Made by a program: the position numbers and the translations under genes. From assembly GCF_001611675.1 (NCBI RefSeq), contig NZ_CP014766.1, positions 1,922,001 through 1,986,000 on the forward strand: 64,000 bases of DNA, given 5' to 3'. The notes under the pieces were generated by a model that made no database searches, was not told the origin of the DNA, and worked only from the letters and a program-made list of their open reading frames with translations. The stretch is from Pontibacter akesuensis. Its GTDB lineage: Bacteria > Bacteroidota > Bacteroidia > Cytophagales > Hymenobacteraceae. Positions 1 through 64,000 of the stretch are shown in pieces; the stretch's first letter is position 1; every line of letters begins with the position of its first letter.

Positions 1-932
1 ACGACCTGCTGGTGAAAGGAGAGGGAGCGCCGTCGCAGAACCTGATTAAGTCGGTGCTGGATTCCTATAATGCCGGCGTTACCGATGAATTCATCAAGCC
101 GATTGTGAAAGTAAACGACAGGGGAGAGCCGGTAGCCACCATCAAAGACGGCGATGTGGTGATCTGCTTTAACTTCCGCACCGACCGTGGCCGTGAAATT
201 ACGCAGGCCCTCACGCAGCGCGATTTCCCGGAGCAGGACATGCACAAACTGAACCTGCGCTATATCACTATGACCAATTATGATGATAGCTTCTTACAGG
301 TAGAGGCTATTTTCGAGAAAGATAACCTGAATAATACCCTGGGCGAAGTACTGGCCCGGGCAGGAAAGAAGCAGATCCGGATTGCCGAAACGGAAAAGTA
401 CCCGCACGTAACCTTCTTTTTCTCGGGTGGCCGCGAAACACAGTTTGAGGGTGAAAGCCGCCTGATGTGCCCTTCGCCCAAAGTAGCCACCTACGACCTG
501 CAACCAGAAATGAGCGCTTACGACATTCGTGACGCTATTGTGCCGGAGCTGCAGCAGAAGAGCGCTGATTTTATCTGCCTGAACTTTGCCAACCCCGACA
601 TGGTGGGCCATACCGGTGTGTTTGAGGCCGCCGTGAAAGCCTGCGAAACCGTGGATACGTGCGCACACGATGTGGCTACGGCAGCTCTGGAAAACGGGTA
701 TGACATCATTGTGATTGCCGACCATGGCAACGCCGACATGATGATCAACGAAGACGGCACGCCAAACACCGCGCACACCACCAACCTGGTGCCTTTTATA
801 CTTGTGAGCAACGACTTTAAAGGAGAGTTGCGCCAGGGCAAGTTAGGCGACCTTGCCCCCACCATCCTGGACCTGATGGGCCTGGAGCAGCCGGAAGATA
901 TGACCGGCACCTCATTGATCATAAGAAACTAA
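1..932 (+). CDS. gpmI: 2,3-bisphosphoglycerate-independent phosphoglycerate mutase, C-terminal part
   Basis: Interconverts 3- and 2-phosphoglycerate in cytoplasmic glycolysis and gluconeogenesis, using two Mn ions and a phosphoserine intermediate. The reading frame is open to the left window edge (first full codon at position 3). About 310 residues are visible out of a family norm of about 510, so the N-terminal part with the catalytic serine lies outside. Diagnostic segments are FNFRTDRGREITQAL, NPDMVGHTG, the metal-binding IADHGNADMM and AHTTNLVPF near the end. The stop is followed after 10 bases by a lipoprotein gene on the same strand, so the two may be co-transcribed. A TATACTT motif lies in frame at 797. 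Family assignment is secure; only the 5' end is missing. Confidence 0.97.
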   Translation, partial: DLLVKGEGAPSQNLIKSVLDSYNAGVTDEFIKPIVKVNDRGEPVATIKDGDVVICFNFRTDRGREITQALTQRDFPEQDMHKLNLRYITMTNYDDSFLQVEAIFEKDNLNNTLGEVLARAGKKQIRIAETEKYPHVTFFFSGGRETQFEGESRLMCPSPKVATYDLQPEMSAYDIRDAIVPELQQKSADFICLNFANPDMVGHTGVFEAAVKACETVDTCAHDVATAALENGYDIIVIADHGNADMMINEDGTPNTAHTTNLVPFILVSNDFKGELRQGKLGDLAPTILDLMGLEQPEDMTGTSLIIRN

Positions 933-942
933 ACTTACCGCC

Positions 943-1518
943 GTGGCAAAGTATACTTCCTTTCTTCTTGCAGGCCTGCTGCTGGTCACTGCGGCCTGTG
1001 AGCGGCCGGCGCCCCCTGCATCAGACAAGGCAGATACCTATTTTGACCTGACCGCTTACCTGCAGGAGCAAAAGCGGGAGTTGCAGGCAAACCAGCCTAT
1101 GGTGCTTAAAGCCGTGGCTACGCAGGGGCAGGCGCCGGAGATAAAGGAAACCACTGCCATTGACTGGGAGGATGAACTCACCGTTTTTGAGCAGGTGGAT
1201 CTGAACCGCCCCTCGCTGCAGGAATACTACACTAAGCAGGAGCAGGTGCTGGAAGACGGCAGCGTGGCCGTGGAGTATACCAAACTACCGGACGCAGAGG
1301 CACAGGTAGCTTACCTGCGCCTGCGCCTCTCGCCGGAGGGGCGGCTGCTGCAACTCAACGCGCGGCTGCAGGACGAGAACATCATCTTCTTCTCCAACCG
1401 CAGCGTTCAGCTAGACGCTAATGCCCAAACCGGCGATATTTCCAGCTATAAAGTAGAGGGCGTTCAGAAAATGGTTTTTGGCGATTCGCTGCGCTACATG
1501 GTGGAAACCAACCTCTGA
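943..1518 (+). CDS. Hypothetical lipoprotein
   Basis: A 191-residue protein starting with GTG, 10 bases after gpmI. The N-terminus is a lipoprotein signal: a short positive start, hydrophobic LLAGLLLVTAA, then Cys19 as the acylation site. The mature part is hydrophilic and rich in Gln, Glu and Leu, with no enzyme motif I can recognise. It is likely exported and anchored in the outer or inner membrane. The residues after Cys19 (ERPAPP) do not look like the acidic surface-export signal of Bacteroidota. Its start codon sits inside the palindrome AAGTATACTT (949-958), an overlapping pair of the window's dispersed motif. Function unknown. The next gene on the strand begins about 110 bases later, beyond a probable transcript boundary. 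Confidence 0.8.
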   Translation: MAKYTSFLLAGLLLVTAACERPAPPASDKADTYFDLTAYLQEQKRELQANQPMVLKAVATQGQAPEIKETTAIDWEDELTVFEQVDLNRPSLQEYYTKQEQVLEDGSVAVEYTKLPDAEAQVAYLRLRLSPEGRLLQLNARLQDENIIFFSNRSVQLDANAQTGDISSYKVEGVQKMVFGDSLRYMVETNL

Positions 1519-1626
1519 TTTAATTTGCCGCGAAACCGCCTGGAGTGGAATTTCCTTGCCCAAATATTTGTAACTTGTAGAGTTGCTTATACTTGTGCTG
1601 GTGCAGGGAACATTACAATTATTTCG

Positions 1627-3138
1627 ATGATGCGCGTTTTTGCCTTGATTATACTTTGCTGCCTTGGCTTTACGCTGACTGGCCTTGCCCAGACAGCGCC
1701 AGCGTCCGGCACCCGCAGCTGCGCCACCGAAGCTTTTGGCAAAGTGCTGCAGGTCCAGAACCCGCAGTACCAGCAGCAGGTAGAGCAGGCACAGCAGGCC
1801 GTGCAGCAGCAGCTTAGCAGGCAGGGACAGTGGCAGAACCTACGGGCTGCTACCGTTATCACCATTCCGGTGGTTTTCCATGTGGTGTACAACAAAGCCG
1901 AAGAGAACATATCAGAAGAGCAGATTCTGTCGCAGTTGGCGGTGCTGAACAGCGACTTTAGAAGACTGAATGCCGATGCTATGAATACGCCGGCCTACTT
2001 CCAGGATTTTGCCGCCGACACCCGCATCGAGTTCTGCCTCGCTACCATAGACCCCGCAGGCAACCCCACCAACGGCATCACCCGCACAAAGACCAGCAAG
2101 AAAGACTTCGACTACATTTTTGATTACATCAAGAAGTCCGCGCATGGGGGCATCAACGCCTGGGACCGTAACCAGTACCTGAATATCTGGACGGGCAACA
2201 TCAAAGACGATGTGCTGGGTTATGCCGCGTTGCCGGGCGGAGTTCCTGCCGCTCAGGATGGTGTGGTGCTGCACTTTGCCGCCGTAGGCGCCGCCCCTGC
2301 CAATCCCTTTGACTGGGACTTCAACATGGGCCGCACCGCTACCCACGAGGTGGGCCACTGGCTGGGCCTTGGCCACATCTGGGGAACAGAGGATGACTCC
2401 TGCAGCGATGACGACGGCATCAGCGACACTCCCAGCCAGAAGAACAGCACCTATGGCTGCCCAAGCGGTATAGAAGACTCCTGCGACAACGGCCCCAACG
2501 GCAACATGTACCAGAACTACATGGACTACAGCTCTGACGCCTGTATGAACCTGTTCACCAAAGGGCAGGCTGCTTACATGGAAGCGGTGCTGAACACCAG
2601 CCGCAGCAGCCTGTTAAACTCTTTGGCCTGCATCGGCACCATCCGCTCCGATTTTGGCACCAAGTTGAAAAGCGATACGCTGCTGATAGCTGGCAAGAAA
2701 ATTGACTTTGCAGACGCCTCACAAGGCACCCGCCCAACAGAGTGGTACTGGGAGTTTGAAGGCGGTGTACCTGCCACCTCCACTCAGCAGCACCCCGTGG
2801 TTACCTATCCGCAGCCGGGTCTCTACGATGTAACGCTCACGGTATCTAACGGCAGGCTGACCAGCACCGAGGTGAAGGAGGACTTTGTGAAGGTGACGGT
2901 AAGCGACCTGACCGTATACCCTAACCCGACCTCTGATTATTTGATTATTGAGCAACCGGCACGCATCCTGGTGCGCCATGTGGAGTTGCTGAATAGCGTG
3001 GGGAAGATGGTAGTGGCGGCAGACGTACGGGAGCGCGTGTTACGGCTGGATGTACGCCACCTGCAATCCGGTGTATACTTCCTGCGCCTGACCAGCACCA
3101 ACGGCACCGAAATCCGCAAGATCAACATTATCCGGTAG
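1627..3138 (+). CDS. Secreted M43 (pappalysin-type) zinc metalloprotease with PKD and T9SS sorting domains
   Basis: A secreted peptidase of the M43/pappalysin family. I chose the ATG at 1627 because it opens directly into a signal peptide (MMRVFALIILCCLGFTL, cleavage after GLAQ). The frame is open upstream to a TTG at 1525, but that part is not signal-like. The catalytic zinc motif HEVGHWLGLGH lies near residue 240, and a Met-turn-like YMDYSSD lies near residue 297. A PKD-type beta domain follows (VTYPQPGLYDVTLTVSN), then a type A T9SS C-terminal domain starting at VYPNPTSDYL and ending in a basic KINIIR. In this phylum that architecture means Sec export, then T9SS secretion with removal of the C-terminal domain. 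Substrate unknown. Confidence 0.92.
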   Translation: MMRVFALIILCCLGFTLTGLAQTAPASGTRSCATEAFGKVLQVQNPQYQQQVEQAQQAVQQQLSRQGQWQNLRAATVITIPVVFHVVYNKAEENISEEQILSQLAVLNSDFRRLNADAMNTPAYFQDFAADTRIEFCLATIDPAGNPTNGITRTKTSKKDFDYIFDYIKKSAHGGINAWDRNQYLNIWTGNIKDDVLGYAALPGGVPAAQDGVVLHFAAVGAAPANPFDWDFNMGRTATHEVGHWLGLGHIWGTEDDSCSDDDGISDTPSQKNSTYGCPSGIEDSCDNGPNGNMYQNYMDYSSDACMNLFTKGQAAYMEAVLNTSRSSLLNSLACIGTIRSDFGTKLKSDTLLIAGKKIDFADASQGTRPTEWYWEFEGGVPATSTQQHPVVTYPQPGLYDVTLTVSNGRLTSTEVKEDFVKVTVSDLTVYPNPTSDYLIIEQPARILVRHVELLNSVGKMVVAADVRERVLRLDVRHLQSGVYFLRLTSTNGTEIRKINIIR

Positions 3139-3162
3139 CGCGGGAAAACTTGTATTGAAAGA

Positions 3163-3190
3163 ACCCACCCCTTGCCCCTCCGAGGAGGGG
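3163..3190. repeat. Dispersed CCCACCCC...CCTCC/GGAGG palindromic element
   Basis: A pyrimidine-rich stretch ending in a short palindrome CCCCTCCGAGGAGGGG. Near-copies in either orientation lie at 18714-18740, 18861-18882, 54693-54755 and 61984-62012, always between genes. It has no U-tract typical of a terminator. Here it follows the metalloprotease gene. Confidence 0.7.
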
Positions 3191-3235
3191 ATAAGAAGTA
3201 TGTCTGTATGTAAAGGGAAGGCCTAATCTAAACTT

Positions 3236-3273
3236 TCCAATTCATAATTTATAATTCCTAATTCATCATTATA
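3236..3273. repeat. AT-rich AATTCATAATTT-type spacer repeat
   Basis: Imperfect tandem of AATTCATAATTTATAATTCC-like units just beyond the 3' end of the YjbQ-family gene. A close relative lies at 5281-5315. No function is evident. Confidence 0.5.
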
Positions 3274-3697
3274 CAGCGTTTCCCTGCAGCGTCACGACAA
3301 CTGTTCGTTTGGAGGCGTGGTCGCGGTGTTCGCAGAGGTAGATGCCCTGCCAGGTGCCCAGGTTCAATTCTCCTTTGCTGATTGGGATGGTAACTGAGGC
3401 GCCCAGGAGCGCGGCTTTCAGGTGCGCAGGCATGTCGTCGGGGCCTTCCAGGGTGTGGCGGTAGTAAGGTTGGTTCTGCGGCACCATATGGTTGAAGTGG
3501 CTCTCGAAATCCTGCCGCACGGTAGGGTCCGCATCCTCATTTATGGCCAGGCTGGCAGAAGTGTGCTTGATGAAGATGTGCGCCAGTCCGACGTTAATAT
3601 TCTCCAACTCCGGCAGCTGCGCCGTCAGCAGATCTGTAATTAAATGGAAGCCGCGCTTTACGGCAGGCAATCTTATTTCTTTCTGGAACCACTCCAT
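3269..3697 (-). CDS. YjbQ/UPF0047 family protein (secondary thiamine-phosphate synthase-like)
   Basis: A small cytoplasmic protein of the YjbQ (UPF0047) family, whose members can show weak thiamine-phosphate synthase activity; the physiological role is not settled. Visible family signatures are HTSASLAINEDADPTVR, the conserved LEGPDDMPAH segment and the C-terminal GTWQGIYLCEHRDH. The His and Asp residues in these segments form the presumed metal site. I place the start at the ATG at 3697 (142 residues, MEWFQKEIRLP), because the family begins there. A further in-frame ATG at 3724 would add nine residues. It is 42 bases from the next gene on the same strand. Family assignment is confident; the biochemical role is inferred. 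Confidence 0.88.
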   Translation of the reverse strand: MEWFQKEIRLPAVKRGFHLITDLLTAQLPELENINVGLAHIFIKHTSASLAINEDADPTVRQDFESHFNHMVPQNQPYYRHTLEGPDDMPAHLKAALLGASVTIPISKGELNLGTWQGIYLCEHRDHASKRTVVVTLQGNAV

Positions 3698-3739
3698 ACC
3701 AAATTTTGAATGACTTAATTTCAAATTCGTGAGTAAAAA

Positions 3740-5113
3740 TTAATCAACCAGCCTCTCATACGCGCCGATGTCCGGTTTGGTCTTGCTGCGAGTGGCGCCT
3801 TTGATATCTTTGAGGATAGCTGGCAGCATTTTCGCCGCGCCGCTGGCAGGGGAGAGGGTATCGAGGCTGAAGTCATACTTGTCTGGTGCCTCAAACTTTG
3901 GATCCGCGTTCAGGATATTGCCGTTGCCCTCCAGCTGTGTTTTGTATACCTCAGTGCGGAGAATGTTGTTGCTTACCTCAGTCGCCGCAGTCAGGGGAGC
4001 AATCAGCACCTCATCCACAAAAGTGGAGACATCAGAGTAAACAACGGTGTTCACCAGCCGAAGCGATAGCGGTTGGTTTCGTATTTCGGTTTCGGGAATG
4101 TAGTCTGCGAGCACGAGCAGGGGCGTTTCGCGCAGAAGCTGGTTCCGGTAACTGGCAATGGTGGAGTACAGAATCTCATACTTGCCGCCGCCCAGCCCAC
4201 CAAAGCCATACTGCCCGCAGTTAAAAATGAGCGTATTCTCTACCCGCACATCAGAGGTAAAAGCCACGATCCCGTCCAGGAAAGCATGTGCCACCACGCA
4301 GCCTTCCACTAAAGTGCCGGCCATACCCGGGTTACCGATGCGCAGGCCGTAGCGGGTGTTCTTGATATCGGCATAGCGGATGCGGTTGCCGCCGCTGGTC
4401 GTCAGAATCCGGATGCCCTCCCATTGGCCGGGCGCCGTCAGGTAATCCGCCTCGCGGCGGTACCCGCTGAAGACTACCCGCTCCGTTGGCGTGCCCTGCA
4501 CCTGCAGCTGCCCCGCCACCAGCAGCACCGACTTATTATAGCCATAGATGCGGGCTCCCTTCGCGATAGTAAGTACGGCATCCTTTGTCACCAGCACCGA
4601 GTCGAGAAGCACGTGCGGCTTATCGCTGGCCCAGGTGGAGGTACCGATACTGCCTTTGCGGTGGAAGTAAGCGTTCTGCCCGTACGCCACCAGCTTTACA
4701 GCCTGCTCCTGCCCGTTTGTCTGGAAAAGGATGGAGTCGGAAACAAGGAAGGGTTGGTTTTGCTGCGTCGGGTTGATGTTCACCTTCACCAGTACATACA
4801 GGCTGTCGCCGCCGCGCAACTCGATGTTGTTGGCCAGCGGGCCTTGCATACCGTTAACCGTGAGCTGATAGGGCGATGAGGGGGCACCCGCCAGTCGCAC
4901 CTCGTTGATGCGCACTGCCTTCTCGTTGCGGTTGTACACTTTCAGCCGCCGGGTTACGCTGCCGCGGGTTACAAACACCGTATCAAAGAGCACGGTGTCG
5001 GCAGAGAACGCCAGCACCGCATCCGGGTCAGTCGTAATCACCTCATCCCTGGGCTCACAGCTAAAAACAGAGAGCAGCAGGAGCAGGGGCAGTATGGCGA
5101 GCAGGTATTTCAA
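3740..5113 (-). CDS. Right-handed beta-helix lipoprotein, probable surface or periplasmic
   Basis: A predicted lipoprotein of about 457 residues. The signal peptide MKYLLAILPLLLLLSVFSC ends in a lipobox Cys. The next 150 residues look like an Ig-like or beta-sandwich region (ADTVLFDTVFVTRGSVTRRLKVYN). The C-terminal 250 residues fit a parallel beta-helix: GARIYGYNKS, VVFSGYRRE, RIRYADIKNTRYGLRIGN and LVEGCVVAHAFLDGIV, spaced like PbH1 rungs. I start it at TTG 5113, which gives a clean lipoprotein signal. The in-frame ATG at 5200 would add 29 residues that merely translate a tandem DNA repeat. The fold suggests carbohydrate or surface binding, but no catalytic residues are clear. Confidence 0.78.
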   Translation of the reverse strand: MKYLLAILPLLLLLSVFSCEPRDEVITTDPDAVLAFSADTVLFDTVFVTRGSVTRRLKVYNRNEKAVRINEVRLAGAPSSPYQLTVNGMQGPLANNIELRGGDSLYVLVKVNINPTQQNQPFLVSDSILFQTNGQEQAVKLVAYGQNAYFHRKGSIGTSTWASDKPHVLLDSVLVTKDAVLTIAKGARIYGYNKSVLLVAGQLQVQGTPTERVVFSGYRREADYLTAPGQWEGIRILTTSGGNRIRYADIKNTRYGLRIGNPGMAGTLVEGCVVAHAFLDGIVAFTSDVRVENTLIFNCGQYGFGGLGGGKYEILYSTIASYRNQLLRETPLLVLADYIPETEIRNQPLSLRLVNTVVYSDVSTFVDEVLIAPLTAATEVSNNILRTEVYKTQLEGNGNILNADPKFEAPDKYDFSLDTLSPASGAAKMLPAILKDIKGATRSKTKPDIGAYERLVD

Positions 5114-5160
5114 ATTCGTTAATCGCTTTTGGTGTATCGTTATCCGTTTCTGGTGGATCG
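5114..5160. repeat. Tandem CGTTAATCG/CGTTATCCG repeat upstream of a start codon
   Basis: Imperfect repeats of an approximately 10-20 base unit (CGTTAATCGCTTTTGGTGTA, then CGTTATCCGTTTCTGGTGGA). Read leftward they translate as IHQKRITIHQKRL, which explains the false N-terminal extension of the beta-helix lipoprotein. Similar AACGA-rich tracts precede the genes at 15706 and 40454. Confidence 0.65.
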
Positions 5161-5433
5161 ACAAATTAAAGTCACAGCTCACGCTAAAGATTGATCTCAC
5201 AGAAGTATAACTAGTGCTCGACCAATTTAAGCTTTTGGGTTAGCCAGTGTCATTAGAAACTGTGCTTAAGTCTTTTTACGAATCATTTCTAATTCATAAT
5301 TTCTAATTTTTAAATTGGCGCAGCACTAGTGTTGATTCTCACCAAGATAGGAATTAAAAAGAAAAAAGGATGCAGCGGGGCAAATGTGCCTGCTGCATCC
5401 TTTTTTATACTTATAGCTCCACAACGGCTGTTG
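5161..5433. other. Intergenic gap with AT-rich repeat and terminator
   Basis: Contains AAGTATA at 5213, an AATTCATAATTTCTAATTT-type repeat at 5281-5315 (related to 3236-3273) and the prfA terminator at 5362-5406. No open frame with coding character was seen. Confidence 0.6.
5362..5406 (-). terminator. Rho-independent terminator of prfA
   Basis: Stem of 15 base pairs (5362-5376 with 5392-5406, core GGATGCAGC/GCTGCATCC) flanked by A and T tracts on both sides, so it can act in either direction. It lies just past the prfA stop. A TATACTT motif starts on the last T of the stem (5406-5412). Confidence 0.88.
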
Positions 5434-6507
5434 CTATGCTGAGGCGCCTTCTTTCATTCTTTCGGCATTCTCCGCCATACGCAGCTCCTCCACAAAATCT
5501 TCTATACCGCCGTCCATTACATTCGGCAGGTTGTATACCGTGTAGCCGATGCGGTGATCGGTTACGCGGCCTTGTGGGTAGTTGTACGTACGGATTTTGT
5601 CAGAGCGGTCGCCGCTGCCCACCATGCTCTTGCGCTGTGCGCCTTCTGCCTCGTTTTTCTTGGCAAGTTCGATCTCGTAGATACGCGAGCGCAGTACAGC
5701 AAGCGCCTTATCGAAGTTCTTCAGCTGTGATTTCTGGTCCTGGCACTGGGCCACGATACCCGTTGGAATGTGCGTTAAGCGCACGGCAGAATAGGTCGTG
5801 TTTACCGACTGCCCACCAGGTCCGGAAGACATGAACAGGTCTTTGCGGATATCGTTCATGTCCAGGTCAATATCAAGCTCCTCTACCTCCGGCAGCACCA
5901 CTACCGAGGCAACCGAAGTATGGATACGGCCCTGTGTTTCGGTGGCCGGCACACGCTGCACGCGGTGCACCCCCGACTCAAACTTCAGCTTGCCGTACAC
6001 GTCCTCGCCGGACATGCCCACGATAATTTCCTTGTAACCGCCAGAAGTACCTTCGGTGGCATCGATGAGTTCTGTGCGCCAGCCCATCTTTTCGGCAAAG
6101 CGGCTGTACATGCGGTACAGGTCGCCGGCAAATATAGAGGCCTCGTCGCCGCCCGCACCCGCACGGATTTCCATGATGATGTCCTTGCTATCGTCCGGAT
6201 CTTTCGGGATCAGCATCTCTTTCAGGAGCTCCTCCATCTCGTCACGCTGCGGCACCAGCTCGTCCAGCTCTTCTTTGGCCATCTCCCTGAAATCCTCATC
6301 CTTCTCCGTGGCAATCACCTGCTTGGCGTTGTCGATGTTGCTAAGGATATTCAGGTACTTCTTATATTCAACTACTATCTTGTCAAGGTCCTTATACTCT
6401 TTGTTAAGCGACTTGAATTTCTTCATGTCGCTGGCCACGTCAGGCTGGGTAAGTAACTGACCTACCTCCTCAAATCGCTGGTTAATGGCTTCTAACTTAT
6501 CTAACAT
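5434..6507 (-). CDS. prfA: Peptide chain release factor 1
   Basis: Recognises UAA and UAG stop codons in the ribosomal A site and triggers peptide release. The 357 residues match the normal length for RF1. The catalytic GGQ loop is present ([10 protein letters not shown], near residue 231). The codon-recognition region reads [19 protein letters not shown], with the PAT tripeptide of RF1 rather than the SPF of RF2. An acidic segment ([18 protein letters not shown]) precedes it. The gene is transcribed leftward into a strong hairpin at 5362-5406. Upstream a CAAAGATA (6531-6538) reads TATCTTTG on the coding strand and fits a -7 box. It appears to be a single-gene unit. Confidence 0.98.
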
Positions 6508-6530
6508 GGTGCTTCTCTGGTTTTAGGCTG

Positions 6531-6538
6531 CAAAGATA
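6531..6538 (-). promoter_or_regulatory. Candidate prfA -7 box
   Basis: On the minus strand it reads TATCTTTG, matching TAnnTTTG, 24 bases upstream of the prfA ATG. No convincing -33 TTTG is seen at the usual spacing, so support is moderate. Confidence 0.45.
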
Positions 6539-6739
6539 CAAAATTGCGGCTAAGTTTCTTTTATACCATTACGGCTAAAATCATGTTTCAGGCCCGCACT
6601 GGTTGTGCTTCTATAACCCCGGCGGGTACAGGTATAGTTTCGGCAAGCAGCGAAAGATTCAGCGCCTTCTGAAATCCGTGGTCAGGCGAAACATGACATC
6701 TATCATTTAGGCTTGCCTGCATTTTATACTTAAAAGCCT

Positions 6740-6747
6740 TACCTTTG
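6740..6747 (+). promoter_or_regulatory. Candidate -7 box upstream of the thioredoxin gene
   Basis: TACCTTTG matches the Bacteroidota -7 consensus. A TTG at 6713-6715 lies 24 bases upstream, slightly longer than ideal. The implied transcript start is about 55 bases before the ATG at 6807. Confidence 0.5.
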
Positions 6748-6806
6748 CGGCAGGTATCCGAAAGGGTACAAAATATATTGTAAAACCTACTAAATACGAA
6801 TAGAAA

Positions 6807-7130
6807 ATGGCTGTTATCAAAGCAACTGACACCGATTTCAAAGCGGTTCTTAGCTCAAACCAAAAAGTGGTGGTAAAATACTATGCTGATTGGTGCGGAA
6901 ACTGCCGCTTGTTTTCACCCAAGTACAAGCGTTTGTCTGACGATGAGGCATTCACGGATGTGGCGTTTGTGGACGTGAACGCCGAGACGAGCCCTGAGGC
7001 CCGCAAACTGGCCAGTGTAACGAACCTTCCGTTTTTTGCTATCTTCCAGAACGGCGAGTTGGTAGATACTGTGGCTGCCAGCAAAGAGGAAGCCGTACGT
7101 GACCTGATCAGCAAACTAAACCAGAACTAG
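6807..7130 (+). CDS. Thioredoxin-family protein with WCGNC active site
   Basis: A 107-residue single-domain thioredoxin fold, cytoplasmic because no signal peptide is present. The redox pair is Cys30/Cys33 in WCGNC, where classical thioredoxin has WCGPC. Replacing Pro by Asn should change the redox potential and may shift the partner. The cis-proline loop is present as TNLPFF. A small acidic protein is encoded 2 bases downstream, so the two are almost certainly co-transcribed. A TACCTTTG -7 box lies at 6740. Likely role: disulfide or peroxide-linked thiol chemistry; the partner is not visible in this window. Confidence 0.9.
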   Translation: MAVIKATDTDFKAVLSSNQKVVVKYYADWCGNCRLFSPKYKRLSDDEAFTDVAFVDVNAETSPEARKLASVTNLPFFAIFQNGELVDTVAASKEEAVRDLISKLNQN

Positions 7131-7132
7131 AA

Positions 7133-7375
7133 ATGAAGATTCCCGCAATAAAGCAACTGGTAGAGAACTATTCTCTGGAGGAACTGATGGCCGCCGAAAG
7201 CGCCATTGTGGACGAGCAGGAGCTGGCCATTGAGGTAGGCGGCGAAGACGAAGGCGAGCAACTGACACACGTGCTGGCAGCAGTCTGGATCCTGAACGAG
7301 ATGGAGGACAACGGCACCGACTTCAAGAGCGCCCTGCGCATGTACACCCAGAAAGTGCGCGTGTCCATCAGCTAA
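7133..7375 (+). CDS. Small acidic conserved protein (DUF6952-like)
   Basis: An 80-residue, strongly acidic protein with no Cys, no signal and no membrane segment. It reads MKIPAIKQLVENYSLEEL then AIEVGGEDEGEQLTHVLAA and ends in a basic QKVRVSIS tail. I believe it belongs to the Bacteroidota family called DUF6952, from memory of its sequence pattern. It starts 2 bases after the thioredoxin stop, so it probably works with that protein, but no function is established. A strong bidirectional terminator follows at 7393. Confidence 0.8.
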   Translation: MKIPAIKQLVENYSLEELMAAESAIVDEQELAIEVGGEDEGEQLTHVLAAVWILNEMEDNGTDFKSALRMYTQKVRVSIS

Positions 7376-7392
7376 AACTCGCTGCTATAAAC

Positions 7393-7447
7393 AAAAGCCC
7401 CGGAGTTAAGGTGCAAGCGTTAAACTCCGGGGCTTTTTTATGGCTGC
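7393..7447. terminator. Bidirectional terminator between convergent genes
   Basis: Stem AGCCCCGGAGTT (7396-7407) pairs with AACTCCGGGGCT (7433-7444), with A and T runs outside. It sits between the rightward thioredoxin unit and the leftward TetR gene and could end both. Confidence 0.85.
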
Positions 7448-7477
7448 TATCTGCTACAGCTTACTGCAGGCAACGTA

Positions 7478-8089
7478 TCAGATATTGCTTCTCGAAAAGT
7501 ACTCCTCGGCCAGTTTGCTGCCCTGCTCGGTGCAGAGGCCGCGCACATAGTATAAATACATGCTCCGGAACACCTCACTCAGTTCGTACCGCTCAGGCGG
7601 AAAGATGCTGGGGTTGATCAGCATGTTGAACTGCTCCATGATAATCTTGATCACCAGCTGCAGGTTGATGTCTTTGCGGAAGTAGCCCTGCAGAATGCCT
7701 CTGTTAATAATGTCCAGATCGAGATGGTAATTGTAAGTGTGCAGGTGCTCCATCACCAATCCCCACACACCAGGGTAGTGCTGCTGCAGGTCTATTATAA
7801 AGGCCGGGTTCAACTCTTTCAACTCCCCTATGCTTTGCTGCAGCACCAGGAATATCTCCTCCACGGGGTTGGCGGCGTGTTGCAGCATCTGCTTGTCCCG
7901 CTTTTCCTGCTCCCGCATATCGTGCAGAATCACCTGCCGCACCATATCAGATTTGTCCTTGAAGAGCTCCTTGTAGGTAGTTTGCCTGATATCGAGCCGG
8001 CGCACCAATTCTTCCTCCGAGTTCGCCTCAATTCCCTCCTGCTTAAAAACATGGAGTATCTCCCCAAGTATCGTCTCTAAAAAGCTCAT
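7478..8089 (-). CDS. TetR/AcrR-family transcriptional regulator
   Basis: A 203-residue regulator. Residues 1-55 form the three-helix DNA-binding domain (ILGEILHVFKQEGIEANSEEELVRRLDIRQTTYKELFKDKSDMVRQ), with TTYKELFKDK in the place of the recognition helix and the following helix. The remaining helices form the dimerisation and ligand domain (LLQ, FNMLINPSIFPPERY). It lies just downstream of, and on the same strand as, the carotenoid genes, so local control of that cluster is possible, but nothing in the sequence proves it. No operator palindrome is obvious upstream of 8089. Ligand unknown. Confidence 0.85.
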   Translation of the reverse strand: MSFLETILGEILHVFKQEGIEANSEEELVRRLDIRQTTYKELFKDKSDMVRQVILHDMREQEKRDKQMLQHAANPVEEIFLVLQQSIGELKELNPAFIIDLQQHYPGVWGLVMEHLHTYNYHLDLDIINRGILQGYFRKDINLQLVIKIIMEQFNMLINPSIFPPERYELSEVFRSMYLYYVRGLCTEQGSKLAEEYFSRSNI

Positions 8090-8225
8090 ATAGTTTTGTA
8101 TTAATACCTACAGCGGCGGCGAGTCCTGTGTACGTGCAAAGCCCCAGTTGTGGTTTGAATTACCTGCCAGGCAATTGCATGCAAATTAAGTATAATTTTG
8201 TGCTTTCAGGCAACCCCGGCAGGAG

Positions 8226-8906
8226 TTAGAGTTGGCTGTAGAGGCCAATAAAGAACAGCAACTGCACCAGGTATACCCAGTTGGCGATGCGGTTTTGCTT
8301 GTAAATAGGGGCTAACTGGAAGTATACCTGTAGTAGGAGCGCCACAAAAAACCAGCCTACAAAATTAGAGAGCGGGATATTCCCTCCCTGCCAGCTCCAG
8401 AAATCAAAGCGCGAGGCCACCGGCTCAATAAAAAAATCGAGTAGCACCATGAGGATAGCGCCAAGTATGGCTTTGAGCACCCACGGCAAGCGGGTAAGGT
8501 TGCTGATGTGGCCGGTGGTGTACACCAGCATGAGCCAGTTAAGCCCAATCAGCAGCGGCACTTCCCACACCTTTGTGCCCAGCGCAGCACCATACGAGTA
8601 GTTACCGAACAGCAGCCCCGTGTGCACCCCCAACACCTCCGAGAAGAAGCCAACCGCGAAAACAACGGCCGCAAAAAGTATGAAAGCCGCGTTCCAGCGG
8701 CGGTGGAAGGCAAAGAGCAGCGTGTTGGTGAGCAGCAGGTTCATGGGCGTGAGCTGCTGGAAGTACTCGGGTTTGCCGCTAAAGCGCAGTCCCCAAAAAC
8801 CCACCGCATGAAACACCACGAGTATAAACACCGCCAGCGGCAGCGCATATTTCCTGTACTTCCCGGCAACAGGCATTTTATCTAAAACAGCGTTGGTATC
8901 AGGCAT
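8226..8906 (-). CDS. cruF: Carotenoid biosynthesis integral membrane protein, CruF/DUF422-like
   Basis: A polytopic membrane protein of 226 residues with about seven hydrophobic segments. It belongs to the DUF422 family that includes CruF, the carotenoid 1',2'-hydratase acting on acyclic psi ends. Conserved pieces include GFFSEVLGVHTGLLFGNYSY, GLNWLMLVY, LLDFFIEPVA and the FWSWQGGNIPLSNFVGWF signature. It overlaps the upstream desaturase gene by 8 bases, which indicates translational coupling. Hydratase plus 3,4-desaturase is the usual pair for acyclic tailoring in orange or pink Cytophagales. The exact product cannot be read from the sequence. Confidence 0.85.
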   Translation of the reverse strand: MPDTNAVLDKMPVAGKYRKYALPLAVFILVVFHAVGFWGLRFSGKPEYFQQLTPMNLLLTNTLLFAFHRRWNAAFILFAAVVFAVGFFSEVLGVHTGLLFGNYSYGAALGTKVWEVPLLIGLNWLMLVYTTGHISNLTRLPWVLKAILGAILMVLLDFFIEPVASRFDFWSWQGGNIPLSNFVGWFFVALLLQVYFQLAPIYKQNRIANWVYLVQLLFFIGLYSQL

Positions 8907-10395
8907 GAGGTTGCGTTATGTTAGCGGGAGCGGCGGCGGGCGTGAGGTCCGCCACAATTTTTGCCGACAGGAGGCACAGCGGAATACCGCCGCCCGGATG
9001 TACGCTGCCGCCGCAGAAGTATAAACCTCTTAGTTTGGAGCTAAAGTTGGGATGGCGCAGGAAAGCAGCCATGCGGTTGTTGGAACTGCTGCCGTACAAA
9101 GCCCCGCCAAACGACGAGGTGCGGCTCTCGATCAGCAGCGGGTCCAGCACCTGCTCCTGTTCTATAAGGCCGGCTACATCAGTGTGGAGCATCATGCTTA
9201 GCTTCTGCAGCACTGCCTGCCGGGTGTCAGCTGCCAGCTGCTGCCAATCCTGTCCCTGGTTGTGGGGCACGTTCACCATCACAAACCAGTTCTCACTTCC
9301 AACTGGCGCATCCTCGGGTGCTGCTTTGGAGGTGATGTTCACGTACACCGTCGGGTCCGGGCTCACGGTTTTATACTTGAAGATGTGCTCGAACTCCTTT
9401 TTATAATCCTGGCTGAAAAAGATGTTGTGCACGTGCAGCTGCGGAAATTCTTTTTTGATGCCCCAGTAAAAAATCAGCGCCGAGCTCGAACGCGGTTGCT
9501 CCAGCGTTTTCTCCGGTGCCGGCTGGTTGGGCAGCAGCCGGCGGTAGGTCGGCACCACATCCATGTTGCTCACCACCACATCCGCTTTATAGGTGCCCCT
9601 GCTTGTTTCCACGCCTGTTACCTTACCTTCTTCGGTGATGATGCGCGTGACAGGCTCGTTATACTTAAACTGCACGCCCAGCTCCTCCGCCAGCTTTACC
9701 AGACTTGCCGCAATGGCATAAATACCGCCAACCGGGTAAAACGCACCGATGTTGTGCTCCAGGTGCGGGATGATGTTGAGCGTGCCGGGTGCCTGGTACG
9801 GGTCGGAGCCGTTGTAAGTGGCAAAGCGGTCGAGCAGCTGCACAAAGCGCGGGTCTGAAAATTGCCTGGCATTCTCCTGGTGCATGGTGGTGGTAAGGCC
9901 GAGGTCGGAGAGGCAGCCCATCGCCTTGAGCACATCCTTGCTCAGGTAGGTATCGAGCCGGTGCAGCGACTTGTGCAGAAACGTATCTGCCGTTCCCTGG
10001 TACAGCCGGTCGCTCTTGGCCAGCGCCTCCCGCACCTGCTGCCGTGGCACGCCCAACTGCTCCTCTGCCTCCACGGCAAACTTACCGGCATCAGCATATG
10101 CTTTTACGTGGCTGCCGTCGGGCCAGAAGTAGTGCGTAATCGGATCGAGGCGGGTATAGGTGAAGTAATTTTTAGGATCGCGCCCAGCGAGGGTGAACAG
10201 CTCGTCTACCAGGTGGGGCAGCGTAAACAGCGAGGGGCCGGCATCAAAACGGTACTTGCCCAGCCAGAACTCGTGCATTTTGCCGCCAAAGGTGTTGTTG
10301 GCCTCCAGCACCGTTACATCATAGCCCTTCACGGCTAAGCGTACGGCGGTGGCAATGCCCCCGATTCCTGCCCCGATGATGGCTGCTTTCGTCAT
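8899..10395 (-). CDS. crtD: Carotenoid desaturase, CrtD/CrtI family
   Basis: FAD-dependent amine-oxidase-fold desaturase of 498 residues. The N-terminal dinucleotide-binding motif is IGAGIGGIATAVRLA (residues 6-20), followed by VLEANNTFGGKMHEF. The C-terminal bacterial phytoene-desaturase signature reads FCGGSVHPGGGIPLCLLSAK. Both phytoene desaturase (CrtI) and 1-hydroxycarotenoid 3,4-desaturase (CrtD) have this architecture. I favour CrtD because the gene overlaps a CruF-like hydratase by 8 bases and no crtB phytoene synthase is nearby. A CrtI role cannot be excluded. A TATACTT motif lies just upstream of the start at 10413. Confidence 0.85.
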   Translation of the reverse strand: MTKAAIIGAGIGGIATAVRLAVKGYDVTVLEANNTFGGKMHEFWLGKYRFDAGPSLFTLPHLVDELFTLAGRDPKNYFTYTRLDPITHYFWPDGSHVKAYADAGKFAVEAEEQLGVPRQQVREALAKSDRLYQGTADTFLHKSLHRLDTYLSKDVLKAMGCLSDLGLTTTMHQENARQFSDPRFVQLLDRFATYNGSDPYQAPGTLNIIPHLEHNIGAFYPVGGIYAIAASLVKLAEELGVQFKYNEPVTRIITEEGKVTGVETSRGTYKADVVVSNMDVVPTYRRLLPNQPAPEKTLEQPRSSSALIFYWGIKKEFPQLHVHNIFFSQDYKKEFEHIFKYKTVSPDPTVYVNITSKAAPEDAPVGSENWFVMVNVPHNQGQDWQQLAADTRQAVLQKLSMMLHTDVAGLIEQEQVLDPLLIESRTSSFGGALYGSSSNNRMAAFLRHPNFSSKLRGLYFCGGSVHPGGGIPLCLLSAKIVADLTPAAAPANITQPHA

Positions 10396-10462
10396 ACCCT
10401 AAATTACGATTTTATACTTGTTGTGCAGTAAACTGCCGTAGCCAGCGAAAGGTTTTTCAGAT

Positions 10463-10903
10463 TTATACCTTGCCAAACACCTTTCGATAAATCGGTTTCC
10501 GCATGCTGAACTGTGCCAGCATGAGCGGGTACAGTAGTGCATCCAGCGGTGCAAAACCGGTGCTGAACGTGATGATATCGTGGATAACGGCTCCGCTGCC
10601 ATTTTTGGTGATGAGGTGCTTGTGGTGCCAGCGCCGCAGGGGAGGGGGCAGCACCTGGCCTTCGTCTATAAAGTATGCCTCGGTTTCTGTTACCTTTCTA
10701 TCGATGATCAGGCTGGTCCAGCGGAAGGATTTGATACCCGTCTGCAGTTCTACCTCCACCACATCACCCGGCTCGGACCCATCGAAGCGCAGCAGTTGCA
10801 TCTTGGGGTAGGGCGGCGATAGCTTTTGAAACAGCTGCTCGTCAAAGGCATTGAACACGCTTAGGAAATCTTGCTGCACGTATGTGCGGAGGTGAAGCTG
10901 CAT
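10463..10903 (-). CDS. SRPBCC (START/Bet v1-like) family protein
   Basis: A 146-residue single-domain protein resembling the SRPBCC lipid-binding fold: a hydrophobic pocket protein with alternating beta strands and a long C-terminal helix (DALLYPLMLAQFSMRKPIYRKVFGKV). The central DGSEPGDVVEVELQ and ITKNGSGAVIHDIITF strands are typical. No catalytic residues are clear. It is 67 bases upstream of the desaturase on the same strand, so it probably belongs to the carotenoid operon. It may bind a hydrophobic intermediate, but that is inference from fold and position. Confidence 0.75.
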   Translation of the reverse strand: MQLHLRTYVQQDFLSVFNAFDEQLFQKLSPPYPKMQLLRFDGSEPGDVVEVELQTGIKSFRWTSLIIDRKVTETEAYFIDEGQVLPPPLRRWHHKHLITKNGSGAVIHDIITFSTGFAPLDALLYPLMLAQFSMRKPIYRKVFGKV

Positions 10904-10947
10904 GGTTAGTGTAGGGTTCTATTTATACTTCTTGGTTTCTATTTCCT

Positions 10948-10969
10948 GGCGCAAGCGTCCGCTTGTGCC
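10948..10969. repeat. GCAAGCGTCCGCTTG dispersed palindrome
   Basis: Near-perfect palindrome with core GCAAGCGTCCGCTTGTGC. The same element occurs at 40615-40636, 40739-40760 and 55256-55277, with a partial copy at 40654-40667. All are intergenic. Confidence 0.8.
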
Positions 10970-11020
10970 TACTTGCAGGGATACATTTGCTGGCATTCAA
11001 ACTAATTTTACCTCATTATT

Positions 11021-11088
11021 GTCATTTCGAGTGCAACGAGAAATCTATTTAAAATTCCAGATAGATTTCTCGTTGCACTCGAAATGAC
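11021..11088. repeat. 28-bp perfect inverted repeat (GTCATTTCGA...TCGAAATGAC)
   Basis: Arms 11021-11048 and 11061-11088 are exact complements with a 12-base loop. No U-tract follows, so it is not a typical terminator. Elements beginning GTCATTTCGA are a familiar intergenic type in Bacteroidota genomes. Only one copy lies in this window. Confidence 0.85.
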
Positions 11089-11297
11089 AAGGGGTTTGAG
11101 AAGCAATAAGTTTGATTTGAAAGCAAAAGCGGGCGCAAGAGGTAGCCCTAATCCTTCTCAGCTGTATCAAACCACCCCTGCCCCCAGAGCTACGCTTGCT
11201 AGTTTCGAACTCGCGTTCTCACTAGTCCAAGGAGGGGAATCTTCCTTCTTTATACTTTTAACCTCTTCCCAGCACTAAAGTTATACCTGCTGCAAAA

Positions 11298-11335
11298 GAA
11301 AGGCCGCTGCAAGTATACATGCAGCGGCCTTTTTT
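11298..11335 (-). terminator. Terminator of the SNF2 helicase gene, with AAGTATA in the loop
   Basis: Stem AAGGCCGCTGC/GCAGCGGCCTT with T and A tracts. The loop is exactly AAGTATACAT, and a second TATACTT follows the stem at 11335. Active leftward, and possibly in both directions. Confidence 0.85.
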
Positions 11336-11377
11336 ATACTTGTAGCTGATCAACAACCAGCCATTAGCTATCAAGAA

Positions 11378-14320
11378 TCAACTCAACAGGTTGTCGATGT
11401 CTTCTTTCGTCAGGCTCTTGATCACGGTTTCGTCGGTGCTGATAAGGTCGGTAACAAGCTGAATCTTGCGGTTTTGCAGCGCCAGGATCTTTTCCTCCAC
11501 CGTGTCTTTGGTGATGAACTTGTAGGTGAACACCGTTTTCTGCTGCCCGATTCGGTGCGCGCGGTCTACCGCCTGGGCCTCCACAGCCGGGTTCCACCAC
11601 GGGTCAAGTATAAACACATAGTCGGCGGCAGTCAGGTTCAGGCCCACACCACCGGCTTTCAATGATATCAAAAATACCCGGATGCTCTCGTCTGTCTGGA
11701 AACGCTCCACCTGCTCCTGGCGGTTCTTGGTATTGCCATCCAGGTACGTATAGGTGATTTCTTTTTCATCCAAAGACTTCCTGATGATATCGAGATGCTT
11801 TACAAATTGACTGAAGATAAGTACTTTGTGCCCCTTCGCTACCACGTTCCTGGTCATGCGCAGTATTTCCTTCAGCTTACCCGACTCCCCCTCATAGCCT
11901 GCATCGGTCATGAGCGGGTGGTTGGCAATCTGGCGGAGTTTCGTCAGGCCCTGCAAGAGCATGAACTGCGTGTTGCCCGGCCCGTGCTCCTCCAGGTTGG
12001 TAAGTATCTTGTTGCGGTAGTAGGATTTCGTCTCTTCGTAGGCGTGCTCCTGCTCCTCTGTCATTTTGCAGAAGGTGGTGTGCTCGATCTTCTCCGGCAG
12101 CTCCTTGGCCACCTGCGATTTGTGCCTGCGAAGTATAAACGGCTTGATGAGCGCGTGCAGCTTGCGTGTTTTCTGCTCGTCCTTCTCCTTCTCAATTGGC
12201 TTCAGGAACTCGTTGCGGAAAAAGTGCTGATTGCCCAGCAGGCCCGGATTAATGAACGACATCTGCGACCACAAATCCATCGTGCTGTTCTCCACCGGCG
12301 TGCCGGTAAGTATAAGCCGGTGCCGCGACTTGAGCGAGCGCACCGCCCGCGAGGTGTTGGAGTCCGGGTTCTTAATAGCCTGCGACTCGTCCAGAATGAT
12401 ATAGTCGAAGTAGTAGTTCAGCAGCAGCTCCGCATCCAACCGCACGATGCCGTAGGAGGTCAGGATCACGTCGTAGTTGTTGAACTGCTCCACATCCTTA
12501 TCGCGGTAAGTGCCCGTGTAGTTGAGAATGCGCAGTTCGGGCGTAAACTTCTGGGCCTCGTTCATCCAGTTATACACCAGCGAGGTCGGCATCACGAGCA
12601 AAGAGGCCGCTCCGGCGTCGCTTTCCTTGCGGTGCTGCAGCATTGCCAGCGCCTGTACCGTCTTACCAAGGCCCATGTCGTCGGCAAGGCAGCCCCCGAA
12701 ACGGTAGTTCTGCACGAAGTGCAGCCAGTTGTAACCGGCCTTCTGGTACGGACGTAATTCGCCCACAAAACCCGCCGGCAGCGGCTGGTCTTCGATGGTA
12801 TCGAACTCGCGCAGTTTCTCCAGCTTGCGGCTCATGGTTACGGTGGCGAGGTTGCCGTTTTGCAGGTCGTTTACCAGCGCCATGTGGTGCTTTTTCAGCG
12901 TCAGCTCGTTTTCACCCTCAGCAAAGGCAAACAGTTCGATGTATTGCGTAAACCACTCCTCGGGGATGATGGCCACCTGCCCGTTCGGCAGCAGGAACTC
13001 GTTGTTTTTGGTGAGAATGTGGTTCTTGAGCCGGATAAACGGAATCTGAAACTCACCGAAGCTAACAGTGCCGTAAATATCAAACCAGTCGTTTTTCTCG
13101 GTGATCCCGACATCGAGTGTTATCTCGCCTATAAAGTAGTTTTTACCGCTCTTGTTCCCCTGCTGTACCGTAAAGCCCAGTTCCTCGAGCCCCTGCAGGT
13201 TGCTGTTGAGCCACGAGAAGGCTTCGCTCTTGTCCAGCACTGCCTGCCCGTTCTTCACCTCCAGCGCCCGCTTGTTCAGCTCCTTCACAAACTCCTTCTC
13301 ATGGTTCACATCGCGTATAAGCTTGTGGAACACATAGGAATCCGGCGTCTTTTCCATACTTACACTGATGCGCTTGGCCTCCTGCGCCTGCACCATGTAG
13401 TCGCCATACTTGAACGAGAGATCAAAGAGGATCTTGCTGCTTACTATGCTGCCACGCTCTGTCCGCGCCTCGCTGTTGCCGGCTACTCTCACGGCAGCGG
13501 GCGCCTCTGTGGCGGCTACCTCGGAGAACTGCAGGTACGGGCTCGGTTCATACTTCTCGGCATTGATGCGGAAGCCTTTGGCATGCACATCAAACTGCTC
13601 TACCAGGGGCGCCACAAATTTGCTGTAGTAATTCTCCTCCACCGAGCGCGGCACCACAATAAAACGCTTGTTCAGGAAAGGCTGCAACTTCTTACCGTCC
13701 ACGTCCTTTTCAAAACTGTATACCACATCGTTCAGCAAAAGCCACGCAGGCTCATAGCAGATAAGGGAGGCATTGCGGTACTGGAACTCCAGTTTTTCGC
13801 CGCCATACTTGAGCGTGGGGAAGTAATGGGTGTTGTCGTCGTTGCGCATGAAGTGGAACAGCACCGTGGCGCGTTCCGGGGCAAGCTTGATCTGCTTCCA
13901 GGTTGGCTCGCCGTCCTTGCCCATGATAAAGGTTAGCTTGTCGTGGCGCAGCAGCTCTAGGATTTTGCCCATGCGGCCCTGGATGTAGTGGCTGATGGTT
14001 TCCTGCAGCCCCTTGTCGCCCCGCTCCGCATCGTACGTCTTCAGGAAAAACTCAACCGGCGACACCTTCTTTTTGGTGGAGAAGCGCTTGAGCACCGCGT
14101 CCTGCTGCACCTGGTCGATGAGCTGGATCAGCTTGAAATCGTTGGCGTCGAGGCGCGCGGCAAACTCATCGGCGTTTTTGGCTGAGATGTTCTGGTGCTG
14201 GAGCGTCAGTTGACCCCGGCTGTTTACCTGTACCACAAAAGACTCAAACAGATAACCCAGATATTCATGCTCAAAGAGAGAATAGATTATCTGAAAGGGC
14301 TGCGTAGTATAAACTTTCAT
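11378..14320 (-). CDS. SNF2/Swi2-family DEAD-like helicase
   Basis: A 980-residue double-stranded DNA translocase of the SNF2 superfamily. Motif I is LADDMGLGKT (near residue 547). Motif II reads DESQ (LDESQAIKN, near residue 647) instead of the common DEAH or DEAQ. Motif III is LTGTPVENS, followed by MDLWSQMSFINPGLLG. Helicase domain 2 ends with KAGGVGLNLTAADYV and motif VI DRAHRIGQQ (near residue 925). The first 500 residues are a long mixed region of unknown fold typical of bacterial Rad54-like proteins. Likely role: remodelling protein-DNA complexes, or transcription recycling in the manner of RapA. It appears monocistronic, ending at the hairpin at 11298. Confidence 0.93.
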   Translation of the reverse strand: MKVYTTQPFQIIYSLFEHEYLGYLFESFVVQVNSRGQLTLQHQNISAKNADEFAARLDANDFKLIQLIDQVQQDAVLKRFSTKKKVSPVEFFLKTYDAERGDKGLQETISHYIQGRMGKILELLRHDKLTFIMGKDGEPTWKQIKLAPERATVLFHFMRNDDNTHYFPTLKYGGEKLEFQYRNASLICYEPAWLLLNDVVYSFEKDVDGKKLQPFLNKRFIVVPRSVEENYYSKFVAPLVEQFDVHAKGFRINAEKYEPSPYLQFSEVAATEAPAAVRVAGNSEARTERGSIVSSKILFDLSFKYGDYMVQAQEAKRISVSMEKTPDSYVFHKLIRDVNHEKEFVKELNKRALEVKNGQAVLDKSEAFSWLNSNLQGLEELGFTVQQGNKSGKNYFIGEITLDVGITEKNDWFDIYGTVSFGEFQIPFIRLKNHILTKNNEFLLPNGQVAIIPEEWFTQYIELFAFAEGENELTLKKHHMALVNDLQNGNLATVTMSRKLEKLREFDTIEDQPLPAGFVGELRPYQKAGYNWLHFVQNYRFGGCLADDMGLGKTVQALAMLQHRKESDAGAASLLVMPTSLVYNWMNEAQKFTPELRILNYTGTYRDKDVEQFNNYDVILTSYGIVRLDAELLLNYYFDYIILDESQAIKNPDSNTSRAVRSLKSRHRLILTGTPVENSTMDLWSQMSFINPGLLGNQHFFRNEFLKPIEKEKDEQKTRKLHALIKPFILRRHKSQVAKELPEKIEHTTFCKMTEEQEHAYEETKSYYRNKILTNLEEHGPGNTQFMLLQGLTKLRQIANHPLMTDAGYEGESGKLKEILRMTRNVVAKGHKVLIFSQFVKHLDIIRKSLDEKEITYTYLDGNTKNRQEQVERFQTDESIRVFLISLKAGGVGLNLTAADYVFILDPWWNPAVEAQAVDRAHRIGQQKTVFTYKFITKDTVEEKILALQNRKIQLVTDLISTDETVIKSLTKEDIDNLLS

Positions 14321-14482
14321 GCCAACGACAATTTTAGGACTCCAAACTTAATCCTAAAACTGCTCTTTTCCTACGGAAAAGGCACCTTTTAACTTGTATT
14401 ACGCCATGTTTAACTAATTCTTTTGGAGAATAGCCAAAGCTAACCATTGTTTAGCCATCAATAACAGAGGAGGGCGTTTTGC

Positions 14483-15706
14483 TTAGATGTTCTCGGTTAC
14501 CGATAGGGCTGCGGCTTTGTTTGCCGGACGGATGGAGACAAGCATCGTGATAACCACGATGGCCAAAGCAGTGAAGACGAAATCGGAAACTTTCATTTTA
14601 ACCGGATAGGCCTCCACCACCGAGGAGGCAATGCCCATACTTACAATGCTGAAGTTCTGCTGCAGGTTGCAGATGAGCATGCCAAGCGTGAGGCCGTACG
14701 CAGCGCCAATGCACGCTACCAATGCTCCCTCCAGCAAGAATACGTTGCGGATGGCTTTGGCCGTGGCGCCCATGGAGGCAAGTATGGCAATGTCCTTTTT
14801 CTTGTCGATCACCAGCATGGAGAGGGAGAAGAAGATGTTGAGGGAGGCGATGCCAAGTATAAACGCGAAGGTGATGAACACGAAAAGCTTCTCCACTTTC
14901 ACGGCGCGCAGCAGGCTGGTGTGCTGTTCGTCGGAGTTCTGTACTTTAAACTCCTGGCCCAGCAGGGTCTGCAGCTCGCGCTTTACCTGCTCAATGCGCT
15001 GGCCCTGCGCCACCTTTATTTCCAGTGCCGTGCGGCGGCGGCCATACTCCAGCAGTTCTGCGGCAAAGTTCAGGGGCACGAACACGTAAGAGTCATCGTA
15101 CTGCCGCTCGATGGCGAAGATACCGCCCGGCAGAATCTCAAGACTGTTGAAGGAGGCCTCCGGATTCATTGGGTTAAAGTTGACGTTGCGCGGGTACAGG
15201 AACTGCAGGGGCACAAACTGGTTGTTCGGCCGCACCGAAAGCTGGTACTGCACGCCCCGGCCCACCAAGGCCCTGTACTTGTTGTTCAAGTATAAATTGC
15301 CACTGCCTTCCACCACCGACGAGTCCACCTCGTTCTGTTCAAAGTAGTTCTCGCTAACGCCCTTTATCTTCACCACCATCTGCCGCTCGTTGTAGCGCAG
15401 CAGCGTATTGTCCTCAATCACCTCCGACACCACTGCCACACCCGGCGTATTGCGGATGCGGTTCATGAACTCCGTGTCCGTCTCGAAAGATTTGCCCTCA
15501 GCAGCCGTGATTTTCAGATCAGGGTCAAAGCTGGAGTAGATCTCGCGGATCAGGTCCTCGAGGCCGTTGAACACCGACAGTACGATGATGAGCGCCGCCG
15601 AACCTACCGCCACCCCAATCATGGAGATGTTGGAAATAATGCTGATGATGTTCCTCTTCTTCCGGGAGAAGAAGTATCGCTTCGCTATGAGAAAAGGTAC
15701 ATTCAT
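14483..15706 (-). CDS. LolC/LolE-type ABC transporter permease (FtsX/MacB fold)
   Basis: A 407-residue inner-membrane permease with the LolCDE topology. One membrane segment lies near residues 20-45 (ISIISNISMIGVAVGSAALI). A large periplasmic domain follows (about 50-270), then three C-terminal segments (VFITFAFILGIASLNIFF, LEGALVACIGAAYGLTLGM and FVFTALAIVVITMLVSI). The start RYFFSRKKRNIISIIS is typical of the family. Its presumed partners are an ATPase and a periplasmic acceptor encoded elsewhere. It probably extracts lipoproteins from the inner membrane. The order rbfA, methyltransferase, permease on one strand suggests loose linkage. Confidence 0.88.
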   Translation of the reverse strand: MNVPFLIAKRYFFSRKKRNIISIISNISMIGVAVGSAALIIVLSVFNGLEDLIREIYSSFDPDLKITAAEGKSFETDTEFMNRIRNTPGVAVVSEVIEDNTLLRYNERQMVVKIKGVSENYFEQNEVDSSVVEGSGNLYLNNKYRALVGRGVQYQLSVRPNNQFVPLQFLYPRNVNFNPMNPEASFNSLEILPGGIFAIERQYDDSYVFVPLNFAAELLEYGRRRTALEIKVAQGQRIEQVKRELQTLLGQEFKVQNSDEQHTSLLRAVKVEKLFVFITFAFILGIASLNIFFSLSMLVIDKKKDIAILASMGATAKAIRNVFLLEGALVACIGAAYGLTLGMLICNLQQNFSIVSMGIASSVVEAYPVKMKVSDFVFTALAIVVITMLVSIRPANKAAALSVTENI

Positions 15707-15710
15707 CGGG

Positions 15711-15836
15711 TTTGTTGATGTTATTCGTTTTTCGTTGATCGTGTTTCGCTGTTGGCTGCATTAGCTCCGCTTTCGCAACAACGGCTCCCTAACTTACAAC
15801 TCGTAACTCAGAACTCAGCACTCGGAACTCCAAAAT
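15711..15836. repeat. AACGA-type tract and ACTCAGAACTC tandem repeat between genes
   Basis: Positions 15716-15750 contain CGTTTTTCGTTGATCG-type units directly upstream of the permease ATG. Positions 15791-15831 hold tandem AACTCAGAACTCAGCACTCG units. The latter also occur at 30115-30150 and, degenerate, at 45232-45254. Confidence 0.6.
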
Positions 15837-16646
15837 CTATTTCCACGCTTTCACAATCAGGCCGGTGCCGGACTTATGGTTTCCGTTCACATCCATCCAG
15901 TTCAGCACAAAGCTGATCGGGAAGGTAACCAGATAGTAGAGCGGCAGCAGCAGGAAGAAAATTTTAGAGGTGTTGAGCAGCAGCATCGGGTACTTCATCG
16001 ATAAGCGCCAGGAAATTTGCCCCGGCTTGCCGTAAGAGTAACGTGCCTGCACCTTGCTGAAGCCAGCAAGGTGGAGTTTCTCCTCAATCTCGTAGATGTT
16101 GTAGCCATCACGCACGTGCTCCTCGATAAAAGAAGTTTCCTCGTCGCCGTGCACATCAGAGCCACCCTGGTCGGATGGGGTAGAGATGAGCAGCATGCCG
16201 CCGGGGCGCAAAGACGCCTGAAAGTTACGGAACACCTCCACATCCTCCAGAATGTGCTCCATCACATCCACCGACAAAATCAGGTCGTAGCTGTCGGGCT
16301 GGCGGTACTGCACCAGATCACCGATTTTAAAGAGCACATTGTGGCGGCCGATGGCGCGGATAAAGCGGTTACTGTCCGATATCTGCTCCTCCTTCACGTC
16401 CACTGCCAGAATGTTCCACTTGCTGCTCATGCCCGAGAGGTAGTACGTATACTGCCCAAAGCCGGAGCCTGCATCCAGTATGTGCATCTCCTGGTTGCGG
16501 CGGCCGTCTGCCCACTCCCTCAGCTCCTTGTGCACATGCCAGGTGCGCAGCAGAAGCAGGTCAAGCAATTTAAAGAAAACGCGGCGCAGGAAAGGGGTCT
16601 TGTTGAATACATCACCAAGCACCCGCTTTATCGGGTCATACTGCAT
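15837..16646 (-). CDS. Class I SAM-dependent methyltransferase
   Basis: A 269-residue methyltransferase. Motif I is HILDAGSGFGQYTYYLS. The acidic residue ending the second strand sits in ILAVDVKEEQISDSNRF, and SYDLILSVDVMEHILEDVEVF is the post-II motif. A C-terminal hydrophobic stretch (IFFLLLPLYYLVTFPISFVL) suggests membrane association. The substrate cannot be determined. The WHVHKELREW N-terminus and the membrane tail resemble enzymes acting on lipids or quinones, but that is only a resemblance. It starts 23 bases after the rbfA stop, so it is probably co-transcribed. Confidence 0.85.
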   Translation of the reverse strand: MQYDPIKRVLGDVFNKTPFLRRVFFKLLDLLLLRTWHVHKELREWADGRRNQEMHILDAGSGFGQYTYYLSGMSSKWNILAVDVKEEQISDSNRFIRAIGRHNVLFKIGDLVQYRQPDSYDLILSVDVMEHILEDVEVFRNFQASLRPGGMLLISTPSDQGGSDVHGDEETSFIEEHVRDGYNIYEIEEKLHLAGFSKVQARYSYGKPGQISWRLSMKYPMLLLNTSKIFFLLLPLYYLVTFPISFVLNWMDVNGNHKSGTGLIVKAWK

Positions 16647-16669
16647 AAGGGTGTTCTGCGGCTATCAGG

Positions 16670-17065
16670 CTACTTGTTGGGATACGTCTCATCGTCCTCG
16701 TCGTCCTCACGCGCAGGAGGGATTTCCAGGTTATCAAACAGTTTGTCTATCTTGGCGGCATACTCGGCGGTATCATCCAGGTAGAAGATAAGCTCGGGGA
16801 TAATGCGTGCCTGGTTCTTGATGCGCTGCGCCAGCAAGTGGCGGATGGTTTTCACGTTTACGCGCACCTCCTGCAGTACTGTCTCGTTGTTCTGCGCCAT
16901 CATCACGCCCAGGTATACTTTGGCCACGCCCAGGTCGGGCGACATGCGCACCACGCTTACTGATATAAAGGCGCCTGCAAACAAATGCGGGACTTCCCGC
17001 TGAAAGATGTCAGCCAGTTCCTTTTGAATCAGGCGCGAGAATTTCTGTTGTCTTTTACTTTCCAT
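16670..17065 (-). CDS. rbfA: 30S ribosome-binding factor A
   Basis: A small KH-fold factor for late 30S maturation and 16S 5'-end processing, also needed for cold adaptation. I use the ATG at 17065 (131 residues, MESKRQQKFSRLIQKELADIF), the normal family start. An in-frame ATG at 17077 would add four residues. Typical motifs are SVVRMSPDLGVAKVYLGV and the KNQARIIPELIFYLDDTAEYAAKIDKL block. It heads a leftward set with the methyltransferase and, further on, the Lol-type permease. Confidence 0.95.
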   Translation of the reverse strand: MESKRQQKFSRLIQKELADIFQREVPHLFAGAFISVSVVRMSPDLGVAKVYLGVMMAQNNETVLQEVRVNVKTIRHLLAQRIKNQARIIPELIFYLDDTAEYAAKIDKLFDNLEIPPAREDDEDDETYPNK

Positions 17066-17231
17066 ACGAAGATGCAAATATCATATTAATTTCGCATTTT
17101 TACCCCAAAAGGCAGCCACTCATTTCAAGGCGGATGCTTTTTGAAGCGCTACTAAGGCAAAGGCACTTACCGTTTTGGCGGATGGTCCTGCACCTGCAGC
17201 CGCAGGGTATCACAAGAGGGCCGTTTTGCCC

Positions 17232-17260
17232 TTGCCATGGCCTGGCGCCTTTTATTTTTG
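17232..17260 (+). promoter_or_regulatory. Bacteroidota-type promoter
   Basis: TTG at 17232-17234 is followed after 18 bases by TATTTTTG (17253-17260), which fits the TAnnTTTG -7 box. The expected transcript start is about 20 bases before the TTG start codon at 17286. Confidence 0.65.
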
Positions 17261-17285
17261 TAGTTCCTTCTAACTCTGTCTTTCC

Positions 17286-18692
17286 TTGATAAGTTACTTC
17301 CGTAGTGTACTGCCTTCACGCCTTATCCTGCTTCTTATACTCTTTCTGGGCTTGCAATTGCCACTGGTGCTGTGGGGCATTCCGGGCACGGCGCCCGAGC
17401 TGCTGCACATGCTGGTGGGCCAGCGCATGGCCGACGGTTACCAGATGTACCGCGAAATTTACGACAATACGGCCCCGCTTACGGCCATGGTGCTGTGGCT
17501 GGTGGATGTGCTGGCCGGCCGCTCTTTCCTGGCTTACCGGCTTACGGCGATGGGTTTGCTGCTGCTGCAGGCGCTGCTGCTCAACTACAACCTGAACCGC
17601 CATAACGTGTACGTGAGCCAAAACTACCTGCCGGCTTTGTTGTACCTGGTGCTCGGCAGCCTCTCGTTTGAGTTTAACATGCTCACGCCCCTGCTTATTG
17701 GCAACACGTTCCTCATCCTCTCCCTGCCTTATATCGTCACCCTCAACCGCGAGGGCTACGACAACAACCGCCTCTTTGTAGGTGGGTTTATGCTGGGGCT
17801 CGCAGCATTAAGTTACCTGCCCCTGGCGATGTTCCTGGTGGTGGGCATGTTCGCCGTGCTTTTCTTCGCAGCAAACACGTTTCGGAGTATGATGCTCATG
17901 TTTTGCGGGTTTGCATTTCCGTACGCCATGCTGCTGACCTACTACATGTACACCAACACGGTGCCCGAATTTATGGAGCTGCACCTGCTCCGGCCCTGGC
18001 AGCTGCAGGTTACGTTCCTGCGCCCACCCTCTGATGTTGCCATCCTGATGCTAATTCCGGGCCTGCTGCTTTTGCTGTCGCTGATCAGTGCGGCTTCCCT
18101 GCCACAGCGACTGGTTTTCCAGGTTAAGTTTCAGCAGCTGATGTGGGTGTGGCTAATTGTGAGCTTGCTGGTAACCTTCACCCGCGACGAGATAACGGTT
18201 GCCACGTTTATACTTCTGCTGCCGCCCATTGCCTACTTCAGCCAGTTCTTTTTTACCTCCAACCGTAAGCTTTGGATACTGAACACGGTGTTTCTGGTGG
18301 CCCTGGCGGGCGTGCTGCTGCTGCGCTACCGCACGGTTATCGGCATAAATGAGCTGCTGCAGGTAAACGAGTCGCCGATGCTGCTGGAAGAGGAGGAGCT
18401 GGCCCGGGTGCCAATGAAAAACAGCACGGTGCTGGTATTGGGCAACGACATCAGCTACTATGCCTACAACAAGCCCGTTACCCCATACCTGAACTGGCAA
18501 CTGGCGCAGCGCCACTTCGGCAGGCTAAGCGAGTACCGGGCAGTGTTTCTGCTGCACGAGAACTTTAAGCGGGAGCAGCCCGAGTTTATCGTGGATAAAG
18601 CAGGCCTGATGCCCGAGTTGATGTATAAGCTCCCCAACATCTTCGGCAAGTATGAGCAGACAAGCGATCCGGCTATTTATAAGCTAAAGTAG
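17286..18692 (+). CDS. Polytopic membrane protein, GT-C glycosyltransferase-like
   Basis: A 468-residue integral membrane protein with about ten hydrophobic segments, starting with TTG (MISYFRSVLPSRLILLLILF). The first loop contains DGYQMYREIYDNTAPL. This resembles the acidic first periplasmic loop of GT-C transferases such as ArnT or PMT, where a D or DE pair is catalytic. The C-terminal 110 residues are soluble (VLVLGNDISYYAYNKP onward). A glycosyl or lipid-linked sugar transfer role is therefore possible but unproven. The start is supported by a promoter at 17232-17260. Confidence is high for a membrane protein and low for the enzyme class. Confidence 0.75.
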   Translation: MISYFRSVLPSRLILLLILFLGLQLPLVLWGIPGTAPELLHMLVGQRMADGYQMYREIYDNTAPLTAMVLWLVDVLAGRSFLAYRLTAMGLLLLQALLLNYNLNRHNVYVSQNYLPALLYLVLGSLSFEFNMLTPLLIGNTFLILSLPYIVTLNREGYDNNRLFVGGFMLGLAALSYLPLAMFLVVGMFAVLFFAANTFRSMMLMFCGFAFPYAMLLTYYMYTNTVPEFMELHLLRPWQLQVTFLRPPSDVAILMLIPGLLLLLSLISAASLPQRLVFQVKFQQLMWVWLIVSLLVTFTRDEITVATFILLLPPIAYFSQFFFTSNRKLWILNTVFLVALAGVLLLRYRTVIGINELLQVNESPMLLEEEELARVPMKNSTVLVLGNDISYYAYNKPVTPYLNWQLAQRHFGRLSEYRAVFLLHENFKREQPEFIVDKAGLMPELMYKLPNIFGKYEQTSDPAIYKLK

Positions 18693-18713
18693 TATTCTGC
18701 AGCTTTATGCCTT

Positions 18714-18882
18714 ACCCACCCCTGCCCCTCCAAGGAGGGGAGTATCCAGCACGTGTCATGAAGCAAGTAGATTCCCTGTCATCCTGAAAGGATCTTGGTG
18801 GAAGGGAGGTTAAGCAGGAACCACATTGCTTGTACTTTAGCCAAAGCAACAACATAATTTCCCTCCTCGGAGGGGCAGGGGT
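18714..18882. repeat. Inverted CCCACCCC/GGGGTG elements with a GTCATCCTGAAAGG copy between
   Basis: A CCCACCCCTGCCCCTCC element (18714-18740) and an inverted partner (18861-18882) enclose GTCATCCTGAAAGGATCTTG at 18778-18797. The latter recurs at 29909-29928 and, inverted, at 54814-54833. No gene is present. Confidence 0.75.
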
Positions 18883-18900
18883 GAGATCATCAACTGAAGC

Positions 18901-18953
18901 AAGTATAAACAGCAAGAGCCGCCTTCATCAGGCGGCTCTTGCTGTTTATACTT
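18901..18953 (-). terminator. Terminator hairpin tipped by AAGTATA and TATACTT
   Basis: Perfect 23-bp arms (18901-18923 and 18931-18953) with a 7-base loop. The outer seven bases of each arm are AAGTATA and TATACTT, so an inverted pair of the dispersed motif closes the hairpin base. It lies 10 bases past the rpiB stop. Confidence 0.85.
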
Positions 18954-18962
18954 GTTCTCTGC

Positions 18963-19400
18963 TTAGCAGGCAGCTATTTTGTCAACCCTTGTCTGGTGGC
19001 GGCCTCCTTCAAAAGCTGTGGTCAGGAAAGCCCTTACCATGTCTTTTGCGACCTCCTCTGTTACAAAGCGTGCCGGAATGCAGAGAATGTTAGCGTTGTT
19101 ATGCTGGCGCGCCAGTTCTGCTAACTCTACCTGCCAGCACAGGGCGGCACGTATTTCCTTGTACTTGTTGGCGGTGATGGCCACTCCGTTTCCGCTGCCG
19201 CAGATCAGGATGCCCAAATCTACTTCCTTTTTGATTACCGCTTTTGCCAATGGGTGCACATGGTCCGGGTAGTCCACGGATGCATCTGAATCAGGTCCGA
19301 AATCCTTTATTTGATGCCCGAGCTCTGCCAGCACTTCTTTCACCATGGCTTTGTAAGTATAGCCGGCGTGGTCGCCTCCAATTGCAATCGTCTGTGCCAT
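18963..19400 (-). CDS. rpiB: Ribose 5-phosphate isomerase B
   Basis: Interconverts ribose 5-phosphate and ribulose 5-phosphate in the non-oxidative pentose phosphate route. The 145 residues fit the RpiB/LacAB family. Signatures are IGGDHAGYTYK at the N-terminus and the catalytic-Cys loop ILICGSGNGVAITANK, followed by RAALCW. Its ATG overlaps the tatC stop by one base, so the two genes are coupled. They form a leftward operon, glyA-tatC-rpiB, ending at the hairpin 18901-18953. Confidence 0.95.
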   Translation of the reverse strand: MAQTIAIGGDHAGYTYKAMVKEVLAELGHQIKDFGPDSDASVDYPDHVHPLAKAVIKKEVDLGILICGSGNGVAITANKYKEIRAALCWQVELAELARQHNNANILCIPARFVTEEVAKDMVRAFLTTAFEGGRHQTRVDKIAAC

Positions 19401-20242
19401 TAGCTTTGTGTGTTTTGTTCGTTCAGTCGTTTCAGGTCCTTTTTACGGATATTCTGCGAGATCTGTATACTTGCCTCATACAACAGCATGAGCGGAAGGG
19501 AAATCAAAATCTGACTCACGATATCCGGCGGCGTAATAATGGCTCCAACCACAAGTATAATTATAAGCGCGTGGCGGCGGTACAGCTTCATGGTTTCCGG
19601 CGATACCAGTCCCGCCTTTGTCAGGAAGTATACGATCACCGGCATCTCAAACATAAACGCACAGGCCAGGCAAAGCGTGGTCAGCGTGGAGATGTAAGAA
19701 GACAGGTCAAACTCGTTGATGATGGACGGGTCCACCTGATAGCTCGCCATGAAGTTAATGGAGATCGGCGACACCACATAATAGCCAAACAGTAGCCCCA
19801 ACAAAAACAGAACTGACACAAAGAACACGGCACCACGCGAGTTTTTGCGTTCCTGTGGGTACAGGCCCGGCTTCACAAAACGCCAGATCTCCCAGAAGGC
19901 ATACGGAAAGGCGCAAGCCAGGCCGAGAATAACCGACACCATCAGGTGCATGGCAAACTGCCCGCTCATCTGCCGGCTTTGAATGGTAAATCCCATTTCC
20001 TCAAAGCAGAGCGCCTGCGTTCCAAAATACTGGCCTACATCGCACATCACCCTGTAACTTAGGAAATCGGTGCGCGAAGGGGCCAGTATGATATCATGGA
20101 AAACAAAGCCCTTTGCCAGAAAAGCAATAATGGCAAACACAAATATTGAAGCGCCTGCCCTGATCAGGTGCCACCGCAATTCTTCCAGATGGTCTACAAA
20201 AGAAAGTTCCTTTGCTTCATCTTCTACATATGGTTGATCCAT
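19400..20242 (-). CDS. tatC: Sec-independent (twin-arginine) translocase subunit TatC
   Basis: Inner-membrane receptor for folded proteins with RR signal peptides. The 280 residues show six membrane segments. The diagnostic start is ELSFVDHLEELRWHLIRA, with the conserved HLEELR. The first periplasmic loop is longer than in E. coli (DFLSYRVMCDVGQYFGTQALCFEEMG), as is common in Bacteroidota. A conserved FAFPYAFWEIWRFVKPGLY-like segment is present as CAFPYAFWEIWRFVKPGLYP. No tatA or tatB lies in the window. It starts 27 bases after glyA. Confidence 0.96.
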   Translation of the reverse strand: MDQPYVEDEAKELSFVDHLEELRWHLIRAGASIFVFAIIAFLAKGFVFHDIILAPSRTDFLSYRVMCDVGQYFGTQALCFEEMGFTIQSRQMSGQFAMHLMVSVILGLACAFPYAFWEIWRFVKPGLYPQERKNSRGAVFFVSVLFLLGLLFGYYVVSPISINFMASYQVDPSIINEFDLSSYISTLTTLCLACAFMFEMPVIVYFLTKAGLVSPETMKLYRRHALIIILVVGAIITPPDIVSQILISLPLMLLYEASIQISQNIRKKDLKRLNEQNTQS

Positions 20243-20269
20243 TAAAAGCGGCTCCTTTTATACTTTGTT

Positions 20270-21544
20270 TTAGTAAGCGAACAGCGGATACTCCTGCATC
20301 CACTTGTTAATGTCAGTGCGCACAGCCCCGATTTTGCTGTCATTGTCGTGGTTTGTCAGCACATTGTCAATGTACTCCACAATCCGGTTCATATCCTGCT
20401 CCTTCAAGCCACGCGTGGTGATGGCGGCTGTACCGATGCGCATGCCCGACGTCACAAACGGTGACTTATCATCGAACGGCACCATGTTTTTGTTAATCGT
20501 GATATCGGCTTTCACCAACGTGTTCTCGGCCAGTTTGCCGGTAATACCTTTCGAGCGCAGATCGATCAGCATCATGTGGTTATCGGTGCCACCTGATATG
20601 ATGTTGTAGCCGCGCTCCAGGAATGCCTTGGCCATGGCCTGGGCATTTGTCTGCACCTGCTTTATATAACCAAGGTAATCGTCAGAAAGTGCCTCGTAAT
20701 AAGCTACCGCTTTCGCTGCGATCACGTGCTCTAGCGGTCCGCCCTGCGTACCCGGGAAAACTGCGCCATCCAGTACCGACGACATCATGCGTGTTTCGCC
20801 TTTTGGTGTCTTCAGGCCGAATGGGTTCTCAAAATCCTTGCCGAGCATAATCATACCGCCACGTGGGCCGCGCAGTGTTTTGTGCGTGGTAGTGGTTACG
20901 ATATGGCAGTGCTCAAACGGGTTATTCAGCAGCCCACGCGCTATGAGCCCGGACGGGTGGGAGATGTCTGCCAGCAGCAGGGCACCCACTTCGTCGGCTG
21001 CCGCACGTAGTTTCTTGTAGTCCCAGTCGCGGCTGTAGGCCGAGGCGCCACATATAATCAGTTTCGGCTGCTCACGGCGCGCCGTTTCCACCACTTTGTC
21101 AAAATCAATCAAGCCAGTTTCCTGCTCCACGCCATAAAACGACGGGCTGTACAGTTTTCCTGAAAAGTTAACCGGAGAGCCGTGCGTCAGGTGCCCGCCA
21201 TGCGACAGGTCAAAACCCAGGATCTTATCGCCCGGCTGCAGCACCGCCAGCATCACGGCCGCGTTGGCCTGCGCACCAGAATGCGGCTGCACGTTTACCC
21301 ACTCCACGCCAAACAGCTCCTTTGCACGGTCGATGGCTAACTGCTCTGATTGGTCTACAATCTCGCAACCGCCATAATAGCGCTTGCCCGGCAGGCCTTC
21401 GGCATACTTGTTCGTCATCACGCTGCCCATGGCCTCCATCACCTGGTCCGATACAAAGTTTTCGGAGGCGATAAGTTCGATGCCGTGCGTCTGGCGTGCT
21501 TTTTCTTGTGCTATAAGGTCAAATATGGCTGTGTCTTTTTGCAT
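20270..21544 (-). CDS. glyA: Serine hydroxymethyltransferase
   Basis: PLP enzyme that converts serine and tetrahydrofolate to glycine and methylene-tetrahydrofolate, the main source of one-carbon units. The 424 residues match the family. The PLP lysine motif is [15 protein letters not shown] (near residue 221). [27 protein letters not shown] and [16 protein letters not shown] are also present. It is the first gene of the leftward glyA-tatC-rpiB unit. A TATACTT motif lies in the glyA-tatC gap at 20259. Confidence 0.97.
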
Positions 21545-21758
21545 CAGTGGGTTGGTTTAATGAGCTGTCAAAATTAAAACTTGCACCCGAATAAACCAAT
21601 GTTTCAGAAGTTTATATACGAGGCGTGGAGGCCCCTCAGATTTCGCACTGATACTTTTTTCTATGCAAACAGGCGGTAGGGCAAGCGCTGCCTTATACTT
21701 GAGGTCAGAGCCATTGCCCCTTCCTGTCGCTGCTTCTCCGCTAAAGCGGGTACAAAAA

Positions 21759-21790
21759 AAGAGGCCCGATGCTTTCGCACCGGGCCTCTT
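21759..21790 (-). terminator. Terminator of the IPT/TIG surface protein gene
   Basis: Stem AAGAGGCCCG/CGGGCCTCTT (21759-21768 with 21781-21790). The A-run at 21754-21760 becomes a U-tract in leftward transcription. It lies 23 bases past the stop at 21813. Confidence 0.82.
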
Positions 21791-21812
21791 CCTGTTATTT
21801 AGTATAGCCAGC

Positions 21813-24080
21813 TTACTGCTTTACTACTCTTACCTGACGTACCTGGCCGTTGATCTCTACCGTCAGTACGTACATGCCGCTGCTCAACTTATCGTACACA
21901 GGCAGTTGCACTTCATTTTGGCCGCCGTGCAGCATTTCAGACTTCGTGTACACCTGCTGACCAGAGATGCTGTGCAGCACCAATCTTGCTTCACCAGCTT
22001 CCTCTGCGGTTACGAACACCTTCGTGTTGTAGTTGATTGGGTTTGGCGACACCAGCACCTGCAGTTCTGATGTGCTGGATTCCAAGTTAACAGCTACCAC
22101 TTTGCTGTACTCAAACGTGCCATCCAGGTCTACCTGCTTTAAGCGGTAGTAGCGGATGCCGCTGGTGTTCAGGCTGTGAATGAAGGCATAGTCTACTTTC
22201 GTGCTGCTATTGGTTACCTTGCTTTCTACCTGGCCTACTTTCGTAAAGCCATCCTTCTGGTTAACCGCCATCTCCACCTCGAAATGGGAATTATTTGTCT
22301 CTGAAGCAGTGCTCCACTTCAAAGCCACGCCATTGCTCTGAACGGCCGCAGTGAAGGAGATGAACTCTACTGGGAGAGGTGCTGCTGCAGTGGCATTGCC
22401 TACCACATACTGATTCTTGATTACTCCATCAGAACTGTGAACGATATCTCCGCTGTGCGACCCTTGTGATGTTGGTACATAACGCACATAGATTAGCTTT
22501 TGACTAACGCCTCCATCTTGTTCAAGAGGAAAGAAGTGACCTCTAACCCACGGTCCATTCTCCCCTGACACAGAGATTTCGAAATTAGTTGGAGCACTCA
22601 TTGATACACCACCACCTAAGTTGTTTCCTGACATTGTATAGTACTGTGGATCAGAAGCGACACCCACAGTAGTACTGAATGGCTCTTGCGTTCCTGTTAT
22701 GATAATTTCTGGTATCGCTACATCAAAAGCTTGCGAAGTGGCTGTGCCCTCATCGGTAGTTACAGTAATTGGTCCGTCAATAGCCCCTACCGGCACAGAA
22801 ACAGTTAAGCTTGTTCCGTCAGCATTAGCGGCAGAGATTACAGCCTCTACAGGTGCTTCGCTTCCACTAAAGTAAACTTTATAAGTACCAATGTTTAGTC
22901 TTGTACCATTAATGATAACTCCATCATTAATTCTGCCTGATGTTCGAGAAAGAGAGGTAATAGTTGGCTTTAGTATTGTAAGGATAACATCTGAATAACC
23001 TAAACCATACATGTTTGTATATACAGTCAACTTACTTGTCACGGCCCCTTCCGGCACAACAACTGTTACACTTGTAGCGCTTGTACTAATAGGCACTGCG
23101 GTCACACCTCCGAAAGACACAGAATATGTTGAACCCAAGTCTGTTCCATGAAGAGTGATTGTTTCTCCCTGTTTCGCTTCCGTTATTGTTACCCCTTGGC
23201 TGTTGGTAATGTAAGTAACACTAGGTCTAATAAAAGTAAACTTCTCCACTGTAGTAACTGATACAGAACCTATTGTCAATTTGAAAGTACTTGTTATACC
23301 TGATTTAATACGAACCTTTACTTCATTTGCTGTAGCACTAATAAGTTCCGTACTATTTCTCCCTAAATTAACAGAAGTAGTATTCTGTAAATTTTCACCA
23401 TAAAAAGTTACTATTGTTCCTTCTCCACCAAATGTAGGAGAGAAACTTGAAACAACGGGATCTGAAGAAGGCTCTACTTGGCCTTTTAGCTCGAAGTCAT
23501 CAAAAAGTATTAAACCGCCATTATTAGACACCCCTCTGAATCTTAAGCTTAAATTGCTTACGCTAGGGATGGGATTCTTATTGACATCTTCCGTAAGTGT
23601 TATTAATTGCCAAGTCTCGTTTCCTACTGCACCTACTGTTAGTTGCGTCCAGTTCTGCCCATCAACACTATATTCCACTACAGGAACAACAGTAGACTCC
23701 TTAAATACACCAAACGAGAGGCTCTGACTAATATATTTGGCCGTATTTATTCCACTGATTACAAATTGTTCCGTGTCAAAAAGGGAAATATTATTCCCTC
23801 CTGATGCGCCACTATAGCCCGTTGAGACATCATATTCCCAAACAATACCATCTCCTGAAAAAGACAAATTATCATTGTCAAAATTGGCAGCAGCATTATA
23901 ATCCGGAATAAGAGCATAGTCGTCAATAGGAGCATTGCCTACCGTTTCCTTAAAAATTGTAACAGCACTACCTGATTGCGCCTGAGAATACCCGGCCATA
24001 CAAGTAAAGAGCAGCAGCAGTAATAGCTTTGCTGTATTTTTCCCCAAAAGGAATTTGAAAAGGGTAGAAGTTCGAGCCAT
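21813..24080 (-). CDS. Secreted multi-domain protein with IPT/TIG repeats and T9SS sorting domain
   Basis: A 755-residue exported protein. The signal peptide ends near AGYSQAQ. Residues about 40-205 form a lectin-like or jelly-roll anchor domain ending FDDFELKGQ. At least three IPT/TIG Ig-like units follow (SSFSPTFGGEGTIVTFYG; YITNSQGVTITEAKQG; SLSRTSGRINDGVIINGT). A repeat of the kind seen before sorting signals is next (PLPVEFISFTAAVQSNGVAL). The type A T9SS domain begins at VLVSPNPINYNT and ends VRVVKQ. The middle of the gene is visibly AT-rich compared with both ends, suggesting domain acquisition. It is divergent from the other T9SS protein at 24746. Probable surface adhesin or matrix protein; ligand unknown. 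Confidence 0.85.
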   Translation of the reverse strand: MARTSTLFKFLLGKNTAKLLLLLLFTCMAGYSQAQSGSAVTIFKETVGNAPIDDYALIPDYNAAANFDNDNLSFSGDGIVWEYDVSTGYSGASGGNNISLFDTEQFVISGINTAKYISQSLSFGVFKESTVVPVVEYSVDGQNWTQLTVGAVGNETWQLITLTEDVNKNPIPSVSNLSLRFRGVSNNGGLILFDDFELKGQVEPSSDPVVSSFSPTFGGEGTIVTFYGENLQNTTSVNLGRNSTELISATANEVKVRIKSGITSTFKLTIGSVSVTTVEKFTFIRPSVTYITNSQGVTITEAKQGETITLHGTDLGSTYSVSFGGVTAVPISTSATSVTVVVPEGAVTSKLTVYTNMYGLGYSDVILTILKPTITSLSRTSGRINDGVIINGTRLNIGTYKVYFSGSEAPVEAVISAANADGTSLTVSVPVGAIDGPITVTTDEGTATSQAFDVAIPEIIITGTQEPFSTTVGVASDPQYYTMSGNNLGGGVSMSAPTNFEISVSGENGPWVRGHFFPLEQDGGVSQKLIYVRYVPTSQGSHSGDIVHSSDGVIKNQYVVGNATAAAPLPVEFISFTAAVQSNGVALKWSTASETNNSHFEVEMAVNQKDGFTKVGQVESKVTNSSTKVDYAFIHSLNTSGIRYYRLKQVDLDGTFEYSKVVAVNLESSTSELQVLVSPNPINYNTKVFVTAEEAGEARLVLHSISGQQVYTKSEMLHGGQNEVQLPVYDKLSSGMYVLTVEINGQVRQVRVVKQ

Positions 24081-24156
24081 AGCCTAGCAATTAAATAAAC
24101 CTGAAAAAAAAATTAAATATTAATAATAGAAAGTTCTTAGCTGTGTGATTTCTCTG

Positions 24157-24164
24157 CAAAAGTA
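24157..24164 (-). promoter_or_regulatory. Candidate leftward -7 box
   Basis: Reads TACTTTTG on the minus strand, 77 bases before the start of the IPT/TIG gene. No well-spaced -33 box was found. An alternative is CAAAGATA at 24309-24316. Confidence 0.4.
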
Positions 24165-24628
24165 GCTTATGCAATAGGACATATAATACCTTGAGAAATT
24201 TATTTGGCGAAAGTTGTGCAACTCGACCTAGCTCCGCAATAAGTAATTATTTAACACTCTCTGTCTCTTTCGCTTAAGCTCTTCTTATATCACGCCATAA
24301 ATATAGTGCAAAGATAACACAACTGGCAAATTATTTTTTGTGAATTTCTATATAATTATAGCATCATATAGAGTTTTGCGAATGATTAGCTTTCACTGAA
24401 GCTTGAGTACTATTATTAATTGAATAATAAGAAGTATGGTTAAAAAGGTATTTAACCTTCTTTTTGAGCTTGTAACGGTTAAAAATAGCAAATAAACAAC
24501 GTCAATAACAAGTAGGCCATACTTGTTATTTGCGTAACCCTCTAAAGCTGAACAAGCAAACTGCAGCCTATATCTTTAATTTTTTTTATTGCTGTTATAT
24601 TAAATAAATTTTATTAAAGGCATTAAGC

Positions 24629-24660
24629 TTTGCTTATATATATAACATTTAATACTTTTG
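24629..24660 (+). promoter_or_regulatory. Consensus Bacteroidota promoter
   Basis: TTTG (24629-24632), a 20-base spacer and TACTTTTG (24653-24660): the best match to the -33/-7 consensus in the window. It implies a leader of roughly 80 bases before the ATG at 24746. Confidence 0.75.
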
Positions 24661-24745
24661 GTCAGAAAATCTATTGACCCCCAATCATTTTCTTTATAAA
24701 AATAATACCATAAAACGTTTTAAACATTTTAAATTCATAATTTAT

Positions 24746-27013
24746 ATGAAACAAACTCTACTCAATAAGCCTAATCTCTGCTACAGAGGTTCATCAGGCA
24801 AAGCTGTCCAATTCAGCGGCAGTTATAAATGGACGCTCCGGGGTTTATTCATGCTCCTTGCTTTTACCTTAGCAAGTGCTACGGTTATGGCTTCACATTT
24901 CAAAGGAGGGCAAATAACTTATAAATATTTAGGCGGAGGCCAGTACGACATGATCATTACGGGGTACTGGGACAAAGATGCTGTTGAAAGTATACAGCCT
25001 TACTATGAAGGTGCCCCAAAGCTCAACACGCCTTCACTAACTGTTTCCAAGACACTGCTCCCGGATGGTAAAACCATTGAACACGTACAGAAGCAGCGGT
25101 TAACCTGGTCTAAACCCGGCCTGTACCAGGTTTCCTGGAAAAGCTGCTGCCGTATCAACGGTTCTAACTTTGGCTCTGAGCAAAATGGATTGTTTGCCGC
25201 AGTAAATTATAATCCGGAGGCGCCCAGTTCATCACCACAATTTTACGATGTGCCTATCTTCAACTTTAACGTTGATAATAGCATAAACTATAGCCTTAAC
25301 ATGGAGGACGCTGAAGGTCATGAGCAGGAGTACTCCCTGGAGGTGCCTTTTGGTTTAAGCGGAGATCCGTACAGACTGATGGTCCGAACAGGATTCAGAA
25401 TCAGCAATGATGGCACAGTAAGCTGGTCAAGACCTATGAAGGGGTTGTGGCTTGTAAACGTAAAGTTGCGCGAGAAAATAAATGGGCAGTACACCGGCGC
25501 TTTCATATTACGTGACTTTATACTGAATATTACAGACAGCAATAACAAAGCACCTCTATTTACACAGATACAGCCACAAACTGTGGAGGCAGGCCAAACC
25601 TTTAACCTTGAAGTACTAGCCATTGACGCAGCAGGACAAAACGTAAGCCTGAAGGCAAGTGGCTCTGTATTTGAGAAAGGCGCTGATTTTGCACAGATTG
25701 CCACTGGAAACATAGCCAAAGGCATTTTCACCTGGACACCGACCACAGCCGCGATAGGCAACTATAATGTACAGTTCACAGCAACTGATGACAACCTGGT
25801 GCCGCTTTCTTCACAGATAATTGTTCCAATAACCGTGATTCCTGCTACCAGTTTATGTGCTGTTGTAGCATCTGCTGCAGTAGAACAACAGCCTTGCGGT
25901 GAGACCTCGAACGGCAGGGTTCGTTTAAGTGGCAACCAGGGCACAGCACCTTATACTTACTCGCTGGATGGCGGCCAAACCTATCAAGCTTCTGATCTGT
26001 TTGAAGGAGTTGGCAGTGGATCATACGCCGCTGTGGTAAAAGATGCAGCAGGATGTATTAGCCAGGCTACTACTGTAAATATCTCTGCAGTGCCGCTTCC
26101 TGTAGTCGTATTTAACGAGGCCGAGATATATGTATGCGAGAGTGCGGCTCCGTTTGCACCTGCTGGTGCCAACCCTAAGGGCGGCGTTTATGAAAGTACT
26201 TATATAGTGAATGGCCTCTTTAACCCAACACTTGCAGGACCAGGCAGACATGCTATTACATATACATACACCAACAGCAACGGGTGCAGCAACAGCGCTA
26301 CTCAGTTTGTTGTAGTTAACGCAACTCCGGTAGCTGATGCAGGAGAGGACAAAACAGTTTTCTTCGGGTATAGCAACTATAACTGCACCACTTTAACAGG
26401 GAGTGCCACAGGTGGTAACTCTGCCTACTACACCTACAGTTGGAGCACTGGGGAAACAACGTCCTCTATTAAAGTTTGCCCGACTGCCACTACCACATAC
26501 ACACTTACCGTAACAGATGCCTCCGGCTGCACCAGCACTGACGAGGTAACTGTAGAGGTAGTTGATGTACGTTGCGGAAACAAGAAGAAGCTGGACAAGG
26601 TGGTTGTTTGCCATAAGGGTAAGCCTATCTGTATTGCACCAGCGGCCGTAGCAGCACACCTGGCGCATGGCGATGTGCTCGGCGATTGCAGCACAGGCAG
26701 CGACAGCTCCTCAACAGTAGCTGACAATGCAGAAAACACGGAAGCAGAAGCAGCCGCTGAAATGTTTCTGTACCCTAACCCGATTAGCGACAAGGGGCAA
26801 CTGACCCTGAAGCTTAAAGAAGCTGATTTTGTAGTACTTGATATTGTAGACATGAATGGCAAGGTGGTAACAAAGCTTTATGAGGGTAAGGCTGAAGCTA
26901 ACCAGGAACTGACTTTCAAAGTCAACAGAAGCATTGGCAACAAGAACATCTACATCGGCAGACTTTCTACTTCTAAAGGCATTAAGTTTATCAAACTAGT
27001 AATAACACAGTAA
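24746..27013 (+). CDS. Secreted T9SS protein with Ig-like, SprB-like and CHKG-motif segments
   Basis: About 755 residues from the ATG at 24746. A TTG at 24674 is in frame, but its extra 24 residues are not needed. After an export segment (GLFMLLAFTLASATVMASHF), residues about 50-270 form a beta-rich domain. A putative Ig (He_PIG-like) unit follows: TFNLEVLAIDAAGQNVSLKA to FTWTPTTAAIGNYNVQFTAT. A SprB-type repeat comes next (GTAPYTYSLDGGQTY), then Ig/PKD-like segments. A Cys/His block VVVCHKGKPICIAPAAVAAH with AHLAHGDVLGDC leads to a T9SS domain (FLYPNPISDKGQL). Probable cell-surface protein, transcribed from the promoter at 24629. The large palindrome at 27029 ends the unit. Ligand unknown. 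Confidence 0.85.
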   Translation: MKQTLLNKPNLCYRGSSGKAVQFSGSYKWTLRGLFMLLAFTLASATVMASHFKGGQITYKYLGGGQYDMIITGYWDKDAVESIQPYYEGAPKLNTPSLTVSKTLLPDGKTIEHVQKQRLTWSKPGLYQVSWKSCCRINGSNFGSEQNGLFAAVNYNPEAPSSSPQFYDVPIFNFNVDNSINYSLNMEDAEGHEQEYSLEVPFGLSGDPYRLMVRTGFRISNDGTVSWSRPMKGLWLVNVKLREKINGQYTGAFILRDFILNITDSNNKAPLFTQIQPQTVEAGQTFNLEVLAIDAAGQNVSLKASGSVFEKGADFAQIATGNIAKGIFTWTPTTAAIGNYNVQFTATDDNLVPLSSQIIVPITVIPATSLCAVVASAAVEQQPCGETSNGRVRLSGNQGTAPYTYSLDGGQTYQASDLFEGVGSGSYAAVVKDAAGCISQATTVNISAVPLPVVVFNEAEIYVCESAAPFAPAGANPKGGVYESTYIVNGLFNPTLAGPGRHAITYTYTNSNGCSNSATQFVVVNATPVADAGEDKTVFFGYSNYNCTTLTGSATGGNSAYYTYSWSTGETTSSIKVCPTATTTYTLTVTDASGCTSTDEVTVEVVDVRCGNKKKLDKVVVCHKGKPICIAPAAVAAHLAHGDVLGDCSTGSDSSSTVADNAENTEAEAAAEMFLYPNPISDKGQLTLKLKEADFVVLDIVDMNGKVVTKLYEGKAEANQELTFKVNRSIGNKNIYIGRLSTSKGIKFIKLVITQ

Positions 27014-27028
27014 CAGAAGCGCGAGCTC

Positions 27029-27096
27029 CCTGATACCTATATAATAAAAGAGGGCAACCCAACTGGGTTGCCCTCTTTTATTATATAGGTATCAGG
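27029..27096. terminator. 33-bp perfect palindrome, bidirectional terminator
   Basis: Arms 27029-27061 and 27064-27096 are exact complements with only a 2-base spacer. The GC core is AGGGCAACCC with TTTTATTATA-type tails. It lies between convergent genes and could end both. Confidence 0.88.
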
Positions 27097-27108
27097 CTTA
27101 TTCTTTAC

Positions 27109-27804
27109 TTAGCTCTTCCGCGCCACTGGGTAGGGGCGGTCGATGTTTGCTTGAACAAACAGCTCCTGTGTGTCCATGTCTAGGGCGACAAGGTTGCCGA
27201 GCGCGGCGTTTTTGTAGTACACGCAGCCGGCATCCAGGTTTAGGCGCTGGCTGCGGTGCGCTACGGCTTTTTTGATGATGTGCAGTGCTGTGGGCGTGTG
27301 CCCGTGAAGCAGGCGTTTGTTGTCCAGTTCCTCCCAGTTCACTTCGTAGCCACGGATGTTGAGCATGGCGTCGCGGTCGGCGAAAATGTCGCGCTGTTTA
27401 AAGTCGAAGCCGGCGTGCACCAGGTAGTGGTCGGATAACTCGAGATAGTAGGGGAGGCTGTGCAGGAAAGTGACGTACTTCTCGGGGAGGTGGCGCACAT
27501 CGTCGATGCCAAAGCTTTGCAGCACCAGCTTCTCTTCTGTCTCGGTTAGGTCCAGTGCTTTGTGCCCCTTTTCAACGGCTTTCAGCAGCATCTGGTCGTG
27601 GTTGCCACGCAGGCAGTGCACCTGGTAGTGCTGCTTCCGGAGGTGAAGTATAAAATCGATCACGCCCTTGGAGTCCGGGCCCTTGTTCACCAAGTCGCCA
27701 AGCACGTACAGCTCATCGGCCTTCTGGAGCCTGAGCTGGTCCTGGACAAGTGCCTTGAAGGTAAGGGCACAGCCGTGTATGTCGGTAAGGGCGTAGCGGG
27801 CCAT
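27109..27804 (-). CDS. Serine/threonine-type metallophosphatase (PPP/ApaH-like)
   Basis: A 231-residue calcineurin-fold phosphoesterase. The metal-site motifs appear in order: ALTDIHGCA (residues 5-13), YVLGDLVNKGPDS (about 33-45), LRGNHDQML (about 63-71), VHAGFDF and HGHTPT. It is probably cytoplasmic because there is no signal. The substrate may be a phosphoprotein or a dinucleoside polyphosphate; the family covers both. It is convergent with the T9SS protein across the 27029 palindrome. Confidence 0.9.
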   Translation of the reverse strand: MARYALTDIHGCALTFKALVQDQLRLQKADELYVLGDLVNKGPDSKGVIDFILHLRKQHYQVHCLRGNHDQMLLKAVEKGHKALDLTETEEKLVLQSFGIDDVRHLPEKYVTFLHSLPYYLELSDHYLVHAGFDFKQRDIFADRDAMLNIRGYEVNWEELDNKRLLHGHTPTALHIIKKAVAHRSQRLNLDAGCVYYKNAALGNLVALDMDTQELFVQANIDRPYPVARKS

Positions 27805-27900
27805 ATTTAAGGTGTTGCGCAGCGTGGGCCGCCGGCAAATATAAACAGAAATAGCACCCGTTGGTACAGGTGCTACTCCCGATAGGCGTGTTAGGTATCT

Positions 27901-28125
27901 TTAGTTATACTTGTTGTTATCAATGCCGGGCTTGTCCAGGTTGCGGTTTCGGTTGTTCGTTGGAATATCTTCTCCCACTTCATCAGGCCCGGTGGTATAC
28001 TTATCCGCTAGTTCTTCGTGCTCAGCGCGCGTTTGGTTCGGATCAACCGGCTTTCCGCCAGCTGCCTTGCTTTGTCCGCGTCCTGATGGATTACCTTGGT
28101 TTTCTGAATTCGGTTTATTTGCCAT
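27901..28125 (-). CDS. Small hydrophilic, probably disordered protein
   Basis: 74 residues, very rich in Asn, Gly, Pro, Lys, Asp and Glu, with no hydrophobic core and no Cys or Trp. It resembles small stress-type hydrophilic proteins. It lies downstream of a similar 100-residue protein and a general-stress SDR on the same strand, which suggests a desiccation or salt-stress set. The end of the gene (coding Lys-Tyr-Asn, then stop) contains AAGTATA. No homologous family recognised. Confidence 0.65.
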   Translation of the reverse strand: MANKPNSENQGNPSGRGQSKAAGGKPVDPNQTRAEHEELADKYTTGPDEVGEDIPTNNRNRNLDKPGIDNNKYN

Positions 28126-28168
28126 GATTTCTTTCTCTCTTTAAATTCAACATGCTGGCCTGCGTTTT

Positions 28169-28204
28169 TATACTTGCAGGCCGTCCTTCCTCTATCTTAT
28201 ACTT
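28169..28204 (+). repeat. Two TATACTT motifs 29 bases apart in a small intergenic gap
   Basis: Direct copies at 28169-28175 and 28198-28204 lie between two small minus-strand genes, both in the same orientation. They are part of the dispersed motif described elsewhere. Confidence 0.7.
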
Positions 28205-28207
28205 CTA

Positions 28208-28510
28208 TCACGATCCACGGCCTTCATCCTCAGAGCGGATATTATCCTTTGGTGGGATTCCGTCGTCAGAGAAGTCGTTCACCCCGATGGCACTCGGTCC
28301 GTTGCCAGCCGTGTCGCTGCCATAGCCCTCTTTGCCGTCGCGGTTGCCGAAGCCGCCGCGCTGATGCTCGTTCTTTGGCGGATCAGCACCCGGTATAATA
28401 TGCCCGGCGCGCATTTCCTCTTCGCTTGTATCTGGTTCCTCTACACGGATGGGCCGGTTGTTCGGCGCCTGCCCCTGCAGCTTGCTTTCGTTTTCTTTAT
28501 TTTCAGCCAT
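28208..28510 (-). CDS. Hydrophilic, probably disordered protein
   Basis: 100 residues dominated by Glu, Asp, Gly, Asn and Arg, with no membrane segment and no Cys. Segments such as PPKNEHQRGGFGNRDGKEGY look like intrinsically disordered, dehydrin-like sequence. It is encoded between the stress-type SDR and the 74-residue relative, all leftward. A protective role in osmotic or desiccation stress is an inference from composition and neighbours. No named family recognised. Confidence 0.68.
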   Translation of the reverse strand: MAENKENESKLQGQAPNNRPIRVEEPDTSEEEMRAGHIIPGADPPKNEHQRGGFGNRDGKEGYGSDTAGNGPSAIGVNDFSDDGIPPKDNIRSEDEGRGS

Positions 28511-28589
28511 AGTGGTATCTTTTGGTTAACAAAGCACGCTTCTACAAGAAGGTCTTTAGGTAGTTTTACTCTTTTCAGCCCCCTTAGGT

Positions 28590-29447
28590 TTAGGTTGTCA
28601 CCATCTCGCCGCCATTTATGTGCATGATCTCGCCAATGGTGAAGGCAGAGTCTTCGGAGGCCAGGTACACGTAAGCGGGTGCCACTTCAGATGGCTGCCC
28701 GGCACGTTTCAGCAGTGTTTTCTGCCCGAATGTCTTCACATGCTCCTCATCGAAAGAGGCCGGAATGAGCGGCGTCCAGATCGGGCCGGGAGCCACGCCG
28801 TTCACGCGTATTTTTTTATCTGCCACCATCTGGGCCAAGGTGCGGGTAAAGGCAAGTATGGCACCTTTGGTGGAGGAGTAATCGAGCAGCAGCTTGTTGC
28901 CGTGGTAGGCCGTAACGGAGGTGGTGTTGATGATGGTGCTGCCTTCTTTCAGGTGGTCAAGGGCCGCCTTCACAAAGTAAAACATCCCGAAAATATTGGT
29001 GGCGAAGGTGCGTTTCAGTTGCTCATCAGTAATATCGCGGATGTCCTTCTGCTCGTGCTGCTCGCCGGCGTTGTTCACCAGTATGTCCAGCCTGCCCAGC
29101 TCCTCCACGGTCCGCTTCACAGCACTCTTGGCGAAAGTCTCCTCGCCCACATCGCCGGCAATAAGGATGCACTTGCGGCCTTCTTTCTCCACCATTTCTT
29201 TTGTATCCTGCGCGTCTTTGTCCTCGTTCAGGTACACAATGGCCACATCAGCTCCCTCGCGGGCATAATGCACTGCCACGGCACGCCCAATGCCACTGTC
29301 GCCTCCTGTAATCAGGGCTACTTTGTCCTTAAGTTTATCGCTGCCTTTGTAAGAGTCGCGGATAATCTCCGGCTCGGGGTTCATCTTGTGCTCCTTCCCC
29401 GGCTGCTCCATTTGTTGCGGCGGAAATTCATGTGGTTTGTTTTCCAT
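28590..29447 (-). CDS. SDR-family oxidoreductase of the general-stress (YdaD/YhxC) type
   Basis: A 285-residue short-chain dehydrogenase with the N-terminal extension typical of Bacillus general-stress SDRs ([20 protein letters not shown]). The Rossmann motif is [10 protein letters not shown]. The catalytic triad region is [10 protein letters not shown], then YSSTKGA (Tyr and Lys). The NAG motif is present in LVNNAGEQ. I start at the ATG at 29447; an in-frame ATG 11 codons upstream is less likely. It is grouped with two small hydrophilic proteins downstream. NADPH-dependent; substrate unknown. Confidence 0.88.
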
Positions 29448-29574
29448 AGTTTTGGTAGGTTTAGGTTTGATTTTGTTCACGTACAGTAAAGTAAACTATA
29501 CGCCTGCCCTTGGAAGGGCGTTGCTGCCAACCGCAGCTCCTACTATCCAAATCATACATTTAAAACCAGTAACC

Positions 29575-29820
29575 ATGTGGAAGGAAGAAGACAACAAGCT
29601 AACCTGTAAACTCACGTTTAAGGATTTCAAACAGGCACTGGCATTCATGAACGAGGTAGGAAAGGTAGCCGAGGAAATGAACCATCACCCCTGGTGGAGC
29701 AACGTGTACAACAAAGTAGAAATTGAGCTTACCACCCACGATGCCGGCAACACCGTTACGAAACTAGATCACAAGCTGGCAAAGCGCATCGAGGAAATTT
29801 TCCAGGCGGGTTATAAGTAG
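29575..29820 (+). CDS. Pterin-4a-carbinolamine dehydratase
   Basis: An 81-residue enzyme that recycles 4a-hydroxytetrahydrobiopterin after aromatic amino acid hydroxylation. It also matches the DCoH fold. The signature [22 protein letters not shown] contains the catalytic His pair. The Asp of [14 protein letters not shown] follows. The frame is open far upstream, but the ATG at 29575 gives the normal family length. It is divergent from the SDR. No hydroxylase lies in the window, so its partner is elsewhere. Confidence 0.9.
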
Positions 29821-30169
29821 CCCTCGCAGCGTGCGCAGCTCCTGCGGGTGTCAGTGTTAATTTTGAATGAGTGATTGGGTGAATTTTATACTTGCTCTTT
29901 TCTCTTTTGTCATCCTGAAAGGATCTTGTAGACGAGTTTCTACTGCTTTTGCGCCACGCCACCAATATCTCTCCAAGATGACAGGAGAGAATTTAGGCAC
30001 CCATGGCGCCATTGCGTCGTAGCCCAGACGCTCGCGGGACCTTCGGACACCGCGAGGTCTTCAGGAACTATGAGGGCTTTCGCAGGAGGATAGAAATCCG
30101 TTTTTTCGGAAAAACAACTCAGAACTCAGAACCCGAAACTCAGAACTCAAAAAACCTTATCTTTGGGCT
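29821..30169. other. 349-base intergenic region with dispersed repeats
   Basis: Contains TATACTT (29887), GTCATCCTGAAAGGATCTTG (29909-29928), a region of CGAGGTCTTCAGGAAC-type sequence (30040-30090) without coding signs, ACTCAGAACTC repeats (30115-30150) and the rsmI -7 box. No gene supported. Confidence 0.65.
30158..30165 (+). promoter_or_regulatory. -7 box immediately upstream of rsmI
   Basis: TATCTTTG ends only 4 bases before the ATG at 30170. Transcription from it would start near or at the start codon, giving a leaderless or almost leaderless mRNA. Confidence 0.55.
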
Positions 30170-30886
30170 ATGCAGGAACAGGAAAAAACAAGCCTATACT
30201 TAGTACCGACCCCCATCGGTAACCTGGAGGATATTACACTGCGTGCCATTCGGGTGCTGAAAGAGGTGGATGTTATACTTGCCGAGGACACCCGCACCAG
30301 CGGCAAGCTGCTAAACCACCTGGGCATTGAGAAACGCATGCACAGCCACCACCTGCACAACGAGCACAAAGCCACCAGCCACCTGGTAGACCGGCTGAAG
30401 GCTGGCGAGGTGATGGCGCTGATCTCCGACGCGGGCACGCCGGGCATTTCGGACCCGGGTTTTTACCTGGTGCGCGAATGCCTCAAGCATGATATTAAAG
30501 TAGAGTGCTTACCTGGGGCCACCGCCTTTGTGCCTGCACTGGTAAAATCCGGCTTCAGCACCGACCGCTTTACCTTTGAGGGGTTCCTTCCGGTAAAGAA
30601 GGGCCGCCAGACGCGCCTGCAGAGCCTGGCAGAGGAGGAGCGCACCATGATTTTTTATGAGTCACCGCACCGCCTGATCAAAACACTTACCCAGTTCGCT
30701 GAGTACTTCGGGGGCGAGCGCCAGGCATCTGTTTCACGTGAAATCTCTAAAATGTTTGAGGAAACCCTAAACGGAACCCTAAACGAACTCATTGAGTTAT
30801 TCAACAACAAGGCCATAAAGGGCGAGTTTGTGCTGGTGGTTTCCGGTGCCACCAAGGCGGGCAAAGGCGCTTCTGACAAAGAATAA
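30170..30886 (+). CDS. rsmI: 16S rRNA (cytidine-1402 2'-O) methyltransferase
   Basis: SAM-dependent tetrapyrrole-methylase-fold enzyme that 2'-O-methylates C1402 in the 16S decoding centre. The 238 residues contain LYLVPTPIGNLEDITLRA, AEDTRTSGKLL and the family core ALISDAGTPGISDPG. Its stop is followed after one base by the ATG of the Lnb-like gene, which then overlaps an inositol-phosphatase gene. This is a tight rightward operon. A TATCTTTG -7 box abuts the start. Two TATACTT motifs lie in the coding sequence (30195, 30274). Confidence 0.96.
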   Translation: MQEQEKTSLYLVPTPIGNLEDITLRAIRVLKEVDVILAEDTRTSGKLLNHLGIEKRMHSHHLHNEHKATSHLVDRLKAGEVMALISDAGTPGISDPGFYLVRECLKHDIKVECLPGATAFVPALVKSGFSTDRFTFEGFLPVKKGRQTRLQSLAEEERTMIFYESPHRLIKTLTQFAEYFGGERQASVSREISKMFEETLNGTLNELIELFNNKAIKGEFVLVVSGATKAGKGASDKE

Positions 30887-30887
30887 C

Positions 30888-32120
30888 ATGAAAGCATACA
30901 TTCAGAAAATTGTACTGGCGCTGCTCTTCTCCCTGGTTACCCTGCCGGGTTGGGCACAATTTGAGGGATACCAGCTCTCGCCACAGGCCAAAATCAGCCT
31001 GATTACCTGCTCCAGTGGCGAAGACCTGTACTCGGTTTTCGGCCACAGCGCTGTGCGCGTAAACGACCCGATCTCGGGGCTGGACGTGGTATTCAACTAC
31101 GGCACCTTCGATTTTGACGAGCCTAACTTTTACCTCAAGTTTGCGCGCGGTAAGCTCAACTACAAGCTCTCTGCGGCACATTTTCAGGATTTCGTGTACA
31201 GCTACGTGCGCGACAACCGCTCGGTGTACGAGCAGGAGCTGAATCTGACTGAGGAGCAACGGCAGCAGTACTGGGCCTTTCTGACGAACAATTACCTGCC
31301 TGCCAACCGCTTTTACCTCTACGACTTTTTTTTCGACAACTGTGCCACCCGCATTCGCGACGGCTTAGAGGCGGCGCTTCCCAACCAGATCACCTTTAAC
31401 ATCAGCGAGTTTGATGAGGATTATACCTTCCGCAACCTGATTGATTTATACTTGCCGCCGCAGCCTTGGGGCGACTTCGGAATCGACCTGGCTCTCGGTG
31501 CGCGCATTGACGAGGAGGCGACTCCTTACCAGTACATGTTCCTGCCCGAATACCTGGCAAGGGGTTTTGCTAACGCAACCGTTGCCCAGAAAGGCATGGC
31601 GGCACCGCTTACGCTAGAGCGCCACACCATCTATGAGCGGGAGCCAATTCCTCATACAGCCGGCCCCATTACACCTGTGGTCGTGTGCTGGGCTTTCCTC
31701 GTGCTGGTGGCCGTTGTAACGGTGCTGGACTTTACCAAAGGGCGTCGCAGCCGCCTGTTCGATATTGTGTTTTTTTTGCTGATGGGCCTGCTGGGCATCC
31801 TGCTCCTGCTGCTCTGGATTGCCACCGACCACCAGGCCACCGCCTGGAACTTTAACCTGCTCTGGGCGATTCCGGTGCATGCGGTAGTGGCTTTTTTCCT
31901 GGGCCGCCAGGTGCTACCGGAGTGGGTGCGAAAGTACATGCTGTTCACTGCTTTGCTGACAGCGGTAGTATTGCTGGGCTGGCCGTTCTGGCCGCAGCAG
32001 TTCCATGCTGCTTTCCTGCCGCTGGTGCTGGCCATCGGCCTTAGAGCCGCTTATACCGTATGGTTCTCTAAAAAGGCAGCCACCATCACACAAAGCAAAA
32101 GCGTAGCAACAAGCTTATGA
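30888..32120 (+). CDS. lnb: Lnb-like lipoprotein N-acyltransferase (DUF4105)
   Basis: A 410-residue envelope protein. It has a signal-like N-terminus (MKAYIQKIVLALLFSLVTLP), a periplasmic DUF4105 domain to about residue 260 and five or so membrane helices after that. Conserved residues are Cys41 (ITCSSGEDLYSVFGHSAVRV) with His53, and the NCATRIRDG motif with Cys152. Proteins with this domain order were recently assigned in Bacteroides as Lnb, which adds the third acyl chain to lipoproteins. I rely on memory for that assignment. It lies between rsmI (1-base gap) and an inositol-phosphatase gene (4-base overlap). Bacteroidota lack the E. coli-type Lnt, which fits the role. Confidence 0.8.
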   Translation: MKAYIQKIVLALLFSLVTLPGWAQFEGYQLSPQAKISLITCSSGEDLYSVFGHSAVRVNDPISGLDVVFNYGTFDFDEPNFYLKFARGKLNYKLSAAHFQDFVYSYVRDNRSVYEQELNLTEEQRQQYWAFLTNNYLPANRFYLYDFFFDNCATRIRDGLEAALPNQITFNISEFDEDYTFRNLIDLYLPPQPWGDFGIDLALGARIDEEATPYQYMFLPEYLARGFANATVAQKGMAAPLTLERHTIYEREPIPHTAGPITPVVVCWAFLVLVAVVTVLDFTKGRRSRLFDIVFFLLMGLLGILLLLLWIATDHQATAWNFNLLWAIPVHAVVAFFLGRQVLPEWVRKYMLFTALLTAVVLLGWPFWPQQFHAAFLPLVLAIGLRAAYTVWFSKKAATITQSKSVATSL

Positions 32121-32920
32121 ATTTAGCACAACTTGCCAATAACCTGAATATCATCTGCCGCAAAGCAGGTTCCTTTATCCGCCAGGAAGGCGAAACCTTC
32201 GACCGCTCCAAAATTGAGAAGAAGGGGTTCAATGACCTCGTTTCCTATGTAGATAAGGAGGCCGAGAAGCAACTGGTGGAGGGGCTACGGAAGCTGCTGC
32301 CGGAAGCCGGCTTTATCACAGAGGAGGGCACTGACTCTACCAGGGGCGAGCGCTTTAACTGGGTAATCGACCCTTTGGACGGCACCACCAATTTTACCCA
32401 CAGCCTGCCAGTATATTGCGTGAGCGTTGGCTTGATGGACGGTGACGAAGTGGTAGTCGGCACAGTGTATGACCCAAGCCGCGACGAGTGCTTCTGGGCC
32501 TACAAGGGCGGCGGCGCCTACTGCAACGATACCCGCATCCAGGTGTCTGACGCCCCGGCGTTGAAAGATGGTCTGATTGCAACCGGCTTTCCCTACTACG
32601 ACTTTGGCCTGACGCAGCAGTACCTGCAGGTGCTCGGCTCGTTCATGTCCAAATCGCATGGCATACGCCGTATGGGCTCTGCCGCCATTGATCTGGCGTA
32701 TGTGGCTTGCGGCCGTTTCGAAGGCTTTTTTGAGTATAACCTGAACCCCTGGGATGTGGCTGGTGGCGCAATTATTGTGCTGGAGGCGGGCGGCACCGTG
32801 AGCAAGTTCACCACAGACGGAGACTTTCTGTTTGGCCGGGAGATTGTGGCCAGCAACGGCCATGTACACTCCGAGATGCAGCAAACGATTGCAGAGTTCT
32901 GGAAAAAGGAGCCGGCTTAA
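32117..32920 (+). CDS. Inositol monophosphatase-family phosphatase (SuhB/CysQ-like)
   Basis: A 267-residue Mg-dependent phosphatase of the IMPase fold. Metal-binding motifs are ITEEGTD, WVIDPLDGTTNFTH (near residue 85) and the C-terminal NPWDVAGGAIIVLEAGG. It could act on inositol phosphate or on a related sugar or nucleotide phosphate. The sequence does not separate SuhB from other members. Its ATG overlaps the upstream gene stop (ATGA at 32117), so it is translationally coupled in the rsmI operon. TATACTT lies 7 bases beyond the stop (32927). Confidence 0.92.
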   Translation: MNLAQLANNLNIICRKAGSFIRQEGETFDRSKIEKKGFNDLVSYVDKEAEKQLVEGLRKLLPEAGFITEEGTDSTRGERFNWVIDPLDGTTNFTHSLPVYCVSVGLMDGDEVVVGTVYDPSRDECFWAYKGGGAYCNDTRIQVSDAPALKDGLIATGFPYYDFGLTQQYLQVLGSFMSKSHGIRRMGSAAIDLAYVACGRFEGFFEYNLNPWDVAGGAIIVLEAGGTVSKFTTDGDFLFGREIVASNGHVHSEMQQTIAEFWKKEPA

Positions 32921-32951
32921 ACTTTTTATACTTGCGGAGGGTTTTTAAACT

Positions 32952-33134
32952 ATGATACAGCAACTCATCATCCTGCTTATTTTTCTGGTAGCCGTAGCCT
33001 ACATGGGCCGCATGATTTACCGCAGCTTTGCAGCGAAGAGCGGCTGCGCCAAAGGGTGCGGCTCCTGCGGCAGCATCGACTTCAGCAAAATCCAGAAGGA
33101 CCTTGAGAAGCAAAAGCTGTTAAAGAACGGTTAG
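32952..33134 (+). CDS. Short Cys-rich single-pass membrane protein (FeoB-associated type)
   Basis: 60 residues. An N-terminal membrane helix (QLIILLIFLVAVAYMG) is followed by a Cys cluster, SGCAKGCGSCGS, and a charged tail IQKDLEKQKLLKNG. This layout matches the family annotated as FeoB-associated Cys-rich membrane protein. No feoB is present here; it follows the inositol-phosphatase gene by 31 bases. A metal-binding role is plausible but not shown. It ends before a strong hairpin at 33161. Confidence 0.78.
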   Translation: MIQQLIILLIFLVAVAYMGRMIYRSFAAKSGCAKGCGSCGSIDFSKIQKDLEKQKLLKNG

Positions 33135-33160
33135 CCAAAATAAGTAATGAAACTATCCCA

Positions 33161-33200
33161 TGGCCACTGGTGATTGCCTGTTAGCAATCACCAGTGGCCA
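33161..33200 (+). terminator. Terminator of the rsmI-lnb operon
   Basis: Perfect 17-bp arms (33161-33177 and 33184-33200), followed by TTCCTTTTTC. It lies 27 bases past the Cys-rich gene. Confidence 0.85.
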
Positions 33201-33333
33201 TTCCTTTTTCCCACCATTCGCTCCCGGCTTGCTATACTTGGTTTCTCCTATTTCCCTTAGAATGTTTTTCGTATCTAAACTTCATTTTTGCGTATAGAAA
33301 CACACGTTTACTTGAATCATAAAAACGAAAGTT

Positions 33334-33672
33334 ATGGAAGATAAAGAAGAAATGACCTCCCTTGTAACAGCCCTCAACAAGCTGCGCAAGGACGGGTATA
33401 AAATTGACTTTAAAGTAACAGAGGACGGACGCCTGGCCACCATGGATGACAAGGAAAGCTTTGCGCCGGACCAGGTGCGCATCGTGGATTTTTACCGCTT
33501 TGAAGGAGAAAGCAATCCCGATGACATGGCCATACTCTATGTGCTGGAGACTACTACTGGCGCCAAGGGCAGCATCTCTGACTCTTACGGAGCCTACAGC
33601 AACGAAAACATCGAGACGTTCATGAAAAAGGTGGAAGACCTGGGCATGAACCTGGATAAAGGAAAAAGATAA
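33334..33672 (+). CDS. Conserved small protein of unknown function
   Basis: 112 residues, mixed alpha and beta, cytoplasmic. Recognisable features are MTSLVTALNKLRKDGYKIDF at the start and RIVDFYRFEGESNPDDMAILYVLET in the middle. I recall similar proteins in Bacteroidota carrying a misleading phosphoribosylpyrophosphate synthetase label. Nothing here supports that: there is no PRPP motif and it is far too short. It ends at a 21-bp perfect hairpin (33668-33715). Confidence 0.75.
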   Translation: MEDKEEMTSLVTALNKLRKDGYKIDFKVTEDGRLATMDDKESFAPDQVRIVDFYRFEGESNPDDMAILYVLETTTGAKGSISDSYGAYSNENIETFMKKVEDLGMNLDKGKR

Positions 33673-33715
33673 AGCAGAAAGGGCCGGTGTAGTAACCGGC
33701 CCTTTCTGCTTTATC
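33668..33715. terminator. 21-bp perfect hairpin between convergent genes
   Basis: Arms 33668-33688 and 33695-33715 are exact complements with a 6-base loop. The left arm includes the last codons of the small conserved gene. It probably ends both that gene and the MscS gene. Confidence 0.85.
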
Positions 33716-33732
33716 TAAACACTTGTTGATTT

Positions 33733-34677
33733 TTACTGGCCTCCGCCATTCAGGCGCTGGCCATTTTTTATGGAGGCTGTTATGGTCTGCAGCTCTTCGC
33801 TTAGCTTCTCGCCTCCTTTTATCCCGAAGTCCAGCGTGCGGATAGGGAACGGGATCATGATATCGTTGGCATCGAAGGCTTTCTTAATGCGGATAATCGC
33901 GTCGCTCTTCGCCGAAACATAGTCGATCTGCCTGTGGTACGTAATCCAGAACCGGGCCTTGAAGTTGATGGAGCTGTCGCCGAAGGCATCGTACATTACC
34001 TCGATATCACGGCTTGGGATGCGGTTCTTTACCTCCTGCAGCGCCTCAATGACCACTTGCTGTACTTTCTCTAAATCATCGCCATAAGAGATGCCTACCT
34101 CCAGGTCTACCCGCCGGCTGCCACGCACAGAGAAGTTGGTCACCGGGTTCTCGAACACCATCTTATTCGGTAGCCACACCAGTTCACCTGTCACCTGCCT
34201 GATGTCTATCGTGCGGAGCGTTATCCGCTCAATCGTGCCCTGGTAGTCGTTGGTTTCGATCATGTCGCCCACCCGGAATGGCTTTCTAACGGCAATGATA
34301 ACACCTGCAATAAAGTTGGCCGCGATGTCCTGAAACGCGAAACCGAGCGCCAGACCAAGTATACCAACACCAGCCAGCATGGAAACCACCACCTTGTCGA
34401 GCCCCAGCACGTTGAGCGCCAGGAAAAAGCCGATGCCTACCATGATGATGTACAGGATGGTAAGTGCCAGGTTATTGAGCGCTGCACTGTGCGAGAAGCG
34501 GCCCATAAACTTCTCCAGCCAATTCCGGACAAGCCGGGCTATCAGAAACGACAGGAATACAATAACCAGTGCTACCAACAGGTTAGGCAGCAGCAATATG
34601 CCCTGCTCGCCCCAATTCTCCAGTTTGCCCCACAGCAGCGTGATGGCATCGTTTATGTCTTGAATATTGGTTTTCAC
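33733..34677 (-). CDS. MscS-family mechanosensitive channel
   Basis: A 314-residue inner-membrane channel of the small-conductance MscS type. Three membrane helices lie at about residues 20-110, the third being the pore helix with the Gly/Ala pattern MLAGVGILGLALGFAFQDIAANF. The beta domain follows (KPFRVGDMIETNDYQGTIERITLRTIDIR). A mixed C-terminal vestibule domain completes it. Opens on membrane tension during hypo-osmotic shock. It is on the same strand as, and downstream of, the radical SAM gene. Confidence 0.93.
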   Translation of the reverse strand: MKTNIQDINDAITLLWGKLENWGEQGILLLPNLLVALVIVFLSFLIARLVRNWLEKFMGRFSHSAALNNLALTILYIIMVGIGFFLALNVLGLDKVVVSMLAGVGILGLALGFAFQDIAANFIAGVIIAVRKPFRVGDMIETNDYQGTIERITLRTIDIRQVTGELVWLPNKMVFENPVTNFSVRGSRRVDLEVGISYGDDLEKVQQVVIEALQEVKNRIPSRDIEVMYDAFGDSSINFKARFWITYHRQIDYVSAKSDAIIRIKKAFDANDIMIPFPIRTLDFGIKGGEKLSEELQTITASIKNGQRLNGGGQ

Positions 34678-34700
34678 GTTACGCTTTTTAGGTTAATGGC

Positions 34701-35723
34701 TTATGCCCATACTTTTGTGCCTTCGGTGCAATTGCGGCACATCTCTATTTCGCTGCGCGAGCGCAGCACTGTTTGCCTGAACTTGTTATACTTGTCTCCG
34801 CGCCATACTTGCGTAAAATCCTGCTGCTGCAGGTCGCCCTGTCGGTACTCCGCGTCTTTGTCGAAGCAGCAGGGTACTACCAGCCCATCCCAGGTTATTA
34901 CACAGGAGTGCCACATTTTCCAGCAGTGGTTCAGCAGCTTGTTCTTTACACTGTAGCTGCCGTCGCCGTTGTTGCGGTACCTCGAGTAATAGTCGATAGT
35001 CGGAATAAGGGGTGAGCCCTGGGCGTAATCATAAATTTGGGCAGTTTTAAACACCACTTCATCCACCCCCAGCTCCTCCGCCAGTTTTTTTACGTCATCC
35101 AGCTGATGCTCGTTAGGCCGCACGACTAAAAACTGGAACATGATGTGCGGCGTCTTTGATTTCAGCTCCTTTTTCCACTTCACCACGTTGCGCGTGCCCT
35201 CCAGCACTTTCTCCAGTTTGCCGCCCACACGGTAGGCGGCATAAGTTTCCTGTGTGGTGCCATCAATAGATACGATCAGGCGGTCCAGGCCGGATTCCAC
35301 TGTTTTGCGTGCCGTCTCATCATCCAGGAAATGGGCGTTGGTAGAGGTGGCTGTGTAGATGCCTTTATCCGAGGCGTACTTCACCAGCTCCAGGAAGCTC
35401 TTGTGCAAGTATGGTTCCCCCTGAAAATAGAAGATGAGGTACAGCAGGCGCTGGTGCAGCTGATCGATGGTATCCTTGAACAGCTCGTTCTGCAGCATGC
35501 CTGTTGGGCGCGAGAAGGAGCGGAGACCGCTGGGGCACTCGGGGCAGCGCAGGTTACAGGAGGTGGTTGGCTCCAGCGAAATACTAAGCGGATAGCCCCA
35601 GTGCCTGGCGCGGCCCGTCAGCTTGGAGTATACGTAGCTTCCTACCACCTGCAGTGCATTAAGGGCACGCAGTGGGGTGAGCTTTGATAGAAAGTTTAAA
35701 CCATCCGCCAGATGAATTGCCAT
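34701..35723 (-). CDS. Radical SAM/SPASM domain protein
   Basis: A 340-residue protein from the ATG at 35723. The radical-SAM [4Fe-4S] motif is Cys56-Cys60-Cys63 (CNLRCPEC). A C-terminal SPASM region supplies more Cys ligands (NHCWKMWHSCVI, VVPCCFDKD and MCRNCTEG). It resembles MoaA/PqqE-like enzymes that modify peptides, but no precursor peptide gene is obvious nearby. The frame is open to 35765, but those 14 codons are probably upstream sequence containing the terminator region. Substrate unknown. Confidence 0.88.
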   Translation of the reverse strand: MAIHLADGLNFLSKLTPLRALNALQVVGSYVYSKLTGRARHWGYPLSISLEPTTSCNLRCPECPSGLRSFSRPTGMLQNELFKDTIDQLHQRLLYLIFYFQGEPYLHKSFLELVKYASDKGIYTATSTNAHFLDDETARKTVESGLDRLIVSIDGTTQETYAAYRVGGKLEKVLEGTRNVVKWKKELKSKTPHIMFQFLVVRPNEHQLDDVKKLAEELGVDEVVFKTAQIYDYAQGSPLIPTIDYYSRYRNNGDGSYSVKNKLLNHCWKMWHSCVITWDGLVVPCCFDKDAEYRQGDLQQQDFTQVWRGDKYNKFRQTVLRSRSEIEMCRNCTEGTKVWA

Positions 35724-35763
35724 GGGGGTTGTCGCGCTAAGGCGGCCGGTTACAAGTGGCCGC

Positions 35764-35793
35764 AAAAAAAGGGATAGCCAAACTGGCTATCCC
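35764..35793 (-). terminator. Terminator of the baeRF-like gene
   Basis: Stem GGGATAGCCA/TGGCTATCCC (35771-35780 with 35784-35793) and an A-run at 35764-35770 that becomes a U-tract leftward. It lies between the radical SAM start and the baeRF-like stop. Confidence 0.8.
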
Positions 35794-35837
35794 ACTAAGA
35801 TATGCTTTCTGGCGCTTACGGCCAAGAATTCGCTGGT

Positions 35838-37025
35838 TTAGTATCTGAAGAGCGCCTTTATACTTGTGTTGTTGGTACCCATTTCAGACGCCTCTCCGTT
35901 ATTGCTCACAAACACGCGACCTCCCTGTGAAATGGTTTTTACTGCCGCCAGGTTGATCAAATCGAAGTCGCCGCGACGGTAGTTGTCGTGCACTTCGGCT
36001 GTGGCGTTCACGTTGTCGTACGTTCCCCAAACCGGACTTCCGGGCTTGATAAACAGTGTATCGATGCGCCCGTGCATGGACTCGGCAGCCACGGTGGCCA
36101 CATCCTCGGAGGTGACGCCTGTGCCCGCTACATTATTGTAGCGCTCCATCGCTTCTTTCTCGCTCTGCTCCATAATCGGCTTCATCACAGCAAGTGCCTT
36201 TTCGTGCAGTTCACGGCTATCGGCCACGCCTGAGTTCTCGTTCACGTTTATGTTCTGCGGCACGATGTTCTTGTACTTGCTGTGGGCGCGGTAAATAGCG
36301 CAGTAGTGGTCTACACCGGCCAGCACCAGCGGCTCATGCGCATCATGCAGTATCTCCTGCAGTCCGTTCGACACACCCTGCAGGAACTCCCGTACGCGCC
36401 CATGCTCCTGATCGCCTTTGGTGGTACCGGCCTGGGCTGTGTTGATATAAGAGCCGTTGATCGTGGTTCTGCTGTGCTGGAAATCCTGGTCTTTGCCCCT
36501 TGTCTCCGGCTGCAGCGCCTCTTCTATCGACTCCGGTATCATAGAGCTGATGTTTATCTCCTTGATGGTGTCGATGGTGGCCTCGTAAAAGGTAACCTGC
36601 TCCCGGAACAGGTGCAGCACAAAGAAGCGGCCGTTCTGGCTAAGGATGGGAAGTATAGGCGTAAAGTAAAACTGATTCAGCACATATACCTCGGTTGGCA
36701 TGGTAACCGGCAGGTTGTAATGCACTGAAAAGCCTTTGGTGATAAACACCACCAGCCCATCGCTCTGGTGCCTCCAGAAGTTATTGTCGTGCAGCAGCTC
36801 TTCGGCCGGCTTGATGTATGATTCGATCTCCGCCTGTGGCACATCGTGGGCAGTCAGCAGTTCCTTCGCCTTTCTAATCTGGTTTTTGAACAGGGTACTG
36901 TCCACGCCATTCAGCGTTTGCGGGCCGGTGCGGTGGGTGGGTAAGTAAAATGAAATGCAGAGGGCATTTGTGTTATTCTGTACATTGATGAGTTTCTCAA
37001 TGTCTTGTTTATTGATTAATGCCAT
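35838..37025 (-). CDS. baeRF-family (bacterial eRF1-like) protein
   Basis: A 395-residue cytoplasmic protein matching the bacterial archaeo-eukaryotic release factor (baeRF) family as I recall it. The N-terminal part reads FYLPTHRTGP. The middle contains FWRHQSDGLVVFI and RFFVLHLFREQVTFYEA. The C-terminal part carries HGRVREFLQGVSNGLQEIL, ending VKTISQGGRVFVSNNGEA, which resembles the eRF1 C-terminal fold. I see no GGQ catalytic motif. The family is suspected to act on ribosomes under stress, but its role is not established. Ends at the hairpin 35764-35793. Confidence 0.72.
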   Translation of the reverse strand: MALINKQDIEKLINVQNNTNALCISFYLPTHRTGPQTLNGVDSTLFKNQIRKAKELLTAHDVPQAEIESYIKPAEELLHDNNFWRHQSDGLVVFITKGFSVHYNLPVTMPTEVYVLNQFYFTPILPILSQNGRFFVLHLFREQVTFYEATIDTIKEINISSMIPESIEEALQPETRGKDQDFQHSRTTINGSYINTAQAGTTKGDQEHGRVREFLQGVSNGLQEILHDAHEPLVLAGVDHYCAIYRAHSKYKNIVPQNINVNENSGVADSRELHEKALAVMKPIMEQSEKEAMERYNNVAGTGVTSEDVATVAAESMHGRIDTLFIKPGSPVWGTYDNVNATAEVHDNYRRGDFDLINLAAVKTISQGGRVFVSNNGEASEMGTNNTSIKALFRY

Positions 37026-37168
37026 AAAAATATCCGTTATAAGTTATGTTTTCAAATGTGTTCGGGGCATCTGTTTTAAGATGCAGCGTATAGCCTTAAA
37101 GTACGCAGCAAAACAAGCAACGGTTATTGGCACCCCCTACTTGGCAGGCACAGAAACGGCCGCAGCCA

Positions 37169-37202
37169 TAAAAAAAGCCCGGCACCTTTACGGTACCGGG
37201 CT
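37169..37202 (-). terminator. Terminator of the TlpA-like gene
   Basis: Stem AGCCCGGcACC/GGTaCCGGGCT (37176-37186 with 37192-37202, one mismatch) next to an A-run that gives U residues in leftward transcription. Confidence 0.75.
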
Positions 37203-37240
37203 ATGATTCGGGACATGTTATCCTGCAACAGCAGGCCGTT

Positions 37241-38662
37241 TTACTTCAGTGATGCCTGTTTCACTGACAGGTGCTCCAGAATATCATTTACCACTTCTGT
37301 ATCGTTGGGGTGGCGCGCCTTCGTGCTGATAAAGCGGCCTTCCTGGTCGAGCAGAAAGTATGCCGGCCCATCCGACAGGCCGTAGAGCTGCGCCAGTTCT
37401 TTCTGCTGCGCGGGAGCGACAAACACATGGCTTGCCTGCAGCTTTTTCCCCTGCACCTTTTCGCGCCACTGCTGCTCGCTTTCGGCTAAATGCACTGTCA
37501 GAAAAACTACTTTACGGCCTTGCAGTTTCGTAGCCAGCTGCTCCAGGTGCGGCTGCTCTATGGTGCACAGGGCACAGTTGTTGCGCAGAAAGCTAAGGTA
37601 TACTACCTGCTCCTTCAGGTCGCTCAGCGCCACAGTGTCTCCCGCCAGGTTAACAGAGGTGAAATCGCCGGCTACGCTGCCAATTACCAGCGACTTGTTT
37701 GTCCGGAACTGCTCAGCCAGGTAAGCATTCACTGCGGTATTGCTGCTTTTGGCGGTAAAATCCTCCAGCATCTGCTGGGTATACTTGAGGTGGCCCAGTT
37801 TTATCGACTGCTTCAGAATGTGCGTTTGCGCCATTAGCTGTGCCTGCCCCTGCAGCCTTTCCGCTGCCACTGTATACGCTTGCTGGTAGTACTCCTTGTC
37901 CTTGCTCGTATGCCCTGCCTCACGGGTGTAGTGGGCAGTATAGGCGGGCAGAAAGCTTATGAAAGCAGAGCTGATCAGGTTAGCTGGGCGCTGCATGTCC
38001 AGCTTCTCCAGGTAAGTATAGAATGACGCTGATGGCCTTGTAATAGTGGCCCGCATGACCTGCTGCCTCAGCGGGTGGTAACTTAGTTTGTCTTTGGCAT
38101 AGCCGAACTCGATCTCGGCCAGTATGTAACTTTTGAAGTTTTCTGACAGGGGCTTTTTGTCCGTAAACTTCTCCAGGCTCTCCATTTGGTCGTTGCGGCG
38201 GTACTCCAGGAATTCAGCGAATTCCCCTTCCAACAGCTTAATGTTATCTGGCAGCACCTGGAAATCCTCCTCATCCACGTAGCGGGTGGTGAAAGCCGCC
38301 AGAAAGTTGTTCTCGTTCGCTCCCGTGCCGGTATACTTGAGGGTCTTCAGAAACCTGTTCCCGTTAAAGCTTAGGCTCAGGTCGTAGCCGGGTTCCAGGT
38401 ACACCGGCACTACTTCTTCGCCATGCACCAGTTCAGCCACCACAGCCCCCGTTACCGGCACCTCAATGCGGAACGTGTTGCCGTTCAGGGCCACCTGCAC
38501 CTGCTGCTCTTCCGGAATGAGCGGGTTAGGAACAGTTATGAGTTCTATGTAACCAGAAAGGGGGTTGGAGATTTTACCTGTAATAGTGGCCTTGCCCTGT
38601 GCAAAGAGCTGGTTAGCCATTAACAGAAGCAGGGCCTGCAGTAGAAATCTGTATTTAATCAT
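37241..38662 (-). CDS. Exported TlpA/thioredoxin-like protein
   Basis: A 473-residue periplasmic protein with a signal peptide (MIKYRFLLQALLLLMANQLFAQG). Residues 20-330 are an uncharacterised N-terminal region common in Bacteroidota thioredoxins (DUF4369-like start: ATITGKISNPLSGYIELITV). The C-terminal redoxin domain has the redox pair CALC (RNNCALCTIEQPHLEQLA). The middle residues Ala-Leu are unusual compared with CPPC or CGPC. It is probably a thiol-disulfide protein of the envelope; partner unknown. Confidence 0.85.
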   Translation of the reverse strand: MIKYRFLLQALLLLMANQLFAQGKATITGKISNPLSGYIELITVPNPLIPEEQQVQVALNGNTFRIEVPVTGAVVAELVHGEEVVPVYLEPGYDLSLSFNGNRFLKTLKYTGTGANENNFLAAFTTRYVDEEDFQVLPDNIKLLEGEFAEFLEYRRNDQMESLEKFTDKKPLSENFKSYILAEIEFGYAKDKLSYHPLRQQVMRATITRPSASFYTYLEKLDMQRPANLISSAFISFLPAYTAHYTREAGHTSKDKEYYQQAYTVAAERLQGQAQLMAQTHILKQSIKLGHLKYTQQMLEDFTAKSSNTAVNAYLAEQFRTNKSLVIGSVAGDFTSVNLAGDTVALSDLKEQVVYLSFLRNNCALCTIEQPHLEQLATKLQGRKVVFLTVHLAESEQQWREKVQGKKLQASHVFVAPAQQKELAQLYGLSDGPAYFLLDQEGRFISTKARHPNDTEVVNDILEHLSVKQASLK

Positions 38663-39074
38663 AAGGAGCGACTTTGGCTAAAAGATGCGGTTTCCACTGC
38701 CATCAAACCTGCCTAAGGTGCAATATTAGCGGATGTTAGGCACTGTAACAACACTGTTTAAGAATATAATTCCAGCCAATACGCAAATCCCACATTTCAT
38801 TAGAAAATACAAATATCATCTATGATTAGCACCAGGAAACCAACTTGTCATCCTCCTGCTACACCTTACCGAAGCAAGGTAGGCCTCAAACAAAAAACCA
38901 CTTCCCATCAATACAGGCAAAACTATGCCGTAAAGGGAAGTGGCTACTTTGGTTTCTTACACTATAATGCCCTTGTTTGAACAAGGAATCTGCTCTCTCT
39001 ATTTTTACATTTAAAATGCTGGAAAGTTAAATGTGTCTTATACTTGCTCGTCAGGAAAAAGCCTAACTTTTCAG
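38663..39074. other. 412-base intergenic region with a hairpin
   Basis: AT-rich sequence without a convincing gene. A CCACTTCCC/GGGAAGTGG stem (38898-38906 with 38935-38943, 28-base loop) could be a weak terminator of radA. A TATACTT motif lies at 39039. Confidence 0.6.
38898..38943 (-). terminator. Weak hairpin downstream of radA
   Basis: Nine-base stem CCACTTCCC/GGGAAGTGG with a large loop containing GGCAAAACTATGCC, itself a small hairpin. An A-run upstream fits leftward termination. It lies about 130 bases past the radA stop. Confidence 0.5.
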
Positions 39075-40454
39075 TTATCCGAACAAGCTGCCAAACACCT
39101 CCTCTAATCGGCCATAGGCGTGGATGTTGATGGAAAACTTACTTAGGTCTACCCCTTTTTTGTTATACTTTGAGATATAGATATCGGTGAAGCCCAGCTT
39201 TTCGGCCTCGGTAATGCGGTTCTCCACGCGATTTACGGCTCGCACCTCGCCTCCCAAACCTACCTCCGCTGCAAAAGCAGCTGTGCTAGGAATCGCAATA
39301 TCTTCGAAAGAGGAGAGGATAGAGGCGCACACAGCCAGATCAAGCGCAGGGTCCTCCACCTTCAGGCCACCGGCAATGTTCAGGAACACGTCCTGGGCGC
39401 CAAGGCGGTAGCCACCGCGTTTCTCCAGCACCGCCAGCAGCATGTTCAGGCGCTTCCCATCAAAGCCGGTGCTGGTGCGCTGCGGCGTGCCGTACGTGGC
39501 GGGGCTCACCAGGCTCTGCACCTCTATCAGCAGCGGGCGGTTGCCCTCCAGCGTCGCGCCTATACTTATACCGCTAAAGGCGTCCTCCCGCTGTGAGATC
39601 AGTATCTCCGACGGGTTGCTCACTTCGCGCAGGCCGGTGCCCAGCATTTCGTAAATGCCCAGTTCTGAAGTGGAGCCAAAGCGGTTTTTGGTGGTGCGCA
39701 GGATGCGGTACGTCATGTGGCGATCGCCCTCAAACTGCAGCACCGTATCCACCATGTGCTCCAGTATCTTCGGGCCAGCCAGGTTTCCTTCTTTGGTGAT
39801 GTGGCCGATCAGGAAGACGGGGGTGCCGCTCTCTTTGGCAAACTTCAGCAGTTCGGCCGTGCACTCGCGCACCTGGCTTACGCTGCCCGCACCCGCCTCA
39901 ATAAAAGAGGAGTGGAGCGTCTGGATGGAGTCGATGATAAGTACCTGAGGACGCACCAGCTCTACCTGCTTAAAGATGTTCTGCGTTCCGGTTTCGGTAA
40001 GTATAAAACAGTCGGAGGTTTGGGCGGTGAGGCGCTCGGCGCGCATCTTAATCTGCTGCTCGCTTTCCTCTCCGCTCACGTACAGCACCTTCAGGCCGCT
40101 TAGGCCTAGGGCAATCTGCAGCATCAGCGTACTTTTGCCAATACCCGGCTCGCCCCCAATGAGTACCATGGAGCCTGGCACAATGCCGCCGCCCAGCACC
40201 CGGTTCAGCTCCTGATCCGGCGTAACAATGCGGTGCTGCTCCTGGTAACTGATGTCGGCGATGGATTTGGGCTTGTTGGACACCTGCGCCGTGCTGCTGC
40301 CCACTTTCCAGGCGGTGGTGGGCGTTACCTCCTCGCGCTGCACTACTTCTTCCACATAGGTGTTCCACTCGCCGCAGGCGGGGCATTTGCCTATCCATTT
40401 GGCCGATTGGGCGCCGCAGTTCTGGCAGAAGTAGGATGTTTTTATTTTAGCCAT
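39075..40454 (-). CDS. radA: DNA repair protein RadA (Sms)
   Basis: Branch-migration helicase that helps RecA-mediated recombination and, in competent bacteria, transformation. The 459 residues show a Cys4 zinc finger (Cys10, Cys13, Cys24, Cys27), Walker A in IGGEPGIGKST, the RadA-specific TTKNRFGSTSE motif and a Lon-like C-terminal domain (GYRLGAQDVFLNIAGGLKVE). Its upstream region carries the CGTTGTTCGTTACTCG repeat at 40455-40487. No competence gene is visible nearby. Confidence 0.97.
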   Translation of the reverse strand: MAKIKTSYFCQNCGAQSAKWIGKCPACGEWNTYVEEVVQREEVTPTTAWKVGSSTAQVSNKPKSIADISYQEQHRIVTPDQELNRVLGGGIVPGSMVLIGGEPGIGKSTLMLQIALGLSGLKVLYVSGEESEQQIKMRAERLTAQTSDCFILTETGTQNIFKQVELVRPQVLIIDSIQTLHSSFIEAGAGSVSQVRECTAELLKFAKESGTPVFLIGHITKEGNLAGPKILEHMVDTVLQFEGDRHMTYRILRTTKNRFGSTSELGIYEMLGTGLREVSNPSEILISQREDAFSGISIGATLEGNRPLLIEVQSLVSPATYGTPQRTSTGFDGKRLNMLLAVLEKRGGYRLGAQDVFLNIAGGLKVEDPALDLAVCASILSSFEDIAIPSTAAFAAEVGLGGEVRAVNRVENRITEAEKLGFTDIYISKYNKKGVDLSKFSINIHAYGRLEEVFGSLFG

Positions 40455-40792
40455 TTATTTCGTTGTTCGTTACTCGTTGTTCGTTTTTGGGGCAGTTACC
40501 CCAGTTATTCAGAACAAAATCCAGAGGCAGAAGGATCAGCTTTTCCTAATTGTTTTCTGGCTCCATAGGCTCAATACAGGCTTTTATACTTTAAGAATCG
40601 AAATTCAAGATCCTGGCGCAAGCGTCCGCTTGTGCCTTGCGCCAGCAAAACTGTACAAGCGGACGCCATTTTTCACTAACTGTCATCTCGACGATAGGAG
40701 TGGAGAAATGTGCTTCAGCCCGTTTGTTCATGCATGTCGGCGCAAGCGGACGCTTGCGCCAGTCAGTGTTGGTTGATGTCACTCAGCTGTAC
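40455..40792. repeat. Repeat-rich intergenic region with three GCAAGCG palindromes
   Basis: Contains CGTTGTTCGTTACTCG-type tandem units (40455-40487), TATACTT (40585), and GCAAGCGTCCGC elements at 40615-40636 (with inverted partial partner 40654-40667) and 40739-40760. No gene seen. Confidence 0.75.
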
Positions 40793-43714
40793 CTATACCT
40801 CCTCTGCCACCGGCGCCTGCTTAAAGTATACCCGGAACGTAGTGCCTTTGCCCAGCTCGCTCTCCACCTCAATTTTGCCGCCGTTGTTCTCGATGATGCG
40901 CTTGACGATGTAAAGGCCGATACCCGTGCCCTCCACGTGCGTGTGCAGGCGCTTGAACATGGTGAACAGCTTGTGCTGCTGCTCTTTTTTAATACCAAGC
41001 CCATTGTCCTGCACCTCCAGCACCACAAAGTCGCCTTCCTGGTACGTGTGCACCCGCACCTCTGGCGCGCGCTCCGGCGATTTATACTTGATGGCGTTGC
41101 TCACGAGGTTGTAGATGATACTGCGCAGGTTCTTGGGGGCGTACAGGATGCGTGCCACCTGGAAGTCTGTCTTGAAAACCACGCCGGACTCTTCTACCAG
41201 CCCATGGATGTCGGTGGTCACGTCGCGGAACTTCTTCTCGAACGAGAGTGGCTCCACCGCCACATCCGACTCCTTCTGTACTTTCGTGATCTCGGCCAGG
41301 TCGGCGATGGTGCCTTTCAGCTTGTTAATGGAGTTCTGCACCATGTCCAGCACCTGCATGTCTTCCGCATTCAACTTGCCGTTGAGGATGTCGTGCAGCA
41401 GCATCACCAGGCCTTCCATGTTCGCAATCGGCGACTTGAGATCGTGCGAGGCGGTGTACACAAAATTGTCCAGGTCGTTGTTGATGCGCAGCAGCTCCAT
41501 GTTCTTTACACTAAGGGCATCGTTGGTATTGCTCAGTTCCCGGCGGGCGCTCACCAGCTCGGTTACCTCCACGGCAAACACCAGCACCGCCTCTACCTCA
41601 CTTGTACTATCCAACAGGGGCTGGTACACCAGGTTAAAGAAGCCCTGCTCCAGCTTCCCGTTGTTCAGCCGGTCGATGGAGGTCAGCACCTCGTTGCCCA
41701 CAAAAGGCTTGCCTGTCTTACAAACCTTCTCCAGGCGCTTAAAGAAACCGCGGCCCTCTTGTTCGGAGTGCGCTTCGTAAATGGTTTTGCCTACCAATGG
41801 TCTGTTTCCGTACAACTGGCGGTATTTTGGGTTTGCCAGCACATACCGCAGGTCCGATGCCCGCACCAGGCCCACCACTGCCGGCACCTCCAGGAACAGC
41901 TTCTGCAGCAGTTCGGCATTTTGCTTTACTTTCTGCTCCGCGTCTTTGATCTCGGTAATGTCAATAACAGAGCTGATGAAGCCGAGGAATTCTCCGTTGG
42001 CCCCGAAGCGCGGCGTATTGGTGGAAACCACCCAGCGGTACTCGCCATCGAAGCGGCGCAGCCTGATTTCGATCCGGAAGGCCGTATGGCTGGCAGTGGC
42101 TTTTTCAAATTCTGCGGCTAAGCGGCCAATATCCTCCGGGTGCATTACCTCTTTCCAGTGGGTGTTAATGGTATCCTCAAAGCTGATGCCGGTAAAGTCG
42201 ATCCACTGCTTGTTCACATACATGAAGTTGAACGACTCATCCATCACCTTAATGATTACCGGGGCACTGTCGGCCATAGTACGGAAGCGGGCCTCACTCT
42301 CAATAATGGCTTCGCGGGCCTGCTTTTCGTCTGTAATATCGCGCACCTCAATGATGGTGAAGATGGGTAGCCCGTTCTCCATGATTGGCCTGGCTGCGCA
42401 GGTGACGTTAAAGAAAGTGCCGTCTTTCCTGATGAACACGTCTTCGTGTGCCCGCATGCTGTTGTTGGTGGGCAGCGCGCGGTCTATCGGGCACTCTTCC
42501 AGTGGATAAGGGCTGCCGTCGGGACGCATATGATGGATCATGTTGTGCAGCGGCTTGTTGCGGATCTCCTCAAAAGTGTAGCCCGTCATTTCCTCAGCTG
42601 CCGGGTTCATAAAGGTGCAGTAGCCGTTCACATCCATAATGAAAAGGGCTGCTGTGGCATTATCGGTAATGGTTTGCTTCAGGCGGTTGGAGCGCCGCAC
42701 GTTAGAGAGCGACCAGATGATGAAAAACATCAGGGCACTGATGATAAAACCGCCCATCAGAATAAAGTAAGGCAGTTCTGTATCGGCTGTGCGCCCAAAG
42801 CCATCTTTCGCCGTTATAAACAGCCGCCAGGTGTTATTGCCTATTGCCAGCGTGTTCAGTTCACTGAATTCCCGGTCGTGCCTGGTATGATAGTATAAGG
42901 TGGTGTCGGTGCTGTATAGGAGTGATTCCCGCGACAGGTTGGTGCCGTCGTAAATTTCTACGTCAACATCAAGCAGGGAGTCGCCCAGTATGGCTGTCAT
43001 CAAATCCCTGGCCCGGAATGGGCTGTAGACAAAGCCCTTTATCAGCCGCTGCCGCTCTTTGATAGACTCCGGCCTGGCGTTATCCTGGTACACGGGCAGA
43101 TAAATAAGGAAGCCGGGCTGCTCATCCTGCCCATTCTCCTGTATCAGCCTTACCTTGCCCGACATGGCGGGTTGCCGGGTGTCGCGGGCTACGCGCATAG
43201 CCGATTGGCGCACCGAGTCGCTGTACATGTCATAGCCAAATGCCCGCAGGTTGCGGCTGGAGAGGGGTTCCAAAAAGATGATGGAAGTATAAAGATCCCG
43301 CTTGCCCTCCGGTGTCACCTTAAAGTTCTCATATCCTGCCCGGCGCATCTGCTGCTCGTGCCGCTGCAACTGCTCTGCCCTAACCACCTGCGAAAAGCCG
43401 AAGCCCTGCAGCCCCGGGTACTGCTCCTCCAGGTTCAGCGCTTCGTAATACTTGCGCCAATCCTCGCGCGTAACCGTGTCAGACGACAGAAAAAGGGCTT
43501 TGCCGCCTACCAGTATCTGCACATAGTCGTGCATACGCTTGTCTACAGCGCGGGTAATTTGCTCGGCACGTATAGAGAAGAGTTTGGCGCTGCGCTCCTC
43601 TGCCTTCTTTTTAGTTTCGGAATAAACGAATAGGGTAAGCAGGAAAATAAGCAGAAAAGAGAATATTGCTATAAAATAGTCTCTTATAAAAGCAGCCAGT
43701 TTGGCGAAGTTCAT
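40793..43714 (-). CDS. CHASE-PAS hybrid sensor histidine kinase
   Basis: A 973-residue membrane sensor kinase. N-terminal helix (FIAIFSFLLIFLLTLFVY), a CHASE-type extracytoplasmic domain (about 45-320, with LQGFGFSQVVRAEQ), a second helix near residue 325 (YFILMGGFIISALMFFIIWS), then three PAS domains (about 360-480, 490-610, 620-730). The dimerisation helix carries the phospho-His in TASHDLKSPIANMEG (near residue 756). The ATPase domain has the N box NLVSNAIKYKSPE and GTGIGLYIVKRIIENNGGKI. It should phosphorylate a response regulator encoded elsewhere; none is adjacent. The ligand is unknown; CHASE domains often sense small molecules. Confidence 0.93.
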   Translation of the reverse strand: MNFAKLAAFIRDYFIAIFSFLLIFLLTLFVYSETKKKAEERSAKLFSIRAEQITRAVDKRMHDYVQILVGGKALFLSSDTVTREDWRKYYEALNLEEQYPGLQGFGFSQVVRAEQLQRHEQQMRRAGYENFKVTPEGKRDLYTSIIFLEPLSSRNLRAFGYDMYSDSVRQSAMRVARDTRQPAMSGKVRLIQENGQDEQPGFLIYLPVYQDNARPESIKERQRLIKGFVYSPFRARDLMTAILGDSLLDVDVEIYDGTNLSRESLLYSTDTTLYYHTRHDREFSELNTLAIGNNTWRLFITAKDGFGRTADTELPYFILMGGFIISALMFFIIWSLSNVRRSNRLKQTITDNATAALFIMDVNGYCTFMNPAAEEMTGYTFEEIRNKPLHNMIHHMRPDGSPYPLEECPIDRALPTNNSMRAHEDVFIRKDGTFFNVTCAARPIMENGLPIFTIIEVRDITDEKQAREAIIESEARFRTMADSAPVIIKVMDESFNFMYVNKQWIDFTGISFEDTINTHWKEVMHPEDIGRLAAEFEKATASHTAFRIEIRLRRFDGEYRWVVSTNTPRFGANGEFLGFISSVIDITEIKDAEQKVKQNAELLQKLFLEVPAVVGLVRASDLRYVLANPKYRQLYGNRPLVGKTIYEAHSEQEGRGFFKRLEKVCKTGKPFVGNEVLTSIDRLNNGKLEQGFFNLVYQPLLDSTSEVEAVLVFAVEVTELVSARRELSNTNDALSVKNMELLRINNDLDNFVYTASHDLKSPIANMEGLVMLLHDILNGKLNAEDMQVLDMVQNSINKLKGTIADLAEITKVQKESDVAVEPLSFEKKFRDVTTDIHGLVEESGVVFKTDFQVARILYAPKNLRSIIYNLVSNAIKYKSPERAPEVRVHTYQEGDFVVLEVQDNGLGIKKEQQHKLFTMFKRLHTHVEGTGIGLYIVKRIIENNGGKIEVESELGKGTTFRVYFKQAPVAEEV

Positions 43715-43972
43715 GTGTAACAGTTAAATGCCAGGTAAGGTGTAACTACGGTTGCTCGGTTATAGTTGCACCTGTTATCAGGCATCGATTTGGTATGTCG
43801 TAAATATATAAAAAAGGAGCTTGCCTACCAATAGCTTATTTTGTTCTGAAAAAACAGGCTACCGTTGCTAACTGGCTAATAACGCGTTTTTCCTGCTTGC
43901 ATACATGCCTCTGAATTATTATATTTCCTACTGTTCTGCAGGCCTTGCCGCAGCAGTATTAAACTAACTTGT

Positions 43973-44455
43973 ATGCGAACAATTCAGCAATGGTTCGATG
44001 CCTACGGCGAAAGCCACCAGAACCACACCAACAAGCTTATCCATTGGGTTTGCGTGCCCCTGATCTTCTTCAGCATCATCGGTTTGTTGGCCAGCATCCC
44101 CAGTGAGCCGCTGAAAGCACTTTTCCCGCTGCCGATGCGGCCCTTTGTGCACTTCGGAACCGTAGTTATACTGCTGGGGCTGCTGTTTTACCTGCGCCTG
44201 TCGGTTACTATGTTTTTGGGAATGGCCCTGATTTGCGCCGTGGTGCTATGGGGGGTGCATGTAGTGGCTGCCGCCTTTACCACGCCGCTCTGGCTTATCT
44301 GCCTGGTGGTGTTTGTGCTGGCCTGGATTGGGCAGTTCTACGGGCACAAGGTGGAGGGCAAGAAGCCATCCTTCCTGAAAGACCTGCAGTTCCTGCTCAT
44401 CGGGCCCGCCTGGTTACTTGGATTTATCTATCGGAAATTGGGCATACCGTATTAA
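43973..44455 (+). CDS. Mpo1-like (DUF962) membrane protein
   Basis: A 160-residue protein of the DUF962/Mpo1 family. In yeast Mpo1 is an iron-dependent dioxygenase in alpha-oxidation of long-chain hydroxy fatty acids. The invariant start QWFDAYGESHQNHTNKLIHW supplies His ligands. Four membrane helices follow. The C-terminal signature GHKVEGKKPSFLKDLQFLLIGPAWLL is present. In bacteria the role is not well defined. It is followed by an unrelated-looking membrane protein 24 bases later on the same strand. Confidence 0.88.
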   Translation: MRTIQQWFDAYGESHQNHTNKLIHWVCVPLIFFSIIGLLASIPSEPLKALFPLPMRPFVHFGTVVILLGLLFYLRLSVTMFLGMALICAVVLWGVHVVAAAFTTPLWLICLVVFVLAWIGQFYGHKVEGKKPSFLKDLQFLLIGPAWLLGFIYRKLGIPY

Positions 44456-44479
44456 CTTTGCGGTACCAATTAAATTTTT

Positions 44480-45196
44480 ATGCTGGAAATAATTAAAAGC
44501 CTGCTGATTGCCTTTTTTGCCGTAGCCGTGCTGTTGCCGGTAATCCGCTATGCTTTTCGCCGCCTGTCGCCTGTCCGCTCGCTGGAAACGATGACAGCGG
44601 ATGAGGTGAAGTTCATTCAGAAGCGGGAGTTGCTGCTCACGATTGCCTATTTCTTCTTCGCCAGCGTTTTTGCCGTGTTCAGTGCCGGCATGCTGGCGCT
44701 GCTGGCCAGCATTCTGCATGCCTCCAAAGAGCATCTGCACGTGCTTACTCCTAACTTCAGGGCCTTTTTCGCTCCCGGACTGCTTATCGGCCTTACGCTG
44801 GCCCTGCTGCCGCTCCGGTTGGTGCAAAAAACACTGATGGGCCACGATTACGAGCTCTATAAAACCTACCTGGCCCAGAACGAAGGGCACCAGTCCAAGC
44901 GCATGTATGGCGTGCTGCTACTGCTGATGCTGGTGCTGTCGGGGGTAGTAGGTTGGTTTGCGCTGCGCTGGCACGTCACCATCGATGCGGAGCAGATGGA
45001 AGTTACGAACCTGCTGAACGAGCACCGCACCTACCAGATGCAGGACATTCAAAGCATCCATTACCTGGGGGCGGAGGGCGAGTACCTCGTAACGTTCGAT
45101 GACCAGACAAACGTAGACATGCGGTACCTGAAGCCCGTACAACTGGAGATGATTGCCATGCTTTCTCAGCAGTCGGGCAAGCGCGTGATCCGCTAG
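44480..45196 (+). CDS. Membrane protein of unknown function
   Basis: 238 residues with an N-terminal helix, two helices around residues 55-120 and another near 155. A soluble C-terminal half includes MQDIQSIHYLGAEGEYLVTFDDQTN, which resembles a PH-like strand pattern. No family recognised. Possible partner of the Mpo1-like protein, from gene order only. Confidence 0.7.
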   Translation: MLEIIKSLLIAFFAVAVLLPVIRYAFRRLSPVRSLETMTADEVKFIQKRELLLTIAYFFFASVFAVFSAGMLALLASILHASKEHLHVLTPNFRAFFAPGLLIGLTLALLPLRLVQKTLMGHDYELYKTYLAQNEGHQSKRMYGVLLLLMLVLSGVVGWFALRWHVTIDAEQMEVTNLLNEHRTYQMQDIQSIHYLGAEGEYLVTFDDQTNVDMRYLKPVQLEMIAMLSQQSGKRVIR

Positions 45197-45268
45197 TGCT
45201 GTAGGGCAGGCCTTACATCAAACCTAAGGACACAGAACCCGTGACTCTGAACTAAGTATAAAGTTTTG

Positions 45269-45276
45269 TATTTTTG
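45269..45276 (+). promoter_or_regulatory. fumC -7 box
   Basis: TATTTTTG fits TAnnTTTG and lies 40 bases before the fumC ATG. An AAGTATA motif sits just upstream at 45254. No clear -33 box at ideal spacing. Confidence 0.55.
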
Positions 45277-45316
45277 CCACAGACACCTATTCCTTTTAAC
45301 CAATAGATAAAACTAG

Positions 45317-46714
45317 ATGCAAGTTCGCGTAGAGAAAGACACGATGGGGCCTATCGAGGTGCCTGCAGACAAATATTGGGGCGCTCAGACACAGCGTTCA
45401 AAAGAGAACTTCACCATTGGCGGGCAGCAAATGCCGCAGGAGGTGATCGAAGCCTTTGCCATACTTAAGAAATCGGCCGCACAGGCAAACGCCGAATTGG
45501 GCGTGCTGGCGCAGGATAAGGCAGATATCATTTCGCAGGTGTGCGACGAGATACTTGATGGCCAGCTGAACGACCAGTTCCCGCTGGTAGTATGGCAGAC
45601 CGGATCGGGCACGCAGTCGAACATGAACGTGAACGAGGTGGTGGCCAACCGGGCGCACGTGGTGCTGGGCGGCGACCTGATGGACGAGAAAAAGAAGATC
45701 CACCCGAACGACGACGTGAACAAGTCGCAGTCGTCTAACGATACTTTCCCGACAGCCATGCACATTGCCGCTTACAAAAAAGTGGTGGAGCATACGCTGC
45801 CGATGATCAAAAAGCTACACGACACGCTGCAAAGCAAGTCGGAGGAGTTTATGGGTGTGGTTAAGATTGGCCGCACGCACCTGATGGACGCTACGCCGCT
45901 GACACTGGGCCAGGAGCTTTCTGGCTACGTGAAGCAGCTGGAGTACGGCATGAAGGCGCTAAGCAACACGCTCGATCACCTGAAAGACCTGGCACTTGGC
46001 GGCTCTGCCGTTGGTACGGGACTGAACACACCGGAAGGTTATGCTGAGCTGGTAGCCCAGAAGATATCCAAGTATGCGGGCCATGAATTCCGCACGGCAC
46101 CAAACAAGTTTGAGGCACTTGCCGCCCACGATGCGATGGTGGAAACCTCCGGCGCACTGAAGCAGCTGGCGGTAAGCCTGATGAAAATTGCGAACGATAT
46201 CCGTTTGCTGGCTTCCGGTCCACGCTCTGGTATCGCGGAGATCATGATCCCGGAAAACGAGCCAGGCTCTTCTATCATGCCGGGCAAGGTAAACCCAACT
46301 CAGGCCGAGGCCATGACGATGGTTTGCGCGCAGGTGATTGGTAACGACGTGGCGATTTCGGTAGGTGGCATGAACGGCCATTTCGAGCTGAACGTGTTTA
46401 AGCCGATGATGATTTACAACCTGCTGATGAGCGCCCAGCTGATTGGTGATGCCTGCGACTCGTTCGACAAGCATTGCGCGGTAGGCATTGAGCCAAACAC
46501 GGCCCGCATCAAAGAGAACCTGGAGAACTCGCTGATGCTGGTAACAGCCCTTAACCCACACATTGGTTACGACAACGCTGCTAAGATTGCGAAGAAAGCG
46601 CACAAGGAAGGCACTACGCTTCGCCAGGCGGCTATCGCGCTGGAGCTGCTCACCAACGAGCAGTACGACGAGTGGGTACGCCCAGAGGACATGATCGGCA
46701 GCTTGAAGAAATAG
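45317..46714 (+). CDS. fumC: Fumarate hydratase, class II
   Basis: Iron-independent fumarase converting fumarate to malate in the TCA cycle; a homotetramer. The 465 residues match FumC closely. Signatures are [14 protein letters not shown], the [13 protein letters not shown] substrate loop, [20 protein letters not shown] and the catalytic-loop motif [11 protein letters not shown] (near residue 320). It has its own -7 box and a strong terminator at 46770. It is a single-gene unit and its upstream end is clean. Confidence 0.98.
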
Positions 46715-46748
46715 ACGTTAGATTTTAAACGTTAGACACAGGATTTTA
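46713..46748. repeat. GACGTTAGATTTTAAACG repeat
   Basis: GACGTTAGATTTTAAACGTT sequence immediately after fumC. Related copies lie at 61865-61890 and, inverted, at 62083-62130. All three are next to terminator hairpins. Confidence 0.65.
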
Positions 46749-46769
46749 TACTTGTGTTTACAGATAAAG

Positions 46770-46799
46770 AAAAGGCAGCTCCTACGGGGGCTGCCTTTT
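46770..46799 (+). terminator. fumC terminator
   Basis: Stem AAAAGGCAGC/GCTGCCTTTT (46770-46779 with 46790-46799), followed by TTTGTTTA. It separates fumC from the AT-rich orphan gene. Confidence 0.85.
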
Positions 46800-46815
46800 T
46801 TGTTTATATTGTACT

Positions 46816-47688
46816 ATGGATACAGCCGAAAATAGAGATTTGCTAAAGCTTTACGAGGAAGTAAAAAGTAAAGGCACCTTCACATATCTTAGAGAATTAG
46901 AAAGCTTTAAGGATGGAGAATTCTATAAGTTCTACCTCTTCCTTAAAACAAATCGGCAAGTAATATCAATTCTTAAATACAATTACTATCAGCTTATCAA
47001 ATTAATTAACTACCACAATTCACCCGAGAACCAATCAAAAGTTTGGAATGAGATAAACCCTAGATATCGGTGGAAGCAGCAAAGGATAATTACAAGTCAA
47101 CTCTTTAACTATCTAACTAGTGTTTTTGCAACAGTAGATTATTCAAGAAGTAAACTAGCAAGATACATAGTACAGAATCCAGAGGTAGCTAACAACTTTA
47201 AATTAAGCATAGAAGTTTACTTTGATAAAAATCCACAACACAAGTTTATCCAAGATTTAAGAAATTTTACTAGTCATAATTCTTATTTAAGAGTAGCAAC
47301 TGAGATTAAATCCAAGAGCCATACTATTGAAGTAGAGCGAAATCTCTATTTGCTGAAGGAAGATCTGCTTAACTCAGATAAGTGGTCTAGTTTATCTAAA
47401 AATTTTATTAGCTCACTGGATAAAAAAATCTATATAATTGACACTATTGAATCTCACTTTCCATTATTTAAAGAGTTCCAAGATTGGACATATTTAGCTC
47501 TACTAAAAGTAGATCCAAAATTCACATTACACTTCAGAAATAAGCTACTAGATATGCTCGAGTTTGCAGAAAAGGTAAATATGGCTCGAACCTCACTTCC
47601 CTTCAACCATGCTTATATTAGATATCTAGACCTGATTATTAAGGAAAGTGCCAATAGGTGCAATAAGCAATTCAGGTATGCTTCCTAA
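46816..47688 (+). CDS. AT-rich orphan protein with HEPN-type Rx4H motif
   Basis: A 290-residue, mainly alpha-helical cytoplasmic protein, rich in Lys, Asn, Phe and Tyr. Its codons are strikingly AT-rich compared with every neighbour, so recent transfer is likely. Helices about 95-120 (SQLFNYLTSVFATVDYSRSK) precede KFIQDLRNFTSHNSYL. In this, Arg149-Asn150 and His154 form the RNxxxH pattern of HEPN ribonucleases, found in toxin-antitoxin, abortive-infection and Cas13 proteins. No antitoxin partner or nuclease lies adjacent. It starts 17 bases after the fumC terminator and is followed by repeat-rich DNA. HEPN membership is inference from one motif and helix content, not a proven family match. 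It could instead be a non-catalytic helical protein. Confidence 0.55.
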   Translation: MDTAENRDLLKLYEEVKSKGTFTYLRELESFKDGEFYKFYLFLKTNRQVISILKYNYYQLIKLINYHNSPENQSKVWNEINPRYRWKQQRIITSQLFNYLTSVFATVDYSRSKLARYIVQNPEVANNFKLSIEVYFDKNPQHKFIQDLRNFTSHNSYLRVATEIKSKSHTIEVERNLYLLKEDLLNSDKWSSLSKNFISSLDKKIYIIDTIESHFPLFKEFQDWTYLALLKVDPKFTLHFRNKLLDMLEFAEKVNMARTSLPFNHAYIRYLDLIIKESANRCNKQFRYAS

Positions 47689-48167
47689 TCCCGCTAGTTT
47701 AGCGCCAGCGCAAATTGTGGTTATACTTATAGCCAGTTTGTAACTGGCGTTCGCCGTACTTGTACTTTCGCAAGTTGAAAACTTGCTGCCACACTTCCCC
47801 ACATTTACCGCTACAAGCCTTACCCTGTTCCGATTCTTTTTCAGATTTGGCCTTTTTAGGATGAGCAGCACCAAAGGTGGTTTAAGATTATCCCCTTGAG
47901 GACAAGTGAGAACGAGAGTTCGAGACTTGCGAGTATTACTCAATAGGGGTGTTTACACCTGCAGATTCTCCAGTTTCTGCTCAGAAAAGCGGTCTGCTCC
48001 GTAGCTTTACACCCCTGTAGTCCCCTCAAGGGGACAATTCTTCTAAATAAGGGCTTTTTCCACAAAAGACATGCAACAGGATAAAGTCAGGAACTCGCGC
48101 CAGCAATAGCAGCAAAGGCCAATCAGAACATTGTACTTCGCAGTAAAAACCCAATGCCTTAAATCTT
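47689..48167. other. 479-base repeat-rich intergenic region
   Basis: Contains TATACTT (47722), a small CCAGTTTGTAACTGG palindrome (47733-47747), a CGCAAGTTGAAAACTTGC palindrome (47769-47786) and a 34-base unit at 48009-48042 that recurs at 54896-54928. Reading frames here are only frames through repeats. Confidence 0.65.
48009..48042. repeat. TAGTCCCCTCAAGGGGAC dispersed element
   Basis: A 34-base unit centred on the palindrome GTCCCCTCAAGGGGAC. A copy with the same flanks lies at 54896-54928, and a partial relative is at 47889-47905. Confidence 0.75.
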
Positions 48168-48908
48168 CTACTGCTTTCCAGCCGGTTTCAGCAAAATCTC
48201 ATTTACATTAGCGTGAGCTGGCAGCGTAAGCGCATAAAGTATAGAGTCCGCAATGTCTTCCGGCTCCAGCTTCGACTCGCCATTGCCCCAATCCATATCG
48301 CTTAGCAACTCTTTGTCCGTTACAGACTCCCGCAGATCGGTGTTAACTGTGCCGGGCTCAACAGACGTGATGCGTATATTGTAGTCCGGGGAAAGCTCCA
48401 TCCGTAGCCCTTCTGAAAGCGCAATGATAGCGGCTTTGGTGGCTCCGTACACAGCTCCGCCGCGGTACATCACCCGTCCATCAATAGAAGCCATGTTCAC
48501 AATGTGGCCGCTCTTGTTTTTGATCATGGTCGGGAGCACCGCGTAAACAGTTTTCAAAATACCCTTCAGGTTTACGTCTACCATCTTCTCCCATTCTTCC
48601 AGGTGGCGGTTCTTCATGTAGGAGAGGGGCATCAGGCCGGCGCTGTTCACCAGGATATCGATTGTGCCATACTTGTCCAGCGCGGTTTGAACCATGGCTT
48701 CCACCTGATCCAGATTCGTTACGTCTGTTTCAGCTATAGCGGCTTCACCACCCCTGCTTTCTATTTCCTGCTTCACTTCTTCCAGGTCGTCAGTATGGCG
48801 TGCTGCCAGTACTACTTTGGCCCCTGCTTCCGCCAGTGCCTTTGCGGTGGCTTTCCCTATCCCTTGCGACGCTCCGGTTACAATGGCTACTTTGTTAGTT
48901 AGCTTCAT
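48168..48908 (-). CDS. SDR-family NAD(P)-dependent oxidoreductase
   Basis: A 246-residue classical short-chain dehydrogenase. TGASQGIGKATA is the cofactor motif. ILVNSAGLMPLSYM carries NSAG in place of NNAG. The catalytic Ser lies in NMASIDG and the pair in YGATKAA (Tyr and Lys). The family includes oxidoreductases acting on alcohols and sugars. No close gene partner clarifies the substrate. It differs from the stress-type SDR at 28590, having no N-terminal extension. A TATACTT lies 35 bases upstream (48943). Confidence 0.88.
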   Translation of the reverse strand: MKLTNKVAIVTGASQGIGKATAKALAEAGAKVVLAARHTDDLEEVKQEIESRGGEAAIAETDVTNLDQVEAMVQTALDKYGTIDILVNSAGLMPLSYMKNRHLEEWEKMVDVNLKGILKTVYAVLPTMIKNKSGHIVNMASIDGRVMYRGGAVYGATKAAIIALSEGLRMELSPDYNIRITSVEPGTVNTDLRESVTDKELLSDMDWGNGESKLEPEDIADSILYALTLPAHANVNEILLKPAGKQ

Positions 48909-49014
48909 AGTTCTCTTTGTTTCGTAGTTTCGTAAAGCTTTTTATACTTGTCGCTGGAGAAGGGGGTTATTTCAGGACCGCAAGATCTGCACATTTTTAC
49001 ACCCTGCGCCTGCT

Positions 49015-49022
49015 TACCTTTG
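49015..49022 (+). promoter_or_regulatory. Candidate -7 box of the AraC-type regulator
   Basis: TACCTTTG fits the Bacteroidota -7 consensus and lies 20 bases before the ATG at 49042. A -33 box is not clear. Confidence 0.5.
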
Positions 49023-49041
49023 GTTTAAATACTTGAAGGCC

Positions 49042-49860
49042 ATGTTACATTCTGTTCTAGCATACATCAACAGCCACCTGGACGAGAACATCTCGCTCGA
49101 CGAGCTGGCAAAGGTAACGGGCTACTCGCCTTACCACCTGCACCGCAAGCTGAAAGAGGAGCTGCAGGAGCCCATTGGCGGATTTATTGTGAGGCAGCGC
49201 ATGCAAACGGCGGCTTACCTGCTGTGCCTCACCGAGCTTCCTGTTTCCGAGATAGGCCTGCTGGTAGGGTATGAGAACGACAGCGCCTTCAGCAGGGCGT
49301 TTAAAAGCACCATGGGCGCTACGCCCAAAGCTTTCCGGAAGCAGCAGGATGTGCACAGCAAGGATTTGCAGCAGGCCCAGTATGTATCGCTCAAATGCGA
49401 GGTAGTGCGCCTGCCGGAGCAGCAGGCAATCGTTTTCCCCAGCATTGGCAACTACTTCTCCAGAGACATTTACAAAGTATGGGACAAGGTGAAAAGCTTT
49501 ATCGAGAGCGAAAACCTGACACCAGCTGACTTCATCTTTATGGGCGTGCTCCACGACTGCCAGAACGTGAACCCACAGAGCCTCTGCCGTTACGACGCTG
49601 CCATCATTTGCAAGAAGGATACAAAGCTGAACGTCAACAAGAATTTCATCACCACACTCCCCGGCGGAAAATTTGCCAAGTACAGGTTCTGCTGCCCTGT
49701 GACAGAATACGCCAACATTGGCGGGCTCATAAACAGCCACCTGCAGCACGAGGCGCACCAGAAGCACGCTTATGGCATTTCGTATTTCCGGTTTCAGACG
49801 CTGCCTACCCACGACACAGCAGATAATTTATTTATAGAGTGGTTTATTCCGATTAACTAA
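49042..49860 (+). CDS. AraC-family regulator with GyrI-like effector domain
   Basis: 272 residues. N-terminal AraC-type double helix-turn-helix (about 1-105): ISLDELAKVTGYSPYHLHRK and LPVSEIGLLVGYENDSAFSRAF. The C-terminal half (about 110-272) matches the GyrI-like/effector-binding small-molecule domain (VRLPEQQAIVFPSIGNYF, YGISYFRFQTLPTHDTADN). The ATG at 49042 is preferred; a TTG three codons upstream is also in frame. The adjacent membrane protein gene is 13 bases downstream, so this regulator may control it. Such proteins often answer toxic organic ligands. Confidence 0.88.
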   Translation: MLHSVLAYINSHLDENISLDELAKVTGYSPYHLHRKLKEELQEPIGGFIVRQRMQTAAYLLCLTELPVSEIGLLVGYENDSAFSRAFKSTMGATPKAFRKQQDVHSKDLQQAQYVSLKCEVVRLPEQQAIVFPSIGNYFSRDIYKVWDKVKSFIESENLTPADFIFMGVLHDCQNVNPQSLCRYDAAIICKKDTKLNVNKNFITTLPGGKFAKYRFCCPVTEYANIGGLINSHLQHEAHQKHAYGISYFRFQTLPTHDTADNLFIEWFIPIN

Positions 49861-49873
49861 ACAAAATACAACG

Positions 49874-50554
49874 ATGAAAAAGAGAATTGTAAGCTGCCTG
49901 AGCATTATCGGGCTGGCAGGGCTGGTCTTTGCCTTTGGTGACCTGTTGATTCCACAGGAAAACGTAATTTTTGAGGCGGCACAACGCCCGCAGGCATTCG
50001 CTGAACTGGTGACATCCTCTAACTACTCTATTTGGGCTGCAAGGGGATTGGTGGGCGTGCTGATGGAGATGATCGGCACCGTGGGTTTATACTTGTACCT
50101 GCAGCAAACGAAGGCAGAGCGCCTGGCCTTCTACGGGCTGCTGCTCACGCTCACGCACCACATTTTAGGAGTAGGTGTTTTTGCCCTGGCCATCTTCCTG
50201 TTCCCGGCAGTGGGCGAGATGGTGCTGGCGGGGCAGCCGGAAGCTGTGCGCTTCGCCACCATGGATGGCGCATTAGGTGCCTTTATGGGAGCCTCCCTGG
50301 TGTCTACACTGGCAGGCCTGGCCCTAATGGCGGTAGCTATCTGGAGGAGCGGCATACTTCCAAAATGGTCGGGCTGGCTGGTGTTCCTGGGCTTTGCACT
50401 TGTACCAGTGCCCAGCGTAGCGCTGCAGTTTTTCACCAACATCCTGTGGGGCACCGCCTACTTTTGGATGGCCTATACGGTGTACAGAAACTGTAGCGAG
50501 CAGCAAGCGTCGGAAGAGAAGCCAGCAGGCCAGCTGATCGGCAGCAAGGCGTGA
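49874..50554 (+). CDS. Six-helix membrane protein (DUF4386-like)
   Basis: 226 residues with an N-terminal signal anchor and about six membrane helices (IVSCLSIIGLAGLVFAFGDL through ILWGTAYFWMAYTVY). It fits the DUF4386 type of membrane protein often encoded beside AraC-type regulators. No conserved catalytic pattern. It ends in a short charged tail and is followed by a terminator (50580-50607). Confidence 0.75.
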   Translation: MKKRIVSCLSIIGLAGLVFAFGDLLIPQENVIFEAAQRPQAFAELVTSSNYSIWAARGLVGVLMEMIGTVGLYLYLQQTKAERLAFYGLLLTLTHHILGVGVFALAIFLFPAVGEMVLAGQPEAVRFATMDGALGAFMGASLVSTLAGLALMAVAIWRSGILPKWSGWLVFLGFALVPVPSVALQFFTNILWGTAYFWMAYTVYRNCSEQQASEEKPAGQLIGSKA

Positions 50555-50579
50555 GCACTGTAGCTAATGAAACAGTAAA

Positions 50580-50607
50580 AAAAGCAGCCTTTGCCGGGGC
50601 TGCTTTT
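50580..50607 (+). terminator. Terminator of the AraC-membrane protein unit
   Basis: Stem AAAAGCAGCC/GGCTGCTTTT (50580-50589 with 50598-50607) followed by CCTTTTTTTG. Confidence 0.83.
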
Positions 50608-50677
50608 CCTTTTTTTGAGTAGCTTGAAGAGACATACTTATGCGCGTGTATTAGTACGCTTTTCAGAAATAGCCCCT

Positions 50678-51157
50678 ATGGAAAATCTCTTGGTTGACAA
50701 AAAGTACCTGCTGGAGAAGTTCCCCGGCAAAGGCGGCTGGACCTGTGCAGCGATACCTGAGATCGCGCCGGACAAGCATGCGTATTTTGGCTGGGTGCGG
50801 GTAAAGGGCCGCATAGACAGCTATGAGCTAAAGAGCTTCCACCTGATGCCGATGGGCAACGGACAGCTTTTTCTGCCGGTAAAGGCAGAGGTTCGGAAGA
50901 AGCTAAAGAAACAGGCCGGGGATTGGGTGCAGGTAACCTTATACTTAGATAGCACGCCCCAGGAGGTACCGGAAGAGCTGCTGCTGTGCCTACAAGACGA
51001 GCCGCTTGCGCACGAGCAGTTCCTGAAGTGTACTCAGCGTGAACAAAAAGACTACATCGACTGGATATATAACGCTAAGACAGATGATTTGAAAGTACAG
51101 CGTATTGTGCAGACGATTCAAAAGCTACTGAGCGCCCAAGAGCTGCACCGGAAGTAA
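50678..51157 (+). CDS. DUF1905/YdeI-type small protein
   Basis: 159 residues from the ATG at 50678. The first 95 residues match DUF1905 (FPGKGGWTCAAIPEI, YFGWVRVKGRIDSYELKSFHL, FLPVKAEVRKKLKKQAGDWV). The rest is a YdeI/OmpD-associated-like helical tail (LKCTQREQKDYIDWIYNAKT). It is cytoplasmic, role unknown. It is followed by a GNAT gene after a TATACTT-bearing gap (51181). Confidence 0.8.
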   Translation: MENLLVDKKYLLEKFPGKGGWTCAAIPEIAPDKHAYFGWVRVKGRIDSYELKSFHLMPMGNGQLFLPVKAEVRKKLKKQAGDWVQVTLYLDSTPQEVPEELLLCLQDEPLAHEQFLKCTQREQKDYIDWIYNAKTDDLKVQRIVQTIQKLLSAQELHRK

Positions 51158-51220
51158 CACCACAACAAACAAACACAGGCAAGTATAGCTGTTTCAGGCT
51201 TACTGCATTCGCCTTTAAGC

Positions 51221-51751
51221 ATGGAGCACATCAGATTAACAGACGCCTCGCACAGACTTTTCGAGAAGGCTTGGGCGCTGTATGAACAGGCATTTCCTCT
51301 GGAAGAACGTCGCCCTTTGCCCTGGCAGGCTGAAGTTATGGCTCATGTTGATTATCATTTTGAGCTTATACTTCAAAACGAGGAGCTGGTGGGCATTCTG
51401 CTCTGGTGGGGCTTTGAAGATGTGCGTTTCCTGGAGCATTTTGCTACTGCTCCGGCTTTGCGAGGCAAGGGATATGGCAGTCGCATGCTGCTAGACTTTC
51501 TAAACCGCGATGCGCGCCCTGTGCTACTGGAGGTAGAGCCTCCCGAGAGCGAGGTCAACCGCCGCCGCATTACATTTTATGAGCAAACTGGCTTTTGCCT
51601 GAACCAGCACTTTTACCAGCAGCCTCCTTACCACCAGGGGCAGCAGCCCTTAACGTTGCTGCTTATGTCTTATCCGAACCCTATTACTGCCGAAGAGACG
51701 GCTACATTTGTGCGCCTGCACCACCCGCTCATTTATCGGACAGGACTGTAG
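51221..51751 (+). CDS. GNAT-family N-acetyltransferase
   Basis: A 176-residue acetyl-CoA-dependent acetyltransferase. The pyrophosphate-binding motif A is FATAPALRGKGYGSRMLLDFL. The following strand, ARPVLLEVEPPESEVNRR, carries the usual EVE pattern. Substrate unknown. Closely linked to the DUF1905 gene, but probably not co-functional. Confidence 0.85.
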   Translation: MEHIRLTDASHRLFEKAWALYEQAFPLEERRPLPWQAEVMAHVDYHFELILQNEELVGILLWWGFEDVRFLEHFATAPALRGKGYGSRMLLDFLNRDARPVLLEVEPPESEVNRRRITFYEQTGFCLNQHFYQQPPYHQGQQPLTLLLMSYPNPITAEETATFVRLHHPLIYRTGL

Positions 51752-51831
51752 GCAGCTTGTTTTTCTCTTGAGGCTTTTCCGCTTTACCTGTTTTATGGCC
51801 GCTCCTGACTTATACAGTAGCTGCTTATACT

Positions 51832-51839
51832 TATATTTG
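51832..51839 (+). promoter_or_regulatory. rlmF -7 box
   Basis: TATATTTG fits TAnnTTTG. It overlaps the end of a TATACTT motif (51826-51832), 55 bases before the rlmF ATG. No good -33 box. Confidence 0.45.
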
Positions 51840-51894
51840 TGCTGTTACTATTCGTAGTCTGATCTGATGCTCCAATTCAGACTTTTATACCGCC

Positions 51895-52863
51895 ATGCCA
51901 CCTAAAAAGAAAATTCACCCAGAAGAAAAGCCAGGCCTGCACCCGCGCAATAGGCATCGGGCGCGATACGATTTCGAGCAACTGGTGGCAAGTTGTCCGG
52001 CGCTGAAGCCTTTTGTGCAGGTGAATGCCTACGGAGATGATTCGGTTGACTTCTTTGATCCGAAGGCGGTCATCATGCTGAACAAGGCGTTGCTGGCGCA
52101 CTTCTACGGCATTCAGAATTGGGATATTCCGGCAGGCTACCTTTGTCCGCCTATACCTGGCCGCGCCGATTACATCCATCATGCCGCCGACTTGCTGGCT
52201 GTTGCCAACCAAGGGCAAGTACCAACGGGCAGCAACGTCAGCTGCCTGGATGTGGGCGTGGGGGCAAGCTGTGTATATCCCATCATCGGGAACAAGGAGT
52301 ATGGCTGGAGTTTTATTGGGGCTGATATTGACCCGGTTTCCATTGCCTCGTCCGGCAAAATAGTGGATGCGAACCCTGCGCTTAAAGGAAAGGTGGAATT
52401 GCGGCTGCAAAAGAACCCGCAGGATATTTTCAGAGGGATTATCCAAAAAGAGGAGCGGTTTGACCTAACGGTTTGTAACCCGCCGTTTCATGCATCGTTG
52501 GCAGAGGCACAGGCAGGCACGGTGCGTAAAGTATCAAACCTGAAGCAGCAGAAAGTAGCCAAACCAATTCTTAACTTCGGAGGGCAGCAGGCAGAGCTGT
52601 GGAGCCCGGGAGGGGAGCGGCGTTTTGTGGCGGACATGGTTTACCAGAGCCGGCAGTTTGCCACGTCCTGCTTCTGGTTTACGACGCTGGTATCGAAACA
52701 AACGAACCTGAAAAGCACCTACCAGGCACTAAAGCAGGCAGAAGCGCTGGAGGTGAAAACAATTCCGATGAGCCAGGGAAACAAAACCAGCCGCCTCGTA
52801 GCGTGGACATTCCTGAACCAGGCGCAGCAACAGGAATGGGTAAAGACCCGGTGGGACAGCTAA
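51895..52863 (+). CDS. rlmF: 23S rRNA (adenine-1618 N6) methyltransferase
   Basis: Methylates A1618 of 23S rRNA. The 322 residues contain the RlmF core: the SAM-binding CLDVGVGASCVYPIIGNKEY and the catalytic N6-adenine motif CNPPFHASLAEA. The N-terminal LHPRNRHRARYDFEQLVASC and the C-terminal SRLVAWTFLNQAQQQEW also fit. A clear single-gene unit, with a -7 box at 51832. Confidence 0.95.
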   Translation: MPPKKKIHPEEKPGLHPRNRHRARYDFEQLVASCPALKPFVQVNAYGDDSVDFFDPKAVIMLNKALLAHFYGIQNWDIPAGYLCPPIPGRADYIHHAADLLAVANQGQVPTGSNVSCLDVGVGASCVYPIIGNKEYGWSFIGADIDPVSIASSGKIVDANPALKGKVELRLQKNPQDIFRGIIQKEERFDLTVCNPPFHASLAEAQAGTVRKVSNLKQQKVAKPILNFGGQQAELWSPGGERRFVADMVYQSRQFATSCFWFTTLVSKQTNLKSTYQALKQAEALEVKTIPMSQGNKTSRLVAWTFLNQAQQQEWVKTRWDS

Positions 52864-53021
52864 CAAGTAATTTATACTTGTAGCCCCGCCATGTTTTGCA
52901 CCATCAGACCTTTGTTGTACTAGCGATGTTGCCGAGAAAGCCTTAATTTTCTGCCTTCTAAAGTATAAATCCAGCCATCAACAACCACTACAGCCTTACA
53001 CCCCGCCAAAGAGCCCTCACC

Positions 53022-54047
53022 ATGAAACAACGCTACAGCTACGCCATACTGTTCTTGATCCTTCTAGGCGCTTTTTCGTGCAGGCAAGCCGAGGAACAAC
53101 CCGACATTGAGGCCATAGAAGCTGAAATGGCCAAGGGAGATTCGGCTACAGTAGCTGCAGTAGTAGCTGATACAGCAGGAACCGCTGCTGCAAAAGCCAC
53201 CGAAGCGCTGGCAAAGGAATGCATCGCCTATTTCGAAGAATGGGAAAAGCTACGTGCTGCCAGTACAGATTACTACAGAACGGTGGTTTTGCCCAAGGCG
53301 CTGGCAAACCCAAGGCTTCCGGAGCAGAACATGGCTTTTCTGCTGGCCTTGGAAATATACCTTAGCCAGACGCCGGAAGAAATCCGCGCCATACCGACTA
53401 CCAACCAGCTGCTGTTCCCAATCTTTAAAGTGAATGAGAAGGAGATGGGTGTCTTTGCTTTCCCGGCCTATGATACCGCGAGCGAGGATTTTATAGATAT
53501 CTCCATTGAAAACAACATCCTTGCCCGCAGCAAACTGACAGCCACCATCGACAGTTCGGCCCAATACAAAGTGGTTTTTCACCCGGAGCTGGCAGATTCG
53601 CTGCTCAAGACAATTGACCCCACCGTCACCGCTTTCACTGCAAAAGGAAAAGTAAAGACAAAGGTGGTAAACTTTGGCTCCTACGCCGGCGAGTGCCTGG
53701 AGTACTATAACTACCTGCTGGACAGCAAGCCCTTCAGCAAGCATGCTAAGGTGCTGTTCGGAAGCATCTACAACCTTAGCCTGGCCTACAGAAACTACCC
53801 GAAGGTGGACGCAACGATGCTGGAGCAGCTCAACGAGAAGTGCTTCGATTGCCCCAGCAGCATGGAAGAGCAGAAGACCTTTGCCACGTTAGAGGGCGTG
53901 GAGGGGCTATACTTTGCTTATGCCGATACATTCCCGCTAAACAACAAGCTCGATACGCCATCCAGGGCGCTGGTGATGGACATGGACGGCAAAATGATTT
54001 ACCTGTGGTACCAGGAGGTAGACTTGGCTGGCTGCAGCTGCATCTAA
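53022..54047 (+). CDS. Hypothetical lipoprotein
   Basis: A 341-residue predicted lipoprotein. The signal ends LLGAFSC (Cys20), followed by an Ala-, Glu- and Thr-rich linker to about residue 70. The folded part is mainly alpha-helical (ACIAYFEEWEKLRAASTDYY-like), with a small Cys-containing segment LNEKCFDCPSSMEE and a final GCSCI. No family recognised. No domain links it to the MsrB gene downstream. Confidence 0.75.
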   Translation: MKQRYSYAILFLILLGAFSCRQAEEQPDIEAIEAEMAKGDSATVAAVVADTAGTAAAKATEALAKECIAYFEEWEKLRAASTDYYRTVVLPKALANPRLPEQNMAFLLALEIYLSQTPEEIRAIPTTNQLLFPIFKVNEKEMGVFAFPAYDTASEDFIDISIENNILARSKLTATIDSSAQYKVVFHPELADSLLKTIDPTVTAFTAKGKVKTKVVNFGSYAGECLEYYNYLLDSKPFSKHAKVLFGSIYNLSLAYRNYPKVDATMLEQLNEKCFDCPSSMEEQKTFATLEGVEGLYFAYADTFPLNNKLDTPSRALVMDMDGKMIYLWYQEVDLAGCSCI

Positions 54048-54176
54048 ACGAGGCTGCTTTACTGTTAGTGTGGACTCCCTTTTTTGCTGCCCTCGTTTCG
54101 CCTAAAACCCTTTCGGAGCGTTTGTTGTTTATACAGGTACACGTAAATCCAAGACTTCATCAGAAAGACAGAACCT

Positions 54177-54578
54177 ATGAAATTGAAAGTAGCGAAAGAT
54201 CCATCAGAATATAATAAACTGACCCCAGACGAAGCCCGCATTATTGTGAACAAAGGCACCGAGTATCCTGGCACCGGCGAGTACAATAGCCACAAGGCCG
54301 AGGGCGTTTACTTGTGCAAGCGCTGCAATAACCCGCTTTACACGTCGGAGTACAAGTTTGAGTCGCACTGCGGCTGGCCCAGCTTTGACGACGAGATAAC
54401 CGGCGCCGTGAAGCGCGTACCCGATGCCGACGGACGCCGCACCGAGATAGTCTGCGCCAACTGCGATGCCCACCTCGGCCACGTATTTGAAGGTGAGTAC
54501 CAGACCCCGAAAAACGTACGCCACTGCGTAAATTCCCTATCTATGACGTTTGTGCCGGTAGAGGAACTGGAGAAGTAA
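54177..54578 (+). CDS. msrB: Peptide-methionine (R)-S-oxide reductase
   Basis: Reduces methionine R-sulfoxide in proteins. The 133 residues show a full MsrB: zinc Cys47/Cys50 and Cys93/Cys96, the substrate Trp in HCGWPSFDD (Trp67), the catalytic Cys117 in RHCVNS, and an N-terminal part starting LKVAKDPSEYNKLTPDEA. No signal, so cytoplasmic. The stop overlaps an AAGTATA motif at 54576. Another MsrB-like gene lies 970 bases downstream and an MsrA-like gene 2.5 kb away. Confidence 0.95.
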   Translation: MKLKVAKDPSEYNKLTPDEARIIVNKGTEYPGTGEYNSHKAEGVYLCKRCNNPLYTSEYKFESHCGWPSFDDEITGAVKRVPDADGRRTEIVCANCDAHLGHVFEGEYQTPKNVRHCVNSLSMTFVPVEELEK

Positions 54579-55545
54579 GTATAGAAAGGCAGGTGCAGTG
54601 AGCAGCTGTCCGGTTTGTTGCTGGTTCGCCTTAAAAGGATAGTTCAAGCACTACGAATTACCCTTCCCAGCCTCCTCTTTAGCGTGAAATCCTTACCCCT
54701 CCAGGGAGAAGTATTGCTACTGTTGATAATATTCCTCCCTGGAGGGGTAGGGTGGTTCCGCGAAAAATTTAGCTGAAGTATAAGCGCTGTTGATTGCCTG
54801 ATCGCTCTTCCATCAAGATCCTTTCAGGATGACAAGTGGAGATGAGTGAATAGTAAGTCAGAAAAAAGTGGATTAAAGCGTCAGCAGAAGTACTTACACC
54901 CCTGTAGTCCCCTCAAAGGGACAGTTCTACCTCAAAGAGAGCAATCATATTTGTTGTATAGCGAAGGCAGTAGTTATTGGTATTGTTTCCAGTCCTTGGG
55001 TTGAGCGCCTTGTAGTGATGCGGTGCCCGCGCGAGCGAGATTGCAAAGTGACAGCGAGCAAAGAAAAGGTCCCAGCGCGATGCCTGAGGACGTGGCCCCG
55101 CTCATATAGGGCCCCTACCCCAGCCGTGAGCGCTCCAAAGTATGAGGTGAAACAATGGGTGTTTGGGAGCTGGAGGATGAACAGTAGCTAGAAAGGATAG
55201 CTTGTTTCCAAGTGTAATAAGCAGTGGCTATGGAAGTATAGCAGAAGCAGGCAAAGGCACAAGCGGACGCTTGCGCCAGGTAGTGTGCAAGGTACAGCTG
55301 CCGCTAAGCAAGTATGAATGAAATAAGTATGGCCGCCGCCTAACAAGTATGGCTTTTCAAGCCAGTCAAGCTGCAAACTCAACCTCATGGTAGAACACAA
55401 GTCTGAAGACTTGCGCCAGAGGGAGGCAGCAGCAGCTAAAAGGGTATCAAAAAAACAAGCTATAAAAAGACAGCTTTACAGGTCCCCGCTCCGCAAGCAA
55501 TGGAGGAAGCAGCTTTTTTAAACACGAGCGGCAGAAAGGAAAACC
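54579..55545. repeat. 967-base repeat cluster, no gene
   Basis: Contains an inverted CCCTCCAGGGAG/CTCCCTGGAGGGG pair (54693-54755), CAAGATCCTTTCAGGATGAC (54814-54833), a TAGTCCCCTCAAAGGGAC copy (54896-54928), AAGTATA motifs (54576, 54776, 55234), a GCAAGCGGACGCTTGCG palindrome (55256-55277) and an ACAAGTCTGAAGACTTGCG palindrome (55396-55415). The 55000-55140 part is GC-rich, unassigned and could hold a small RNA or a repeat. No reliable open frame. Confidence 0.7.
55256..55277. repeat. GCAAGCGGACGCTTGCG palindrome copy
   Basis: Fourth copy of the element at 10948, 40615 and 40739, core AAGCGGACGCTT. Confidence 0.8.
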
Positions 55546-55860
55546 ATGGTTCGGAATCAGAAAATAGATATTGCAGCAAAGCAGGCAGAGCAAGGCATTT
55601 ACACCTGCTCCAACTGTGGCAATGCACTGTTTGAGCCGGAGAAGAAATTTGATGTCGGCTCCGGCTTCCCTAGTTTCTGGGCGCAGGTGGGGGAGCATGT
55701 GCTGCACAAACCGCTGGATACCTACGGCAGGCACCGGATTCAACTGCTTTGCAGCCAATGCGAGCAGCACCTGGGCCACCTGTTCGAGGATGCCCGCACC
55801 CCCACCAACGTGCGCTACTGCATCAATGCGAATGCCATTAAGCTAGCGCCGGGGCAATAG
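55546..55860 (+). CDS. Divergent MsrB-domain protein
   Basis: 104 residues of MsrB fold. Both zinc pairs are present (Cys21/Cys24 and Cys69/Cys72), and the catalytic Cys92 lies in RYCINANA. Two things are unusual. The canonical GWPSF has become GFPSF, so the substrate-packing Trp is missing. The N-terminal TExPF/GxY region is also absent. It may still reduce methionine sulfoxide with altered specificity, or it may bind a different substrate. It shares the strand with msrB upstream and faces the lipoprotein and MsrA-like genes. Confidence 0.82.
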   Translation: MVRNQKIDIAAKQAEQGIYTCSNCGNALFEPEKKFDVGSGFPSFWAQVGEHVLHKPLDTYGRHRIQLLCSQCEQHLGHLFEDARTPTNVRYCINANAIKLAPGQ

Positions 55861-55862
55861 CG

Positions 55863-56789
55863 CTATTGCCTCCTGTGGGTGTAGTAAATCCTGCTTATAA
55901 AGCTAGTTGCTAGCGTGTTGAGACTCATATTTGCCTCGTAGTCGTGTCCGTCCAAAAACTCCCTTCTGTTAAACGACCTGTCCGTGCTTGTCCACTCATC
56001 CGGTGTGTAGCCTGGGCTGCTGATGCGTACGGTTACTTTATTGGAGGCTGGATCCTGAGTTACGTTCAGGTTCAACGCATAAGTGGCTTCCTTTTTGGCT
56101 GTTTTGGAGCGGTAGTTCGGGTAGTAGTTAAACACCATTCCGGTTTTGGGGGTTCTGCCGGCATAGCGCTGCTGCGTCAGTACCACTGAGTTGTTTATCA
56201 GGCGCATAATACTTTCCCGCTGACGCTTTTTGAAGCCTTTATCAAAGTTGATGCTATCAATTGAAAAACTGATAAGATCAGCATCCTCTACGTTAACGGG
56301 CTCGTAGGTCTCCTGCACGCCGATTAGCCGGTTAAAGGGGCCGATTACAATGCTATCCGTGTAGTATTGCTGCTTGTGCTGCAGGAACACTTTCTCGGGA
56401 GAGAAGAGCTTCAGCTCGTTGTACATGTCTTTTTGCACACCTCCCTTTACAGTACCTATACCGCTGTTCGGCCTTAGGTACAGCTGGTAATACACGCCGG
56501 GCTGGTTGTTTACTTCCAGGTTTTCGAGCTTGGCCACCAACGTGTGGTTATACTTGCGGTAGCGCTTCTTCGCGGTTGTGTCGATGCGGAACGTGTGCTT
56601 CTCTTTCTCCAGGCCCTCTATCTTTTGCACAAACCAGTTGTTCACACGCTGAAACTGCTCCTCATACTTCGCTCCGGCCGTATTGGTGAACTCCATCCTG
56701 TCGATGGTAACAGGCCTTTGGTACAAGTCTTTTGTGCAGGCTGATAAGCCAATCAGGAGTAAAAGGAGGAAACCAAACTGTGTTTTCAT
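55863..56789 (-). CDS. Hypothetical lipoprotein
   Basis: 308 residues from the ATG at 56789 (MKTQFGFLLLLLIGLSACTKD). Cys18 is the acylation site. The mature part is beta-rich with YYQLYLRP and RYAGRTPKTGMVFNYYPNY and looks like an envelope protein. No family recognised. A longer in-frame start at 56837 is unlikely because it would bury the signal. It lies between the divergent MsrB and MsrA genes, but nothing in its sequence shows a redox role. Confidence 0.72.
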   Translation of the reverse strand: MKTQFGFLLLLLIGLSACTKDLYQRPVTIDRMEFTNTAGAKYEEQFQRVNNWFVQKIEGLEKEKHTFRIDTTAKKRYRKYNHTLVAKLENLEVNNQPGVYYQLYLRPNSGIGTVKGGVQKDMYNELKLFSPEKVFLQHKQQYYTDSIVIGPFNRLIGVQETYEPVNVEDADLISFSIDSINFDKGFKKRQRESIMRLINNSVVLTQQRYAGRTPKTGMVFNYYPNYRSKTAKKEATYALNLNVTQDPASNKVTVRISSPGYTPDEWTSTDRSFNRREFLDGHDYEANMSLNTLATSFISRIYYTHRRQ

Positions 56790-56895
56790 AGTAACTTCTT
56801 TCGTTAATGATGGAGAATCTTCTAATAGCCACATCAATTAACTAAATATTTAGTTTAAAAACAACCGGTTCGTTCGCTTTTATTTTAGAGAAGTT

Positions 56896-57552
56896 CTAGC
56901 TGCCGCACAAGACGGGTTTTGCACTTACCTCCTGCTCCAGCAGCAACTGCCGGCCAGCAGGAGACAAGCCATAGCTGCTATGTTCTTTTTGCCCATACCC
57001 ATACAAGTAACCGTTAACCCATGCCGCGGCAGTGGAGTGAATAAGGTCGGCCATATTGGGGTAAAGACGCTGAAACTCGGACCATAGCTGTGGGTGACGC
57101 TGCAGCTTGTACTTCTGGTGCCGGTCTTCTGCCAGGTGAAAGGCTTTATAAGAGTAGATTTCTGTATAAACAAACTGCCCCAACTGTGCATGCCGCCTTT
57201 TTTTGGCCTCCTGCGCCTGCCTTTCCTGCTGGGCATCATGAAAGAAAATAGCCGAGGCATACTGCCTTTTCCAGGGAGTGCGGGTTGCCTTGTGGTGCGT
57301 GAAGAACACCTGTAGCAGATCCTGATAGCTGACAACGGCAGGATCAAAGTCCAGCTGCACGGTTTCGATGTGATCGGCCAGTGCCCAGTACGTAGGATCA
57401 GGGGTGGTACCGCCGGCGTAGCCTACCCTTGTGCGCACCACGCCGGCTATACTTCCAAAAAGCGCATCCGGGCTCCAGAAGCAGCCCATCGAAAAGGTGG
57501 CCGTTTCCAGCCTTTCAGCAGCAGGTAATGCAGCAGTCGGTTGTGGTACCAT
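56896..57552 (-). CDS. msrA: Divergent peptide-methionine (S)-S-oxide reductase (MsrA-like)
   Basis: 218 residues of MsrA fold. The catalytic Cys24 sits in MGCFWSPDALFGSIAGV, where classic MsrA has GCFWGxExxF; the nucleophile is kept but the flanking GxE is SPD. RVGYAGGTTPDPTYW is normal. The usual TGHAEAVxVxYDP is replaced by ADHIETVQLDFDP, and the QYRSAI motif appears as QYASAI. A C-terminal Cys (PVLCGS) may act as resolving Cys. It fits a divergent MsrA subfamily whose in vivo substrates I do not know. It is 59 bases upstream of the lipoprotein on the same strand. Confidence 0.85.
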   Translation of the reverse strand: MVPQPTAALPAAERLETATFSMGCFWSPDALFGSIAGVVRTRVGYAGGTTPDPTYWALADHIETVQLDFDPAVVSYQDLLQVFFTHHKATRTPWKRQYASAIFFHDAQQERQAQEAKKRRHAQLGQFVYTEIYSYKAFHLAEDRHQKYKLQRHPQLWSEFQRLYPNMADLIHSTAAAWVNGYLYGYGQKEHSSYGLSPAGRQLLLEQEVSAKPVLCGS

Positions 57553-57678
57553 ATTCTTTTACTTTGTGTGACATTATCTGCTACCTGTACAGCAATAATC
57601 AGGCGACCTATGCCAAAACTGCGCACGCTGTTGATGGGGCAGTAATGTCATCATGGCAGATTTTTCACATAGAGGGGC

Positions 57679-58266
57679 TTATTGATAAGGCACGGAGGTT
57701 ATGACAATGAGCAGGACAGCTATACTTGTGACAACCCCGATACCCGTGCCAGCCAGCACTTTGCCTGTTTTCTTCTTCCGCGCCTGGTCTTCGTAGCCTT
57801 TAACAAAGTTTGGGTCAGACAGATAATTTACGTTCGACACCGGATTGTTATGCGCTTTAGGCCGCACTAATCCGATGGCGGCGGAACCGGCAAGGCCGTA
57901 GGGGAGAAGCAGAGCACACCCTGCCGAACCCCACATGGCCCCGTTGCCTTTGTAGTGCCGCAGCGCGTCCTCTTTCCCCAACAGGTACATCTGGTCTGCG
58001 CTCATCGCGGAATCCTGCGCTGCAGCCTGACTTTGCGCGATAATCTCCTTTGTGCCATTGGCGAACTTCACCATAAACACTTCCGCCCTCCTGATTTGGT
58101 ACAGCGCTTTATCTGTTGTATCAGGTTTATGGTAGCGGATCTCGTCCATCGTAATTTCCTTTACCCACCCGGCAATCTCATCCCCGTTCACCGTCACGAT
58201 GGTGTCTTGTGCCATTACCTGCTGCCAGAGCAGGAACAGTAAGGCAATTGTAAACATCCGTTTCAT
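57679..58266 (-). CDS. Exported protein with NGDEI-type domain, membrane-tailed
   Basis: About 195 residues, starting at the ATG at 58266 (MKRMFTIALLFLLWQQVMAQ); an ATG two codons earlier is also possible. After the signal, residues 20-75 form a small domain: TVNGDEIAGWVKEITMDEIRYHK to AEVFMVKFANGTKEII. The same domain occurs in the upstream neighbour. A Gly-rich C-terminal segment with two hydrophobic stretches suggests membrane association (GSAGCALLLPYGLAGSAAIG, GTGIGVVTSIAVLLIV). No named function. Confidence 0.7.
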   Translation of the reverse strand: MKRMFTIALLFLLWQQVMAQDTIVTVNGDEIAGWVKEITMDEIRYHKPDTTDKALYQIRRAEVFMVKFANGTKEIIAQSQAAAQDSAMSADQMYLLGKEDALRHYKGNGAMWGSAGCALLLPYGLAGSAAIGLVRPKAHNNPVSNVNYLSDPNFVKGYEDQARKKKTGKVLAGTGIGVVTSIAVLLIVITSVPYQ

Positions 58267-58304
58267 ACACAATCTGCTTTAAAAGTTAGGTTTTATACTT
58301 GTAC

Positions 58305-59033
58305 TTACTTGCGGGAGTTAAACCCGAACAGCATGCTGAAGCGCGCGCCGTCTTTGGAAGGGGCCAGCGCCAGGTTAACCGGGAAGTTGATGCCCTGGCT
58401 CTGGAAGTTGGTTCCCACCGCCAGCACCAAGCCGGCACCGCCTAACGACACATTCGGTCCGACACCGAACTCAAATCCTTTTGCGCCCCTTATACCGATC
58501 AACGCGCTTAAGCTCGGCAGGAACTTGCCCTGCTCCAGGCCTCCCACCAGCGGCACAAACTCAAACAGGCCCGATACGCCATTGTCGAGTGTGAATACCC
58601 GCGTCTCGAACTGCCAGCCAAACTGCGTGATGAAAGGGTTTATATCGGTTTCGAATTCTTCCTGTATGTTATCGCTATACTTCTGGCTAAGTATGGTAAA
58701 GCCTATGCGGGGCCCTGACAGCTTCAGGTTCTCCTGATAATACGAGGGTTGTGACGTAGACATAGGCTGGGCAGCGGGTTGGCTTGTGGGCCTTGCTGTC
58801 TGGTTAAACACCTCTTTGGTGCCGTTCTCATACTTTATCATGAACACGTCTGCCTTTGCGATGGAGATCATCGGCCCCTCCAGGTTATCGAAGCGCTGGT
58901 ACTTGATCACATCCGGGCTAATCTCGCGGACTTTTACCTGAATTTCGTCGCCGTTGCGCTTGATGAGCAGGTCCTGCGCCTGGCTTGCGAGGCAGGGCAG
59001 CAGCATGGCGAGCAATAAAAGAAGCTTTTTCAT
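58305..59033 (-). CDS. Exported protein with NGDEI-type domain and beta-barrel-like C-terminus
   Basis: 242 residues with a signal peptide (MKKLLLLLAMLLPCLASQAQ). Residues 21-75 match the domain of the downstream gene: KRNGDEIQVKVREISPDVIKYQ to ADVFMIKYENGTKEVF. A Pro/Ser/Gln linker follows. The C-terminal 145 residues alternate short hydrophobic and Gly-rich strands (GFEFGVGPNVSLGGAGLVLA, ARFSMLFGFNSRK) as in small outer-membrane barrels. The two adjacent genes look like an ancient duplication of the N-terminal domain with different tails. Function unknown. A TATACTT lies in the gap between them at 58294. Confidence 0.7.
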   Translation of the reverse strand: MKKLLLLLAMLLPCLASQAQDLLIKRNGDEIQVKVREISPDVIKYQRFDNLEGPMISIAKADVFMIKYENGTKEVFNQTARPTSQPAAQPMSTSQPSYYQENLKLSGPRIGFTILSQKYSDNIQEEFETDINPFITQFGWQFETRVFTLDNGVSGLFEFVPLVGGLEQGKFLPSLSALIGIRGAKGFEFGVGPNVSLGGAGLVLAVGTNFQSQGINFPVNLALAPSKDGARFSMLFGFNSRK

Positions 59034-59258
59034 GATGTATGATGGTTTAGGTTGAAATTCCCTTTCATTAATAAGCTAAAGGTAAGCGGACCCAAGCCCT
59101 TCCGAAAGCCTGCATTTCATATTTAAGGACTTTTAAAATTGGATTTATACTTACATAAGTTATTGAAAATAAATAACTTATAATACAACTATCAGACTTT
59201 AAGAAAAATCAGTTATTTTAGTTTTACAATCCTTAGATCCTGATGTCGCTGTAAAAGA

Positions 59259-60797
59259 ATGGATGACCTGAAGACTACCCTTGATACACTCTCCGACGAC
59301 GACAAGCGGGAGCTGACGCTGTTTATCAAGCGGCAAAAGGAAAAGAAGCAACGCAAAGACCTGGAGCTGTTTCAGCTGCTGCAGCAGCCAGTGGCTTATA
59401 AGCCGGAGCAGTTGATCAGCCGCCTGTATCCCGCGGAACCAAACCCGGTGGCTTACTATGCCCTGCGCAAGCGCCTGTTGCGGCACCTGACCGATTTTAT
59501 CCTGCTTAAGCGCATGGAAGAGGACATCACGGCGGCTTCGTCTATTATGGGAATGCTCTCGCTGGCGACCTACCTTTTTGATGCCCGGGCTGACCGGCTG
59601 GCGTGGGTGCAGCTGCGGAAGGCCGAGAAACTGGCGCAGGGAAATGAGCAGTACGACCTGCTCAACGCCATTTATAACCTGCAGATCGAGAAAGCCGACA
59701 ATGAGTTTGCCGACCCGCTGGACGAGATCATCGAAAAGCGAAATTGCAACAAACAGGTTGCCGACGAGGACGAGCGGGCCAACATTGCCAACAGCGTCAT
59801 AAACCAGCGCCTGCAAGCGGTGCGCCGGCAGGGCAGCGACCTGCACTTCGACAAAATTATACAGGAGGTGCTGCGGGCGCACGACCTGCTGGAGGCGGTG
59901 AGCAAGCGCCCTTCGCTGCTGTACAAACTCATGTCCATTACGCGCAGCGCCATACTTGCCCGCAAGGATTTCCTCTCGTTCGAGCCCTACATCATCAGCC
60001 AGTACCACGAGGCCGAGCAGCGCTACGGCTTCAAGAAAGCGCACCTGCACTACAAGCTTAGCCTGCTGTACATGATTGCGCACGTGCTGTACCGCAACAA
60101 GAAGTTCAGCGAGTCAATGCGCTATCTGGGCCTGCTGCAGCAAAGTATGAGCGGCGAGGGAAAGAGCCACTACGTGCTGTTTTACCCGCGCTACGTGTTC
60201 CTGATGGCTGCCAACCTGGTGTTCCTGCACCGCAACGAGGAAGCCATTGTCCTGATGGAGCAGCTCCTTTACAAGAGCAAGCTGACGCTAAGCACCAAAG
60301 ACCAACTCACCGCGCAGCTGGGCCTTAGCTTTAACTATTTCGCACAGGGAGCCTACGCTAAGGCCAACCGCGTACTGATGAGCATCAAGCGCTCCGACAA
60401 ATGGTGCGAGGGCAAGATGGGGCGGGAGTGGGTGCTGAAGAAGAACCTGGGGGAGCTGATTCTGCAGTATGAGCTGGGCAATGAGGACCTGGTGCTGAAC
60501 AAGATCCGCTCCGTGGAGCGCACCTTCGGGGATTTACTGCACGAGCCGGCCTACAAAAACGTGAAGCACTACCTGCTGCTCATCAAGCACATGCTCGACC
60601 ACCCGGATGCCGTTGTGAAGCCTGAGTTTGTGGCCTATGTGGAGAGCAGCCTGGAGTTCACCACCTTCGAGGGCACCGACATCCAGGCCATGAGTTTCTA
60701 TGCCTGGCTCAAATCAAAGATGCTGCGGCGGCCGTACTACACGGTACTGCTGGAGCTGGCCAACAGCGCGTGGGAGAATGCCTTGCACCGGCAGTAA
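59259..60797 (+). CDS. Large alpha-helical (TPR-like) protein
   Basis: 512 residues, cytoplasmic, nearly all helix, with TPR-like spacing in the middle (AKKAHLHYKLSLLYMIAHVL-like; AIVLMEQLLYKSKLTLSTKD; AYAKANRVLMSIKRSDKW). N-terminal 1-50 is a charged helical segment (LSDDDKRELTLFIKRQKEKK). No enzyme motif recognised. The family may be restricted to Cytophagales and is probably a scaffold. It is followed after 39 bases by dgkA. An AT-rich leader with a TATACTT (59146) precedes it. Confidence 0.72.
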   Translation: MDDLKTTLDTLSDDDKRELTLFIKRQKEKKQRKDLELFQLLQQPVAYKPEQLISRLYPAEPNPVAYYALRKRLLRHLTDFILLKRMEEDITAASSIMGMLSLATYLFDARADRLAWVQLRKAEKLAQGNEQYDLLNAIYNLQIEKADNEFADPLDEIIEKRNCNKQVADEDERANIANSVINQRLQAVRRQGSDLHFDKIIQEVLRAHDLLEAVSKRPSLLYKLMSITRSAILARKDFLSFEPYIISQYHEAEQRYGFKKAHLHYKLSLLYMIAHVLYRNKKFSESMRYLGLLQQSMSGEGKSHYVLFYPRYVFLMAANLVFLHRNEEAIVLMEQLLYKSKLTLSTKDQLTAQLGLSFNYFAQGAYAKANRVLMSIKRSDKWCEGKMGREWVLKKNLGELILQYELGNEDLVLNKIRSVERTFGDLLHEPAYKNVKHYLLLIKHMLDHPDAVVKPEFVAYVESSLEFTTFEGTDIQAMSFYAWLKSKMLRRPYYTVLLELANSAWENALHRQ

Positions 60798-60836
60798 ATT
60801 TTTAAGCAACTTGCACTTCATTTAACTTATTAACGT

Positions 60837-61217
60837 TTGCGCACCTACTTCACGAAACGCTACAACAGTTTCCGCTTTGCCCTGAAAGGCCTGGGTGCTG
60901 CCGTACGCTCCGAGCCGCACATGCGCCTGCACATTCTCTCGGCGGTGGCAGTGGTGGTGGCTGGTGTCGCTTTTGAAGTAAACAGGGTAGAGTGGTGCCT
61001 GCTGGTGGGCAGCATTGGGCTGGTTTTTACCGCAGAGGTGTTCAATACGGCCATTGAGACGCTGACCAACCTGGTTTCGCCGGAGTTTAACCCGCTTGCC
61101 GGAAAAGCAAAAGACTTGGCAGCCGGGGCTGTACTTGCGGCGGCCATCATGGCGGCGGTTATCGGTACTATCGTTTTTCTGCCTTACCTGCTCCGTTTCC
61201 TGGAGCCATACTTGTAG
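60837..61217 (+). CDS. dgkA: Diacylglycerol/undecaprenol kinase
   Basis: 126-residue DgkA-type integral membrane kinase with three membrane helices, starting with TTG. Phosphorylates diacylglycerol, or undecaprenol in Gram-positive-like variants, and so recycles lipids. The family motif is FTAEVFNTAIETLTNLV; the Glu residues bind Mg-ATP. FRFALKGLGAAVRSEPHMRLHILS is the usual N-terminal signature. No ATG is available close by, so TTG is accepted. AAGTATA follows the stop (61219). Confidence 0.92.
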   Translation: MRTYFTKRYNSFRFALKGLGAAVRSEPHMRLHILSAVAVVVAGVAFEVNRVEWCLLVGSIGLVFTAEVFNTAIETLTNLVSPEFNPLAGKAKDLAAGAVLAAAIMAAVIGTIVFLPYLLRFLEPYL

Positions 61218-61303
61218 CAAGTATAAAGAAGTATGGCATACGGCAAGTGTGCCTTTGCTGATATCCCTTCTATGTTATAACCCGTACTTTCATCTGAAAT
61301 ATT

Positions 61304-61311
61304 TACCTTTG
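61304..61311 (+). promoter_or_regulatory. Candidate -7 box of the DinB-family gene
   Basis: TACCTTTG fits the Bacteroidota -7 consensus and lies about 78 bases upstream of the ATG at 61390. A -33 box is not clear. Confidence 0.45.
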
Positions 61312-61389
61312 TGCCGCCAAACCAGCCGTATGCAGGCTAGGGTTGCTGGTAACCTAAATTATTTGAAGGATAAACGAGTTTAAAATAAG

Positions 61390-61866
61390 ATGACTGGAAA
61401 CGACGTACTAAAAAACCTTTCAGAGTATAATATCTGGGCAAATAAAACGATGCTGGACGTGTTCAGCAGCCTGCCTGAAGTACCTGCCAACGCGCTGCGC
61501 CTGCAGAGCCACGCCCTGAACGCGCAGGCGATTTGGATTGCCCGCATCACCGGCACCGAAAGCCCCGTGAAAGTATGGCAGGAGCACAACCTCGACGAAC
61601 TGAAGCAGCTGCACGAAAGCGCTTCGTACAAAATAGCCGAACTGGCGCAGAATGCTGATGAGGCCGAATTCAACCGCCTCATCGATTACACCAACAGCCA
61701 GGGCCACAAGTATAGCACCCGCGTGCTCGACATCCTGACGCACGCCTTTAACCACGCCACCTACCACCGCGCCCAGGTGGCCACCGACCTGCGCAAAAAC
61801 GGCCACACCCCGCCCAACACCGACTACGTGACTTACGTGCGCGAACTGATGGGCCAGGTGTACTAA
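61390..61866 (+). CDS. DinB-family (DUF664-type) protein
   Basis: 158 residues of the DinB/YfiT-like four-helix fold, which often binds a divalent metal through three His residues. Visible candidates are LQSHALNAQAIW, HAFNHATYHRAQV and the spacing between them. Members act as thiol-dependent transferases or are of unknown role. No signal or membrane segment. It is isolated; a GACGTTAGATATTAGACA repeat follows. Confidence 0.85.
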   Translation: MTGNDVLKNLSEYNIWANKTMLDVFSSLPEVPANALRLQSHALNAQAIWIARITGTESPVKVWQEHNLDELKQLHESASYKIAELAQNADEAEFNRLIDYTNSQGHKYSTRVLDILTHAFNHATYHRAQVATDLRKNGHTPPNTDYVTYVRELMGQVY

Positions 61867-62130
61867 GACGTTAGATATTAGACATTGGATTAAAGACTTT
61901 TTGACAAAGGACGAGGGGAGCAAAGTATGTAGCCGCTGTTTATACTTTTGCTGCACTTCAGGCTATTTACAGCAGCAACAAGATTCCCCTCCTCGGAGGG
62001 GTAGGGGTGGGTAAAAATCACTCCGGTCATTCACCTCAACCCAATAAAAGAGAAGGCTTCCCAAGTGGGAAGCCTTCTCTTTTTAGTCTAATGTCTAGCG
62101 TTTAAAATCTAACGTCTACTGTCTACTCTA
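61865..62130. repeat. Cluster of dispersed repeats flanking a terminator
   Basis: GACGTTAGATATTAGACA (61865-61890) and its inverted relative (62083-62130), a CCCTCCTCGGAGGGG element (61984-62012), TATACTT (61941) and a perfect 18-bp hairpin (62046-62083). Confidence 0.7.
62046..62083. terminator. 18-bp perfect hairpin terminator
   Basis: Arms 62046-62063 and 62066-62083 with a 2-base loop and A/T runs at both ends. It lies between convergent DinB-type and DUF4382 genes and can serve both. Confidence 0.88.
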
Positions 62131-62911
62131 GTTCTACTGTGCCAAGGTCTTTAATCTGGTCCTGCGACACACTTACGTTCTCGATGGTCTTGTTATGCGC
62201 ATCGTTCTCGGTGTAGAACTTAACAGTGTAGGTTCCTGCTTTTACGCCTTTAATCAGGAAGTCGCCGTTGTCGTTGGCAAAGCCGCCGATGGTGTCGTTG
62301 GCAGCGGAGATAACGTAAATCCCCGGCTTGTATTCAGCTGGCGTTACCTTGCCTTTGATGCCGCCGGCAATAGCCTGTGTAATAGTACGCACCACTGGTT
62401 TCAGGTTGTAGCCACCGTTGCCCTTTGGCACCACTGATTTGGCCGCATCGAAATCCAGCAGCACCATGTAGGTTACGTCGTCCTCCAGGTGCGCATCAAG
62501 TTGCAGTTTTACACCTGAAGTTTGTCCGCTTGGGGTTTTCAGGTCTACCACGGTGCCATCTTTTAGTTTCAGCGTGTTGTCATCACCAAGTACAAGGCGA
62601 ATCTGGGAGATGTGTCCTACAGGCAATTCAGCACTGGCCAGCAACGTGTCGCGGCCGTTGGCAAAATCCAGCAGGTTGTAAATGCCCGGGTTAATCTCAT
62701 CCAGTGTTGTCCAACCTGCCTCGTCGTCTCCCTCACCGGCATGTATCTGCACCGACTCTATCTCCACGTTTACCTCCTCATAATCTCCCGGCGCATCGGT
62801 CATGCGCACTTCCATGCGGGCAGTACCCGTGGCACTGTCGCTAGCACTATCGCAAGAGCTGAATCCAATCAAGCCGCTTAGCAGCAAAGGAAAAAAATAC
62901 TTTTTTTTCAT
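62123..62911 (-). CDS. DUF4382 lipoprotein with carboxypeptidase regulatory-like domain
   Basis: A 262-residue lipoprotein; the lipobox is GFSSC (Cys20). Residues about 33-175 match DUF4382 (RMEVRMTDAPGDYEEVNVEI, LPVGHISQIRLVLGDDNTL), a common Bacteroidota envelope domain. Residues about 185-260 form a CarboxypepD_reg-like Ig fold (AGGIKGKVTPAEYKPGIYVI, FLIKGVKAGTYTVKFYTEN). No ligand is known. It stands alone, convergent with the DinB-type gene. Confidence 0.88.
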   Translation of the reverse strand: MKKKYFFPLLLSGLIGFSSCDSASDSATGTARMEVRMTDAPGDYEEVNVEIESVQIHAGEGDDEAGWTTLDEINPGIYNLLDFANGRDTLLASAELPVGHISQIRLVLGDDNTLKLKDGTVVDLKTPSGQTSGVKLQLDAHLEDDVTYMVLLDFDAAKSVVPKGNGGYNLKPVVRTITQAIAGGIKGKVTPAEYKPGIYVISAANDTIGGFANDNGDFLIKGVKAGTYTVKFYTENDAHNKTIENVSVSQDQIKDLGTVELE

Positions 62912-63014
62912 ACGATTATTGCATTAGTTTAAAAGCGAGAATGCTCCTAAGAGCTCCTTATACACAAGCTAACGAATAAAAGTTGCACTTTAATATATAG
63001 TGAAATTAAAACAA

Positions 63015-63045
63015 ATGCCAGCAGGATTATATTTCCTGCTGGCAT
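63015..63045 (-). terminator. Hairpin at the end of the AsmA-like gene
   Basis: Stem ATGCCAGCAGGA/TCCTGCTGGCAT (63015-63026 with 63034-63045), with an A-rich stretch that gives U residues leftward. It lies about 50 bases past the AsmA-like stop. Confidence 0.75.
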
Positions 63046-63093
63046 CCCTGTAAGTGTCAGTTCTAAAGCAATTTATACTTTAATAAGATTTGG

Positions 63094-64000
63094 CTATTGC
63101 TGCCTCGTCGTGTCCGGCGGGGTGGCAGGCTTGGTGATCTGCTTCAGAAAGCCGCCCACCTTGTCTGTGGCCTGCTTCTTAAGCTGCAGCTCTGCCTCGC
63201 GGCGTTTCTTCTCGATCTCCTCCCGTGCCTTTTGCTCCGCCTCCAGTTTCTTGCGGTTCAGCTCTGCCTGCACACTGTCCTGCAGCTGCTGCTTGCGCTG
63301 GTCGGCCTGCTGCTTCACATCATTCAGCTTCGACTGCACCACCGTCTGCACCAAGTCGGCTGCCTTCTCTTTCACAGAGCCACCTACCAGCGACACACGC
63401 GGATCAGACAAGGTACCACCCACATTCAGCCTCAGCGTAATGCGCTCAGAGTTAGCCAGGCTCTCGTTGCCTATCAGACTGGCCAGCCGGGCGTTCACCT
63501 CCCGCCCGATCTTTCCGGCAGGCACATTCAGGGCGGTAATGTAGTCGATGTTGCCGTTGATGTTGTTGGTTCCGCCCACGGTCATCTTAATGTCGCCGGC
63601 CTCCATGTCAAATGGTTTTATCACGAGGCTGCCGTCAATGATCTGGGCATCGATGTAGCGGTTTTCCACCACAAAGTTCTGCAGCTCTTTCAGGTTGGTC
63701 AGGTTGCTGATCTTCTCCACGATCGGCACATCCGTCACCGCGGCTTTGATCACCTTGATAATACCCGAGCCATCCAGCGTCTTGAACACCGGTGTCATGT
63801 CCTGCGCCAGCTCCCCGGTAAAGGCAAAGGTGGTCGAGAACTTACCCTCCAGCAGGCGCGCAATAGGAGCCAGGGTCTGGATGGTGTTGAACGATTCAAA
63901 AGCCTCTTTAAAGCCTAGATTCTGTATGTCCAGCTTCACATCAAAGAGTGGCAGCTGCGGGTTTTGAGTGTTATAGCTGCCGCTAGTGGCAAATGTGCCG
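63094..64000 (-). CDS. AsmA-family envelope protein, C-terminal part
   Basis: The C-terminal ~300 residues of a large AsmA-like inner-membrane or periplasmic protein. The frame stays open to the right window edge, so the true start lies beyond it. The beta-rich part carries AsmA-like segments (FNTIQTLAPIARLLEGKFST, VENRYIDAQIIDGSLVIKPFD, GNIDYITALNVPAGKIGREV). A long Gln-, Lys- and Glu-rich coiled-coil follows, then KQITKPATPPDTTRQQ. AsmA-like proteins are thought to bridge or transport lipids to the outer membrane. Family assignment moderately sure; mechanism inferred. Confidence 0.82.
   Translation of the reverse strand, partial: GTFATSGSYNTQNPQLPLFDVKLDIQNLGFKEAFESFNTIQTLAPIARLLEGKFSTTFAFTGELAQDMTPVFKTLDGSGIIKVIKAAVTDVPIVEKISNLTNLKELQNFVVENRYIDAQIIDGSLVIKPFDMEAGDIKMTVGGTNNINGNIDYITALNVPAGKIGREVNARLASLIGNESLANSERITLRLNVGGTLSDPRVSLVGGSVKEKAADLVQTVVQSKLNDVKQQADQRKQQLQDSVQAELNRKKLEAEQKAREEIEKKRREAELQLKKQATDKVGGFLKQITKPATPPDTTRQQ

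Follow-up and report, generated by a model that had tools for sequence, protein, structure and literature searches.

Downstream of fumC in Pontibacter akesuensis lies a single open reading frame (ORF) of 290 codons, which differs sharply in composition from the DNA around it and encodes a short Arg/His motif resembling that of HEPN ribonucleases. The locus therefore raises two questions: how did such a gene come to reside here, and could its product be a ribonuclease acting in defence against phages, as proposed in an initial annotation of this DNA? We examined the gene in its 64,000-nucleotide stretch of chromosome (hereafter the window), together with its orthologues and more distant relatives (Table 1).

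An AT-rich gene in the fumC-msrB interval

The ORF is a real gene, present as a single copy in the genome. Pairwise dN/dS among its orthologues was 0.12-0.20 (pairs with unsaturated dS), indicating purifying selection on the protein. The gene had been described as much more AT-rich than its neighbours and as lying alone between a terminator and repeat DNA, and both descriptions proved accurate. Its G+C content is 0.323 (GC3 0.317), compared with 0.557 in the upstream fumC gene (GC3 0.714) and 0.516 in the window as a whole; a terminator-like hairpin stops 14 bases 5' of its ATG, and a dispersed repeat lies downstream. It is extremely unlikely that the gene is a decaying or unselected leftover. 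Such a reading would draw on its patchy distribution and on stop codons in two homologues, one with an in-frame TAA right after the motif His codon (G005; L005 1860, minus strand), where the remaining frame is still recognisable, and one with a TAA upstream of the motif (G162). However, the window copy and three close orthologues are intact, and their low dN/dS largely refutes this reading for the window copy.

The repeat DNA on the 3' side contains a pair of inverted-repeat arms (47887-47901 and 48024-48038), which include part of a dispersed element of about 33 bp, and the 482-bp spacer downstream of the gene has 38 matches genome-wide. The palindromic dispersed repeat (CCCCTCAAGGGGAC...) occurs in the window at 48022-48042 and 54909-54929, is present in over 30 genomic copies, and may be REP-like. 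Within the window, AT content peaks in the kilobase at 24-25 kb (33% GC), where positions 24081-24673 are mostly an intergenic gap separating two divergently oriented genes that encode large surface-type proteins, and hold no gene of the HEPN-like kind.

Table 1. Features of the window around the 290-codon gene (positions in the window; a dot marks features that have no strand).
Feature	Positions	Strand	Basis or remark
Variable fumC-msrB interval (accessory-gene hotspot) holding the gene	46715..54176	.	24 genomes compared; AT-rich gene annotation
fumC terminator-like hairpin	46768..46801	+	Same layout upstream of the G165 orthologue
Solo ORF of 290 aa; protein of the HEPN-like family, related to PHROG 12680	46816..47688	+	Orthologues, dN/dS
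Codon of Asp108 (second long helix), a candidate for the acidic partner in the active site	47137..47139	+	Role inferred from PMC3710099
Codons of the predicted helix with the motif at its end (residues 140-154; position of HEPN 'helix 3')	47233..47277	+	AlphaFold2 models
RNFTSH motif: Arg149 (47260-47262), Asn150, His154 (47275-47277)	47260..47277	+	
Codons of predicted beta-hairpin, residues 160-180, right after the motif	47293..47355	+	AlphaFold2 model
Repeat DNA 3' of the gene: inverted-repeat pair and a copy of the ~33-bp dispersed palindromic repeat	47887..48042	.	

The unusual composition had also been taken to suggest recent arrival, and in this simple form the claim fell on comparison with other genomes. 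A survey of 204 genomes from the taxonomic family found close relatives in three others of the same genus (81, 69 and 58% identity) and a relative with 33% identity in another genus; the closest named relative, at 69% identity, is that of Pontibacter sp. HSC-36F09. All orthologues have 32-33% G+C, and their dS relative to the window copy ranges from 0.5 to saturation. They occur in the same interval, directly 3' of fumC in one genome (G165), after fumC and a transposase-like ORF pair in another (G166), and deeper between fumC and msrB in the third (G188). Since low G+C has been kept across so long a divergence, it cannot date the gene's arrival as recent, and we rejected a very recent single gain on the basis of these orthologues and their synteny. 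A single origin followed by vertical descent in the genus is likewise unsupported: in a fumC tree of 30 genomes, built from this one gene and weak in its deep branches, the four carriers lie so dispersed that four changes are needed, at least three of them forced by well-supported branches. Scattered carriage of this kind suggests a history of repeated gain or loss.

The surroundings of the gene are equally variable. The contents of the fumC-msrB interval differ among the 24 genomes compared (including loci L101-L120 and L031-L033), and in many genomes some other AT-rich gene comes first after the fumC terminator. This first position is occupied by a gene for a GHKL-type ATPase in one genome (G151) and for an unclassified protein in two (G149 and G160), while a DUF5677 gene (G157) and a DUF559 nuclease-like gene (G155) are found deeper in the interval. 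In another genome (G192) the first position holds a gene for a DUF4357 protein that matches the PADLOC candidate PDC-S14 (1.8e-110), and the same kind of protein is encoded there in G172. The fumC-msrB interval is thus an accessory-gene hotspot of the genus, and one worth mining.

The Arg/His motif and the predicted fold

The protein contains HKFIQDLRNFTSH, which carries Arg149 and His154. HEPN proteins use an Rx4-6H motif in which a polar residue (N, D or H) typically follows the Arg (PMC3710099). The motif alone is weak evidence, since 70% of shuffled copies of the window protein hold some Rx4-6H and 2.9% hold RNx3H. We therefore turned to conservation in a set of 19 proteins, including the window copy, which was collected by sequence similarity, down to 12% identity, with no use of the motif. 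Arg149 and His154 were the only positions invariant in this set (19/19). The initial annotation had allowed that so short a motif might be due to chance, and the invariance of precisely these two positions over such distances makes that untenable. The residue after Arg149 is Asn in 16 of the 19 proteins and Gln, Asp or Ser in one each, polar in every case as in HEPN motifs; Asn56, Asn98, Leu148 and Leu184 are shared by 18 proteins each. In many HEPN families an acidic residue in helix 2 lies near the active site, often within Ex3[KR] (PMC3710099). Asp108, in the long second helix, is a candidate for this role: the position is Asp in 15/19 proteins and Glu in 1/19, followed by x2R rather than x3[KR], with residue 111 an Arg in 12/19.

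Seven more homologues came from viral contigs through degenerate DNA patterns for LRN[YF]xxH or LRN[YF]xxHxxLP, and, having been picked by the motif, were not used in testing conservation. Searched singly against viral contigs, the window protein and four homologues gave no matches, and neither did a direct tblastn search of plasmids and phages with the window protein. Five plasmid homologues found later by tblastn (profile E-values 2e-19 to 3e-34) all have the Arg, and two of the five have the His. These two are actinobacterial (L181 and L184), while the remaining three, from haloarchaea (L180 6001-6714, L182 5770-6504 and L183 5719-6495), have R-H-x3-K in place of R-N-x3-H, again with a polar residue after the Arg. 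Homologues lacking the Arg and His had been named in advance as an outcome that would speak against an HEPN assignment; in the event, Arg is present everywhere and His is absent from its position in the haloarchaeal branch only. This branch is the chief exception to the pattern; it may have lost the catalytic His, or may use the His beside the Arg instead. Its missing His, together with the existence of non-catalytic HEPN families (PMC3710099), would also fit a protein of HEPN fold whose role is to bind RNA or a nucleotide without cutting, as a sensor or inhibitor. We regard this as very unlikely for the family, as the invariance of Arg and His in all other homologues is the pattern of catalytic residues.

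AlphaFold2 models, built on a ten-row alignment, reached a pLDDT of 75 and a pTM of 0.70 when the full protein was modelled; for residues 30-236 the values were 85 and 0.79. The predicted order is two long helices (35-68 and 82-118), a shorter one (122-137), a helix with the motif at its end (140-154), a beta-hairpin (160-180) and a further helix (207-232), in agreement with the run of helices ending in the motif that had been proposed from the sequence. In HEPN domains the motif occupies the end of helix 3, and helices 2 and 3 can be separated by inserts (PMC3710099); the motif of the window protein is thus predicted to be placed as in HEPN, at a helix end after two long helices.

Fold comparison was less favourable. 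Foldseek searches with two models against the PDB and viral predicted structures returned nothing at E < 0.001, and the 50 best matches listed included no HEPN structure and were mostly long helical bundles, a class for which Foldseek is insensitive. Aligned by hhalign with HEPN_RiboL-PSP, the two motifs were superposed with a score of 18.7, compared with at most 11.1 for ten column-shuffled versions, at a probability of 0.56% and with small query profiles. Comparison with PF05168 and DUF4145, also with small query profiles, gave no score above the shuffles; PF05168 is a poor comparison because the members fetched have no clear motif. No member of the LA2681 HEPN family turned up in the genomes sampled, and PDB sequence searches gave chance matches or none. 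The HEPN identity put forward in the initial annotation is therefore supported by motif conservation and helix order but not by Foldseek or by comparison with the three HEPN-family profiles, none of which was significant. Membership of the HEPN fold is thus suggested, not established.

These same results give some room to an all-helical fold other than HEPN, in which Arg149 and His154 would serve structure, ligand binding or some other chemistry, in what could still be an accessory or defence gene. The haloarchaeal R-H-x3-K variant also points this way, as do Asn56, Asn98 and Leu184, which are nearly as conserved as the motif, so that the conserved site may extend beyond it. We nevertheless consider such a fold rather unlikely. 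The spacing of the motif, the polar residue after the Arg, the position at a helix end and the defence contexts described below all fit HEPN, whereas the failure of Foldseek concerns a class of structures to which it responds poorly and models that rest on few sequences.

Among family databases, the one fit was to a family of phage proteins: PHROG 12680 matches residues 32-230 (E 4.8e-8; profile positions 11-208 of 247), and PHROG 30874 matches one of the homologues (G160) at 8.6e-20. Pfam (its HEPN models included) and NCBIfam contain no model that fits the window protein or any tested homologue. Among PADLOC models (PADLOC-DB version 2023; newer lists could hold the family) there was no match to the window protein and none to the homologues, except for a weak Csm2 match in one of them (L052). 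For the window protein we rejected Csm2 as a candidate: the Pfam match (0.026, residues 148-222) is below the cut-off and not significant, starts inside the motif helix, and comes with no CRISPR neighbours among the homologues. We found no paper naming PHROG 12680 or three homologue accessions. Solo HEPN defence proteins, like the HEPN superfamily itself, are a known kind; the family of the 290-residue protein appears to be an unnamed one within or near them.

Mobile relatives and a probable role in phage defence

The genomic positions of the relatives bear on function. A homologue from Vibrio sp. HDW18 (L052 5965-6849) is flanked by attC-type repeats (5824-5870 and 6857-6903), which identifies it as an integron cassette; another cassette of this array matches AbiP (2.1e-12), and a HigBA pair follows. 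Elsewhere, a homologue lies about 2.3 kb from Septu PtuA (7.7e-139) and PtuB (8.4e-90) (G160), another in an island with LmuB/LmuC of Lamassu and a SIR2-type PDC-S25 protein (G487), and a third between an OLD-family ATPase gene and a KAP-type PDC-S20 gene (G451). Several relatives are phage-borne or associated with prophages or phage-like genes: one is situated in a P2-like prophage, after a tail gene D, with a Drt6/Drt4-type reverse transcriptase (DRT) 1.5 kb away (L070), others hold prophage cargo positions (L121, L122, L132 and L134/L135), Marinobacter phage PS3 carries a homologue between its portal and capsid genes, and plasmid pBS32 of B. subtilis NCIB 3610 carries one (HTC43_RS00235) beside phage-like genes. 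Two of the prophage genes (L132 5424-7547 and L134 4545-6716) encode longer proteins of 707-723 aa, in which the HEPN-like domain is N-terminal and a large C-terminal region has no Pfam match.

Two neighbouring genes were observed in passing. A small gene adjoining a prophage homologue (L066 344-913) encodes QLRNAMAH, in appearance a second, different HEPN-type motif, and has no Pfam or PADLOC match; in Rhizobium (L053 4708-5694), a DUF2971 gene lies directly upstream of the homologue with a 10-bp gap, possibly in one operon.

The enrichment of defence genes near relatives is a judgement from named matches rather than a statistic, and several homologues, including the G155/G170/G166 group beside an acylphosphatase gene, have ordinary surroundings. 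The earlier suggestion of a solo defence protein is thus borne out in part: the orthologues are solo, accessory, patchily carried and located in a hotspot, and relatives occur near defence genes, in prophages and in an integron, but the ordinary surroundings of several relatives do not speak for it. On balance, the 290-residue protein is probably a one-gene anti-phage protein, as predicted from these features.

Carriage on plasmids, prophages and an integron, with HigBA following in the Vibrio array, could alternatively point to an HEPN-type RNase toxin or stress-dormancy protein that serves maintenance of the element or a stress response rather than phage defence; stress dormancy has been proposed for integron HEPN proteins (PMC3710099). 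We consider this quite unlikely, as the orthologues are solo, no constant partner gene that might be a putative antitoxin accompanies the homologues, and relatives are found repeatedly beside anti-phage systems and in prophage cargo sites.

We therefore favour, as moderately likely, a one-gene abortive-infection anti-phage effector of an unnamed HEPN-like family, a model for which we infer the fold, dimerization, RNA cleavage and a phage trigger. The protein would be inactive at rest, probably in dimeric form, its two subunits each contributing Arg149 and His154 to a central cleft, until a phage product or a phage-caused change released it. Arg149 and His154 of the released protein would then cut RNA without a metal ion, and this cutting would halt phage growth at the cell's expense. 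The haloarchaeal R-H-x3-K variant and the relatives in ordinary surroundings count against this model, as do the Foldseek and profile comparisons. Extended to the whole family, the same reading has somewhat less than an even chance: relatives in Bacteroidota, Pseudomonadota, Bacillota, Actinomycetota and haloarchaea would form an undescribed family of one-gene HEPN-type anti-phage RNases, with a beta-hairpin following the active site, that prophages, integrons and plasmids have spread; its haloarchaeal branch would have Lys in place of the catalytic His, and a His beside the Arg. If right, the model adds a compact family of solo defence proteins missed by the PADLOC-DB version used, names a testable active site of two residues, and offers laboratory-accessible relatives for phage assays, such as the pBS32 gene of B. 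subtilis NCIB 3610.

Comparison with known HEPN systems

The window protein shares individual features with several described groups. PHROG 12680 and PHROG 30874 are functionally unannotated families of phage proteins, whereas the window copy lies outside any recognisable phage. The Abi-type HEPN families (AbiD/F, AbiJ, AbiU2, AbiV and the C-terminus of AbiA) and HEPN_RiboL-PSP (PF18735) have in common with it the Rx4-6H motif with its polar residue, and the Abi-type families also the abortive-infection setting proposed here (PMC3710099), but no Pfam HEPN model matches the window protein. A beta-hairpin follows the motif in Csx1 (PMC3710099) as it does in our prediction, a likeness of layout only; unlike Csx1/Csm6, the window protein lacks a Rossmann-type sensor domain and is not accompanied by a CRISPR locus. 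An HEPN protein is also known from an integron cassette (PDB 3jrt; PMC3710099), like the Vibrio relative, and PDB sequence searches with the family profile or the Vibrio homologue did not retrieve it.

The closest likeness in mode of action may be to Tha-1 and Tha-2, tail-activated HEPN anti-phage RNases of Staphylococcus aureus prophages that are triggered by a phage minor tail protein; Tha-1 is a solo prophage HEPN protein of 301 aa with the motif RNSIMH, and its H270A mutant loses phage protection (PMC11087260). Tha and the window protein are both solo, about 300 aa long, mobile or accessory, and equipped with R-N-x3-H and no other recognisable domain. Compared by description, they differ in that the HEPN domain of Tha is C-terminal (residues 184-296, motif 265-270) whereas the motif of the window protein is central (149-154), and in that Tha is prophage-borne whereas the window copy sits on the chromosome and adjoins no prophage genes. 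Because of the central motif and the lack of a prophage, we do not file the window protein as a Tha. By analogy, a Tha-like working mode, that of a solo, phage-triggered RNase of the abortive-infection type, is nonetheless the best supported for this protein.
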